From Physcia stellaris (taxonomy: Eukaryota > Ascomycota > Lecanoromycetes > Caliciales > Physciaceae), in contig JABSSW010000025.1 of NCBI GenBank assembly GCA_018902385.1, forward strand, positions 310,001 through 374,000: a DNA stretch of 64,000 bases. The letters are read 5' to 3'. The position numbers were made by a program, and so were the translations under genes. The first letter of the stretch is position 1. Every line of letters begins with the position of its first letter. Below are positions 1 through 64,000 of this stretch, piece after piece. Below the pieces are notes generated by a model. The model did no database searches, was not told where the DNA came from, and saw nothing but the letters and a program-made list of their open reading frames with translations.

Positions 1-70
1 CGTGTCCTTTGAGGAGACCTCACTTCTAGTTACGGGAAGTCTTATTCTTTCTACGTCCTGATTAGAAGTC

Positions 71-3000
71 ATGACTGAGCCGGAGGATCTTGAAGATGAC
101 CTCTTCGCCGATCTGTAAGTGTTTTTCCAGACTGTTTTAGCTTGCAGGAGTATTGCCGGACTGTAGTTGACATCGAGCCATAGCTACGAAGCAGACGAAT
201 CGTCTTCAAAACCACAAATATCCACCGAGATATCGACCGAGCCTTCAGCACCTCCAGCACCTTCAGCACCACCTCAGACCGACGGTGATCCAAATGATGT
301 AAAAATCGAAGTACCTCCCGAACAAGCGCCAGAGGCCTTCAATCACGGACAAAACGACTACGCACAGAATAATGGTGATAATGATATGAATTGGAATGGT
401 GCAAATGGTAACAATAATCAATACGGAGACGGAGGTGAACAGGAATCGCATGGAATCGGCATCAAAGAAGATGGGTGAGTGCTTAAGCGTGCTATTTCTT
501 TCTATACATAGTATTCCTAGGTGGCGGTACAAATCCCGCTAGCCTGTCTGGCTTCTTGATGGCCTTGACACAGGTGCTGGACATTAGATGGTCTCATTTC
601 CACGCCTGGCGCCCGCCTTGGAAATGCCTCGTTGTAGCTGGAGACGGCCAGGTGTTTTCTAACGCAGGCTATTTTCGATGCGAGGGCTTTCAAGAAGGAG
701 TAGTTGTGCCGAACGAAGGAGCCTTGCTGAGAAATCAATCGCCGGTTGTTGCTCTATCTAACGTATAATGCTGGATTCGACATGCGAGCAAAAGCAGACG
801 GAAGGTGGTAATACTGCAATAATTCAAGTGTAAAAAGCTCAAGGATGAAGTTGTATCCGAAAACAGGAGCGAGGGCTCGAATCAGGGAAGCACGAATAAA
901 TCTGGGTCTTCCAAGTTGGCAAAGTGAGCGAGTTGCAATTGTCATGAGGAAAAATAAGGGGGGTTCGAAAGGTCGGAAAATGGGGTCGGTATATCACCTT
1001 ACACAACATCACTGCTGGAGCTAGCTACTGCGGAATAGCTTGTTGTTGATAATGATCTTCATAGAGCAAAGCGGAGCAGGAGATACACGCCGCTAGATTG
1101 GAAACTTAGCTTCAGCGACTTATATCACTCGAGAAGACCAGATACTAGCATACGACTAGGTCTATAGCAAAAGACGAAGATCAACACGTACTATGACCGT
1201 CCCTGTTACCTCATGGTCCGCGGTTGATGCTGGTGCAGAATCTTGTCTAGCGGCATACATGTCACGGACTGATCCATCATCAAAGTCACCATTTGGTCGC
1301 ACTGCAGTAGGGTGTGGCTGCAGAGTTTCTGTGCGGCTGCTAACCGTGGGATGAGGGCATGGGACTGGTTTATGACTCTTATCGAGACCTTTACCCCCGG
1401 CAGTCCTCCATGCTGCATTCTACCATCCAAGTTTAACGGACTGCCATGAGCCAAGGACACAATACTGCTCTACACCAATGCTCAGCCAGGATCTGGATCG
1501 CCACTTTCCTCGTTTCGTTGGCTAACATTTCATGTCGCTACGAATCTTAAGGGTACAGACACTTAGTAGATATGAAGCTAACGTATGGTCACGTGATGTA
1601 GGAAGATGTTCATTGGCGGACTGAACTGGGAAACGACTGATCGTATGTAGCCTTATCATATCATTCCTGTAGCTTTTGCTTTTCTAATCGTTCAAGTAGA
1701 ATCACTCAAAGAATACTTCTCCAAATTCGGTGAGGTGCAAGAATGTACCGTAATGCGAGATGGTGCCACAGGGCGCTCTCGAGGATTCGGGTTTCTCACG
1801 TTCAAAGACCCACGTACCGTCAACGTGGTAATGGTCAAGGAACACTGGCTTGACGGCAAAATCGTAAGGGTTCTTATTTCTACTTCTACCAAGGCTCCCT
1901 CCAGGCTCTCCCGTCCAAGACCAGAACCCGAGCTTACATCTTCCAAGATCGACCCTAAGCGGGCCATTCCCCGAGACGAGCAAGAACGTACCAGCAAAAT
2001 CTTTGTTGGCGGCGTCAGTCAAGATGCCAACGAGACTGACTTCAAAGAGTACTTTGCCCAATTCGGTAGAGTCGTCGATGCCACCCTTATGATGGACAAA
2101 GACACAGGCCGCCCTCGTGGTTTCGGTTTCGTTACTTTCGATAGCGAAGCAGCCGTCGACTCAGCTCTTGCGGGCGACCAAATGATCCTTGGCAAACCGA
2201 TCGAGATCAAGAAAGCGCAGCCTCGAGGCAATATGCGCGAAGACGAAGACACAGGCTTCAACTCCAATCGCCGCGGCGGCCACGGCCGAGGCGGCAAAAA
2301 CTTCCAACACAACGACCGCGGCGGCAATTACGATAACAACAATAACAACAACGGCCCTAACTCGAACCAAGGCATGAACCAGCAAGGCGGCGGCGGTCCC
2401 GGCATGGCTGGCATGACCCCCCAGATGATGGCGCAGTACTGGACCAAGATGCAGCAGTACTTCCAAACGATGCAGCAGCAGATGGCCGCCATGCAATCCG
2501 GACAGATGGGCATGGCCGGCATGAACCCGCAGATGATGCAACAGATGCAGCAGATGCAAGCAATGCAGCAAATGAAAGCGATGCAGATGGCCTCCAACGC
2601 CGCCGGCCGCTCTCAAGGCTCCGCCAGCCCCCTGCCACAGAGTCCCGGAGCACAAGGAATGCAGGGTATGACGCCTCAGATGATGCAGCAAATGCAACAG
2701 ATGCAGCAAATGCAAGCCGGTGCCGCCTTTGGTGGACCAGCTATGGCGGCCTCTCCGATGGGGAACTTCGGTGCCCAAGCCCAGGGCCAAGGCGGTCCGC
2801 CCCGTCGCGGTACTCCCGGCTATAACGCCCAAGACCAACTCGCCTTCGAGCAGCAGAAGTATGAGCAGCAGCAAGCGAGGCGTGCTCAGCAGGAGGCTCA
2901 GCAGATGCAGTACAGCCAAGGCGCGCCGACCAGCTGGGAAGGGATGTACGATGATGTGCCGCAGCCGTTTGTGGGGAACCAGGGGAAGCGCGGAGGTGGT

Positions 3001-3180
3001 GCGGGAGGTGGAGGCGGAGGGCATCAGGCCGGTGCGAATCGGGGGAGTCAGGGACCGCAGAGTGCTCCGCCTGCTAATGCCCCCACTGGACCTAAGAATG
3101 CGGGTAAGCCGGGAGCGAATTATCGCGGTGGTGGGAGGGGTGGGCATAGGGGGTTTCACCCTTATTCGAGGAATGGGTGA
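71..3180 (+). CDS. hrp1: Hrp1/Nab4-like hnRNP with two RRM domains
   Basis: This is a nuclear RNA-binding protein of the Hrp1 (cleavage factor IB) family, which acts in mRNA 3'-end formation and export. I read five exons: 71-114, 184-474, 1602-1642, 1700-1863 and 1948-3180, giving 590 codons with phases that agree at every junction. The N terminus begins MTEPEDLEDDLFADLYEADE, a typical acidic start. RRM1 runs from KMFIGGLNW to GFGFLTF and RRM2 from KIFVGGVSQ to GFGFVTF. The C-terminal half is rich in Gly, Gln, Met and Asn, with repeated MQQMQ blocks, then RGG-type sequence. The second intron is about 1.1 kb. The fourth (1864-1947) is 84 bp, a multiple of three with no stop, so retention would add 28 residues between the RRMs. 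Its acceptor is AAG, weaker than usual. Family assignment is confident. Exon edges are inferred from splice signals and homology by eye. Confidence 0.88.
475..1601 (+). other. Long intron of the hrp1-like gene
   Basis: The intron runs from donor GTGAGT to acceptor GTAG. It is about ten times the usual length of fungal introns here. Several short frames open inside it on both strands, but none resembles a known protein. It splits the acidic N terminus from RRM1. Confidence 0.65.
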
Positions 3181-4990
3181 GTGGACTTTAGGAGGTGATT
3201 AGGGCTGGGATGGTTTTTCTTGAGGGGGGGTGGTTGGATGGCGGTTTCCTATGGCGAATCGTGATTTAGATCGCGTGGGTTGCACATATCGTCTGAGAGG
3301 TGGGGCGTAATGGGGGTTGTTCAGTTCTCAGCTATGTATTCTAGGGTAAATGGGCGCGTGCATGTGGTTGATTACTTTGACCCTCGAAGTCTCCCAGCAA
3401 GCTTGTTTCGTTCGATTGACTCCTGAAGCAGAGTCCTTTAAGCAACATAGAGATTTTTCCATGCATCTATGTGAGCCCCTATTCGCTGTTCGGTCGACGA
3501 CACACGAGGACAACCCTCTATCCATCTGCACCAGCATCCTTTCCAAAAACAAAAACGAGCTGAAAACTCGAATTTGCGGGACTCAGAGACCATCATTGAT
3601 TAGACATCTGCTGATCACAAAGCGGCACGTTAAGCAATCAACGTGAACCCTCGTCAAGACGAAATTGAATCAAAGACGGCCTTATTGACTCGTCTATGCT
3701 ACTTCATTCGCACTCATTCCCTCACACAATAATCTGAACATTCTCCTTTCTCCACAAAGTCTTTTCCCATAGCCTTATTCAAGCTCTCTTACGCGGAGCT
3801 ATCTGGCCCGGACAAAGTATAGCCGCCTCCTCCTCGGTGGCGTGGAATCTAGTTCCCATCGACGCCGCTATTGTGGGTTGATTATTCTGCATAATGGTGC
3901 AGGAGGCAAGGCCGACAAAGGATCCGGACGGGGGTGTAATTAAAGCAGGTAGGGATACTGTTAGGTATTCTTTGGCACAGCTAATGGTCGTTGGGGGGGG
4001 GAGGGAGCGGGCGGGGAGAGTTAAATGATGTCCAAAATGTCCCATCGTGGATGATGGATTGGAAGCTGGAGGTGATCTGATAATGCGCTCTGTCATACCG
4101 TTGAGACGGCAAGAAGCCGTCATGATGGTCAGATGATTGATGGGATAACACAATTGGCTCCAGCGGACAGCTTACCGAGAAGAATCGAGCGGGGACTCGA
4201 TGATTCATTTTACATCGGTGGAGTTTGCTTGCTCTCAGATCTTGAGAAGCCGTGGGAAACCCTGGTTCGAAATTTCGTTTCGGTTCTTTCTAAGACTGAT
4301 AAGTAAAGAGAGCGGGAGTTCTGCTGTTCAAAAATACATGCAGAGCGTCCTCAGCGTTTGTTTTTCTGTTTCTCCAGCTCATGTCGGATGCCTTACTGCT
4401 TTGATGAGGAGTCACTAGTGAGATGCAGCTCTCCCAAAACCCACTGTTCGAGAGAAGGATGCCTTCCACTCCATGTTCAATTCATGTTAATTGATCTTAG
4501 CTTCACTTCATCAAATCGTCTGCTGGAAATGAAATGGGGGTATGGACTGCGTGGTGAGATCGTGTCGTACTGTTGCCATGTAGTTCTTGGAGGAAAGGGT
4601 CGATGGCTCCGTCGCTGAGGCGGTGGAAGAATTTTTATCATCTCTGTGGAGAGCATGCAAGTTGGCAACGATGGAGCGAATTATACATCGTTCCGCTTTG
4701 TCCCAATCACTTCCCTTCCTTTCCTCTGAGGTGCTGGAAAAACTTTCAATGATTTCTCTGCAAAACATGCACATTAGCTATGATAGCCTAGATAGAAAGT
4801 TCACCTACAGTCCAGAAATATGAGTACCTTGAGATGTCCAAGCATCAAGTCTTTGCGCACTAGAAAGCTCCAATCACAAAAAGAGAGAAAAAACATAGAA
4901 AATATTCCAAATGCCACCCCCAATCTTCTTCCCAGCCAATTCCACGTCCCAGCTCAGATGAGGAGTGAGATGCCATCTATCGCAATACCC
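3181..4990. other. Gene-free stretch downstream of hrp1
   Basis: I see no convincing gene. It should contain the hrp1 3' UTR and the tail of the convergent small gene that ends at 4991. It holds a G-rich run near 3991-4017. Short frames occur but none shows a family motif or a credible splice pattern. Confidence 0.5.
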
Positions 4991-5407
4991 CTAGCGGCCC
5001 TTCTTGAAAGCCGCCAACTTAACCCTCCACCACCGAGTCGCATTCCTGGTCACTTCCAGCTGGTGTTCAACATCATCACAGTTGCGTTGCCCCTTTTGTT
5101 CCTCCTCGATCAGTGTTTGCACGTCATCGCCCTCGCGTAACAAGTTCCAGTCGGAATCATTTTCCGGATCGAAGTCCAGATGGTCGCACTTGTCAATAAA
5201 GGGATTGACTTCGAACAGTCGCTTTACGAAGGGCTTCCGAACACGGCCGAACCTGGTGTCTAGGCTTGGCTCATTGTTGTATTCGTCAATCGCATTGTCA
5301 CTACACTCTCTCCGAAGCCTCACGATGGCTGCTGTGATTTTGGTGTAAGTCTTGGTTTGCCTTTTCATGCTTCGTATCAAGGCTTCCTTATTCACTGTCG
5401 GCGCCAT
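4991..5407 (-). CDS. Small hypothetical protein
   Basis: A single open frame of 138 codons from the ATG at 5407 (MAPTVNKEALIRSMKRQTK). An in-frame upstream ATG at 5485 would add 26 residues. I prefer the inner one because the added segment is polar and low-complexity and the inner ATG sits in a GCCATGGC context. The protein is charged, mostly helical in appearance, with a basic first third, an acidic middle (DFDPENDSDW) and a basic tail (WWRVKLAAFKKGR). There is no signal peptide or membrane segment. I do not recognise the family. Confidence 0.45.
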   Translation of the reverse strand: MAPTVNKEALIRSMKRQTKTYTKITAAIVRLRRECSDNAIDEYNNEPSLDTRFGRVRKPFVKRLFEVNPFIDKCDHLDFDPENDSDWNLLREGDDVQTLIEEEQKGQRNCDDVEHQLEVTRNATRWWRVKLAAFKKGR

Positions 5408-5553
5408 GGCGGGTCCGGCAAATCGGAAGGGTAGATTGTGTGTGGGTTGGTTGTTTTTGTTGGATTTATGAGGCTGCCGTTGCACGTTGGAGATGCTGAG
5501 CTTTAGATCTTTACTCTGATTAGGTCCATAGTAGCTGTTTATATACTTTCCGC

Positions 5554-6148
5554 TTATATCAAATACACAACGACCAAGGCATTCCTGTAGACCCTAGAAA
5601 GATCTTTATCATACAGCTGGGAAATCGAATCATCCAGAAGAGAGAGCCTTTGTTTCCAGGGTATACCTGCCTGTTAGCGACCAATGATGTAGGAACATAG
5701 AAAACCCCAAAGGTCCGATGAATGACTGTTACTGGAGAAAGCTGTGGAAATGGAAGGAGTTTGTTGTCGAGCCAGTATTCAGGGTCCGACTTCTGGCATA
5801 TTCTGGGCCAGAAGCGGTGTTTATAGTATGCTACACACGCTGTGACCATGTTCTCGACATTACAGAGAGGCTAAGAGAGGAGAGACTTCTGTATAGCTGC
5901 TAACGAAAGGAATCTCCGGCACCACGAAGTAAACCATGATAGGATGCAAGAAATTCTTTCAGAGCCCCTGCAAGTGTGCTACGAGAGAAAGAGAATCGCC
6001 AGTACCTTATCTTCCAGAGGCGGTTTGGCAAGACTACACGTGTGGTATTATGGCGTGAAGCAAAACAATCGACCTGTGAATTTAGGATCTTTCCTGATCG
6101 TGACAGTTGTGCTGCTGGGGATCCAGTCGGTGATTCCCCTTGAGCCAA
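5554..6148 (-). CDS. Possible hypothetical gene, weakly supported
   Basis: The coding-like parts are 5733-5850 (including FWPRICQKSDPEYWLDNKLL) and 5554-5670 (QRLSLLDDSISQLYDKDLSR, ending at a TAA). They are joined in phase by a 62-bp GT-AG intron with a GCTAAC-like branch site just before the acceptor. An upstream open stretch (5900-6148) may be an earlier exon, but I could not place a clean junction. No family is recognised. The two downstream segments read like real protein. The upstream part may be chance or decayed. Confidence 0.3.
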
Positions 6149-6310
6149 CCGATGAGTTGCCGTCTTGTCTCTTCCTTCTGACCAAAGAGAAGTACTCTTA
6201 AAGCGTCAGTACGTTACCCTTCACTTGGTTTTTGTATCAAGTTATCCTATTGTTGTCAGCAGCAGAATTAGATGGTAAACCTACATATGATTGGCTCGGT
6301 CGTTTTAGCC

Positions 6311-6378
6311 GCATAGCGGACCCTGGACCTTTGGCTAGCCGAAGGTCGGACCGAGGGGACCCTCCTGCGCTAACGCTT
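6311..6378. repeat. Solo transposon end(s), back to back around TA
   Basis: From 6338 rightward the sequence GCCGAAGGTC begins like the terminal repeat of the pogo-type element at 45425. A 15-base stretch (GACCCTCCTGCGCTA, 6358-6372) is identical to that repeat. To the left of the central TA (6336-6337), the reverse strand reads GCCAAAGGTC, a second similar end facing the other way. The partner ends and internal sequence were not found nearby, so this looks like remnants of one or two non-autonomous copies. Confidence 0.5.
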
Positions 6379-6779
6379 GTACTCCAAAAACCAATAATCA
6401 ACCTCAGGCCAAGGTAGACATTCGAACGGGAAACATATTACGACCATATTCAGCTTGCCATCAAGCTGCCTGACATAGGCTTGAAGGAAACACAATGCAA
6501 GTCCGATCTTCTTTTGGGATCGACAAAGGGAAGGGTTGATTGATTGTCGATCGTGACTCGTTGGAGCTGCGTAGTGGTTGCTGCCTGCATCATCCATCGA
6601 CGAGGCTGAGATATAGCCCCGCAAAATCCCTCGAACCTTCGTCTTTTTCAATGTCAATGAGCGAGGGTATACAATTGGTAGAGACGTCGATTGTCCATAG
6701 CCATTCTCTCCAGTCTCCTAGGCGTGTTATTGAACGGTAGCTCTTAAATGTTCTCGGTGCTACCGTCATCTTCCGCAAG

Positions 6780-8022
6780 ATGCTTTCCGTTCTTTCCTTC
6801 CTTGGTTTGTTTATCGGCTTTGCATGCCTATTTTTGATATGGCTGCGGGCACCTTCAAAGGATTACGTTGTTAAAGCATACGTTGTTAAAGCATGGCGGA
6901 GCTACAAATCGCGCGAGGCCTTTCACAAATACGAACCAAGACCCCTACGAGACAACAAGAGGCGAAAGCTTACTGGAGTTCAAACTCTCGAGCAAGGCAC
7001 TTCGATCTTCTTGACAAAGTTACCGATCGAGATACGGCTTATCATATACGATTTGGCCATTGTAGGTGAGGATAGGTACTGGGTAGGTATTCCGAAGACT
7101 TTTAATTTCTAAAGCCGAGTCTTAAGGACATTTCTCAATGATCATGCTGAATCTTATAATGATCGACTGACTTCAGAATCTTTGACAGCATATAACAGAG
7201 TGCCGTAATTTCAAGATACACGAGAATGTCTCTACGCGAACGAGGAATGGACTTTGGACTTTCAAAAGCTCCATTTCCCGCTTGCCACTAGCTAGCGCTT
7301 CCTCCCTCTGCTGCACAGAGTTTACCGTCGACCAAGTTGTTGCGCAAGCGGTTGACCTCGTCAGGGTTCAAGGCAGCCATGCGTCACGACGGAGCGGGCT
7401 TTCAGTGCTCAGAACCTGTCGTCAGATCTATTCGGAGGCTACCTCGATCCTTTATGGTCAGTAGCAGCATATTCGTGTGAAGCTCTATAGTCTTATACGC
7501 TCCTAATCTTACATAGATCAGTCGACCATTTCTTTCGGGATTCTTGGAAGGCCTCCGTACTTCATCTACAATCTTTCTCCACAGCGATTGGCACAGGTCC
7601 ACCACATCCAACTAGATTATGTGGAGACCACGCTTCGCCAACACGGGAATCATTGCTTCACATCATCTTCTTACGCAATACGATGTACTGACTGCAACCT
7701 CTGTCACTGGCTTGAACAGATCGATAAATACATGATCGGTCTCAGAACCATTGATGTCTTCATGAACCTACCACTCTCTAAAAAACTACCTCATCTGACT
7801 GACTGCACGGGGCACAGAAATTCTTGGCTAAATGCTCTCTTTAATTTACAGCGGCAAAGAAAAGCTATCAGGCACTTCTCCATCAACACGGATCGACAGA
7901 TGCGCCCAGGCGAGGCTATCGAAGATGTGCGGAATATGAAAAGATTTGAGAAGGCGGTCCGTCACCGGTTATCGGAATTGAAGCAAGCAGCAACATTCTC
8001 GCAACAGAAGCTCGAAGTTTGA
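6780..8022 (+). CDS. 2EXR-domain protein with N-terminal membrane segment
   Basis: Three exons (6780-7082, 7189-7456, 7517-8022) give 358 codons with matching phases. The N terminus has one strong hydrophobic segment (LSFLGLFIGFACLFLIWL, about residues 4-21), then a basic stretch. A 2EXR-like motif follows (FLTKLPIEIRLIIYDLAI, about residue 80), with the family's second landmark LRTCRQIYSEATSILYD further on. 2EXR proteins form large F-box-like families in filamentous fungi. Their biochemical role is mostly unknown. The C-terminal third is charged and probably helical. The membrane anchor is not universal in the family. Confidence 0.72.
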
Positions 8023-9155
8023 ATCGACACAACCAGTACCTACAAGCATTCGCCCTGGACAAGATCGAGTGCCAAGAAAAAATACTACGGACCACCCGCC
8101 AGAACATGGTTACCCGACTTCGGAATCAAAAATCTAGAGCGATATGTGTGTAGGTTTGGGCTCAACGTTCTTTCCAAGTCGGGCTACCGTTTGTCTATGT
8201 TCTTTTCGATAGTATTTTCAGACGATTTAAGCGGTAATGTAGAGACAGAATCGGCATCCATTAACATCAAGAGCGATTCAAGTCAGTAGGCCTTCGTTCA
8301 GGAACTCATCGGAAGAAAATAGATGAAAAAATCGCATGGAGCAATGGGGCCAGGACACCATAACCTCAAGATGCGGTTGCTGTCTTTTGTTGTGGAAGAA
8401 GATCTCTCAATACTTGTGCTCAATGTGGCCTCACTTCAAGGTTCCCAGCAATGAGACCGTCCGAGCTAATACACCATCCTGATCATCATTTATTGGTAGA
8501 ACCCCGACGCATAATTTTGGACGAATAATGCAAACAAGGGTTCTACTTAGCAGCCAATATGACTGCATAAGCTGACACATATCAAACACAGAACCTTCGA
8601 CAACATTATTCCATTCTGCAATGTTTATGCCAAGGGACAAGTCGCTTATCTTGTCGCCGTTGATCGACAGCTAGCAACACATATCAAGAGTGAGTGTCGG
8701 CCACACTAAAGAAATGATCCAACAGGAGCAATGAGCCGCTGTACCATTAACGGTATGAGTAAGAAGATTTGAAAGCGGGAAATCTAGCAAGTCGGAGGAC
8801 TCATCAGAACATCAGACCCTCCGTGACTTCATCACAGTTCAGCTCCTGAGTCCCACAGGATGCGCCGCAAATGTAGGACCACTTACAGCTCAACTTTATT
8901 TTACCTCCTCTGACAATCCCAGCATATCCACCCTCCCCTTCACCAGTTCCACATCCCTCCCGCCCAGGAGCTACTCCCCACCACCCTCTCAACTCACCCG
9001 CCGCTTCGGCGAGCCCTCCATCTCGCACTGCAACTCCCCATCGCTTCCTATTCTGGATAATCATTCATCGCCGATCAAATCGCCAGTCGATCCTCCTCAA
9101 CAGGCTCCCACTCACAAATTAGCCGATCATCCACGTCTCGAATCACAATAACAGG
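8023..9155. other. Gene-free stretch
   Basis: Only short frames without recognisable motifs occur. A small minus-strand frame at 8804-9064 is Gly- and Arg-rich and looks like chance. I see no repeat or RNA gene. Confidence 0.5.
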
Positions 9156-11849
9156 GTGATCATCAGGAACCTCGACACACCGGGGCATGATCTGACGTCC
9201 CAGACTACGGGTATTGCCGAACGCGGTGAGCATCATTCTACCATCAGAGAGACAGAGCGTTCCACAAGATCTCATCGTGGAAGTGGAGACATAGCGTTGG
9301 CCAGGTCTCAAACGCACCGCCATCATGGGGCTTTCACAACCAAAAGTGACATCTATGCCGTCTACTCGGAAAAGACGCAGGCCTCAGAACAGATAGATTA
9401 TAAGATCAAGGCGCTCCAGAAGAAAGCCGACCCACAGTTCCGGCGAACATACTCCAATGGCCTGGCATTTGAGGAGGTAGTTGACTCAGCACCCGTGCTT
9501 ACAGTAGCACTTAAATTCTTGCCGGGAGCCGACAAGCCTCAAGTCAACTATATCGAACAGATCGATATGGAAGGCCAGATAGCGGACCAGAAAGACGCAG
9601 CTTGGAGAGTCGACACTGCTGGTTCGCTTCTCAATAACTTCACTATATCTCCGGATCTGCAGATCGTGCAAACTGATCAGACAGCGAACATTGTCGCTAG
9701 GGCCAAGTTCCAGGCTCATGAGAACGGTCGAAGGATCCCGGACCATTTGCGCAAGTGGTATCCTGACACCGTAACCATTGATAGCGAGCGTGTGACTATG
9801 GTCAAGGACCTTCGAATTGGAGACTATGACCTTAAAGGCTTCTTGGTCGAGGTTGACTAGAGCTCGCTATGGGACTTGATGGTCAATTGGCAGAGTCTGA
9901 TAGCTAAAGGGGGACCTGAGATGACGTCCGAAGAGACTCGAACTCTCCTCGAGACTATGATCGAGGATGCCCGTCGTTTGTGCATAAGAAGCCCCATTCT
10001 CTTTCGGATGTCCACCAGAGTGAGCATCATCAATTCTGAGGACACACGGTACGGCATCAATAATGGAGGAATGTTCAAGACCTTTACAACCAGCAAAGGC
10101 ATTAAAGAAATTATCTTCAAAAGCGCGTCTTATTATAACTCTTTGGATCCTACAGGTGACGACGATTCCATCCAAAAATTCATCAGGCCACGGTTCCTGC
10201 AGATGGTCGTGTTACTCGTTTCTCTCTTAAACAACGAGGATCTGGCTGAGATGAAGAGTTTTCTGGAAGCCACATACAACATGAAAGCTGACCGTCGTGA
10301 TATTGAGTTGATGATTTTGAGAGTCATACCATTATTGTCGATCAACTCGCGGGTATTCCTGAGTGCGCTGGTACCTGCCATCGATAATTTCCCGTTGGCA
10401 AAAGGCAGTGTCGACAAAGATGATGCTCACAGTAACATCTGGAACATCTTTGTCAAGAGGATCCTGGAAGATGGATATCTTCTCCCTGCCACGTTAAAGC
10501 ACCTTGGCCGGAAGAATCTTTCTTGGATTGTGGAATGGCCGGAAAAGGGACTGAAATCGACAAGTATATTCAATACCTTGCAATACGCGGGGCGGTTGAA
10601 AACAGTCAATGATATACCTCCGTTAGAGGTGCATCCAGGATCCGGCTGTAAGTACAATTTGCTGCCATTTCTCTCTCTCTGGCACCATCCGATGGACATC
10701 AGTATCTTGTTTTTGAAGCGAACAAGAACCATGAGCGCCCCTTCCCCTTAGAACCTCGCAATTCTAGACCGTACATTGCTTTAGCAATGCTGATTCGGAA
10801 TGAACTCAGGTACCGAGCTCACTGTAGTCATGACGGACGGGAGCAAATATGTGATCAAGCCTGGAAATTTGGATAACATCATTTACATGACACCGGGTGT
10901 GTATCCTATGCAAGAGACAACGGGAAGAAAACGGTGTTACGATCTGGTGGTCCAGGAAGTGCTCCTGAACGGCGAATTATATCAAGCGATTAGATTGACA
11001 AATGATATTGTCCAGAAAGTCAATCAATGGCTTGCCAACCCGAAACGAAATGGCGGTATGGTGAGTAAGATCGTCCGGAAAAGGCCGGACTCTCAAACAT
11101 TCTTGAATGATATTAGAGGTACCGGAAGGTTAGTCGAGGTGCGGGCCAGCCTGAACCACACAACGTTGGCCGTTACTTACAAGATTGATGGGCGCAAAAT
11201 CAGTCGTTTTGACGCTATTGACAACATCGCAAGAGAAGTTCGACGACTGCGTGCGTTCATCAGTCATATCGAGCACCGTGGAGAGGCCGGGATTATAGAT
11301 CACGGCTTTTTCAGCCAGGAGAAACGTGCGTTGAAGCAAAGTCTGGAGCAGGTGAAAGAACAATTAAACCTGGCCGAGCAGAGCCGCATGAAGATCAGTT
11401 TGGATGAAGAAATATCCAATGAGCCAGTGTCAAAATGCCTATATCCCGAAGGAACAACGCTTGGAGAAAGCAGTGTCTGGAACCCATATAAAGCATGGTG
11501 TCTGGAAGCTAACGGGTATTTGCATGTTGAAGCAAAGAGTGCGACGATCCAGGACGTTAAGTGGCTGACGGGCGAACTGATTGAGCTTTCTCTGACGAGC
11601 CATCCTTCCAGGATATTCGTCACACCACTTCAGGCGGTTCCCGAAGGCTATCGTAAGGATGAAGTCCAAGTCGGTGAGACTGTAGTTTTTCTTGGACATT
11701 ACGTTGCAGTTGGCGAGAAGGACGAGCTCTACTCCCATTCTGATACTGCTCTTACCATGATCAATTATTTAAGAATAGTGAGCGTGGAAGACCAAAGCCA
11801 GAGCCGGCGAAGAAGGAATCGAACACAAGAATTTGACGACTGTTCCTAA
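9156..11849 (+). pseudogene. Unrecognised decayed reading frame in three open stretches
   Basis: Three consecutive plus-strand open stretches (9156-9860, 9876-10751, 10800-11849; about 235, 290 and 350 codons) lie in one phase and are separated by a few breaks. There is no clear ATG start near the left end. The second stretch looks helical (RFLQMVVLLVSLLNNEDLAE). The third has a central coiled-coil-like part (KRALKQSLEQVKEQLNLAEQ). I see no catalytic motif, signal peptide, membrane segment or finger. I do not recognise a family. It may be a decayed host gene whose introns I cannot place, or an old integrated foreign sequence, including one from an RNA virus. It appears broken about three times and I treat it as a fossil. 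Confidence 0.45.
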
Positions 11850-12469
11850 CGTCTTTCAAGTAGCCGCTCCAGGATCAAGCAGGTCGAAGCCTTTTTGCGT
11901 CGACGCTCTCTGGTAGGGTCCATTATCATGTTCAGAGACTTCTTCGTGTATCAAAAGCGTGTACGGGTGCAAAGATTGTCAGTCATTTGACGACTTCTGA
12001 AGTGTTTCCGGTTCGACAAATTTCGTGTGCTGCTGATGGTGAGACGAGGCTAGTGGAGATTGCGTAGGATAAGTGCACACGACTTGTGGTATGTCCACTT
12101 CTCCGACCGTATGCGCACGATACGAATATGGCTTGACTACTCCTCTCATCCAGTCATCCAATATTCTGCAAGATAATGTTCTGTATATAGCCATCAAGCA
12201 CAGCTAATCCTATCTACACTAAAACCCAGCTTCTTCCCTTCCCTCCTTTCCCCAACAAAGAACCTCCAATCAAGAGAAAAGGCCATCCCAAAGCCCACCA
12301 AGCCAAGAACTAAATCAGGGGGTATCTCAGAACTACTTTTTCTCCCAGCTGTTAACGCCCGTTGTCCACCGGCCCATGCATGTCCTTTCGTGTTCCCAAA
12401 AACGCCATCCAGCCATTCGATCTGTAGCTTTGCTGCCGCGACGCCGGGGAAGATGCCAAATTCGCTTGC
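11850..12469. other. Gene-free stretch
   Basis: This lies between the decayed frame and the 3' end of the ada1-like gene. It holds only short chance frames and pyrimidine-rich sequence (12,225-12,350). Confidence 0.5.
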
Positions 12470-14149
12470 TCACTGCCCAAAAGCCAGACACTCGTCCAGC
12501 AGACTCCGCAGCTGCATCCGGTCTGCAGTCCCCCCTCCTTCCCAGCCCCAGCTATCGTCTCCATCCCCCGGGAAATGGGTGCCATTGACTCCATTCGTTA
12601 ACGGCGCCGCACCGTTGATTTTAGGTGCCAGTTCATCCTCCTCCTCCTCCTCCTCCTCGTCAGGATAACTCCCCCACCCTTCCAACGTGCCCTCCTCCCA
12701 CGCACTAACCACCCTCCCCACCACAGCTTTACACTGCCCAAACCCAACCTCTCCTCTCCGGAGCGCGAATTTCATATCGCCCATATTCAGCGGGCGGCGG
12801 ATCCAGCGGTCGGATTCCTTATCCTGCTCGCTTTCCTTCGCTTTTTCGCGCTCTCGTGTCCTGGTCGTCTTCGCTGCGCTACCGCTGGGAGTCCGGATAC
12901 TGCTCAGACTACTATGCCCCACGTTGCTCCGCGTGCGCACCAGGATGGCGCCCATCACGTCTTTGATGTACTGCTCCAGCGCGACGGAGAGGTATTCGGC
13001 GCAGGGCGGCGTGCTGCCGTTTGGGAGCGATTCTTCGTAGCAGATTGGCGTCAGGCGCGCGGAGATGTGCTCCGTGTCCGGGAATTCGGCGGTGAAGGAG
13101 GAGAGGGGGAGGGTGTAGTGCCGGAGTATGGCTGGTTCCCAGTCTGTTTAGGGGAGAAGGGGGGTCAGCTTTAGATAGATTGAGGGTTTAGATGGGGGAT
13201 AGATTTTTGAGTAAAAATGTAAAGGAATAGAATAGATGGAGATGAGTCAATCGGGATGAGACCCTGAGCGGAGATGGTATCTGCGTTCAGGTAGACGCTG
13301 GTGGAGGGAGATGTACTTGTTTTGTTCAGGCCGCCTGCGCTGGCGGGGACGGAGTCGGGGAGCTTGATTTGTTTCGAGCTTTGCGATTCGTAGATTGCGT
13401 TGGCCACGGCTTGGTTCTGGGTGTTGAAAATATCTGTCTGTATGTCCAGTCCCAGAGTCAGCGTCATGCAATACGTGCCACTCCACACCTCCACACTCTA
13501 GCAAACAATCTCCTGTAATTTAGACCAGGACAGCTCGTCCGCCTGTGACGACTTACTTCAGGGATCTCTTTCAATCTCCGCCTGTCTCTCGCCGGCATCG
13601 CCATCACCTCCATCTTAAGTCTCTGCTCGGCCGCATCCCCCACCACAGGCTTCGAGAGCATCGTGGGCTTGTCGTTCGCGGAGACCCATGGCGCCACACC
13701 TTGCTCTGGGTGATCTCTTGTGACATTGCCCAAGATTGCAGAAATGAGCTGGTTATGAAGACGTTCGATGTTTGGGTCTGTGGAGAACAAATGTCCAATT
13801 TGTAGGTAGAGCTCATTTTGCGTGAGCTGGCCTGTTACAACAAAATACTTGGTTAGCATCCGCAGTAACGCGATCCCCATTTCAAGCTCGAGGGCTTTCC
13901 CCACAGCTTCTACGCACCGAGTATGAACAAGCTCGTAGCCTCTTTGTACTTTCCCCATTGATCCCCTATGGCAGCTTTTAAGCTAGTGTACAGGGGTTCG
14001 AGGTCGATGCGCGGGACCGAGTTAGACGCTTTTGGAGTCTTCTGAGGCGGTGCAACGGTTGCCGTACTATTCTTGCTAAGTACCAAGGTGCTGGAAGGCT
14101 GCGATATTGAGTCCTGGCGACTTAAGGCTGCGGGGTCGATGTCCGGCAT
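12470..14149 (-). CDS. SAGA complex subunit Ada1/Hfi1-like
   Basis: This encodes a structural subunit of the SAGA transcription co-activator, which acts in the nucleus. The first exon starts [14 protein letters not shown] and carries a Ser/Thr-rich leader followed by [20 protein letters not shown]. The second exon has the Ada1 core ([20 protein letters not shown] and [20 protein letters not shown]). Later exons contain the conserved [19 protein letters not shown], then [20 protein letters not shown] and [15 protein letters not shown], the histone-fold-like region. The tail has an uninterrupted run of nine Glu (about 12,632-12,658) and ends [11 protein letters not shown] infer about five exons. 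Junctions near 13,900, 13,835 and 13,550 show GT-AG ends. The exact junctions between 13,500 and 13,140 are less certain. Confidence 0.8.
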
Positions 14150-14695
14150 GATGGGGGGTGTGCGACACCCAGCAGGATGCGCCTGGAGGTTCTAGGGCCT
14201 CGGACGCCGCATTTGTCGCTGTGGGTGATAAGATGACACTTGAAATGCGGGACAGAGATGCTTCTGGTGATGTAGCTTCGGTGTTGAGGCTATGGGGTGA
14301 TGGTCCACGTTTGCGGTTTGTTGGCGGGCTGAGAGGCTGGATAGAACTAGGGCAGAGGCCGGAAGCGCATCGCGGATCAAAGACGCCTTCAAAGAGAAGT
14401 GGCACAAAAGTGCAATCATGGAGTAAATATGACAAGAATCCGTTAACGCTGATATTTAAGCAAAATTCTGGTTCCTTCATTTCGACTGTTTCTAGAAAAT
14501 TACAGACAGCTGATGCCATTGCTATGCGATGAGCCCCCTTTTCCCAAGTCGTCCATCTATAACATCTCATCGATTCTCAACAACGGAGTCACATTCGTCC
14601 ATCCCAATTCAACTCTGGCATACCAAATACCATCTATAATGCTTGTGTTCACTGGTTCGGATGATACTAGCTACACATAGAGCAGGATTAGACTG
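14150..14695. other. Promoter region of the ada1-like gene and 3' flank of its neighbour
   Basis: About 550 bp upstream of the Ada1 start and downstream of the ArAE-like stop. Open frames cross it on both strands but they have low-quality composition and overlap each other. I take them as chance. Confidence 0.5.
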
Positions 14696-17600
14696 CTATT
14701 GCAGCTTGAGTCTATCCTCATTGAGAACACCGAAGAGCTTCTCAATCTCTCGGCTGACTTCAGCGATTTGTGTCGATAACTGCCCAGTAACAAGCGCATA
14801 AGCATACAACAATGCGAAGTCTTCGTCTTTAGCCCCGGGCTTCTCCTTTCGATATTTGAATATCTTTGCAAGCAGCCTGTCCCTGGCATGTTCTGTATTC
14901 GGCAACGCTTCGTTTAGGGGGTACTCTAACTTCATGGAAGAGGCCAGAACTTGGAGGAGATGACTGATTCTGGCGCGTAAATGATCTCGCTCACTGCTGG
15001 TATACCGAAGAATCTCGATTTCTCCTTTCGAAGCCGGGTCCTTGGATATAACAACGTTCATTGCATGGAAGGCGTCCAACATGCTATGAGTACCTTTTAA
15101 GATTCGTCCATACGCTGCATTCGGGAAGGGTCCCCGCAGATCCCATTCTGACGACGCTGCACCGTGTAATTTCTCCAATTGCGCAAGGAAATTATGGAGT
15201 TCGAATTCCTCTCTGATGTCCATATATTCAACGCTCTGAGCTGAATCTCCTTCAAGAAGTGCATTCACAGGATCCCGCTTCCAGATGAGGCCCATCCTTA
15301 GCCAAAGCAAGCTCAAGCCATCTTTGAACTTTCGTCTTGCACTGATTGGCCATATAAATCGGGTTATAATCAAGCCCCAAAGACATCCAGTGAGGACAGC
15401 AACAACGCGATGCAGCGTAATATTTGTGATCAGTGGATCTATCCCACCTTCGTCGTTGTCGTCGTCAAGGTCTTTGACGGATAAGGAGTACGCATATAGA
15501 GCGGAAAGGTTGTAGGTCAGCATTATAAAACGACCCATCGGGCCTTTGCCTTGCGCTACGATGATGTACGCCGTCCAGAGAGCCATGAGCCATCCAATTG
15601 CTGCCAAAGCATATGGATTGCCCTGGGAGATAACCCATGCAACTATCGCACAGACGGCTCCGATACATGTACCGGCGAAACGAGCGAAGCCAGTCGTGTT
15701 GGAAGCACCAATGGTCATCGAGCAAACCAGCATGTAAGAGAGTAAACCCCATTCACCACGCCAGTGTTGATAGAAAGGGCGACTTGGAGGGAGAAAGGAG
15801 GGAAGAGCGTACAGTGCGGCTCCCACGCCAACTTTGATAGCAAACTTCGTGTCATCGCGGCGGAAGACACCTAATGATTTCCACAACTGATAAGTATATG
15901 AGATAGGTTGTGATTGTGCTTCATCGTCATTGCCAGAACTAATAACCCTATTCGTTGAGTTCGGAATGGATGAAGCGACATCCGTAGTATCGTGATGATT
16001 CACAAGGCTTCGTTGCTCTAATCCAAAGTCAGCCACCCGTCGACGGAAGGTAGAAGAAGAAGGCGAATCCGAGATTCTTACCCGGATCGTTGCCGGCATC
16101 CCCTTTGCCCTTTCTCCTGAAAAACCGCCAGAACCTCAACCAATTCCATGTGCGGCCTTGTGGACGATTCTCGATCTCATCTTTCAAATCTTCCAATAAG
16201 CCCAAGTAGACTTTCATTTCGTTGGCGAAGTCTTGTAATGAAAAGCTGAAATAGCCACAGCTCGCAGCTACTTCTTCAAAGTCAGCTACCGTTTCCATTG
16301 GGCGTTCTGTATTGAGTTCTTTGGTTTTGTAGAGTGCGGACAGTGCTTCTCGCCTTGCTTTGGTGTAGAGCGATACGGCTTCTGATAGACTAGTGCTAAA
16401 ATGGGGATTATAAGCGATGCGATAGTCAGATTCGGACGAGTAAGGAAGCTCGTCTAAAAGTTGCTTCAACGTGACTGCAAGTGATTTCTATAACCCTCGT
16501 GTCAAACCCCAGCCGGGTTACCGTGTGCGAGGAGCTTACCATGGAGGGACCCAGTTGCGAGATGAACCTCGAGAACATATCGGCCGGTGAGTTCGCGGTC
16601 GGCATGTACCTGCTATCGTTCGGAGAGCCTTGTTCTGGACTTGGTGGTAGACTTCCGGCTTCTTCATTGCCCTCTGGAATCTCGTCAATCGATGTCAAAA
16701 TAGCCTGATTATCTGGCTGCGGGGTCGAATTGTCCGACAAGAATGAGAAAGATGAACTTCTCAGTATTGGAGTCCGCACTCCGTTGATTGGTGTTGCTCC
16801 TCCTGCAGCAGTGGACTGCTCGATCAGCAGAAACTGGGTTGAAGCAGCACTCCGAAGCCCGCCGATACTTTGAGCAAGTCTTTGCATACAACTGACCAGT
16901 TGCACTTCGATATGATATTCCCTCTCTCTGCCCATAAAGTATTGCTCATACTTCGCCTCCTTCAAGTTCTTCGATAGGGCTCCAGATACCTTTTTGTATT
17001 TTTCGGACACTCTGTAGAAACTTTGCCTTTCTACCTCAACCTCAGAGCCTGTAAGAAACGCCTGTCATTGATTTCAAGTCAGCGATGCTATCTTCAGATA
17101 GGCATTGAGGACTCAGCATCGAACGCTGCCGCTCTACAAAACTGGGATTTACATGAAGGCTGTGGAACGAAAACGGATAGGAAAGACCTACCCTAGTGAT
17201 CATGGCTATCATGTCGCCGAAGGAGTCTGTCACAGAAATCATACTTTCGCGTAGCTCTACTCGAGCTGAGATTGGACTTATAATAAAAGAAACTGCAGTG
17301 GTAGCAAATACACCCATGAGAATCATTTTTAAAACCATCGTCACTTTGTCGTCCGAGAATTGTGCCGCTTGTACGGCACCTTCTTTGGTTAAAACAGTGA
17401 TTATGGCCAGGCTGGTTAAGGAGCACGAGATGTTGACCAACGGATGTCCCAGGTGTTGTTTCACCCATCCCACGAATCCGAGGCCCCCACCGCAGAAGAC
17501 AATTAGAACAATCAGATGGCCGAGCCACAGCAGATCTAACGTGCGCGCAAAGAATATGGACACACCCATACTTGAGAAGCATACAATCACCGCGTAGATA

Positions 17601-18158
17601 AAAGCAACAGCTGCACACAGTATGGCCTCAAACATACTTCCCTGAGATCTGGCAGGGTGGAAGTATACGGTGATTGTTGCCACCATATGTTTGCCATCTT
17701 GCTGGCCGAGCAGACCTGCAATTGCGGGCACGAAGGTCGCAAGACTTCCTAGGAAATATGCGATACTGCATTTAAGCACGCCTCTTCCTGTTTTTGACTT
17801 GGCAAAGGTCCAGCCTTGAAGCAACAGGGCCTGCCATTTTGCTAGTATTCTGCGAAGTGTGCTTCGTCCGTTAGAAGGCTTAGCGATTTGACGATTGGAA
17901 GGGTTGCGACCGAGTAACGGAGCGGACTCGGTCGTAGCATTGATGTCGGTGGATCCATCCAGACCTGGGGAATTATTAAAGGTCACGGTTCGCTTGACTC
18001 TTTCCCCAGTCTTGGGAAGGATGAGGGTCGCTTGGCGAAGCTGTAATGGGGACGTGTCAGTCCACTGCCCTGCGTCACTGTTGAGAGAATCTTACGTTTG
18101 GCCGCATGAAACGGCGTGATTTGATGGGCACAATGGCCCCATTAGTGGTAGAGCTCAT
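14696..18158 (-). CDS. ArAE/FUSC-type membrane protein, Bre4-like
   Basis: Five exons (18096-18158, 17192-18040, 16540-17061, 16082-16487, 14696-16017) add up to 1053 codons with matching phases. The start is MSSTTNGAIVPIKSRRFMRP. The order matches fungal Bre4/ArAE_2 proteins. A first multi-span domain (ILKCSIAYFLGSLATFVPAI-like start, then AFIYAVIVCFSS and HLIVLIVFCGGGLGFVGWV) is followed by a soluble helical middle with a Ser/Pro-rich linker. A second multi-span half comes next (YMLVCSMTIGASNTTGFARF, VVAVLTGCLWGLIITRFIWP), then a helical C terminus (DUF2421-like). The family includes yeast Bre4 (brefeldin A sensitivity) and bacterial aromatic-acid exporters. The substrate here is unknown. 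Confidence 0.88.
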
Positions 18159-18756
18159 CCAAGAAGTCTCATGGTCAAGAGATGCGACTACTTCCCGTAG
18201 AAGCAGCTCCTACGGCCTACATCTTCCGCAGCGCCTTCAATACTATCCAGCGTGAGGTTCTGTCTGAAGTTGAAGGTAGAGTTCGGGTGAGACGGGAGGG
18301 GTGGGTAAAGGGGGTAGACTCAAGCTCCAGTGTGCAACCATGTGCTGACAGAGGGGTATTCCCGTCATGCACGCCATAAAAGGCTTGGCATTTCAGAACA
18401 TTCTGTTGCGGATCTCTGTAAAGGATTATATGTCGAGGCGAGTGCATACTCGAATGGACGCGCGATGTTGTTTGCACTTTGACCTTCCAGTAAAGCAGGA
18501 ACTACGAATTGCTAACAATATCATATTGCTGCACTGGTTCGATATGAAATCTAAGTGGCAAGCCTCATAAAACCAAGCCTTCGGGATGAACTACAACCAT
18601 CAATGAGCAAAATATGAGAGCTCCCAAGCGGCACAGAACATATTCGTACAGCTTGAGCGTCAGCAAAGGATAGATTCTTCAGTTTGCACCTAGTCACGCT
18701 GTCGCAAGGGCTCTGAACTCATGCTGCCATAAACTCATGCCCATTAAACAGCGAAT
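18159..18756. other. Gene-free stretch
   Basis: Upstream flank of the ArAE-like gene. Only short chance frames are seen. Confidence 0.45.
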
Positions 18757-18987
18757 TATCCCATGGTCTGATAATCAGTGGTGCTTATTTTTAGGATCCA
18801 TCGACAGATCTACGATCACCCGGCTTCGGACGAAATCAGAAAATGATGTTATCTTCATGTCACTTTCATATCGTCCTATATCGTCTTCATATGCTTTGTG
18901 CCATACACGGGTAAACGTGTTATCATTTTGGGTGTATTGATGGCAATGCATTGGAGGCAAGATAGCACCACACCAGACCATGGGATA
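18757..18987 (+). mobile_element. MITE family copy 1, TA-flanked
   Basis: It begins TATCCCATGGTCTG and ends with its exact inverse CAGACCATGGGATA. After the first 14 bases the repeat resumes as GTGGTGCT on both ends. The flanking TA on each side fits a Tc1/mariner-type insertion. Length is 231 bp. It holds no transposase. The inside carries ACACG...CGTGT hairpin arms and short repeats of the type TCATCTTCATATCG. About 80 percent of the sequence is recognisably shared with the copy at 37,725 by eye. Confidence 0.85.
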
Positions 18988-19198
18988 GTGTGGTCCTGAC
19001 CCACTTCTAGTTGGATTGATGCAGTATGCTACGATAGCAGAGAAAATCATGTCAGAATCCCGATTATTGAAATTAGAAGGATGTTTGGAGATAGAGACCG
19101 TTCCCAAGGCATTCTTCCAGATGGAAGAACTCCAGGCCGCCAGACTCAAGTTGACTTCCCATGAATCTTCGATCTACCAAACAATGCGTTATCGGCGC

Positions 19199-20603
19199 TC
19201 AGTCCAGAATCTCGGGATCCAGTATCCCAGGGATACTCCACCAGCCCTCGTCCTCCTTGTCATACCAGCGACCGAAATTTTCTCCATCATCACTCTTTTC
19301 TCCAAAAATCTTCCTTGCTCGCATCTCCAATTCCAGCTCTCTTTCATCGATGAATTTCTCTCTGAGCCTGAGCTCTCTTTTCTCCTTCTTGAGCTTTCTC
19401 TTTGCACGCTGGATCGAAAGCCAGGCCTGCCGTATCCTGCGATGCTCGGTATCGCCGCTGTTTTGCCCTTGCGCAGCGGAGAATTGGTTGGATCGTGGTG
19501 ATATAGGCGGGGTCGAGGAACCTGGGCGTGAGGGTGTCGATGTGTTTGATTCAGACTTTGAAGGAAAGGCAAAATTACTGAAAAAAGGACTTTCTTGTTG
19601 GCCGCTCCTGGACCTTCTTGGTATCGGAGACGAAGGGGAAGTCCTGGATGAAGGTGAGGTAACGCGCGAGCCGGAGTGGATTGTTTCGCAGCGTTGACTA
19701 AGCGGTGGTAGGTCTGATCTTGGGATGCTACTGGGACGTTTTCCTGATGGACCGCTTCTATGGCGATTTGGTAGGTTTGCAGCATGATCTGAATCCGGCT
19801 GTTGAAACATGAGGTTAGTTCCTTGTTTTCCACTGCCCCTTGATCTAGGCTTGTTGCAACCTCCTTCAAAGCTCACGTTTAAGGCTCCCAAATTTGTCCT
19901 TAACTAGGCAATTGGAAGACACATACCTCTTCTATTGAATCTGGATAGACAGTGCTTGAGGACTCGTGTTCAGTATGATGACGAGTATTGCCCGTATCAA
20001 TGTCTTCAAAAAAGGGGGAATGAAGAATATCTTCGTTGTGATGTTCGGCACTGTTGAAGTGCTGTGAATACCTTGGTGGATGTGAAGTGGTCCTCCGATA
20101 TCGTGATCCAAATGTGTCGAAATGGTTCCCACGTGTCCGGTAGGGTAGATGAGTGGCATACTCATCTCGGTAAGGACCATCATGCGAGGGCGGTGGTATA
20201 TGGGCGCTTCCAAGGTTCGGCAAAAGTCATCAAAAAGACTTTGGCCGGGAAAGCCATCGTCAGGCCATCGAGCTGGACGCCTGCTTTCCCGTCCCTGATC
20301 AAAAAGATTGTAGCCCTGGTAGCGCCGTCGCCATTCCCAAGATTCGGGCACGAATCCATCCCTGCTTTCGCAGTTACTAGGATTTGGATACCATCTCTGA
20401 GCGTAGTAGTCCATCCTCACTGCAGCGACAATCAGACTCGTGAAGGATGGGAATATGAGCGGTTGAGCACCCTGCGAATAGTTCTTATGACGTCCAAGGA
20501 AGAGCACAAAGTCTCTGAGAAAATTCTTGCAGATTCTGAAAACGTAGAGGATGACAGGGACTGTGACAGCGCATAGAGAACAAACGAACATCGTGGCTGT
20601 CAA
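19199..20603 (-). CDS. Hypothetical protein, membrane start and basic coiled-coil end
   Basis: The reading begins at 20603 with a hydrophobic segment (TATMFVCSLCAVTVPVILYV) and continues into a Tyr/Arg-rich stretch (DYYAQRWYPNPSNC). Near 20,225 the best frame changes without a visible intron, to GPYRDEYATHLPYRTRGNHF. The last exon (to 19199, after an intron from about 19,925 to 19,806) has a Ser/Pro-rich part. It ends in a strongly charged helical part (RAKRKLKKEKRELRLREKFI) and the tail GWWSIPGILDPEILD. No family is recognised. The frame change may be a one-base error or a true lesion. Confidence 0.5.
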
Positions 20604-21015
20604 AATTAAAGAGAGAAACGCGGAGATTGTGCAAAGTCAGGTGATTTGAGCTGCTGGTGGTTTGCTTTCAGGCAAACAGCTGCCGAACATAAGTTTCAGT
20701 GTTTTTCACCATAGTGGAGATGAGATTGGAGAGCAAAATAAATTCAGGAGCATCTTCTGGGATATGGTTTTTTAGGAAGTCGCGATTGTGGAGGTTTCCC
20801 ACTCCGTCCAACCGTTAATTTAGAAAGCCCAAGGTCACTCCAATATCAAGAGCACCCAGTGCTCCGAATAAACTCCCAGTCCTACCGAGGGACATTTCCC
20901 AGCCAAAAGAACAGCGGGTCAATTGAATATGGGAGCATTATGGAATCTGCCCTCAGGTCGAGAGCTTGTCAGCTAACCAACAAGTCTCCATTACAAATAA
21001 GCTCTTGAAGGACTG
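20604..21015. other. Gene-free stretch
   Basis: About 410 bp between the start of the hypothetical gene and the stop of the ammonia-lyase-like gene. Nothing is recognised. Confidence 0.5.
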
Positions 21016-22285
21016 CTATCTTGGGCCTTCGGTAGCAAGTAAGACGACAACAGCATCTTTAGTCAAGCGCGCTAGATCTTCGTGGTAATTGCATAGATTT
21101 GATATCGCTGCCAAAGTTGCGGCACCACATGGACCGACATTGACTCCCTGATGGCGCAGCTGCTCTTGAGCCTTTCCAGCTTCCTTGTCTGTAACAGTGA
21201 TGGATGCATCAACCCCTTTGTATAGATACGGCCAGGCGGTATAAGAGACCGTTCCGCAATTCATACCACACATGGATGTATCCTTAGTATTTATGGGTGT
21301 GATCTGACGATTTTCTAGACTTGTTTGCAAGCAGGCAGCGGTACTTGGCTCAACAGCCAATATCCTAGTGTTGCGACCCTTTTGCTTGTAGTGGCCTACC
21401 ACGGCGTGTCCTAGCGACCCAACACCAATTGGCACAACCACTAGGGTAGGACCTTGAATGGATAGACGACTCAACTGCTCATCTATTTCGATCATCATAG
21501 TGGAGTAGCCTTGGACGATCCACTGGATAACATTAGCACTTAACGAGAATCACACTACCATCAGAATCGGCGTGATTTTTAGTATCCGACTATGAAGAGC
21601 TAGCCAAAAGCTGAGAACGACGTGCTGATCCGCAAACGAAAAGCACGTCGTGTGGAGTATATTTTCTCAGTATCGTTCAAGAGCCTACCGCAATGCTACC
21701 AAGGCTCACCTTTGGAATCTCTTCGTATCCAGGCCATGCAGTATCCTGGATCAAGATGCCACCGGCTTGTCTCGACTCTTCGTCTGCTGCTCTGACAGCT
21801 GCGTCATAGTCGCCATTGACCACGGTCACGAAAGCGCCTTCGCCTTTAATGAACTCCTTTGTCTTATCAAGCATGATGCGAGGTACAAATACTGAGGCTT
21901 TGACGCCAAGTATGTTTGCGATCCTCGCAACTGCCCGTCCATGATTGCCATCCGTGGCTGTGAAGAGGCAGATGTTGGCTTCTCGAGCGCGACATCGTAG
22001 ATCGTCGAGCGAGCTGCTCGGTGGGCATTCAAGGTACTTTGCAATCGCCCGGAATGCTCCCCAGGATGCTCCAAGTATTTTGAAGGCAGGGAGACCGCAG
22101 CGGATGGATTCGTCTTTCACAAATATCTCACGTACGCCAAGCGTTTGGAGGAGATCCGGTGACAATCGGTGGAGTGGTGTTTCTGCATAGTCGGGTAGAT
22201 GCTGGTGAAAAGATAAGATCTCAGGGGTATGGAACGGTTCATCCAATCTCCAGCCCTGGGCCTGAGAGTTGAAATGCGTCGTCAT
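21016..22285 (-). CDS. PLP-dependent diaminopropionate ammonia-lyase-like enzyme
   Basis: Two exons (21710-22285, 21016-21522) separated by a 187-bp intron give 360 codons. The protein is a fold-type II PLP enzyme closest by eye to diaminopropionate ammonia-lyase and threonine dehydratase. The PLP-binding lysine is K69 in PAFKILGA. The phosphate or cofactor loop motif is TATDGNHGRAVA, and the glycine-rich loop is PIGVGSLGHAVV. The C-terminal strand carries GVNVGPCGAATLAA, the usual position of the Ser/Cys contacting the pyridine nitrogen. The expected reaction is alpha,beta-elimination of an amino acid to a 2-oxo acid and ammonia. It shares a bidirectional promoter with the 5-oxoprolinase. 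The exact substrate is not set by sequence. Confidence 0.82.
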
Positions 22286-22647
22286 GGCGGCGGCCTGAGT
22301 CTGAGAGTTCGGAAAATGACTCGGATGACTGGCGGCGTGAGCGGGCCGCTTGCCGAGGAAAGGACAAAAGACCGTGGAAAACTAGCAGAGGATTTCGATT
22401 GGAAGCAGGTCCTGTGATGCAATCCCTTTCTTTTGCTTCACGGTATGATGTATGATGTATTGTAAATAGATCCCCTACCTAACCTTCGAAGAACCATCAT
22501 GATATATGAGCCTAGCAATCTAATTGATAATGGAATAATTGTCTGGAATCCTCCAACGCCTTGCATTTTAATCTTCTTCAATTCATTATTGACTTTTCCT
22601 TTTTCTATTCAAGCGCTTGTGTCTGCTAAGTCTTCTAGTATCTCGAA
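22286..22647. promoter_or_regulatory. Shared bidirectional promoter region
   Basis: About 360 bp separate the divergent starts of the ammonia-lyase-like gene (-) and the 5-oxoprolinase gene (+). A GATAA core is visible at 22525-22529, the motif bound by fungal GATA nitrogen regulators. One such motif is expected often by chance, so nitrogen control is only an inference. Confidence 0.4.
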
Positions 22648-25600
22648 ATGGGGTCGAGCAAGGAGCGCGGTATTCGCATTGCCATCGATGTGAGCATCCC
22701 TGAGGATTTGGGCGGTCCTTTGTTGATGCTGACGGGGCTCAGAGAGGTGGTACGTTTACAGATTGCGTTGGCAACCCAGGCACGGGCAAAATGGAGGACG
22801 ATGTGATCATCAAGCTCCTATCCGAAGATCCTTCCAATTACGATGATGCTCCACTCGAAGGAATACGGCGCCTGCTCTCCAAATTTACAGGTAAAGAGGT
22901 CCCTCGAGGGGAGCCGCTAGATACTAGCAAGATTGAAAGCATACGAATGGGCACTACCGTAGCTACTAATGCCCTTCTCGAGCGCAAGGGTGAGAGAATT
23001 GCGATGATAGTAACCAAAGGCTTTAAAGATTGTCTTGAAATCGGCAATCAAGCGCGCCCCAAAATCTTCGACCTGGCCATAAGCAAGCCGGAGGTGCTGT
23101 ACCAAAAAGTGGTTGAGATCGATGAGCGAGTTACACTTGAAGACTATGCCGAGGATCCTGAACGGCACACTACCTCCACTGAAGCGCGCGATAAGACATC
23201 TGCAGATAGCGACCTTGTCCGAGGTCTTTCCGGCGAGGCCGTTCGAATCTTGCAAAGGCCATCTAGAGAGTCAGTGAAGTCCCAGTTGCAGAGCATATAT
23301 GAGGAAGGCTTTCGAAGTATCGCCGTCTGTCTCGTGCACGGCTATACTTTTCCTGACCATGAAGCTTTGGTTGGACAGCTAGCACATGAGGTTGGCTTTG
23401 AGCATGTCAGTCTCAGTCATGAGCTCATGCCAATGATCAAGCTAGTTCCTCGAGCAACGTCTGCCTGCGCCGACGCATACCTTACTCCAGCAATCAAGAA
23501 ATACATATCTGGCTTTCAGGCGGGGTTTGAAGGTGGACTTGGCACCGAGAGTGTGAAGAAAGAAAGCGGAGCGAAAGGTGCTCGATGCGAATTCATGCAG
23601 TCTGATGGAGGGCTTGTAGATGTCGATATCTTCTCCGGACTACGTGCCATTCTATCTGGCCCTGCTGGTGGCGTAGTAGGTTACGCTCTGACCTCTTATG
23701 ATCCGGAAACTAAAACGCCAATAATTGGCTTTGATATGGGTGGGACTAGTACCGATGTCAGTCGTTATGGTAATGGCAGGTATGAGCATGTCTTCGAGAC
23801 TACAACTGCTGGCGTCACAATCCAATCCCCTCAGCTTGATATAAATACTGTAGCTGCTGGAGGTGGGTCCCGTCTATTTTTCCGTAACGGACTCTTCGTT
23901 GTGGGTCCCGAATCTGCCGGAGCACATCCCGGCCCTGCTTGCTATAGAAAAGGTGGACCTCTTACCGTGACTGACGCCAATCTTTTTCTTGGGCGCTTAC
24001 TGCCAGACTTCTTCCCTAAAATCTTTGGCAAGTCCGAAGATCAAGGCCTTGACAAGTCAGCTAGCCAGAAGCTATTTGCTGAACTTGCAGAGGTAATTAA
24101 CAAGGAAGTAGCTGGCGATAATGAGGAGAAGAAAATGAGTGCCGACGAAGTAGCATATGGTTTCATCAAGATTGCTAATGAGACAATGACTAGACCTATT
24201 AGGTCGCTAACAGAAGCCAAAGGCCATGACACCTCTCAACATCGTCTGGCGACCTTCGGTGGCGCGGGTGGACAGCATGCAGTGGCGATTGCGGAAAGCC
24301 TTGGGATTTCCCAGATACTTGTCCATCGGTATTCTTCAGTCCTCTCCGCTTACGGTATGGCGTTAGCGGACGTGGTACACGAAAGTCAAGTACCAGACTC
24401 CAAAACCTGGTCTGACAAGAACGACACAAAGAGTGATCTCAGGAAGACCATGGATGATCTAAAAGCAAAGTCAACCGCGAAATTAAAGGATCAAGGCTTC
24501 TCAGACGACAAGATCGTATTTGAAGAGTACTTGAACATGAGGTATCGAGGAACGGAGTCCGCTCTTATGATAGTAAAGCCTGATGCTGAAGAATCCAAGA
24601 GGTCTTTCGATGGCGATGATTGGGCCTTCGGGAAAGCTTTCGTCAAGCAGCATGAGCAGGAGTTTGGATTTACATTGCCGGACCGAGATATCATCGTGGA
24701 CGATGTCCGTGCTAGGGGCATTGGCAAGAGTTTCGAGGGACTCGAGAAAACTATTGACCAGCAGCTCAAAGAAATCAAGCCAAAAGATCTCGGAGAAGGC
24801 AAACGTTATGGGATGTCGAAGGTCTATTTCGAAGACGGCCGTCAAGACACGCCTATCTACAAGATAGAGGATCTTGAGGTCGGCGACCGCGTGAAAGGTC
24901 CTGCAGTTCTAGCAGATGGAACCCAAACTATTGTAGTCACTCCCGGAGCATCGGCGCTAATCACTGAGACACACGTAGTGATTAACATAGGGGAATCCGA
25001 AGCGCAAAGCAAGAAAGTTGACGCTACGGAAGTCGACCCAATCATGCTCAGCATCTTCGCCCATCGTTTCATGGCTATTGCCGAACAGATGGGTCGTGCG
25101 CTACAAAAGACCAGTGTGAGTACTAACGTGAAGGAAAGACTAGACTATTCGTGTGCTCTATTCGACGCAGATGGAGGTTTAGTAGCGAACGCACCCCATT
25201 TACCAGTTCACCTTGGAAGCATGTCAACGTGCGTACGCACACAAGCTGAGATATGGAGAGGCAAATTGAAGGAGGGCGACGTTGTTGTGTCTAACCATCC
25301 CGAGTATGGAGGCACCCATCTACCTGACATTACAGTCATCACGCCGGCTTTCAGCGAGGGAAAGATAATATTCTACGTGGCGTCCCGCGCCCACCATGCT
25401 GATATTGGCGGCATTCTACCTGGATCGATGCCTCCTCATTCTCGAGAACTGTTTCAAGAGGGTGCTGCAATCAAAGCGGAAAAGCTTGTTTCTGAAGGTC
25501 AATTCAACGAGAAGCGAGTGACCGAACTTCTTTACGACGAACCTGCCCAATATCCGGACTGTAGTGGGACTCGGTGTCTTGCGGATAACCTGAATGATTT

Positions 25601-26854
25601 GAAAGCACAGGTAGCAGCCAACCAGAAAGGAATCAATCTGATCAGCACTTTGATCGAAGACTATGGCGAAGAGGTCGTACAATTCTATATGAGGAACATC
25701 CAAGACAATGCCGAGCTGAGTGTGAGAAATTTACTCAAAGATGTCAATAAACGGTTTGAAGGACGAGACCTGCGTGCCGTTGACTTCATGGATGACGGAA
25801 GTCCCATCGAATTGAAGATAACGATCAACTCCGAGAAAGGAGAAGCCATTTTCGATTTTGCAGGAACCGGTCCGGAAGTCTATGGTAACTCCGACTTCCC
25901 ACATTGGCAAAGAACTGAATTCACAAGGAACAGGAAATATTAATGCCCCCGAAGCGGTCACTTACTCAGCCATCATTTATTGTCTACGCTCTCTTATTTC
26001 AGAAGATATCCCGCTCAATCAAGGCTGCCTCAAACCCATCGACGTCCGAATACCGAAGAAGTCCTTCCTCTCACCATCAGATAAGGCGGCCGTAGTCGGT
26101 GGAAATGTCCTTACAGTAAATAACCATCTCTGCATAGTGAAGTGCGACACTGACAGCCTTGACAGAGTCAGCGTGTCACGGACGTGATATTGCGTTGCTT
26201 CAATGCCTGCGCAGCCTCCCAAGGCGATTGCAACAACCTCACCTTTGGCTTTGGCGGCAACCTCACGACATCCTCCAGTCCTACCAAAGGCTTTGGCTAC
26301 TACGAGACCATCGCCGGCGGCTCTGGCGCAGGCCCGACCTGGGATGGGACAAACGGCGTTCACACGCACATGACCAATACCCGCATCACGGACGCTGAAG
26401 TCTTCGAGCGTCGCTACCCCGTCATTCTGCGGCAATTCCAGCTCCGAGAAGGGAGTGCCGGTCGCGGACAGCACCCTGGCGGAGAGGGCGTGATCAGGGA
26501 CATCGAGTTCCGCATCCCAGTGCAGGTGAGTATTTTGAGCGAGAGGAGGGTGTATCACCCCTACGGTCTCGAAGGTGGAGAGGACGCTGCATGCGGTATC
26601 AATTATTGGGTTCGGAAGGTGCAGAAGGGTGGACGAGGGCCAGATGCAGAGGAGTGGGAGGATCGGTATATCAATCTGGGAGGGAAGAATACGGCGAGTA
26701 TGCAGAAGGGGAGAGGATTATCGTAAACACCCCTGGGGGAGGAGGTTGGGGTAAGAAGGGAGAGGAGAGTAGAGCGGTGAAGAGCAAAGACGTGCAGGCG
26801 GCTTGGAGGAAGGGCTCGGTTGCTGGGAGGCACGAAGCACAGGAGACTGCTTAG
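22648..26854 (+). CDS. 5-oxoprolinase (ATP-hydrolysing), frameshifted near C terminus
   Basis: This is a large cytosolic enzyme that opens 5-oxoproline to glutamate in glutathione turnover, with fused HyuA- and HyuB-type halves. Exons are 22648-22689, 22743-25884, 25934-26115 and 26166 onward. The start is [14 protein letters not shown], joined to [10 protein letters not shown]. HyuA landmarks are [28 protein letters not shown] and [13 protein letters not shown]. The HyuB half starts near [20 protein letters not shown] and includes [16 protein letters not shown] and [11 protein letters not shown]-like sequence. At a four-G run (26708-26711) the frame leaves the conserved ending. In the observed frame the protein stops at 26726 (1308 codons). 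The expected [10 protein letters not shown]-type tail is readable in the next frame and runs to 26854. One missing G explains this. Confidence 0.9.
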
Positions 26855-27604
26855 ATGGTGCGAGCTGCCAGTACTAGTGGTAGTCCGTCTTCATCCTTCC
26901 TTCATTCCAATGTGTTCCATATGGTCTTTCTAGCCTCGCCTCCATCGTCGTCGTCGTCCTTATACTTATTGAATCCTAAGTGACGTAAGCACAGGCACGA
27001 TCTGGCAATCGATTGGATGCCGGTTGTGCAGCATGAAGCTAGAGTGTGAGGTACTACGTCGGTTACGAAGCGAGATGGCGTTGAAAATCGTCGACGATCA
27101 ACGGCGCAAGGTCGAAGGCTGGTTAGGAAGGAGGAAGCTTGAAGGAAAACGGCGTCATCATGAGGATGATGATTTGAGGAATCTTCGGCCCTGCTACCTT
27201 AGTCTCCTCGCTTAAGTGCCAAGCATTGGAATCTGGATCTTGCCAAGCAACGCGCTACTGATTTTCACGATCAGGGAACGAGGCAAATGGCGTTTGGATA
27301 CTGCTAGTAGATTACGCTTGATCTCTATTTCTCTCCAGCTCCCGTCTCTCCTGCTTCTCCCTCATTGGCAGTCTTCCAACTCTCTTTCTCTTCCTTGCGT
27401 CAATTGAGATCCGTCATTCACATTGAGACCCTGGCTCAATGGGTGGTTGTTTCTTAGCTTCCATTCTCTAGACTCTATCTTTGATCTTTCATCATTCCCC
27501 TTGAGCTCACAGGTGGCGGTCATCTGCTGTATAATTCCGAGTAGAATTTATTGACCTTTCACAGCTCGAGCCGCATAAACCCTACACCGGTCCTACCTCA
27601 CAAA
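26855..27604. other. Gene-free stretch before the P450 gene
   Basis: Short frames only. The right half is pyrimidine-rich, as is common upstream of fungal genes. Confidence 0.5.
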
Positions 27605-29581
27605 ATGCTCCTTCAAGTCCTCCTGGCTGTCCTGGGCCTTGCCATCCTTCAAGCCGTTCGTAGCTACACCGCCTTTCGACGAAACTTAGCAGTGGCAAAA
27701 GCATCCGGTATTCCCTACGCTGTCCTCCCAGTCTACTCCGTGGGTTACTTCTGGCTTGTCACCCAAAAGCTGTGGGAGCCGTTCCTCCACAGACTGCCCA
27801 AGAGCTGGACAAATTGGTGGCTGGCATTCACCCTCGAGAACGCGCCGTGGGATCAGCTCTATGAGCCTTTTGCCAAACACGGCAGCGATACTCTGCTCTT
27901 GGTCTCCCGGGTAATTGCGAATTGAGGACCGCGGATGCTTCGGTTATCAGCCAAATCACCACAAGAAGAAGCGACTTTCCCAAGCCTCTCGAAGTATACG
28001 GTTCATTGATGTTGTATGGGGCGAATGTTGTCACAACGGAAGGTCAAATATGGAAAGCCCATAGGAAAATTACAAGTCCGCCCTTTTCGGAGAAGAACAA
28101 CCACTTAGTCTGGGCAGAGGCCATCTTTCAAGCACAGTCAATGATCGGCAGTTGGATGGAGGGCGGTACAAAGTCTCCAACTATTGCTACTCTAGGCGAA
28201 GACAGCATGCGACTTGCGTTGCATGTCATTAGTCGTGCCGGGTTCGGAAGACGCATGCAATGGCCCAAGAGCGAGCCAAATAAAGTTGTGGGGACCACTA
28301 CATCTGATATATCAGAAGCCAAAAGTGTAGATATTCCCGAAGGACATACCATGAGCTATGCGGACACATTAAGTACCCTACTCAAATACATGGTGTGGAT
28401 CCTTCTCGTGCCCAAATTCATCTTGAGTATGTCCGCCCTTCTTTGCTCCGTATAGTATACTGACTACTCTAGAACGGCTACCTTTCAAGTCGGCCAGGAC
28501 GGCACACCAAGCCTTCATCGAATGGGGTATGTATCTCAAAGAGATGTACAAATCAAAGCAAGAAGATTTTGCTCGTAATCCACAGCAAGAAGGATCTCTG
28601 GACCTCCTCGGCGCTCTTGTAAAAGGCGGCGGCTCCACTAACGAAAAATCCGATCCAGCATCCCTCGAAAAAGGCGAACCCATTCCTGCTCAACTCACCG
28701 AAACCGACATCTTAGGTAACGCCTTCATATTTATCCTCGCTGGTCATGAAACAACCTCAAACTCAATCCACTTCTCCATCATCTTCCTCGCACTACACCC
28801 AACCGCCCAACACGCCCTCCACAGGGATCTCGATCGTATCTTCGCCGGCAAGCCACCAGAGCAGTGGGACTACGAGACCTACCTCCCTCAACTTCTCAAC
28901 AGCATGGCGGGGGCCGTCTTGAGCGAAGAACTCCGCCTCATTCCGCCCGTGGTCTCACTCCCGAAATGCGTCCGCGCGCACCCGCAGCAACTGACCGTTA
29001 ATGGGAAGAAATGCTTCGTGCCTGCAGGCAGCTATATCAGTATCCTGACCACGGCTGCGCATCGCAATCCGAATTGCTGGCCTACGGGCCCGCCGCAGAA
29101 GGAAAATTCCATTCGTCCGGATCTGAATACAGACAATGACCTCGAGGAGTTCAAACCCGAGCGGTGGTTTGTCAATCGAAAGAACGAGGCGAATGAGAAG
29201 GAGGACATCAGTGATCGCGGAGATAGCCACCTCGATGTCCCGACTTCGCTTTATCGTCCGAGGCGAGGGGCGTATATCCCTTTCAGCGAGGGCGCGAGAT
29301 CTTGCCTCGGGCGGCGATTCGCGCAGGTCAAGGTCATGGCTGCGCTAGCGACTATCTTTAGCGAGTATAGCGTTGAGCTTGCGCTGGATGGGTTTGCGGA
29401 AGAGGAGGAGCTGCGAGGTATGAGTGAGCGGCAGCGGGAAGAGGTTTGGGAAAAGGCCAAACAAGATGCGTTTAGGAAGCTGAGGGAGAATATGCGGAGT
29501 CTGTTCACGTTGCAGTTGAGGGGCGAGGATGTCAAGGTCCGGTTTGTCAGGCGGAGGGGCACGTTGGGCGGTGATCAATGA
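27605..29581 (+). CDS. Cytochrome P450 monooxygenase, frameshifted near N terminus
   Basis: The protein is an ER-anchored haem monooxygenase. The start MLLQVLLAVLGLAILQAV is a membrane anchor. The I-helix motif is LAGHETTSN, the K-helix ExxR is EELR, and the haem loop is FSEGARSCLGRRFA with the cysteine ligand. The sequence TRRSDFPKPLEVYGSLMLYG and EGQIWKAHRKITSPPF, with TTRR and WxxHRK, resembles fungal CYP families related to fatty-acid or alkane hydroxylases. The substrate cannot be told. An intron lies at 28427-28472 with consistent phase. At CCCGGG (27906-27911) the frame is lost by one base: before it reads LLLVS, after it CELRTADAS, where relatives have an SPG-type link. No intron can explain so short a gap. 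Confidence 0.88.
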
Positions 29582-29823
29582 TCTGTGTTTGTCAGCGGAA
29601 ACGCATAGGTAGAGAAAGATTCAAGTGGTCGTACAAAGGGGCGTGTTGAAGAGTCTGCATATCTCGAACCATGTCGAACCTAGTGAATCTTATGACCGTC
29701 TCCCCGTCTCTCATCGGCCCCCACCTCTTCCCCACCCTCATCCTCCTTCTCCGACCCTTCCCCTTCCCAAAAAAAACCCCCTCTGGCCCTACATCAGGAA
29801 AACAAAAATGGAATTTTGCAATG
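29582..29823. other. Short intergenic, P450 to tRNA-Leu
   Basis: Contains C-rich tracts near 29,700-29,790 and nothing coding. A-runs at 29,800-29,808 would act as T-runs, and hence Pol III terminators, for the minus-strand tRNA. Confidence 0.4.
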
Positions 29824-29905
29824 TGTCAAGTGTGAGGTTCGAACTCACGCATCTTTCGATAGTAGAGCTTAAATCTACCGCCTTAGACCACTCGGCCAAC
29901 TTGAC
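29824..29905 (-). tRNA. tRNA-Leu (anticodon TAA)
   Basis: An 82-base intronless gene. The acceptor arm pairs GTCAAGT with ACTTGAC, with discriminator A. The A box is TGGCCGAGTGG and the B box GTTCGAACC. The anticodon stem GTAGA/TCTAC encloses the loop TTTAAGC, giving anticodon TAA. A long variable arm (TATCGAAAGATG) is typical of class II tRNA-Leu. Confidence 0.95.
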
Positions 29906-29920
29906 TTAGGGTTAGGGTTA
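29906..29920 (+). repeat. Interstitial telomere-like repeat (TTAGGG)
   Basis: TTAGGGTTAGGGTTA begins at the base directly after the 5' end of the minus-strand tRNA-Leu, and the AT-rich island starts within a few bases on its other side. Two and a half units of the standard Pezizomycotina telomere repeat are present. Confidence 0.7.
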
Positions 29921-30294
29921 TACCTAGGTTCAACATTTCACACTTCTCTACTCACAAGAATTTTCATATATATTTAAAGACAATTACTGCATTAACATCT
30001 TCTTTTACTATTTTAACATTTCGAGATTTGCTAAATTGACATTTTCTTTTCGAAACGCGCATTCGACGCTCGCGCAACGTATAAAAATCTATTTGAAAAT
30101 TTTTATTCAGATGTTTAACAATCAATCGTCGTTTGAAATTCAAATTTTTCAAAAATTCAACGAAAACGAAAAAATTGAAAAAGAAAAATTAGAAAAAATC
30201 GCTGATTGCAATAAACGTAAAAACAGAAAAAAATGCGATTAAAACATATTAGAAATATTCAAAAAAATTTTTCGAACAATTTAATTTTTGTTTC

Positions 30295-30335
30295 ATATAT
30301 ATTGCAAGAAATCATATGATTCATATGATTTTTTT
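30295..30335. repeat. Short palindromes in AT-rich island 1
   Basis: Contains AAATCATATGATTCATATGATTT-like symmetry centred near 30,323 (arms AAATCATATGA and TCATATGATTT). Its role is unknown. It may be part of a subterminal hairpin region. Confidence 0.4.
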
Positions 30336-30514
30336 CGATCGTGAAAATTTCATGAAACAGATTTTCTGTATGCCTTGTCATGTTAGTCAATAAGAAGTAT
30401 AATAGCAACATTAAAAGTCTTTTGACGTGTCAGATTCAGACGATTTATTCGCTTTTTTTTCATTCACGTACGCGTTGTTGTTGTTGTTGTAAAATCGAAA
30501 CATTTTGCTTTTCA

Positions 30515-31730
30515 TGTTTCGTCGTAATGAAAAATATAAACTTCGTCGAAATCTTTGATGACAATTTATAACTACAACAATCGTTGAAAATTTCATTTTT
30601 TTTGTTGCAATGCGATGACTAGTTTTTTATTACGACATTAAAAAACAACGATATTTGACGTTTCGAAACATCGTTATATCGAAATTCAATTGAGTCATCA
30701 CGATACTTTTTCAATTGAACGACAAACGATTTCGCAAGATTTTGCGTATGAATAAAAGAATTTTCAAACAAATGTTTGATTTCATTGAAAACGATTTCGT
30801 TTTTCATTTCAACGATACGAACAACGTTCAAATTTTTGTCAAGCATCAATTGATCATTGCATTGCATCGATTGAATCATCACGAAATTGATGATAATTTT
30901 CAGAATTGCGCTATTTTATGAAATGTATTCGAAAATCATATTCACAACTGTACGAAACGTATAGTGCTTGCTCTTTGCAAAAAAAAAAACGAATTTGTGA
31001 AATGATCGAATGTCAACAAAAAAAGATTTGAAAACATGAAAAATGACGCGCGTGCAAATTTCATTGATTGTGTAAATAAAACGAATGATACAAACATTGT
31101 ATTGAATAAAAAATCTGATGACAAATACGACGACGAACATTTTTTCAATCGAAAAAAACGTTATGTCATGAACTTGTTAACGATTTGCGATTTTAACAGA
31201 ATGTTTACGTACATGTTCAACGATTGACTCAATTCTCAACATAACGTTCGAGTTTTTGCGTTTTTCTCACTCAATAAACGATTCACGAAGTACTTCGCAA
31301 ATAACGAGTATATTTTTGCAAACAATGCGTACGCATGTTGCGATCATCTTATTTTTTCGTACAAGAATTTTGCAATTTTCAAACTTGTCAACAAGAAATT
31401 CAATCGCAAATTATCGAACATTCGAATCGACATCGAACACGTATTTGATATGTTAAAAAATCGTTGAAACAATTTGATCGAATTTCGTTTTTACTTATTC
31501 AACGAAAAACAATACGAATATATGATTCATGAATTATCGTTTGCGTCGTTTTTCATAACATTCTTTTAACATTGAACGATATCTGAAACATCGAAAACGA
31601 TTGATGAATTGAAAAAAAAAACACGAAAAAAATTTGTTAATAATTCAAACGAAACAAACGCGAACTGATATGAATAAACAAAAAATTTTGAAAAATATTA
31701 TGTTCGATATTAAATTTTCAACGTCGTTTT
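30515..31730 (+). pseudogene. Harbinger (DDE_Tnp_4) transposase remnant
   Basis: In one plus-strand frame the order of family motifs is kept. First come KRFRKILRMNKRIFKQMFDF, ENDFVFHF and KHQLIIALHRLNHH, then TNDTNIVLNKKSDDKYDDEH and FFNRKKRYVMNLLTICDFNR (catalytic core with the first Asp in a GT/ND context). NEYIFANNAYACCDHLI follows (second Asp position, now Asn), and RKLSNIRIDIEHVFDMLKNR (the Glu of IEH). Several stops lie where relatives have Trp (TGG to TGA), and conserved Gly and Pro codons have become Asp, Leu or Ser. These are the changes expected from GG to GA and CC to TC mutation. The element is not functional as read. Confidence 0.82.
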
Positions 31731-33948
31731 AAAATCGACGTTTGATTAAAATAAAAATCAACGTATGTTTTGAAATTTTTATTGCAAAAATGAACGAATT
31801 GAAATTGATATTGAATTCGATATGTTGCGAAAAAAAAAAAAAAAAAATGTCGAAAACTTCACGAAAATCGATTGCGATCGAATAACATAAAAAAAAAAAA
31901 CGTGTAATAATTGCATTTAACGTTGTTTTTAAAACTTTTTCATCGAAAATTTTAAATTTTTTTAACAAAAAAGTGATGATGTTTCATTACAAAATTTAAC
32001 GTTTTTGACAGTAAAAAATTTGCGAAATTTAAAAATTTTCTCAAAATTTTCCAAAAATGTACAATTTATCATAATCAAATTAACAACAACAACAACGACG
32101 ACGTGTACAACGACAACGATGAATTTCGAATGTATCAAATTAACAAACTAATTAACTATATGTATAAAAATCGCAAATTATTAATATTAAAACGATTGAA
32201 ACGCGATGTAATTCGCAAATTGAAATATCGATTTCAACGATAAAAACTGTATTGAGATTTCGCAATCTGAATCAATTTTTCGATTTTTGCAATAAAAACA
32301 AAAACACACGTTTATGTAATTCAATGCAAATTTTCGATAGTTTTTATTGCATTGAATAATAGTCATTCAAGTTTTGATTATCGAAAAAGAAATATGCAAA
32401 TTTTTTTTTTCTTTTCATTTTTTTTGTTTTTCATCGCGATCAATTGTATACGCATTTGAAACATGCGTTTTTCGTGTTGTTAATTTTGTTTTTTGATTTT
32501 TCGATCGCGTTGAAACGTTTCGCGATTCAATTGCAATCGACGTTTTCGCAATTTCGTTTCATTTTGAATCATTGCAAATTTAATTCGTTTGTTTTTTATT
32601 TCAATCAACGCGTCGACGATCGAACGTTGTTTTGATTGAATTTTGTTTTTTTTTTGTCGCGTTTTTTTTCGTTGTCGTTTTCAATTTCGTATGTTTTTTT
32701 GATGCGCTTTTTGAATTTTTTGAAAAATTTCGCTTGAATAAAAATTTTGACAAAAGTTTTGTCGAATGCAAAAACAGCGACAGAAATTGAAACAAAGATT
32801 TTGACGAAAACAAAAAACTTCGAAAATTCGATTTTGACGATTGAAATGACGACGTTTTTTGCGAATTTCGTCGTTTTGAATACAAATGTTTGAACAACAA
32901 AAAAAAAAAATTATCGTGAATTAAATCGTGAAAATTAATAAAATTTTCATTCACGTTTTTTGTCAATTGCGCATCGTTGAATTCGAAACGAACAACGAAT
33001 TTTTGAATTTTCGTTTTGATTTCGCGTTCAATACGAATTTTCATTTTCATTGCGTTGTTGATTTTTTCATCGATTTCGTCAAATAATGCGATCGAAACAA
33101 AATTTTTTTTTGATTGAATAAAATTTCAAAACAATTTTTCGTCGATATCATCAACGACGTTGTTTTCAATGACGTTGTTATCGTTTTTTTCGATTGTTTC
33201 ATCGTTTGAATCAATGAATTTGAAATTTTGTCGATTCGATTGTTCAAATTCAAAAAAAAAAATCGAAATGACGTTCGATTTTTCATTCATGATTTTTTCG
33301 AATTCGTAATATCAAAAAATTTTATTTAAAATGATTGATTTAATGATAAACGTTTCAACAATATGTTTTTGATTTTGCGATGATTGATTATGATCATCAA
33401 AATCAATATTTCAATTCGTGAAATCGATTTTGTTTTTTTGATTTTTGAACATATTCATTATATGAACAAATTTTTCAACGAATTTTTGCGAAATGATTTC
33501 AAAAAATACGATTTTCAAATTCAATTCATCGAAACATCGTTTCGCATTTTTTATTTTGATTTTTTTCAAATAATAATTGACATTATCGCATCGATCAATT
33601 TTGAAATTTCGTCGATTGAATCATTCAACAATAAAAATCACGATTTTCGAAAATCATTTGATACGATTTTGAATAAATTGAAATTCGACGATTTCAATCG
33701 CTGCTTGAATAAATTTTTTGTTGCGAAACATAATGAACAAAAAACGTACGATTTGATACAACAAATGTTTGACAAATTGAATAATTCGATGAATCGTTCA
33801 AATTGTTTGCAAAAAAAAAAAAAACGTGTGAAAAAAATGTTTATTAATTGAAATTAATCAAATTATTCATACAATTAACAACAACAACAACAACGCGTTA
33901 AACGAATATTTCGTGTTCAACGTTAATATTTGCAAATCATATGAAATC

Positions 33949-33996
33949 GTTTTGCAAATAAAATCAAACGAATTCGTTTGATTTTGTTTGCAAAAC
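33949..33996. repeat. 48-bp near-perfect palindrome
   Basis: Centred on GAATTC (33970-33975), with arms GTTTTGCAAATAAAATCAAA and its inverse. Only one base pair is mismatched (T/G against the arm at AAATAAAA versus TTTTGTTT). It lies about 75 bp inside the right edge of AT-rich island 1 and could form a long hairpin. Confidence 0.75.
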
Positions 33997-34070
33997 ATGT
34001 GAATCATGTAATACGAAATTGCGACAAAAACTAATGTGAAAAAAATGTTTCACTCCTCTGTTTGCAATAC

Positions 34071-35546
34071 ATATGGCCCATATGGGACCGAAAAACGAGG
34101 CTTTGAGTACCCCTATTCAATCACATGACTTCGTCTTTTCATATGTAACAGGCCTACAGCAATCATAGCATGGGAGGACTGAAGTTCTGTTGTACAATAA
34201 ATCGAGATCTCGCACGAGAATCTCCATGTTTTACATCAACAATCAATGATATTCTTCGGTATTTCATACTATATTATTCTTTGCGAATCGGAGGTTCCGA
34301 GAATCCCTGAGATAATGGTGTAGAATGGAGGTCTTTTTTCGAAAATCTCTCGATCAACTTGTGAGTATACCAAATCGAACGAAAAGGGGGTGTCAGAATC
34401 GCAAAAAGGGGGTGGTCGGTGCAGTAAAAAACCCTTTGTATAATCCCTTTTGCTAGTTTTCTGGGAAGACCCCGTTATTATACCAAAAACGGATCAATAT
34501 TCGCAAAGGATAGTGGAGTCACTGATGTTGCATGTTTTCCTTGCGAGATCTCAACCACCCCCAACTCATCGTACAGTACCTCAGGCTTCAGTCCCTCACA
34601 AACCCCTTTTCCACTGCCGAAGTCTATCATCAACCGCTCCTCTGTTAGCCTGCGTGGAGTTATCTAAGGCCCACTCCTTGGTGCTGTTATCGAATACTTG
34701 CCAATTCTCCCCCTCCCCCTCGCAAAAGCACGATGCGCGAACTGTGAAAATGTCAAAAAAAATTAAAAAATTCAAGGATGTGAATATGACAGTCGCTGTT
34801 ATATTGCTCTCTCGAGGGAACTTCGGTCGCCTTTTCGTCTTCTCTCTCAAATTCGATATACGAAACCGGTTCACTGACTAGTGGAAACGATAAGATCTGA
34901 TGAAACCGACCATCGATTCCGAGGCGAGTTGTTCGGCTGTGATCATCTCATCTCATTGACTGCCTCTAAACTGAGAATATCACGTACTGTAATCTTTAGC
35001 AGAGATTGCGACACGACAAGGAAGACCGTTTGGTGTTCACTGAATGCTCGGTTGGCTTTTCTGGCGGATTTTATGGAGGAGGGGATAAGTAAAATGCAGG
35101 AGAGGGTGAATCTAAGGGCTTCGGATGTACTAGTATCATTCGATTTCATGGCTAACTTGTTCGTGTTTTCAGTGAAGTGGAACGAGGCCTGAAAATAATA
35201 GTATACGAAACAGGGTTTTGATCGTCAGGCATGATTGCCGGGCATCTTCTGCTCTAGAAGTGTTCCGCGGTCGATATATAACACCAACAAACATGGTTAA
35301 GCGTGCTATCCTTTGCTGGGGTTTCCACGTTCGATAAACAATGGAATCTAGCTAAAGAGAGAAAATAGTTGGTCTGTCGATTACAAGCCAAGCTCAGGAT
35401 CCTCGTTCGACACAATCCATCAGCGCGCCATTGATAATGCCATACTTTAAAGAGCGACAGAAAAGCAGCAAAAACGAACGTCGGGTAACTTCACAATGGC
35501 CTTAATACTCCTTCGATCCCACCACAGCGATATCGGCTCCAGAGAT
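34071..35546. other. Gene-free stretch right of AT island 1
   Basis: Normal base composition returns near 34,070. Several short open frames occur (for example 34,450-34,881) but none shows a motif or splice logic. No RNA gene or repeat is seen. Confidence 0.5.
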
Positions 35547-36406
35547 CTAGGAAGTTTGGTAGACCTCGCTGCCAAAAGCCCCAATGCCGTCGATCTTATA
35601 GTAACCGCCCTCGTAGTCGTTGTGCTTGTGACCCCAGCAATTGTCCCGCTTCACGAGCTCATCGCGTCGGGTGTCGGCATGGGCGCCCAGCGGGCCTTTC
35701 ATGGCGCGCAAACAGGTGTCGTGATCGACCACATAAGTGCCACCAAATTCGGTATTATAAATCGCAACTGTCCACCGCACATACGGCGTTAGTAAAGTGC
35801 AGATCCACCAACGCGTTATCCAAGTAGGGTAGTGTTGGGATACTCACAGACAATGGTACCGGGCGGTCCGGGGATGGAGTCATTGTCTTGGTTGGTGAGC
35901 GTAATAGGATAAGTGTCATATGTCTCGTGGTCCTTGGAGATGTCGGTCCCTGCATATGCCGTGCCTGTTTTTGGATTTTAGAGTCAGCGCAGTTTCCTGA
36001 GCTGTACGTCCCCTTTGTCCATTTCTAGGAACGCTGTAACAGGAAATGGGCTTTCCTTACAGAATTTATCTGCCAAATCGGAGAATTGTTGTACCGGAAT
36101 CCATTTGCCATGGCCGTTGGATCCGCCCTTGCCCGTGACAAGGTGGCCGCAATTCATGACCTTGTCACGTCTGAAGATAGAGGCTGCATCCTCACGCTTT
36201 GATAAGCCGCCATCCTTGAGAGCTTGCCATTCGGCGTCGCTGATGGGTTGGTTCTCGGTCGATTGAGCGCTTCGGACTTTCAGACCGCCATCTCTAAGTG
36301 CCTGCAATTCTGCATCTGAAATGGGCGAGTCGACGTTGGCCGGCACTGGGGTTGCAGATATGCCAGCGGTGAATGCCAATGCTGCGAGGATTGCTGTAGG
36401 ATGCAT
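35547..36406 (-). CDS. Secreted protein with two internal repeats and Kex2-type sites
   Basis: Three exons (36061-36406, 35848-35964, 35547-35767) give 227 codons with matching phases. The N terminus MHPTAILAALAFTAGISATP is a signal peptide. Residues about 25-75 hold two copies of one unit, PISDAELQALRDGGL and PISDAEWQALKDGGL. The second is followed by SKR and later RR, typical Kex2 sites. The rest forms a compact domain with four spaced cysteines (VMNCGHLV, DKFCTAY, DHDTCLRAM, RDNCWGHK) and the motif VFAIYNTEFGGTYVVDHDTC. The first donor is GTAAGG and the second GTGAGT. I do not recognise the domain. Secretion and processing are inferred from motifs. Confidence 0.72.
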
Positions 36407-37724
36407 GTCGTGATGTCTGCAAATGATTTGTATGAAAGAGGCGAAGAGACAAACGAATACTCTTTGATTGCTTGGGAAGAGAAGGATGTAGTCTTTTTTC
36501 CGTTGTGAGAAGATTTCGAGCTCAGTAGTGGTTCATAAAACTCAGACATGGTCGTCGTCTTTATACTATCGTACAGACCTAAGAAACGGCTTGGACTGTG
36601 ACGTGATAGCATCAGCAGTATGTTCTTGACACAAGGCACAGCGTGAAACAAGGCGCAGCGCTCTCTGCTCCGGATTCCATCTCACTCGCAGGGTGAGATG
36701 GATAGCTCACCCATGGCAAGGAGGTCCTCACTCCGTGCGGAGGCTCGCCGTGAAACGTGACGAATAACGGTCTTCACCGGCTGCCCCATAATTGTGTAAC
36801 GCCACCGTTTATATGACTGGCTGGCCTAAGAAGATTCAAAACATTCATGTATCGCAAAGTGTCATAGCTGAGGTGATGATGCTGCTAGGGCTGCTAACTT
36901 AGCCTTCACCTGGAAGCTGAGCCAGCTCGGAGGAGGGGCATAAGCTCCTGTTCTGCTTATTCTGGCGTTATATGCATGCAATGGCATGCTTGAGAATTGC
37001 CTTGAGATCTGCTATCGTTTAGATAGTGTCTCGACGGTTTTCTGAGACCTGCTAGGTGAAGGCGATGGAGGTGTAGGCTCCAGGTGATGAGGCCATTCAA
37101 GCCGTGCTGAGGCTGCTGACTTACGCTTCACTTTCTCATGCGTTGTCCGACATAATCGAACGGAATCGAAACAATTGTGGCGATCCTAAGGATCAAATTA
37201 CTGTATGGGTCACGTGCGTCAGATTCTGTGCAACAGTCCGAAGGGACTGGATAGGGCGGCTTACTCTCTACCTTGCAGAGATCGACGCACGAGCTTGCTG
37301 AGCCTCGTCGGTCAGACAGCACGGATACGAGGAGGATCTTTGTTTGATGCAAGACAACGGCACCCACGATGACGTCTACTGCATTGCTGATGCTTTGAGA
37401 CTGGCTGGCATCAGCGAGAGTTCGGGAATAGACCAGAATGAGGAATGATGAATCTTCCCCAACACCCCCAATGACCTCAGCTTCTCATCTCTGATTTCTA
37501 AACCGAAGACCGTCATAATCACTGCAAGCCGAGCAAGGCTTAGCTATCCAAGACGTTACGGGAAAACTCCTCGTTCGCGCCGCTTCGTACACTGTGCTCA
37601 GCATTGATCAACCTCCGTTTAACTCACAATCCCCTGCATACGGCAGTCGCCAACAATGATTGGTGCGACTCGCTGTTGCTCGAGGGTGGTTTCATTCAGG
37701 GAGTGAAGGGGCAAGATCCAGATA
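36407..37724. other. Gene-free stretch
   Basis: Upstream flank of the secreted-protein gene, then sequence without recognisable genes. A symmetric segment near 36,665-36,710 reads CATCTCACTC...GGTGAGATGG, a small hairpin. Confidence 0.45.
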
Positions 37725-37956
37725 TATCCCATGGTCTGGTAATAAATGGTGCTACTTTTTAGGAAACACCGACAGATCTACGGTTACCTGACTTGAGACG
37801 AAAGAAGATGATGACGTTTTTTTCATGTCATCTTCATATCGTTTTTATGTCATCTTCATATGCTTTGTGCCAAACACGGGTAAACGTGTTATCATATTGA
37901 GTGTATGGATGGCGATGCATGGGAGACAAGATAGCACCACACCAGACCATGGGATA
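37725..37956 (+). mobile_element. MITE family copy 2, TA-flanked
   Basis: It has the same ends as copy 1 (TATCCCATGGTCTGG and its inverse) and is 232 bp long. The internal unit ATGTCATCTTCATAT is present twice in tandem here. The segment ACACGGGTAAACGTGTTATC is shared exactly with copy 1. The short protein-like similarity between the two loci on the minus strand comes from this repeat, not from genes. Confidence 0.88.
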
Positions 37957-38468
37957 ATAGACTAAAGCCGGACAGTTCCCACTAGAAGAAATCCTTGTAC
38001 AAGTCCCGCTGTTCAAGTCCTGGTAGCCTATCTTCTGTGACGCGATGGTCTCTTTCGAAAGGCTCTTCTTCTTTGTGGGTGGTGGTGTTCGCCTCCTGCC
38101 CTCTCCTTGGTACAGAGATACAGCACAGCGTTACCGATTGTGAGAGAGCCTCCTCACTCTCGCCGGCATGGCTTGTGGTAAAGCATGCTGGTAGGTAGAA
38201 AAGTAGGCATGGCAGTCAGAAATTCGGGTAATTCGAGGCATGCCGCAAGACTGAATTCACCGGTTTTGTGCGGATAGTTGGCGTTTCTCCATTTTAGATG
38301 CTCAACAATACATCATTAGAATGTGCCGTTAGTGATTCATTGTAAGACGTTCAAAAGTCTGTTCTTTAATCATGGATAACCCTGCATGTGAGCCTAGCAG
38401 CATATTAGGTGCTTGCTTGATACATCATACACACTTGGACGGCTCCCAATCTGTCGCGGAGCCGACGA
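37957..38468. other. Gene-free stretch
   Basis: Between MITE copy 2 and the F-box-like gene. Nothing is recognised. Confidence 0.45.
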
Positions 38469-39158
38469 TCAATCTGACGTAGGCTGGCTCTTTCTCCCCC
38501 TCGCCTTAGCCGCTATCCTGATCACTGGGTAGATAACCCTCTGCAGATCTGCAACATGCATATCCCATGAGTTTGATGGCCATACCATGAGGGTCACCTG
38601 GATTTTGTCGACAGGCACTCCCATCGAGGCGACAGCGCTCGGTAAATGATCTGGTGCTGGCCTGCCTTCCTGCACCGCTTCGATCAAAAGCTCGAGGGGT
38701 TCCTTTTTGCGGTAGCCGAAGAGGATACCGATGTGCTGTAGATGAGGGAACGGTGCGATGCGACGGGATAGACGCAGGAGCGAACTAGGTGATTCGGAAG
38801 TTCGCTCCGGGAAGACGATGGAATTAGTGTACTTGATCATGATGCCTTGATCCTCAACACTGAGTGGCTTTAGTTGAGACGTTTGAAGCAAGTCGACGGT
38901 GTCCGGATCCATGACGATAGTCTTGTGCGAGAAAAACGCCTCCTTACCCAGCTGGCGGAATCGTCTTGAAGTTCCGACAATGAGGCGCCAGTCCCGTAGG
39001 GTTGGCAACTGGCTCGGGTCTAGAAAGCTGTCAAATCCGCGCCTATATTTGGTAGCCCATTTGGATGCATCGAGGAAGTTATCTATGCAGAAGGGTATCT
39101 TGCTGAGCATAGCGAAATTGAGAATCTGTTGAAGCAATTCATTTGGTATTCTATCCAT
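38469..39158 (-). CDS. F-box-like hypothetical protein
   Basis: A single-exon frame of 229 codons. It starts MDRIPNELLQQILNFAMLSK, the usual fungal F-box-like opening (IPxELLxxIL). Next comes LRDWRLIVGTSRRFRQLGKE, matching the second helix of such motifs. No leucine-rich repeats or WD repeats are visible. F-box proteins link substrates to SCF ubiquitin ligases, but many short fungal versions have no known partner. Confidence 0.62.
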   Translation of the reverse strand: MDRIPNELLQQILNFAMLSKIPFCIDNFLDASKWATKYRRGFDSFLDPSQLPTLRDWRLIVGTSRRFRQLGKEAFFSHKTIVMDPDTVDLLQTSQLKPLSVEDQGIMIKYTNSIVFPERTSESPSSLLRLSRRIAPFPHLQHIGILFGYRKKEPLELLIEAVQEGRPAPDHLPSAVASMGVPVDKIQVTLMVWPSNSWDMHVADLQRVIYPVIRIAAKARGRKSQPTSD

Positions 39159-39937
39159 GATGTTGATGTGAAGGAGTCGTCGGTTAGAATATGGAAGTAG
39201 GAAGGTCTTGGACTAGTGATAAAGTCCCGCGAGCTCGTCGTCCAAAGCCCCAGCTAGAAACGGCTTGAACTGCCAACCTTGAAAGCCTAGAATCTTCAAA
39301 TACTCATCAACGATCTATCAGAGAGAAAACAATTCTTATTTGTCCGAATGAAATGCAATCGTTGCATCTGATTCATTGCATAGTTCTAGCTAGGAGGTAG
39401 GGGTGCTATTTATGCGGGCCTAGCAACGTGCCAAGCCTCCTAATCAGGCCTAGCGTATCTTTCTGACAGCTGTCACAATGCACTTCCTTCTTACATGAAA
39501 GCTTCCCTTACTCATCATCAACCTTACGAGAGCATTAGACCGAGAGATACGACCCCATCTCTCCAATGATTGGGATTGGGATAAAGGCCCCATCCACCGC
39601 TCTGGAGTGTCTCAAATTCACGATCTCATCCGTAGACAGAGCTCTCTGGAACAAACTCGAAGTTCAAGAATTATTTCGAGCCAAACGCGTCTAGAGTAAT
39701 CAGCATATCAATCATAAAGTACTTGGATACCTCTAGTGCAGCGAGTGTTGCTTAGTCCCATCATCACGTATCCGATTCTCGAACATTGGGTGGAAGTGGG
39801 GAAAGGGAGGGGGGTAGGGTATCATGATTCTCAAACAGCATTAATGCTTCCATTACTTTCTAGATCTCTCCTCCCTAATACAGCAATTTTCTGACCCCTA
39901 ACCCCCATTTTTTTTTTGGCTGATCACCAATTACGAA
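39159..39937. other. Gene-free stretch
   Basis: About 780 bp with no credible coding sequence. A T-run (39,908-39,918) lies just past the stop of the neighbouring gene. Confidence 0.5.
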
Positions 39938-40957
39938 TCACTCCTGGTCGTCCATCCCCCGCTTCCTTGCCCGCCACAAAGCCCACCGTTTCCTCTTCCC
40001 CTCCACCTTCCCATCTCGATCCTCATCCCCACCCTCCCCGTCCAAATCAAGTCTATACCGCCTCACGCTTCCCCCATCAGCATCCGCATCCCCTTTCCCC
40101 TTCGTCTCATCCCAAAACCCCACCTCCTTATCCCGATCCCACCACCTCGGCGCCAACCTCCTCCACAGCCCCCTCACACCTCTACACTTCCGGTCAATCT
40201 CCTCATATTCCTTTGCTCGGGTAGATGGGAGGGTCCAATCGATCGTCGTGGCAGGAACGAAATTAGAGTAAGACCTCGGCTGCGCCGCTGGTCTCGTGTC
40301 GCCATTTTGCTGGAATGGGGACGGGGACGACGGCGAGCGCGGAGGGAATGTAGTCGGTAGTGCAGGTAAGCTCGGGGAGCGGAGATTGGAGCGCTGGATG
40401 GATCGGGGTAAGGTCCCTCCCGGCGAGAACGTTGAGGGGATGGAAGAATCGGTGGATTGTGACAGGAACGGATTTTCGTGCAGGTGGATATAGTGCGCAA
40501 AAGTATCCTTGTGCAAAAGTGGTTGGGCGGAGTTGTAGCTCGAGACGCGCTGGTGGAGGAGTAGGGAGGAGCGCCGAGAGGAGCGGCGCGCGGAGGTACT
40601 CATGGAGCTGCGGCGGCTACGATGGCCGTGGGATGAAGTGGGGCGGGAGGAATCGGGGGAGAGGCTCGGCTTACGGCTTGAGGAACGAGAGGTTGGGACG
40701 CCGGATGATGATAACGTTGTCGATAATTGGCGAGGGTTGCGTTTCCGAGATACCGGGGTTGGAGTGGTAGCTCTTGTAGAGCCGCTCGGGGAGTCACTTG
40801 TACGTCTTCTGGCCTTTGGGGCTTCGCAGATATCGTCGAAGCCGCTGTCGGTACGCTCGTGTCCGGTGTGAGAGGTCTCTTTTGGAGATGTTGCTTGGAG
40901 ATCCATTGTCGAGTCTTCGATTTGCGGCGCCGCGATGGCAGGGTCTGTTCCTGACAT
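39938..40957 (-). CDS. Ser/Arg-rich hypothetical protein, conserved fungal type
   Basis: A single exon of 339 codons starting MSGTDPAIAAPQIEDSTMDL. The first two thirds are low-complexity and rich in Ser, Arg and Pro (for example RRSSMSTSARRSSRRSSLLL). This suggests a disordered and phosphorylated region. The C-terminal third is ordered-looking and seems the conserved part: DWTLPSTRAKEYEEIDRKCR, GLWRRLAPRWW, then GSVRRYRLDLDGEGG and a basic tail. I have seen this architecture as an uncharacterised Pezizomycotina family, but no function is known to me. Confidence 0.65.
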   Translation of the reverse strand: MSGTDPAIAAPQIEDSTMDLQATSPKETSHTGHERTDSGFDDICEAPKARRRTSDSPSGSTRATTPTPVSRKRNPRQLSTTLSSSGVPTSRSSSRKPSLSPDSSRPTSSHGHRSRRSSMSTSARRSSRRSSLLLHQRVSSYNSAQPLLHKDTFAHYIHLHENPFLSQSTDSSIPSTFSPGGTLPRSIQRSNLRSPSLPALPTTFPPRSPSSPSPFQQNGDTRPAAQPRSYSNFVPATTIDWTLPSTRAKEYEEIDRKCRGVRGLWRRLAPRWWDRDKEVGFWDETKGKGDADADGGSVRRYRLDLDGEGGDEDRDGKVEGKRKRWALWRARKRGMDDQE

Positions 40958-42412
40958 GACCGTGTAACAAATTATTATATTATGGGTAGTAGTTGATTAT
41001 GTTCTAAGTTCTATAGTGCCTCAAGGAAAGGTCGGCAGAAGCAAGCTGTGTTGATAATATGATACCAATCCGAACACTCAAACAGAGACAATGTCATGTC
41101 TCCATGATTGAATTTGGTGGAGTGATGTGTGTTAGAAGAAGCGAGCTTCGGAATAAGCCGATGAGTCTGTTGTTTCAGCAAGCATTGAATATCTCGAGAG
41201 CAATTTGGTTTCTTTGTGGAGACCAAGGCTTCATTAGTAGTAGTTCACATGGAACCATAGCCAACACATGCGGCTTGTGAAAAGCTTCCGCTAATGCTGG
41301 AGATGACAATCAAAGCTCCAACTAAAAACGGACGATCAAGGTTCGTCTAACGGCTTCATGCACGTTAGGTCTTGGTGTTCAAGCTATTGATGGCTGTTGA
41401 CCGCTGGGTGGGATCTCGATGGGGATTAAGAGTGTAGGAGAAGTGAAGAACAAAGAACTGATGACTGCAACACTACCGTGAGATACTACCGTTCAACGAA
41501 CCCGAAGAATGATGAGAATTACAATAACATAAGAGAATTCGAATCTTCTCAACAACAATACCTTCACATGTCAGACCTACCTCCGACCTCTAGACGCGCA
41601 GTCTCAGCGTGGCAGTTGCGCCTTCCCTCTTCACTGGGATGTCCGAAGCACTCGAGACCCTTATTACTCTACTTTAAGGTAGACGATTGATCACACACGC
41701 AGTTCCTGCATAAAACCTCCCCAAGCGGTCTCTGGGCAGCGCCATCGGAGCTCACATGGACAATCCACTGGCTAGCACCCTCAACCACTAGTAGACTGTC
41801 ACACCGACCGACACATGCTTTCACTTTTCCGAGATGCAGCGTGCGTTCGTCCGGCTGACTTGGCGAAACCACGTCATTCCAATCATTTGGTTTCGTTGGG
41901 GACTGGGAGCATGTGAATTTCAATAAATGGGCGTGATTGTATCGGAGCAGGAGTAGATGTGAGACAGTTTAGACGCGCTGCTGGGGTCCGAGGTCCCGTT
42001 TGAGAGTGTGCGGGCGGGAGGATTTGTGAAGGAGTGGGATGGGCTGCCGGATATCGGCGAGGGAGGGTGGCTTGATTGGATAGGAGACGAGCAACAGGGG
42101 AGAAGATAAAGATGCGGCGGTGCGCCAGCGCTAGAGGAAGGGTGCCACGAGTGTGGCGAGAGCTGATGATTCCGAGGTCAATCTAATGATGGTGGTCTCC
42201 ATAGCTAATCAGCTTCAGCTGATCATATCAATGATCCCCATCATTGCCTGGCTTGTACTCGTACAGGGGTCGATAAGGGAGTGTTTGCGATGCATGCTTG
42301 ATGGGTGGAAAATGCAGAATTTTCCAGAATATCAGAATAATCTCTACAAACTTTGGCCTTCATGAGACTCCTTTTCGTAATTATGTCCTGAATGGTATAT
42401 CACTCTCTACGA
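40958..42412. other. Gene-free stretch
   Basis: About 1.45 kb with only short frames on both strands and no recognisable motif, tRNA or repeat. Confidence 0.5.
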
Positions 42413-44711
42413 TCAAATGAAAGCACCGGTCCCGCCTCCACCTCCCCCTGGTCTGTCATGGTCCTTGCGGTAATTCCTCTCCGCTTCCTCCTTCTCCACG
42501 TCCCTATCCCGCGAAGGAGGTCTGGGGGCATGGGGATCTTGTCGATTAGCCCATTGTTGCCTCTGTGTTTCGTAGTCCTCAACCTCTTTTTCTCCCCGCA
42601 ACGGTGAGCCTTTCTGTGGGCTGTCACTTTGGCGGCCCCCTTCCAGCCTCCAGTCCTCGTCTTCCGAGGTGTATTCAGGCAATGGGGGATTAGCAGAAGA
42701 GTCTCCTTGGACTAGACCCATCCGCTCTTCTTCTGTGGGCGATTTGTGTCCACCCAGGCTATCTTTGTGACTTGCTCGAGAGCTGAGACCCTTTCTCGAT
42801 GTAGGACGAGGGGCTTGAGCTTTCTCGGGTTCTTCGTCCCCCCTATGTCGGTGGAAGACATTCTGGAAGGAGAATTGCCGTCGAGCCGTGTGAGGTGGTG
42901 GCGTAGGTGCTAGAGACTGTTGCGATGCTGGCGTCGCCATGCGGGTGTCGTCGGCCCAGACGAGAGGTTTGCTCTTCTTCCCTCTGGATTTGCTTCGCCC
43001 ATCAACGACTGCACCGTCACCTCCTTGTCGTTCAAGACCTGGCGGGAGACCATAGACATGGGCCATATTCGGGGACTTCTCCCTTGATCGGGGAACTGCG
43101 CCGTAAGGGGTGTCTCTTCGCCTTTGTAGCCGGGCAGGGAGATCTCGGTTAAGGCGACAGGGTGCATTGGACTTCTCGCATCTGGCGTGACTGCACCTAA
43201 GTTTCTCCTTTGCGATGGTAGTAGAGTACTCTGGGCACGCCTCCGTACACTGCTCATAAACCCACCGTCAAAGGCTCCGCCTCGCTCATCATCTTGACCA
43301 TCTGTTCCCCCTTCTTGACGCTCTTCTTCCTCTGGGAAGCGCGCCATCCCCAGTGGAGGGTGTAGTGTCTTTCGCCTCTGCAAACCTTGAGGTGGCAAGC
43401 TTAACGTAGTTTTTCTCCGTCGTAGTCCATCCCATTGCACTTGTTCATCCTCTCCAATCGGCTCCATCTGATCCTTCAGTCTATCCTCTTGTACGCGTCT
43501 GGCCTCCTGAGCTTCATTCTTTTGTCTTGCATTTGAAAGCCGACGGATAATAGCAGCAGTACCGCGGATTGCATCTGCTTTTGGCTCGGACTCTGGCTGC
43601 TCTTGCTCTGCCACTGTTCGAACCTGGTTAAGATCGCCTTTGAAGACTTCAGTATCTGGTACATCTTTCGCTGATTTTGAAAGCTGTAGAAGAATGACCC
43701 CGCAGCAAATGACGAGAAATCCTAGTACTATAGTAATGATTGAAGTCACGCTGCCCTTAAAGCCTTGGAAGAGGATTGCCGACGTGACGAGGGTGGCACT
43801 CGTGAAGAAGACGTAGTATGTTGGAGTGACTAACGCTGCATTGAAGATGTTGAGGGCTTTCTATGAGTGTATTAGTAGTGATCCAACGCTTCCAGGAGTC
43901 GACCCACATTGAGAAAGATGATTTCTGTCACCAGTGTGGCAATAACAAATACAAATAGAATGTACAGAAATGGTTGATTGTACTGCTTGGTACCTCCAAT
44001 CTGTGTGACGATGGCTGCACCCAGCCCTTGGGTTGCAACCACACTCAAGCCTCCAATAAGACTGCAAATGCTCAAATATACCAACATGCTCTTCTTCCCG
44101 TACCTTGGGCCTACCCAGAATGCGATAAAGGCACACCCAACGATGATGACCCCAGCATAAGACAGAAAGCCTGGCGCAAGAACAAAATGTTGCATCTGTT
44201 GTATAGTCCCAGCTGAGCTCTGCGATGGAGCGCTGAGCAAGATGATTACTGATCCAATGATGCACAAGAAACAGCCAATCTTTCCAACGAAGCTGAGACG
44301 CTCCTTGAGGAATATAGCGGAGAGTATCGTGGTGATGACGACCGAGAGTGCTCCCAGTGGGGTGACCAGAATAGCGTCGACAAAAGCGTATGCGATAAAG
44401 TTGCAGATCTCCCCAATGATCATGAGCGTCATGCCCGTCCACCAGAAAGCGTTCTTGAGATATCCATAGCCTTCACCGGCTTCCTCATTGTATTTGACAT
44501 TGGCCTTGAGCAATCCCGTTTTCTTCAGAACGAACGATGTACCGATGAAGACCCCTGAAGCTATCGCAAGTGAGATACCAACCGCTTTGAAAACAGGCGG
44601 TCGATCTGGTGCCGGTGCAACTTCTCTTGGAAACAGCTGAAGGGCATTCGTTCTCGTGTCCACATTGGTAAATTGATGGGCCGCCAGTAGGGCGGTGACT
44701 CCCGTATCCAT
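42413..44711 (-). CDS. NIPA-type magnesium transporter, long tail with probable frameshift
   Basis: The membrane half belongs to the Mg_trans_NIPA (DUF803) family: AVGISLAIASGVFIGTSFVL, AYAFVDAILVTPLGALSVVI and KERLSFVGKIGCFLCIIGSV. An intron (43861-43907) separates exon 1 from KALNIFNAALVTPTYYVFFT, and the last helix is IITIVLGFLVICCGVILLQL. The family moves magnesium and sits in plasma or endosomal membranes. A long charged cytosolic tail follows. At a GGGG run (43071-43074 on the plus strand) the frame changes. Beyond it, the frame to 42413 reads NMAHVYGLPPGLERQGGDG, which fits the tail of relatives. One missing base explains this, although the tail is poorly conserved. Confidence 0.8.
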
Positions 44712-45422
44712 AATCTAAGCTGGTGAGCAAGTGTCCAGCACTGTCACCACTAGTAGCCCAGCTCTTGTTGACCTCTCAACCTTGTTGAAAACTTATCGAT
44801 AGTGACTGCAGAGGGCGAGCGTGGGAATGAGGATGTACGGAGGGGTTGACGTTTGTATATCGCGTTATCATTAGGCCGTAAAGTCGTCGATTTTGAAAGG
44901 ATCTAGATTTAGGTGAGATCTGTTGATTGTCTTGTGCAAAGGTAGGTCGCTTTGCTAGAGTATGAGTCGATTAGGATGGCAGACGTCGTTGCATTAGACG
45001 CATAAAATCCAAGATGTATTCACCCTGTTGTGTGCCTTGAAGTCACAGCGGCTGTAACACCTGTGGTTTGAGCTAGTGCGGTGTTTGATGATTGGGAAGG
45101 GCTCAGCCAAGCAAACAAACAGTGGCGTTGAGGGGTAACCAGGAGTAATGTTGAGCGACGAAAGCCAAACGCTCGGAAAAGTCGAAGTAATTTGAGGAAA
45201 GACGGCTATTCTATGTTGCTTTGGGAGAATCAAAGAAATGTGATTGTAGCAAAATCCATTATTATTGACTGTTTTGGATGTAAACTTCCTTTCTGCCCTC
45301 TGGAGTGTCCCAAGGTTCTAGGCGGCAGTAGCGGCGAAGATCCCTCCGCTACGCGTCAAGATTTCCCCCCGAGCAACCAACTAAAGGATCGCTTAAGCCA
45401 TCCACTCTCCATGTCATGCATC
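44712..45422. other. Gene-free stretch between NIPA gene and AT island 2
   Basis: Promoter side of the NIPA-type gene. Near 45,335-45,360 a segment (GGCGAAGATCCCTCCGCTA) loosely resembles the transposon end that begins at 45,425. It may be an older copy of such an end. Confidence 0.4.
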
Positions 45423-45424
45423 TA

Positions 45425-45501
45425 GCCGAAGGTCAAGACCCTCCTGCGCTAGTCGCTTGAAGGAACTCATCTCAAAAAATAATCATCTCAAAAAATCAAA
45501 A
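45425..45501 (+). repeat. Left terminal inverted repeat of the pogo-type element
   Basis: Begins GCCGAAGGTCAAGACCCTCC. It keeps more of the GG and CC doublets than the right copy. Its GACCCTCCTGCGCTA is also found at 6358-6372, which supports this as the original state. Confidence 0.88.
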
Positions 45502-45542
45502 CATCGAAATTTCATTTTTTATTTTACAACAATTTCATCATC

Positions 45543-47400
45543 ATGACGAAAGTTAATTCCGAATATCACGCACGTGAAAAGCGTTATTTAAAAATCATTG
45601 AAAATTGAATTAACGACGAATTTGATTCAATTGCAAAATGCGTTCGTTATCATCATTTCAAATCGAAAAATTTTCAGAAACGCGTCAACGAAAACGATTC
45701 GAAATTCATTCGATTTCAATCACAAAATCGTTTTAATGAAAATCAAAAATTTCGTTATTTTATTATTTGAAACGTTTCGATGATATGAACATGTCATCGA
45801 TTTCGAAATTCGTTGTTGAAATTGTCAATTACATTTTGAAACGTGACGATTTCTTGACGATTTTCATAAAAAAAAATTGATTTACACGTTTTTTCAAACG
45901 CAATTCACAATTCAAAAAAATTATTCAACGTTTTCTAAATATCAACAAAAAAAATGTCAATTTCGAAATCACGTTGAAAAAATATTTCGACAAATTACAA
46001 AAATTCGTGAATGAATTGAGCATACAATTCGATGATATGTGAAACATGAACGAAACGAATTTTCGCGTTGATTGTGTCAAAATTCGTGTAATCGTTACAT
46101 TCGATAAAAACAAAAAAAAAAAAAACGTCATATCGAATTCGAATAATCGTGATTATTGCACAGTTGTTGAAATCGTGAAATAAATGTTTCGAATTTCGTT
46201 GCGAAATCGAATTTTAATCATTTTTTGCAATGTCGTTGACGAAATCATATTTTCTGTTTTGATCATGAAAGATGTCAACGTTTTACACAAATGAATCATG
46301 CATAATAAATTCGATAAAAACGTTCGTTTCGAAACATCGTTCAATGATTACAGCAATGACGAATTCGCATTGAAATGAATGAATCATTTTATCGAACACA
46401 TCGAAAAAAACGCAAAAACAAATGAATTTTATTCATTGTAAACGATTTCGAATTTCACATGACGCACGAGTTTTTCGCTTTGATCGATGTTCACGATATC
46501 AAACTGTTCAAATTTTTTGTTCATTTTACACATTTCACTCAGTCGTTGAATGTTGAAATGTTTCAATTATACAAGCAAATTCATGAAAATGTCATTGACA
46601 AAATCATTCGCAATAATAACAGTAAATTTATTCGTTTGAAATTTCTGATCGTTTTGACATTGTTTCGTTCTTTTGCATTTATCAAAAACAATTAAAAACG
46701 CTTGACGTCGCATTGATATATATTTTTTTAATTCTGAAATCGTTTTAAATCTCATACGAAATCGAATATTCGAACGAGCAAACGTTGAAATTGCTCGTTT
46801 TAGTACATTTTCTATGCAAAATTTCGAATATATGAATAAAATTTCGCGTGAATCAACAACAATGCGAAAAACGTTTCGATTTCTGAATTATTTTTATCAA
46901 AAACACGAATTTTACAACATCAATTCATTACATATGCGACGATTCGTCAAAATCACTCGTCGATTGATTTATAGTTTCGAATTTCATACGCGAAATCTTG
47001 ATTTTGCATTGAAAACAATCGTCAAACGCAAAAAACGAACAAATTTTCGAAAATATAAAACATTTACATTCGAATTCATTAGAGCAAAAAGTGCAAATTT
47101 ATGTATATTACAAAAAAACAAAAAACAAGAAAATCGAACAACGCAAAACTCAACGAGAATTTGCAAAAAAACAAAAAAAACAAAACGAAAATCAAAACAA
47201 CGAAAATGACGAAAATTTCGAAAACGTCGAAATCGTCGTGATCGAAACATTGAATATAAATGACGTAAAAAAAATAAAATACGTCAATTTTTATTCGTTT
47301 GTGTTCGAAACGTTTGAAACATTTGTACAAAATTCAAATATCGATGAAAAAAAATCTGAAAAAAAAAAAAAAATTTGAAAACGAAAAGAAAAAATTTCAA
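45543..47400 (+). pseudogene. pogo/Fot1-type transposase remnant
   Basis: The remnant opens at an ATG (45543) with TKVNSEYHAREKRYLKIIEN and FDSIAKCVRYHHFKSKNF, a Psq/CENP-B-type helix-turn-helix start. Further right the NMNETNFRVDC region matches the NMDETGF catalytic block. After it come MTHEFFALIDVHDIKLFKFF and FTHFTQSLNVEMFQLYKQIH, which match the family's HGSH...F..HNI and H.THLLQPLDVGVF blocks. The C-terminal part (46,860-47,210) is basic, as in Fot1 relatives. Many stops are present. Those at expected Trp codons are TGG to TGA. Confidence 0.8.
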
Positions 47401-47737
47401 TTTTTCGAAAAATAATGCGTTTCAACGCATTAATCGCGACGACGAATTATGTCGATTTTTGAAACATTAATACATACATAAAATTATTCAAATCATCAAA
47501 TTTCAATAGAAAATAAATGATTGAATGTGATGTAACGAATTCGAAAAATTTCGATTTCGTCGTGAATTTCGAAAATCAACAATTTCGAAATTCAACATTA
47601 TCATCACTTTTCGATCAATGAATTAATTTTATGTGTATGATTTGTAACGCAAAAAACGAATTTCACAACGACGCAAAAATCAATAGAATCAAAACATTAT
47701 TGCATATGTTATGATATTGCGAAAAAAAACATCTCGA

Positions 47738-47815
47738 TTCTGATTCTTTGAGATGATTATTTCTTTGAGATGAATTTCTTCAAGCGACTAGCGCAGAAGA
47801 ATCTTGATCTTCGGC
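47738..47815 (-). repeat. Right terminal inverted repeat of the pogo-type element
   Basis: Read inward on the minus strand it begins GCCGAAGATCAAGATTCTTC. Compared with the left copy there are eight transitions and one single-base gap. Five transitions fall at CpC (or GpG) and three at CpT (or ApG). None falls at CpA or CpG. Confidence 0.88.
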
Positions 47816-47817
47816 TA

Positions 47818-48331
47818 TTGAGACCCGAAATCTCGAAGCGGACGAGAGCAAGCATCAAGATGGGGGCAAAAGCTGCAGGCCCTAAGCCCGCAACTTATCC
47901 ACGCGTCCATTCTAAGAATAGTCCTTCCCAACACTATCGGACGAGAGATAAGAATCGCCGCATCACATCAAAGCTGAACACCCTTGGTGCCCTCAATGCT
48001 AGCTCAATTGCTGTTCCACATTTCGTGTATGCGTTGTGCATCGTTTATAGCTGTACTACAAAGTGTGCTCTGGCTACCAACCTTGGCAACAGACGACACC
48101 CTTAGATTCCAAGTCAAAATTCTTTCGAGATATCGATTCATGAACCAAGCCTTCGTCCTATCATTGAAACTGGTGTCGTGTGCGCCATAGTTGCTCCATT
48201 ATTCCTGCCCCAAGACCTTAGGATAAGACTCCCTACACCAAACGCCCGCTCTCGTGGTATCTTCTTATATTCATTCGTTCCTTGAAACGCCGTCATATAT
48301 TGTCGAGAAAACGCCTGCCTCAAGACCCTTA
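47818..48331. other. Gene-free stretch right of AT island 2
   Basis: Normal composition. An open frame (47,770-48,105) begins inside the transposon end and is not credible. Nothing else is recognised. Confidence 0.45.
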
Positions 48332-50247
48332 TTATCGTCCACTGTACTCCGGTTTCCTCGCCATGTTGACCACTGGAGGAGGCCCGTCAGTGTCCGGGTA
48401 TGGCAAATATGTATGCTCATTAGTTTTCGGTGGTGATGTATGCCTTCTTTCATCGCTGTAAAAGTTCATCGGAGTCTTTGGTGGTAACGGCGGTGGCTCT
48501 GTTCTACGGTAACCCTCCTCACTTACCCTTGGTGTTGGTACCGATCCATGCACGGTGTTTGGTCTTTCTGTTACTGGAAGTTCACTACTGTTCCTAAAAG
48601 GAAGGTCCTGCGACGTCCTTGGTCCGTGACGAAAGTATTGCGGCGGCTCATCAGGTTCAATGGTGAACTTGTCTTGTTCGTTGTTCTCATATCGGACTGG
48701 ATATGCTGTGTTCGGAGCTGGATATTGTGGTCCTGGTTTGCTTAATGGCCGTGGGTACATAGAAGGAACATCTTCGCTGGGTAATTCAATAGCATGATCC
48801 TCTGGCACTGGCGGTATAGCGTCTGGTACTAAAGGCTTGTCGAAACTCCTTTGTTCCGTGATTCCCGTAGCAGTCTGATCGGATCGTTTTGCTCTCTCGA
48901 TCCTGCCCATCTTCCTTGCAGCATCCCCAATCATTTTCCCTACCTCTTGACTATTGAGGTAGGTTTCAGTGCTGTTGCTGATATCAGTCAGACGACTCCA
49001 CTCATTCATGCCAAATTCTCCAACTCCAACTTCAACATTGAGCCTGTAGTAATTGGCAGGATCCACGCCTCTTCTGCCAAGATGGATGTCCAACATATCC
49101 AGGTGAGTCATCTCGCATCCTTCAATCTTCTCAATGAGCCTTCGCTTCGCTTCTGCGAAATCGCCCATGCCACCAGCAAAGCTCTCCCACCATTCAGCAT
49201 GCATGTTGTTGTTTCCAGGTGCCCGTTTACCAGTTCCTATGCTAAGGAACACACCTACTGGTCTGTTCGGCCATTCGTTGGCCACGGCTTCCTCTAAAAT
49301 CAGTGGGCTTGGATTATAAACGCCTCCACCTTCATCCAAAAAGACAGATGAGCCAATCTGCATCGGCTTGAATGCAAGCTTAGTGGCACATGTCGCACGA
49401 CCTGCTTGCCATATAGGGTACAAGTACTCAAGGCCAGGCTTCTTTCGCGATCTGTAAGATCTTAATAAAGCTGTTGTCGTCGGGCTCTTGGAATTTGTCT
49501 TTTTGTAGACAGCAGTTACGGCTCTGTAACGTGTCAGTGATAGATTAACGGTGATGAAGACGTATGAACTTACGTCTTTGTCCGATTGTCCCGTGTATCG
49601 TACATGTAAGCGTTCGGATTTCCAGTGGCGCCAGGCCTCATTGGACTCAGCGGCCCTCCGAGATTCGAGCTGATTGATATACGTCGTGTGTTTCCCTCAC
49701 TGCTATACACGCTTTGCGGTCTCTTAGGACTTATCGGTGAGCCTGGGGCTCCGTTCGGCGAGTTCCCGTCTTTTTCGTGCTCATATTCGCGAACGCACTC
49801 CTTTATTGCCTCCTCCAATTTCGACGCTTTGAAGAGTGTAGATCTGTAGGGAATGCCGGCTATCGTTTTGTCCGTTTCAAACACCTTGCGGGTCATGCGA
49901 ACGTAGACCTCCATACAGTCAACCAAGTCCATCCTCATGCGGCCCAGCATAATGGCTATGAGTCCTCCAGTGCCGGTTCCGGCGATGAGATCGAAGTATT
50001 CGCAAGGTTTAGGTCTGGGATCCACTCCCTCTGGCCCTTCGCCATCGCTCCCGTGGGTTGCGACGTAGGTTTGGTGCATGAACTCACGAAGGATGATCAT
50101 CATAGAGTAGCCTCGAACACCTCCGCCATCTACCGCTCGATTAGCATTTACTCGGTTCCGTTGAATAAGTGGTATATTACCAAGTGAGAGTATACGCAGT
50201 GGCTGCCCCTGGGTCGTATCTTTCCGGCGCAACCGCGAGGACTCCAT
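48332..50247 (-). CDS. Patatin-like phospholipase-family protein, nucleophile Ser replaced
   Basis: Exons 50181-50247, 49574-50129 and 48332-49523 give 604 codons with matching phases. The oxyanion motif DGGGVRGY (about residues 23-30) is intact. The nucleophile elbow, usually GTSTGG, reads GTGTGG, so Gly75 replaces the catalytic Ser. The expected DGG block reads LDEGGGVYNPSPLILEEA, also altered. Between these lies the fungal-specific VFETDKTIAGIPYRSTLFKA. The C-terminal 200 residues are Pro-rich and disordered. Patatins are lipid acyl hydrolases, but this one may lack activity. Coding-like sequence continues upstream (50,250-50,363, including KKGEKTELLRRLEEREQFLT) one base out of frame, so the true start may lie further up. 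Confidence 0.78.
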
Positions 50248-50532
50248 CTCGAACCCCGGAAGAAAGCTTGCAGAGGTTCGAAAGTCAAGAATTGTTCACG
50301 TTCCTCCAAACGTCTCAGAAGCTCCGTCTTCTCGCCCTTCTTGTATCCCACCAGGGGATCCACCCAAAAGGTAACAGCCAGAGATATTCAAAAAGCAGTC
50401 GAATCGGACAGGAGAATGATATCAGTACTCGGGGTTCGCAACGTCGATTAACCTCGGCGACTTTCTTGTAGCTCGTTTGATAGCTTTAGCTGTAGGTGCG
50501 GATATTGTAGGGTATCCAAAGGGCCGAGGTGA

Positions 50533-50850
50533 CTAGGGATCCAAGCGTACAGCGGAGCGACCAGCTCTTTCGAGAAGATGATCCTTTTCCTCGTTGCTAG
50601 AAAGGGCAGGTATGGTCTCGGCAGCAACCGAAGATCGAGGTCGAGGACTGGAATGTGGAGGATGACGAAATAAGTTGAAGAGATGTGCGCTTAGGTTTTG
50701 GTGAAGCAGTCGTCCTCCGATGCGACGAGGCACTTTCGTTGGTGGCCAAGGTGGGGGCTGTGCTGGTCTGCCTCTGGTGGCCTGGGGATGCTTCACCGTG
50801 ACTTTTGGCGACTCAGTCTGCAAACAATCGCTCCATTTTGCTTCACTCAT
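50533..50850 (-). CDS. Possible first exon of the patatin-like gene
   Basis: An open frame from ATG 50850 (MSEAKWSDCLQTESPKVTVK). It is Pro/Arg-rich, then SNEEKDHLLERAGRSAVRLD. It lies in the same orientation, 285 bp upstream of the patatin-like start, with more coding-like sequence between. I could not define clean splice junctions to the patatin frame. It may be a separate small gene or chance. Confidence 0.3.
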   Translation of the reverse strand: MSEAKWSDCLQTESPKVTVKHPQATRGRPAQPPPWPPTKVPRRIGGRLLHQNLSAHLFNLFRHPPHSSPRPRSSVAAETIPALSSNEEKDHLLERAGRSAVRLDP

Positions 50851-51194
50851 TTTTTTCTAGGTCACCACTCAAGTCGTCTGCATTATTGCCCAATGAAGGG
50901 CATTGTTGTCGAGGCTAACAAAATGGATCACAACGCCCCTTTGGTGCTCATCACGAGGGATTCCTTTGCAATTGTTGGACTAGGATAGCCCCCACCATCT
51001 GGCTAAGGTACTTCAAGCTCATTCCAAAGTCGGGTTCTCGTATTTGTAAAGACGACAATGCGTCCAAAGATGCTTTGTATCTCTTGGAAAACATTTACAA
51101 GTCTCCCGCGCAAAGACATAGAGATCTTTCTGATCCCTTCCTAATCTACTCTCATTGTCGACCTGCTATTCTTTCATACATTCTTAGGGACAAG

Positions 51195-52376
51195 ATGAAG
51201 GTTACTCAGGTGGGCATGAATCTCCTGTCATATGAAGGATATTGGGCTGAACCTCTGTATTGACAGCTGTACACTTATCCTATCAAATCACTCCGAGCTG
51301 TCCCTATCACTGCTGCCCATGTGACCCCTCATGGATTCCCATCTGATAGGAGATTCATGATGTTCAAGGTCCTCCCAGATGGCCAGGAGCCGCACTTTCA
51401 GAGAATGACGATCACATTCTTTCACCACATGGCTTTATTCCTCCAGAGAATTGAAACACGAGAGGGCAATGATAACGCAGACCAGACTCTGACCGTCATG
51501 TACCGTCCTCCAGAGGAAGCGCAACGGAAGGATATCAGCATGCCCCTGGTTCCTTCAACATCAGATCTGGAACAGATAGAAGTGGATTTGCATGGAAGCC
51601 CAACCAAAGCTTATAATATGGGGGAACCGTACAACTCTTGGTTCTCGTCATGCTTTGGTTGGGAAGTGATGCTGGTCTACTTAGGACCTTTCCGACGCCC
51701 AGTGCTTGGAAACCTCTCGCCGAATACCGTCAACAATGGCAGCTCGAGTAACCAGTCATGGTATTCTAGTATCACTCAAGCTCTTCCGAGCCTGCTGCCA
51801 TCAAAGGTAAAGGATGAGGATGGTCTCACGTTCACTGATTGCGCTCCCTACCTCGTAGTAACGGAGGAGTCCTTGAAGGACGTCTCGGATCGTTTGCCCA
51901 ACGGTGAGGAAATGGACATAACAAAGTTTAGACCAAACATTGTACTTTCCGGATCCGCAAGCGCGTACGAGGAAGACTTCTGGGGTGGGCTGAAAGTCAC
52001 TACAAAGGGCACTACAGAAGTCGAGCAAGAGTCCTTCGATCTGATCCTGACCCAAAACTGCGGCCGATGTGTAAGTATCAACGTTGATTATACCACGGGG
52101 AAGACGAGTACACGCGAAGATGGCAGCATGTTGAAGAAGCTGTCAAAAGACCGTCGGGTAGATGCAGGCGTCAAGTATTCACCAATCTTTGGGCGGTATG
52201 CTTTTTTGAAGGCAGACGGCCTCTCAGAGCGAATCATAAGGCTTGGCGACGAGGTGCACGTCTCCAAAACCAATTTAGAAAGGACAAGGTTCCGTAAGTC
52301 TCCTAGACCATCTCTGCTGTCTAATCTGGGGATTAGCTTACATTTCCCAGAATGGCCGGGTATGGGTAGTGGCTGA
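51195..52376 (+). CDS. MOSC-domain protein (mARC/molybdenum cofactor sulfurase C-terminal type)
   Basis: Exons 51195-51209, 51267-52293 and 52351-52376 give 355 codons. The first exon holds only MKVTQ, joined to LYTYPIKSLRAVPI, the standard start of the MOSC N-terminal domain. The MOSC core includes FRPNIVLSGSASAYEEDFW and NCGRCVSINVDYTTGKTS, with the conserved Cys expected to ligate the molybdenum cofactor. The end is RTRFQWPGMGSG. The last intron is 57 bp, a multiple of three without a stop, so retention would keep the frame. The family carries molybdenum cofactor or reduces N-hydroxylated compounds. No membrane segment or PLP domain is fused. Confidence 0.85.
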
Positions 52377-52628
52377 GAGTAAAGGCTCTTCTCTATCCTG
52401 AATCTACATGCTCGTATTTCGGCCGTAGGCAAAGCAGATTATTGACGATTGAGCAACACCGTTAGGTCAATGCTTGGAAAATAGGCCTAGCCAACCGCGT
52501 ACGCGTCAAATAAGAGATATTTCCGAACTCATACATATGGCCTCCTACAACATTCCAGACTCTCATGATTTCGGGTTCAATAATTTTCTACCATGTGTCA
52601 GAAAGCCCATAGTGATGGTGAACGACAA

Positions 52629-53435
52629 CTAACCTTCAGCACGTTCGTCGCCAGAACCTTCCTCGTCGTATTGGCCCCTCTGCTGCTGATCATCATATCC
52701 AGGTTCTTCGTCATGGACATTGGTATGGCGATCATTTAATGTCTCATTTCCGTTCTGTGCTGCTCCGTTATGCTTCAAGAATGTGAGTAACATTTCCAAC
52801 TCTGTCATCAATTGCTTTGTGTGCCAAAGCCGGAAAGGAGAGGCCTTCAGTAAGTTTTTGATCTCCGGATAATTCTTGCGGAGTTTACTGCGGACACTGT
52901 TGGCATGTTCAGCATCTTCAGCCCGAGTAGCATTTCTCGCAATCTCTGCATCTTCTATCGTCGACTTGATACCACTCGCGATGTTGCTGGACGTACTCTT
53001 GAAAGTACCATCTGATTCACGTCTGCTCAACTCGCGGCTGTCGTCACGTCCAGGATAGCCTTGGTCTTCGGTGCCTGGCTTGCTAGACTTGCTAATCTTA
53101 CAATTCCAGAGTTGATCCAGCAAATCGTAGTCAGCATATAACTGAATGTGCTGAGTATCACGCATGAAATCAGCGTAGAATCGTTGGTAGAAGCCTAAGC
53201 CATCGCTAATTACATCATAAAGCTCGTTGATGGATTCGTTGAAGTTGATCTTCCGAGACTCGCGTGATCGAGAATCGCCCTGATGGCGTATCTCCATACT
53301 TTGTCTTCCTTCGTGAACCATATTCCGTGGATCCATGTATCTGTGGCCATCTCTGCTGCCGCGGACCTCCATCTGGGGATAACCTCGACGGCCAGCACGC
53401 CTTTCCGGAAGCCTGTGTTGTTGAGAGTATTCCAT
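52629..53435 (-). CDS. Hypothetical charged protein
   Basis: A single-exon frame of 268 codons from MEYSQQHRLPERRAGRRGYP. The first 65 residues are Arg-rich and disordered. A more ordered part follows (INELYDVISDGLGFYQRFYA and HIQLYADYDLLDQLWNCKIS), then a Ser-rich linker. A helical part comes next (SKLRKNYPEIKNLLKASPFR and TELEMLLTFLKHNGA), and the tail is acidic. There is no signal peptide or membrane segment. I do not recognise the family. Confidence 0.55.
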   Translation of the reverse strand: MEYSQQHRLPERRAGRRGYPQMEVRGSRDGHRYMDPRNMVHEGRQSMEIRHQGDSRSRESRKINFNESINELYDVISDGLGFYQRFYADFMRDTQHIQLYADYDLLDQLWNCKISKSSKPGTEDQGYPGRDDSRELSRRESDGTFKSTSSNIASGIKSTIEDAEIARNATRAEDAEHANSVRSKLRKNYPEIKNLLKASPFRLWHTKQLMTELEMLLTFLKHNGAAQNGNETLNDRHTNVHDEEPGYDDQQQRGQYDEEGSGDERAEG

Positions 53436-54751
53436 CCTGAGTGTTAGCGGATGAAGGGCTCAAAGTGGTGAGATGCTTCTCCAGCTTAGCGTCTGAAGAT
53501 GTGTACTGGGGTTTATAAAGAATATTCCTTCCGGCTGATATTGTCAGGTGCAGTTTGCTTGGACCCTGGTGATCATACAGCATGTTTCGATGTACAAGTG
53601 GAGTACACATTTGCCGTTTGTTTGCTTGCTTGCAGATGATCGTCAGTTACATAAATGTGTGGGAACGCACCTTCCCGCTATGGTCTATTCTATACCAGCA
53701 AAAGTCATCTGCAGGTTTCCCTGATAGCCTTCATACCGGGAACCGTACACAGTCATACAGTATTTCTTTAGACCAATGAGGATTGGCGAATACTGCTTTT
53801 ACTCCGTCGGGCCAGAGACACGAAGCGAACGTCCTAGATTAGGAGGATAGAGAGCTTTCCTTGCTAAATTAGACAAGATTGGCGTTCAAGTATATGTCCA
53901 TGATAATTGGACTTGACAACATCTCTAAAAGTGCTGTCATTTTATATGCCGACTTGACGATTAGACTCGTTGCAAGATGCTGTTGAAGTCTTGAAGATGA
54001 GTTGAATCTTAAAAGGCGAAGTGGTACACCACCAGGCCATTGTTTATTATTGAGCATGTTTTACGTTTTCCGAAAAGACGCAACGCGAGTAAGGCCCTGC
54101 AGGCTCAACGATGAAAGTAATCACTCAAAACTTGAAGATGAAATATGATCGAGCTAAACAGATTACTACTCTAGAACTTACAATACCCATTCTTATCGAT
54201 CGTGTGCTCAGTCTTCAAAGCTGTGCCTTTGGCGATGTCGACTCTTTACCAGGGCGCAGAACCGGAAGCAGCACACACGCAACCTGATACGAGGGTAGAG
54301 AGCTAGATCTATTTTCAAAATGTGTGATTCACGCAGGAGGGTAGTTGGATCAACTTGGGAGATGTCAATGTGTATCTGTCCGTACGATGTCACGCTAAAC
54401 ACGCGTCCCTACAATTGGAATTGTACGAATATGAATCAGAAGTGAATTCCATGTTACAGAAGCGATGAAGCCGACTCTGAGTGACCCTTGTCCCGTGTTG
54501 AAGCAGGTTTAGAGAGTCTCGAGAGTGTTTGAGGATATCTTTAGGATTCTTGGCATTGAATGTCACCCGGCCCGAACACTCCGAACAGGGGTGTCGAAGA
54601 GGAGAGTTGGCCTCAAGCAAATATTATCAATCTGCTGCAGATAGATATACTTCTCCGCACGAGCTTCTAACCTTCCCCTCATTTTCACTCCATTCATTCC
54701 TTACCTTCTCAATCTCACTCTACCTCTTACCCTCTCAATACTGCCTACACT
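53436..54751. other. Gene-free stretch and PDI promoter
   Basis: About 1.3 kb without a credible gene. The last 120 bp before the PDI start are strongly pyrimidine-rich (CTCATTTTCACTCC and similar), typical of highly expressed fungal genes. I found no clear unfolded-protein-response element. Confidence 0.45.
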
Positions 54752-56522
54752 ATGAGGAACTTCAGAAACGCTGCCTTGGGGCTCGTTGGAGCTGCTGCTC
54801 TGGCATCAGCATCCGATGTACATGATCTCAAGAAGGACACTTTCACCGACTTCATCAAGGGCCACGATCTGGTCCTAGCAGAGTTCTTCGCTCCCTGGTG
54901 TGGTCACTGCAAGGCATTAGCGCCCGAGTATGAAGAGGCCGCCACAACACTGAAGGAGAAGGACATTCCTCTGGTCAAGGTTGACTGCACAGAGGAAGTC
55001 GATCTATGTAAAGACTATGGCGTCGAGGGATACCCCACCGTCAAGGTTTTCCGAGGCCCAGATAATCACACACCCTACTCAGGGCAGAGGAAAGCCCCTG
55101 CGTAAGTGCTTCCTTTCCTCTTGAGAAAGGGGCTATTGCTGATGATCGCTACGCAGAATAATATCCTACATGACAAAGCAAGCTCTCCCCGCAGTATCAA
55201 TTCTCACCTCAGACACACTTGAGGAATTCAAGACGGCCGACAAAGTCGTTCTAGTAGCATTCTACGAAGCCGATGACAAGGCTTCGAACACGACCTTCAG
55301 CGAAGTCGCTGACAGCATGAGGGACGATTACCTCTTCGGAGCTACCAACGATGCCGCTTTGGCTGAAGCCGAAGGTATCAAGCGTCCTGGCATCGTTTTG
55401 TACAAGACATTCGATGAGAAGAAGAACACATTCGAAGAGAAATTCGATGTTCAGGCTATCACATCATTTACTAAGACCGCCGCCATCCCATTGGTTGGTG
55501 AGGTTGGCCCTGACACGTATGCTGGCTACATGGCTGTAAGAATCTCCATTAGTAGCACTTTCTCCAGTCGCTAATTTGTATCTCAGGCTGGCATCCCCCT
55601 CGGTTACATCTTCGCCGAAACCCCTGAAGAGCGTGAATCTCTGGCCGAAACCCTCAAGCCCATTGCTCAGAAATTCAAGGGCAAAGTCAATCTCGCTACC
55701 ATCGACGCCAAAGCATTCGGTGCCCACGCCGGAAACCTCAACCTCGAAGTCGACAAATGGCCCGCCTTCGCCATCCAAGAGACCGTCAAGAACCAGAAAT
55801 TCCCCTTTGACCAAAGCAAGAAACTCACACATGACGATATCAGCGCTTTTGTCCAGGACTTTGTCGACGGCAAGATTGCACCCAGCGTCAAGAGCGAGCC
55901 CATTCCCGAGAAGCAAGAGGGCAGCGTCAAGGTCGTGGTAGCGCACAACTACGAGGAGGTCGTCAACGAAGACAAGGATGTTCTCCTAGAATTCTACGCC
56001 CCATGGTGCGGCCACTGCAAAGCGTGCGTAACCCCCTCCCTCTCCCCCTAACTCCTCACTTCCCATCGACTAACCCGCCCTGACTCCAGTCTCGCCCCCA
56101 AATACGAAGAACTCGCAGCGCTCTACACCGAAAACCCCGCCTTCGCGCCCAAAGTGACGATCGCCAAAGTCGACGCCACGGCCAACGACGTGCCGGACGA
56201 AATCCAAGGCTTCCCAACCATCAAGCTCTTCCCCGCCGGCGCCAAAGACAGCCCCGTGCTCTACAGCGGCTCCCGCACCATCGAGGACCTCGCTGCCTTC
56301 ATCAAGGAGAACGGGAAATACAAGGTCGATGCGTACGAGGGCAAGAACGAGACCGGGGAGGATGGCGCGCAGGAGGTCTTGGGTGAGGCTGCCGCGGCGG
56401 CGACGGAGAAGACGGAGGGGGTTAAGGAGACTGTTAAGAGTAAGATTAGTGAGGCTGCTGAGGCGGTGAAGACGGCGGCGACGGATACGGATGAGGTTAA
56501 TGAGGAGCATGATGAGTTGTAG
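54752..56522 (+). CDS. pdi1: Protein disulfide isomerase, ER lumen
   Basis: Four exons (54752-55101, 55157-55535, 55587-56023, 56090-56522) give 532 codons. The signal peptide is MRNFRNAALGLVGAAALASA. The order is the classical a-b-b'-a' set. The first active site is FFAPWCGHCK (Cys50, Cys53). The b domains include KRPGIVLYKTFDEKKNTF and KWPAFAIQETVKNQKFPFD. The second active site FYAPWCGHCKA sits exactly at the last intron. An acidic, Ala-rich tail ends EEHDEL, the fungal ER-retrieval signal. It oxidises and isomerises disulfides in secretory proteins. Confidence 0.95.
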
Positions 56523-56760
56523 AGGAGGAGATGCGAAGGGGCGAGAATGATTGGGGGACGGTTTGAAGTTGATTTGGGGGACGAGCACGAGGCAGACAAA
56601 ACACAAGTACAAATGTTTTTCTCATGTGATGGGATAGGGGGGGGGGGTGCGATCAAGTGTATTGTAGTTCTACTATCTCTGGAACATCACCTTTTGCTAC
56701 GGTGTGGAAATTGATGTCTGTCTGTCTGATACCGTCATGATCGTGGAATGCCCTGGGCTC

Positions 56761-56933
56761 AGAGATGGTCTGGTGTGGTGCTATCCCTCCCCCAATACTA
56801 GACAAGACGCGTACCCGTTGGCATATGAAGATGACATGAAAGAAGCATCGACTTCTGGGTTCATCCCAAGTCGGGTAATCGGTATATTCCAAAAAAAAAA
56901 AATAGCATCACTTGCCACCGGACCATGAGATAA
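56761..56933 (-). mobile_element. MITE family copy 3, diverged and inverted
   Basis: Read on the minus strand it begins TTATCTCATGGTCCGGTG, carries CATGTCATCTTCATATGCC and ends GATAGCACCACACCAGACCAT, matching copies 1 and 2. It is about 60 bp shorter and its ends have drifted. A 12-base A-run lies within it on the plus strand. It sits in the 3' flank of the PDI gene. Confidence 0.78.
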
Positions 56934-57383
56934 CGATGATTGCGAAACCCGTTTTTGCTCGACGCTACCCCCTCCCCTTAATGTATCCGTCCATACACTT
57001 TTGCCCCTTACTCTAGAACTAAGAGCCCCGTTCGCATACCACACTTTATCATCTCAGCTGCTTATGTGAGCTCTCTTTTCCGGTCTTTTTGGGGCGTCAG
57101 GTTGGTACGTAAGTACCCTATAGCCTTTCGAGACCTGTTGTTGTATAGCTCTCCCTATGTTGCTTTTCATAGCGATTTTCATTGGGAGGGGGGAATTGAA
57201 AGGATTGAGAGGGAGGTGATGGAGGGATGGGGAGTGGAGAGTGGGGATTGAGATGGGTAATGGTGTAAGGGAGAAAAAGGACGAAGGGGAGGAACATGGC
57301 TGATTGGAGATCTCGTGGAAGAACTAAATTCAGGAAAATTGATAGCGCAATGGGCGTTGTTAAACAGCATTTATTCCCGATGT
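56934..57383. other. Intergenic between MITE copy 3 and MFS gene
   Basis: Purine-rich GGAGGG/GATTG sequence near 57,180-57,290. Nothing is coding. Confidence 0.45.
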
Positions 57384-59181
57384 CTATATCGTATACACGA
57401 ACTCCGGATTCTCCCTATCATCCCCACGATTAGCATCCCCCGTATCCCAATCGTACCAACCCCAAAGCAAAGAACGACAATCAAAAAAGGAGGTCAAGAG
57501 AGAGACACACCTATCCGTCAAATCCAACCACTCCTGATTCTCCAGTTTCCTATACTCCGGCCTCGCCCTCCACTCCGCCTTGCGCCTATTCTGCCACCTG
57601 CAATACCAATAAATGAACCCGAAATCGAGCAGACACGCGCCCCAGCACACGATGATCGTCACCTCGGCGGGGATATACCGCGGCGCGTCCTTTGGCCGAA
57701 AAGTCTGCGGGCCGATGATGTTGCCGATGCAGTACGCCATGAGGTACAGAGCCGCGACGGTGGTTTTCTTGGTGTAGCCCGCGACATTGGAGGAGATCAA
57801 CGACAGAAGAGCGACGAAGCCTGTGGGGGCTGCTTGGGTGAGGTAGTAGCCCGCCAGACGGCCCGAGGGGGCGGAGAGCGGGAGGGCGATGATGAGGATC
57901 ATCCCGATTGCGCCGAGGAGGATGCCGGTTGCGCCGAGGAGGATACGGTTACCGTAGCGGTCGCCGACGTAGCCGCAGAAGATGAGCGTGACGACTTCGA
58001 CGGCGCCGCCGGGGGTCCCGTACAGAAGGGATTGCTCGGGGGTGTACCCGAAGGAGACGATGAGCTGGGAGAAGAAATTGCTTATCCCGCCATTCGGGAT
58101 ATTGGCCGTGAGGGCGTAGAAGAAGAAAGCCCATGTCAAGGGATCTGTGAGCGCCTCCTTCAGCTGGTAGGGCTTAAAGTGTTTATTTCCTATTCCCTGC
58201 TGGTTGATCCTCACACGCTCAATCGCCCTTCGCCGATCAGGCACGGAGAGCCAGCGCGCGTTGAGCTGGTTGTCTGGCATCACGAACCAGAACACGACGC
58301 CAAGTGCCGCCGTTAGCAGTCCTGTAACAAGAAAAACGATCTTCCAAGGCGCAATGGCGGAGCCGTGCAGCGAAGCACCACGGGCGATACCGTAGGCTAC
58401 CAACCCACCGAATATCTGCCCGAAGCCGTTGAAGGAGAACCATATCCCTGTGCGCGTGCCTTGTTCGGCTTTGGTGTACCATTGCGAGGTGAAGAGGAGA
58501 AGCCAGGCGTTACGGCTGCTTCGAAGACGCCCAGGAAGAAGCGTACGGCGAGGGCACTGCTGGAGTTTGTGATTGCGGCCATACAGCAGAGGACGAGACC
58601 CCACACTATTATGCAGAAGGAGGAGTATTTGGCTAGGGGCAGGCGCTGAAGGAGGCGGTTGGTAGGGTATTCCCAGGCGAGATAACCTGGGGGCTATGTT
58701 AGGTTATGCTCCAATGCCTTCTAGAGGGACGAACCGAAGTAGAACATGCTCGAAACCCAGTTGTAGTCGTCACCTGTAAGATTTGCGTCCTTTTTGATGC
58801 CCATGACGCTCGCATACGAAAGCGTGGTTTCTAAGAGCCATCAGTCGGATCATTTTTCGGTTCTTGCGGAACGAGTTTGTACTGTCGAGGTAATTGAGAC
58901 CATATACGATACATAGAAGCTGTTGCAAGGCGATCAGTCAACGAGCTCTATCCAATCTTTGACTTCCAACCAACGGGCATGATGTTCCGATCGATAGTCC
59001 TCAATAGTCTCTTGTTCGTTGCCTCATCTAGAACCTCAATCTCTCCGTCTTGAAATGCCTTCATTGCTTCGTCGGCATCATGGGCATGCTTTCGCCCTCG
59101 AGGCATGGGTGGGCTACCATCTTCAAGGGATATTGACTCCTTCTCAATGCCCGCCGGACTTGATGTCTTCTCGTCTGCCAT
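57384..59181 (-). CDS. MFS transporter, Dal5/Tna1 (anion:cation symporter) type, frameshifted
   Basis: This is a plasma-membrane 12-span permease of the allantoate/nicotinate family. After MADEKTSSPAGIEKESISLE the exons supply KRLLRTIDRNIMP, LLCIVYGLNYLD, KTTLSYASVMGIKKDANLTG and YLAWEYPTNRLLQRLP. Then come LAVRFFLGVFEAAVTPG, QWYTKAEQGTRTGIWFSFNG, TPGGAVEVVTLIFCGYVGDR and a last exon (57384-57414) ending RENPEFVYTI. The last intron is 57415-57510 and I infer six exons. Between VTPG and LLFTSQW (about 58,495-58,510) the frame shifts by one base with no room for an intron. The family carries carboxylates, allantoate or vitamins. The substrate here is unknown. Confidence 0.87.
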
Positions 59182-59726
59182 GGCTGTCCGGAATTGGGGA
59201 AATTTGGAATCAGCTCGTGCTTCAATAGAGTATACTCAGGTTTGGTGAATAGCAAGTGTTGAGCATTGATCCGTGGGCTACGCCATAACGTTGAGAAAAG
59301 ACGGTTCAGAGCATCACGAGATAGGGCCTGAGGATCCGCAAGTTTAGGTGCAAGCATAGCACTCTTATCGATCCTGCATTGGGTTGAAGTCACCGATGTC
59401 GTGCTGTTCCCCATCTTAATCCGATTGCAGTAAAGGTAAAACGATATGTGATGCCGTACTACCACGCGGTAGCTGGAGAACCCCTCACGATAGGCAAACC
59501 GAAGTTACCGAACAGTCTAACAGATGATTTGCGGTTGTCGCGCTTTACCGTAAAAGGAAGGCGATCTGTCAGGCCGTTGACCAAGGTCTGCAAGCCAGGG
59601 ATACGTAATGAGTCTGTACACGGGAGGAAGTTGGCGCTGAGTGCGAATGCGTAATCGAAGAACATTGGGCTTCTCTCGAGTACAGCTTATAGTGACAGTA
59701 CTATGGTAGTAGTCTCTCTAGCAAGG

Positions 59727-60382
59727 TCAGAGCTTCGCCTCGCCTTTCATGACTTCTTTCAACAGCCTCAATGCCTCAACCGAGAAAGCAATCATGTTCT
59801 CCTCTCGATCTCCGCCTAGACCGGTTTCAACCTCTTTCGTATGAGTGCCTTGTTCTGTGGCCACAGCAAGCGCAACATAGCCTCTGATTGGATTGTCAGT
59901 CCTCGATCCCTTTTGAGCCGAGGCTTACCCTCTTGCTTGAAGGGTATGTGAGCACTCACGGTGTCCTGTTCCTTGTGTTCCCACCTGTCGGTCCTGCCGT
60001 TCCACTTTCACATATGGTGTATGTGCTTCCCAATCTCTCTCTTACATTCTCGGCCAGCCCTTTGACGATATCAGGCGTAGGTCCTTTGTAGTTCTGTATA
60101 TTCTCTTGTGTCCATCCTGCATATGCAATCCGTGACTCGAGCGTGTAGAGGGTAAGACCGCCCTTATAGAACGATGAGGCGCCAGGCGTAGAGAGGAGCG
60201 ATGCTGAAATGATACCTCCGGCAGCCTGTAAGGAAGCAAGAACGGTTGGCTTATGCGAGGCTAGGATTGGAGAGAAAGCGTACGGTTTCGGCAATTGAGA
60301 TTGTTTCTTTCCGCTGTTTGAGCAAACCTGTGACTTCGGATAGAATACTTTGAACGGCTGCTGGTGGAAATGACCGTGCCAT
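59727..60382 (-). CDS. CinA C-terminal (PncC-type) amidohydrolase
   Basis: Exons 60284-60382, 59960-60225 and 59727-59883 give 173 codons, the normal length of the stand-alone domain. It starts MARSFPPAAVQSILSEVTGL. Family landmarks are ISIAETAAGGIISASLLSTP (with the Ser of the active loop), GASSFYKGGLTLYTLESR, CESGTAGPTGGN, and a GYVALAVATEQG strand. In bacteria PncC deamidates nicotinamide mononucleotide. A role in NMN salvage in fungi is inferred, not shown. The second intron is about 76 bp with a GTGAGT donor. Confidence 0.85.
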
Positions 60383-60980
60383 GACTGCGTGACCTTGAAG
60401 GGTTTGGCTACCTGATGTACCTGTTCTGTGTTTCTATCTGTGGCCCGACCGGAGGGTCCGAGGTTGCAAAAGATGAGCAGAGCAAATGACTCGCTCATGC
60501 CCTCAACATGACGTATTACATACAACCCTAGGCACCTACTCGGAGTTGGATGAATTCGGATGTTGCTGAGAAGACTTCAACGAGCTGCCTCAGCGTGTAA
60601 CGCTTTGTAAAGATCACAAAGGCGGTATCGCACCATCGGTCTCTGAAGTGGCCATTCCATACTTTGGTTTTGGACAGAGTACCTGGAATTTGAACGTCAA
60701 ATAACTGAGGGCAAAGCATCAGATGCTAGCATGAAAGAAAATCCGAGGATAACGAGTGTCTTTTGGCTATGTTGGGGCAGAGCAAGTTTCATGGGTGAAG
60801 CTAGCATCTGATCACATTATGCCACACTACTTGGCAAACAGCAGAAGCCCGACTGGATAAATCGAATCTCAAGCTAGAATAAGATCTCAAACACGCCTTT
60901 CGGACGCATTAGAATGACTATCGTCGCTCACACAAGTCAGTAACTTCATAATACATTGACCCATGAGATCGTAGGATACT
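60383..60980. other. Gene-free stretch
   Basis: Upstream flank of the CinA-like gene. A small frame (60,528-60,719) lacks recognisable features. Confidence 0.45.
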
Positions 60981-62958
60981 TCAGATGCCATCAAGTCCTC
61001 CGAGTAAGTCCATGAGCCCTGCGACAGCACCTGCGCCTAGCAAGCCCCTCGATATATCTTTCTTCGCATTCTCTTTGAAGCTCTTCGGTTTTGCATCACG
61101 CTTCTTCTCTGGCTCTCTCTCGCCGGTGCCATGCCTCCTATGATGTCTTCCCGAATGGTGGTGATAACCATCTCTCGGCGCATCCCGCGGCTGGTACCCA
61201 TCTCTTGGCTGCCCTCTTCCATCTGGAGCACCTCTGCCATCTACGCTAGGCGGTCCACGGAAACCAGGTCCCGGCTGGAAGCTGCTGCTCGGCGAGGGTT
61301 GTTGATTATGTCCATAGCCAGGCTGCGGATATGGCATTGGATAAGGGCCGGAAGAGGGCATACGTTGAGGACCTGGAGGAGGCGGGAAATGACCGGGTTG
61401 GTACTGGCCGTTGGGTGGGAATTGACCGTTGTAGGGCGGAGCGCGCAGACCAGGCGATTGTGGAGCCTGATTTTGGGTCGACCAGTGAGGCGATTGAGGA
61501 GGGTTCTGCCACTGTTGGGGTAGACCTCGTTGCTGTTGTATTCCTGGTTGGGGGACGGGGCCATTGCGAGAGCTTGGTCGCTCGTTGGTTGAGGCGTTAT
61601 CACGAGGTTGCGTGTAGGGTCGCCGCGTACGATCGGTAAGGTCTGGAGGTACTGGACGAAAGCGTGGATTGCTGTCGCTGCTACGGCGCGAACGAGGTGG
61701 TGGACTGGGCGAGGACGATGAAGAGGTGTCAGAACGTAGAATATGTCGAGATGGAGCCCGATTTCTTGGGTTGGCTTTGTCTGATTCTTCTGAGTCGCTT
61801 TCAACGCGAGCACGGAAGTGGACATTCTTGACGCTCTTGCGTGTCTTCTGGGTGCCATTGGGTCCTTCGAGATAGCGGCCGCTTGATCTCTTGGACTGAC
61901 CATATTCATCATCGGAGGAAGTGTCTGACTCATCGTCTGTCTCGTAATGTGCGCCGTACTTCTTCCTCCTTGCCTGTCTGCTCTTTTGAATCTCGTTAAC
62001 CCGAGTCCACTCTGCTAGCAAGTGATCGACGACATTGACGTCTGGCTGTTCCAAAATCTTGTTAGGCACCGCCAATGCAGTATTCAATTTTGCGTCTAGC
62101 TGATTTAAAGGAGTCTCTTGATATTTGACCAGCGCTTTAGATTGGTCAGACCCAAGCGGAGATGGTTCTATTGCGAGTCTTTCATCACCTCCTGGATGCT
62201 CTACTCCGTTGTATCTGGGTGGTGGACTTTCGATTGGGCTCTTGACATCCTCGTCATGCTCTTGCTCCGCCAATTCGTAAAGTTTCCGGAGATCCACAAA
62301 TGACCAGTGCCGGACAACGACCATGTTTTGTATTTCGGCACGCTCTTGCAGCATGTCTTGTTCCTTGGGACGGTGCTTTGAGGGATCCTCACTATGAGAT
62401 TGTTAGTTTGAGTAGGATCAGGGACTTCGGGGAACCTACTAAGACTCAGCAATGCGCTTTCCCAGCTGTAGCGTTTGTAACATGATCGAGAGACTGAGTT
62501 TGAGCGACTCGAGCTGTCCAAGCAAATATTGCACTCTTTGCTTCTTAAAACACCATTTGACTCTCTGGGCAACAGTGATGGCTCGAATGTGACCCTTCTC
62601 ATCTTTCTTCTGTACCATCTCGACCATGCTTTTGATCTCCTCGAAGACGGTTCTGCTTTGTTTCGCAATCTCATTGGTGGTTTCAAGCGCGGTCTGGGTT
62701 GCGATCGACTTCGAATCCTCCAGAGTAAGGCCCACTTGCTTCAACATCAAGGAGAAGAGTGAAATATGTCTGGCGATACTCTGGATCTCGACGTCGGCCG
62801 AGGCGATCTCGACTCCGACGGCGTTGAGGATCAAGGAAAGGCGAAAGCCTGCCCCAGCGACGCCGATGACTGAAGCGATTATCCTAAATGCGTCATATGT
62901 CAGCATGATCATTGATCTTTTGCGATTCTCGGCCCAACACGTACCCTATTTCGGCCAT
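60981..62958 (-). CDS. PigL_N/HeLo-like N-terminal domain protein with disordered middle and Gly-rich end
   Basis: Exons 62945-62958, 62440-62883 and 60981-62391 give 622 codons with matching phases. The N terminus MAEIGIIASVIGVAGAGFRL followed by LSLILNAVGVEIASADVEIQ matches the helical domain found at the start of many fungal STAND/NLR proteins and of stand-alone relatives. The first 160 residues are helical. Then comes NMVVVRHWSFVDLRKLYELA and a roughly 400-residue disordered region rich in Pro, Ser, Gln and Arg. The last 25 residues turn hydrophobic again: ISRGLLGAGAVAGLMDLLGG and LDGI. No NB-ARC, NACHT or repeat domain follows. Its role is unknown. A cell-death or signalling adaptor is one inference. 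Confidence 0.7.
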
Positions 62959-64000
62959 GTTGCTGTACGAGTGTCGCGCTCGAAGTAAAGTTGCGTTCCT
63001 GAACAGGAGTATATTTTATACGGATGATCGGCAGGGCGGACCATGGAAAATTCGTCAACTGGTGGGGACTGTTTCCGAGAATGGAGGGGCGAACACGAGT
63101 TTGGTCACAGAAGGAGATCATTCCATTCCCTTCTGAAGCCGCATCTTGAAACGCTTTCTCTCTTCACCTGCACGACCAATTCATCGGGCACTGACACTGG
63201 GCTTGAACACACGCGGTCTGTCGCCAGTCAGCCTATGGAAAAGTCGACATGTTGTGTAACTGCTCTGGGCGAATGGATGTGCCCCGCGTCGATTGGTGCG
63301 CAGTAACGTCGGAAGTGCCTTAGCACAGCCTTGGAAGGCTCGCTGCAGGGCATCACGCCGAGAAGATTGGTAGTCATTCGGTGATGCTGATTCACGTTGA
63401 TTGCAAATATGAAGCGATCAGAATAGTGTTTCCAGAGTAAAGTCGAGGTTGTGAGAAAGCACTTCACGAAATAGCAATTTCACGGCCAAGAGCTGGCGGT
63501 GACCCAAAGCGGGAAAGCGGATGTTCCTTTTTTGTCTCTTCACGTTTATGGCCTTGGGGCTTTTGGATCTCCCAATGATGCTTCAACTTGTTTCAAGACA
63601 CATTTCTATAGATACAAACCCTAGACGCAAAGCCTTCCTCTGGTCCAATCCAGATCTTCGCTTGACTAGCAAGGCGCCTCATGAAACCAAGGTCGCTTGG
63701 CGAGCAATCCTTAGCGCGCTTCCAGCGTCCAGTATTCAGCCATCAATTGACGATCTTCAACCAGCTGCTCCGACGAAGGATTCTACCCGTCATAATCATA
63801 GCCTTGAAGGCTTGAACACATTTACCAGCCTCTAGCGATCCAAAGATATGACATCTTTAGTGAAGTCTAATTGTGGCCCCCAAATAGCAGGTAGCACTAA
63901 GAATTATCAGAATTACCCCTGCGTACTACCGATCCTTTGGTGCTACGACTTGAGCCGTGTCGAAAATGGCCGAAAGGGCATGCTCCAGCCTCGTCGTATA
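62959..64000. other. Gene-free stretch to window end
   Basis: Upstream flank of the HeLo-like gene and further sequence. A plus-strand frame (63,521-63,835) starts with a hydrophobic segment (FLFCLFTFMALGLLDL) but has no homologue I recognise and may be chance. Confidence 0.4.

What the first reader, a model, noticed from the sequence alone, without database searches (positions are those of the whole stretch)
29925..34070. RIP-like mutation with the wrong neighbour preference: CpC and CpT are lost while CpA and CpG are kept
Seen: in 33,061-33,180 all 17 C are followed by A or G, and all 15 G are preceded by C or T, so no CpC, CpT, GpG or ApG remains. The same pattern runs through island 2. 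The Harbinger remnant has TGG-to-TGA changes at expected Trp codons. Known: classical RIP in Neurospora and most studied Pezizomycotina favours CpA, giving TpA, and would deplete CpA. Here CpA is abundant. Inference: a repeat-directed cytosine mutator in this fungus acts on C followed by a pyrimidine, or a second process has acted. It appears confined to repeats, because the adjacent tRNA and genes are untouched.
Basis: partly seen in the sequence, partly recalled or inferred. Interest (0 to 1): 0.78.

Follow-up and report, generated by a model that had tools for sequence, protein, structure and literature searches.

The report
Repeat mutator that spares CpA
This fungus disables duplicated DNA with a RIP-like C-to-T mutator that hits C before C or T and spares C before A or G, the reverse of the textbook pattern, so the usual RIP indices do not flag the damaged DNA.

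Summary
Over the 44-Mb genome, with ten A/T on either side, CpC occurs 12 times, CpT 301, CpA 4497 and CpG at 2104 sites. Alignments show C-to-T mutation: against a little-mutated copy, island 2 lost 82 of 86 CpC and 97 of 110 CpT, but 7 of 106 CpA and 6 of 123 CpG. The same process hit a 2.45-kb duplicate of a host locus carrying a RID-type methyltransferase gene: with the 3' neighbour unchanged, 157 of 159 CpC, 159 of 289 CpT, 26 of 294 CpA and 33 of 175 CpG sites are lost. Order: CpC > CpT >> CpG, CpA. In two transposon frames the only in-frame stops are TGA. None of 145 mutated 500-bp tiles passes the usual RIP indices. Best reading: RIP-type, duplication-directed mutation with reversed 3'-neighbour preference. 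The genome has DIM-2, an EQT-type and an EET-type RID; which enzyme acts is inferred. Against: one mutated 2.5-kb island has no long partner. No CpC-first, CpA-sparing RIP was found in ten literature searches. New variant of a known kind; organism not identified.

The parts
29925..34045 (.). Island 1: mutated DNA transposon (Harbinger-type) with CpC and CpT lost, CpA and CpG kept
   Evidence: dinucleotide counts; 31 matches (self included) in the genome, best other copy 91% over 3.5 kb at C1:1535900-1539413
29925..30267 (.). Left end of island 1: mutated, but no copy found in the genome search
   Evidence: CpC 1 and 0, CpT 16 and 6 in its two halves; matches begin at 30268
30493..31569 (+). 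Broken transposase frame: 8 in-frame TGA, no TAA or TAG before its end
   Evidence: PF13359 DDE_Tnp_4 E 5.7e-17 when TGA is read as Trp; codons
32580..34112 (-). Second broken frame of the element: 10 in-frame TGA, no TAA or TAG before its end
   Evidence: no Pfam match
34046..34117 (.). Repeat end that escaped mutation
   Evidence: still repeated (L009, L015) yet CpC 11 on both strands
45419..47817 (.). Island 2: 2.4-kb mutated transposon with terminal inverted repeats; pogo/Fot1-like by eye only
   Evidence: copies at 93% (C7) and 92% (C21); DDE_1 only at E 0.032, below cut-off
45419..45480 (+). Outer part of left terminal inverted repeat: not mutated
   Evidence: GC 0.484, CpC 6 on both strands
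47722..47816 (-). Right terminal inverted repeat: mutated relative to the left one
   Evidence: differs at CpC 5 of 6, CpT 3 of 14, CpA 0 of 8, CpG 0 of 6 sites; the first C of CC changes
29823..29905 (-). tRNA-Leu (anticodon taa) beside island 1, not mutated (boundary control)
   Evidence: ARAGORN; 29700-29924 GC 0.507, CpC 44 on both strands

Best explanation
The islands are transposon copies damaged by a RIP-type genome defence that changes C to T on both strands of duplicated DNA when the C is followed by a pyrimidine, CpC first and CpT next. Shown here: the direction, the 3' rule, the order CpC > CpT >> CpG, CpA, the genome-wide reach, and that a duplicated host locus was hit as well as transposons. 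Inferred: that DNA homology is the trigger, as in RIP, rather than chromatin state; and that the enzyme is a RID-type cytosine methyltransferase. The fungus has an EQT-type and an EET-type RID; I think the EET-type the likelier CpY mutator (about even odds), with the EQT-type RID or DIM-2 behind the weak late loss of CpA.
For: Genome-wide pattern counts CpC 12, CpT 301, CpA 4497, CpG 2104 sites. Eleven alignments of copies: sites differing CpC 125 of 167, CpT 439 of 546, CpA 121 of 1348, CpG 65 of 1376. Polarised: 82/86, 97/110, 7/106, 6/123 for CpC, CpT, CpA, CpG. Duplicated RID locus: 157/159, 159/289, 26/294, 33/175. An earlier stage: L070 1-2500 (GC 0.352) keeps C at 1.3% before C, 21% before T, 64% before A, 52% before G, so CpC goes first. 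Boundaries with single-copy DNA are sharp. Two RID-type and one DIM-2-type gene; RID-type motifs SPPCQ with EQT or EET (motif meaning from PMC6709928).
Against: The 2.5-kb island in L070 has no long partner: best non-self matches 157 bases at 88% and 480 at 67%. 29925-30267 has none either, and the C41 duplicate lies inside a wider mutated stretch. Of the RID-locus pair only one copy is mutated (C6 lost 5 CpC and 11 CpT sites against 250 and 161 in C41), whereas N. crassa RIP hits both copies (recalled). A 1-kb derivative of island 2 is hardly mutated. CpG loss in the RID duplicate (33 of 175) is higher than CpA loss. No enzyme was tested; timing in the sexual cycle is unknown.
Confidence: 0.75

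Rival explanations
1. Chromatin-directed mutation: DIM-2 or another methyltransferase methylates CpY in heterochromatin, and the methylated C is lost over many generations, also in mitosis; homology is not the trigger.
For: DIM-2 is present. Mutated DNA without a known partner exists. Dim2 promotes mitotic C-to-T mutation in Zymoseptoria (PMC8016269), and a review gives N. crassa DIM-2 a CpT preference (PMC13297926).
Against: Islands 1 and 2 are isolated elements in gene-rich DNA with sharp ends at or just inside the repeat ends. The Zymoseptoria Dim2 mutator acts at CpA, and its methylation is nearly absent at CT. Methylation could not be measured.
Confidence: 0.2
2. A cytosine deaminase of AID/APOBEC type edits single-stranded repeat DNA.
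For: C-to-T with a strong neighbour preference.
Against: Such deaminases read the 5' neighbour (recalled); here the 5' base matters little at CpC and CpT (NCC 58/68, 49/55, 63/69, 70/85 lost for A, C, G, T) and the first C of CC changes. Changes are not grouped by strand in 6 of 6 sets. No deaminase search was made.
Confidence: 0.03
3. Ordinary CpA RIP, or neutral AT drift, with the dinucleotide pattern an accident of the elements' original make-up.
For: Some CpA loss in the very AT-rich copy L065 (24 of 66 sites).
Against: CpA kept at 99 of 106 sites against a little-mutated copy; median TpA/ApT 0.45 in 145 tiles; low-GC DNA outside islands not depleted; a host locus changed the same way.
Confidence: 0.02

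Closest known systems
RIP of Neurospora crassa (RID, DIM-2)
   Same: C-to-T on both strands of duplicated DNA, strong AT gain, RID and DIM-2 genes present
   Different: N. crassa order is CpA>CpT>CpG>CpC (PMC5496416, passage); here CpC>CpT>>CpG, CpA. RIPper's N. crassa RIP regions average product 1.59, substrate 0.44; island tiles here have medians 0.45 and 1.41
CpT-signature RIP of Magnaporthe oryzae, Botrytis cinerea, Sclerotinia sclerotiorum
   Same: CpT among the targets; B. cinerea also has two RID genes (PMC8399656, passages) and an EET-type RID (PMC6709928)
   Different: There CpT accompanies CpA (PMC4352252); no CpC signature is named in the passages seen
RIP of Trichoderma reesei
   Same: Shows that the neighbour preference differs between species
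   Different: CpA about equal to CpG, CpC last (PMC5496416)
Zymoseptoria tritici Dim2 mutator
   Same: Methyltransferase-dependent C-to-T change in repeats
   Different: At CpA, in mitosis (PMC8016269, passages)
CpG-type repeat mutation in Microbotryum and rusts
   Same: Neighbour-specific C-to-T in transposons
   Different: CpG (TpCpG) context, no RID (PMC4352252)

Membership tests
Repeat-induced point mutation (RIP) | C-to-T (G-to-A) transitions dominate differences between repeat copies, on both strands | tested here: met
   isl1 v L006: 246 of 286 substitutions are transitions; both strands mixed
Repeat-induced point mutation (RIP) | Duplicated host DNA is hit, not only transposons | tested here: met
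   2.45-kb duplicate of the RID locus, GC 0.48 to 0.29
Repeat-induced point mutation (RIP) | Confined to duplicated DNA above a length and identity threshold | tested here: inconclusive
   Sharp element ends, a hardly mutated 1-kb derivative; but L070 1-2500 and 29925-30267 lack long partners
Repeat-induced point mutation (RIP) | Both copies mutated | tested here: inconclusive
   Transposon pairs: losses on both sides; RID-locus pair: essentially one side
Repeat-induced point mutation (RIP) | RID gene present | tested here: met
   L003 (EQT) and L001 (EET), PF00145
Repeat-induced point mutation (RIP) | Depends on RID; happens before meiosis | not testable with these tools
   needs crosses and gene removal
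Repeat-induced point mutation (RIP) | CpA preference and usual RIP indices (typical, not strictly defining) | tested here: not met
   0 of 145 island tiles pass (11 of 316 tiles of GC above 0.42 pass the RIPCAL pair)
Dim2-type mitotic mutator (Zymoseptoria) | C-to-T at CpA in methylated repeats | tested here: not met
   CpA spared; methylation itself not testable here
AID/APOBEC-type deaminase | 5'-neighbour preference (recalled) | tested here: not met
   trinucleotide table; terminal repeats
MIP (Ascobolus) | Reversible methylation of repeats without mutation | tested here: not met
   fixed C-to-T differences
Harbinger-type DNA transposon (island 1) | DDE_Tnp_4 transposase | tested here: met
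   PF13359 E 5.7e-17 with TGA read as Trp

The most novel reading that the evidence does not exclude
The EET-type RID paralogue is a dedicated CpY mutator, distinct from canonical CpA RIP, so that RID branches of filamentous ascomycetes carry different 3'-neighbour codes. In this fungus the CpY branch has taken over repeat defence and has even mutated a duplicate of its own gene. Surveys that rest on TpA/ApT would miss such fungi.
Probability: 0.4. Interest if true: 0.85.

Novelty: new variant of a known kind. Interest (0 to 1): 0.72.

Why it matters
RIP is usually recognised by CpA loss and TpA gain. This genome shows heavy RIP-type damage, yet 0 of 145 mutated tiles pass the usual indices, so index-based surveys may score such fungi as free of RIP. 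It makes the question of what sets RIP's neighbour preference testable: one genome with an EQT- and an EET-type RID, a near-absolute CpC rule, and a duplicated RID locus that records the mutator's spectrum against its intact original. It also predicts another way of breaking genes: stops from TGG, while CAA, CAG and CGA codons survive.

Tried and rejected
Low GC as the cause: rejected. CpA RIP hidden by composition: rejected. A rule set by the 5' neighbour: rejected for CpC and CpT; among CpA sites of the RID duplicate TCA (3/90) is lost less than ACA (14/71), not followed up. Strand-grouped editing: not seen in 6 of 6 sets. Assembly or simple-repeat artefact: unlikely, as copies on several contigs agree and flanks are normal.

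Organism: not identified. Two RF01960 searches gave no usable answer; a 5.8S primer pattern had 0 matches. Genome share of islands: not estimated; only four unselected 10-kb stretches were fetched (L067-L070), one of them with an island. RID tree: not made, no fungal reference proteins at hand. Structure prediction, fold searches, PHROGs and PADLOC: not used. A search for deaminases or DNMT5 was not made.

Literature: ten searches; 15 papers opened, 14 by searched passages and one (PMC12543289) by abstract, outline and three sections; PMC11969663 gave no passage for the terms asked. None found with CpC-first or CpA-sparing RIP. Nearest mentions of CpC: depletion together with CpA in S. nodorum (PMC2621366) and double CpC-to-TpT changes in Monilinia beside classical CpA RIP (PMC8959702). 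Clutterbuck 2011 was seen only as cited.

Full report
Observation. In 33061-33180 all 17 C are followed by A or G and all 15 G preceded by C or T; 29925-34070 holds 3 CpC and 1 GpG. In 1000 base shuffles there were never fewer than 55 CC or 51 GG. Island 2, 45481-47817, is alike.

Genome-wide. The window lies in a 44-Mb, 147-contig genome. One CpN with ten A/T on either side, counted over the whole genome on both strands: CpC 12, CpT 301, CpA 4497, CpG 2104 sites; reversed controls TpC 3309, ApC 1468, GpC 436 sites. In 1312 de-duplicated 200-bp tiles of the sequence held by then, the share of C among C/T before C is 0-0.3% below GC 0.30 (38-49% at GC 0.42-0.6), before T 1-8% (44-54%), before A 34-55% (54-65%), before G 35-49% (39-48%). 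Most AT-rich tiles came by similarity to the two islands; the pattern counts are free of that bias. Low-GC tiles outside islands are not depleted.

Direction and context. Eleven alignments of island copies (at least 150 bp and 78% identity; the one further locus given, L022, did not pass) differ at CpC 125 of 167 sites, CpT 439 of 546, CpA 121 of 1348, CpG 65 of 1376. An internally deleted, little-mutated copy at C25:123232-124233 (GC 0.46) gives polarity: the window copy (GC 0.27) lost CpC 82 of 86, CpT 97 of 110, CpA 7 of 106, CpG 6 of 123. A second alignment that allows for transitions and takes the context from that copy alone gives 85/95, 107/124, 19/139, 12/119. The terminal repeats of island 2 differ at CpC 5 of 6, CpT 3 of 14, CpA 0 of 8, CpG 0 of 6, and the first C of CC is the one that changes. 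A milder island, L070 1-2500 (GC 0.352), keeps C at 1.3% before C, 21% before T, 64% before A and 52% before G: CpC goes first.

A host locus as target. A search with the EET-type RID found decayed relatives with TGA in frame on contig 41. Fetched DNA shows a duplicate of the RID locus: C6:789241-791700 (GC 0.48) and C41:12790-15239 (GC 0.29), 545 transitions, 65 transversions in 2425 columns. With the 3' neighbour identical in both, C41 lost CpC 157 of 159, CpT 159 of 289, CpA 26 of 294, CpG 33 of 175; with the context of the intact copy regardless, 240/277, 171/307, 35/318, 47/223 (Fisher P 2e-82 for pyrimidine against purine neighbour). The 5' base matters little at CpC and CpT. In a shorter alignment all 4 TGG codons became stops (3 TGA, 1 TAA) and none of 17 CAA, CAG or CGA did. 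Against simple RIP: C6 is nearly untouched, and DNA on both sides of the C41 duplicate is mutated too.

Coding consequence. A strict CpY rule can make stops only from TGG. Frame 30493-31566 has 8 TGA, no TAA, TAG or TGG, and keeps 8 CAA, 1 CAG, 11 CGA. Frame 34112-32580 has 10 TGA, no TAA or TAG before its end, no TGG, and 25 CAA, 11 CGA.

Enzymes. PF00145 finds three genes (a DNMT5 could have been missed). L002 matches 9bap and 9baq at E 2e-181 and 2.9e-181, which are DIM2 structures (PMC11315935, data statement). L003 has SPPCQ and EQT, L001 SPPCQ and EET; they are 40% identical over 174 aligned positions. PMC6709928 (passages): RID proteins carry EQT (N. crassa, Masc1, Podospora) or EET (B. 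cinerea, P. destructans). PMC8399656 (passages): most fungi have one RID, B. cinerea two. PMC4352252 (passages): CpT signatures, beside CpA, in B. cinerea, S. sclerotiorum and M. oryzae. That the EET-type RID is the CpY mutator is inferred from this overlap; nothing here tests it, and M. oryzae's motif was not seen.

Late stage. Below GC 0.22 the share of C before A is 34-39%, and copy L065 lost 24 of 66 CpA and 9 of 81 CpG sites against island 2. A second, slower activity on CpA is likely.

Limits. The ends 34046-34117 and 45419-45480 belong to the repeats but keep CpC. 29925-30267 and L070 1-2500 (best non-self matches 157 bases at 88%, 480 at 67%) have no long partner; the search gives lower bounds only. 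Partners may have diverged or been lost, or homology may not be the trigger. Strand labels along the copies show no grouping (6 of 6 sets).

In print. N. crassa CpA>CpT>CpG>CpC and T. reesei CpC last (PMC5496416, passage). A survey of 1239 genomes concludes that RIP-like defences share a CpA preference (PMC12543289, three sections). Alignments in RIP-capable fungi gave CpT to TpT as dominant (PMC7882544, passage), so CpT alone is not new. By the usual indices (PMC2621366; PMC6714961) 0 of 145 island tiles qualify, medians TpA/ApT 0.45 and substrate 1.41; 11 of 316 tiles of GC above 0.42 meet the RIPCAL pair and none the stricter RIPper set.

Verdict. Real, strong and genome-wide; a new variant of RIP by specificity. 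My odds: CpY-specific C-to-T mutation 0.95; RIP-type homology trigger about 0.75 (lowered from 0.8 on rechecking); EET-type RID as the enzyme about 0.5 if it is RIP.

Noticed in passing
G000 contig 41, 12790-15239 (L073, L071) v contig 6, 789241-791700 (L074, L001): A mutated duplicate of the locus of the EET-type RID gene: a mutator gene's own copy hit by CpY mutation.
   Followed up: yes
G000 contig 19, 457335-457478 (L072): Short relic of a RID-like catalytic region in normal-GC DNA, 50% identical over 48 residues, with one TGA.
   Followed up: partly
window 29906-29920: Telomere-like TTAGGGTTAGGGTTA directly between the tRNA-Leu gene and island 1.
   Followed up: no
G000 contig 1, about 901-952 kb and 1107-1140 kb: Hits of the A/T-flanked CpA and CpG patterns cluster over tens of kilobases; perhaps centromeric or other large heterochromatin (lists cut short).
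   Followed up: no
L065 (C46:6000-15900) and L058, L060-L064: Very AT-rich DNA (GC often 0.16-0.24) where CpA is also reduced: a possible second, slower mutator activity.
   Followed up: partly
L070 1-2500 (C10:500000): Mildly mutated island (CpC lost, about half of CpT) without a long partner in the genome; 2382-2543 matches at least ten other places at 83-88%.
   Followed up: partly
whole genome: The universal 5.8S primer word has no match, so rDNA is absent from the assembly or altered.
   Followed up: no
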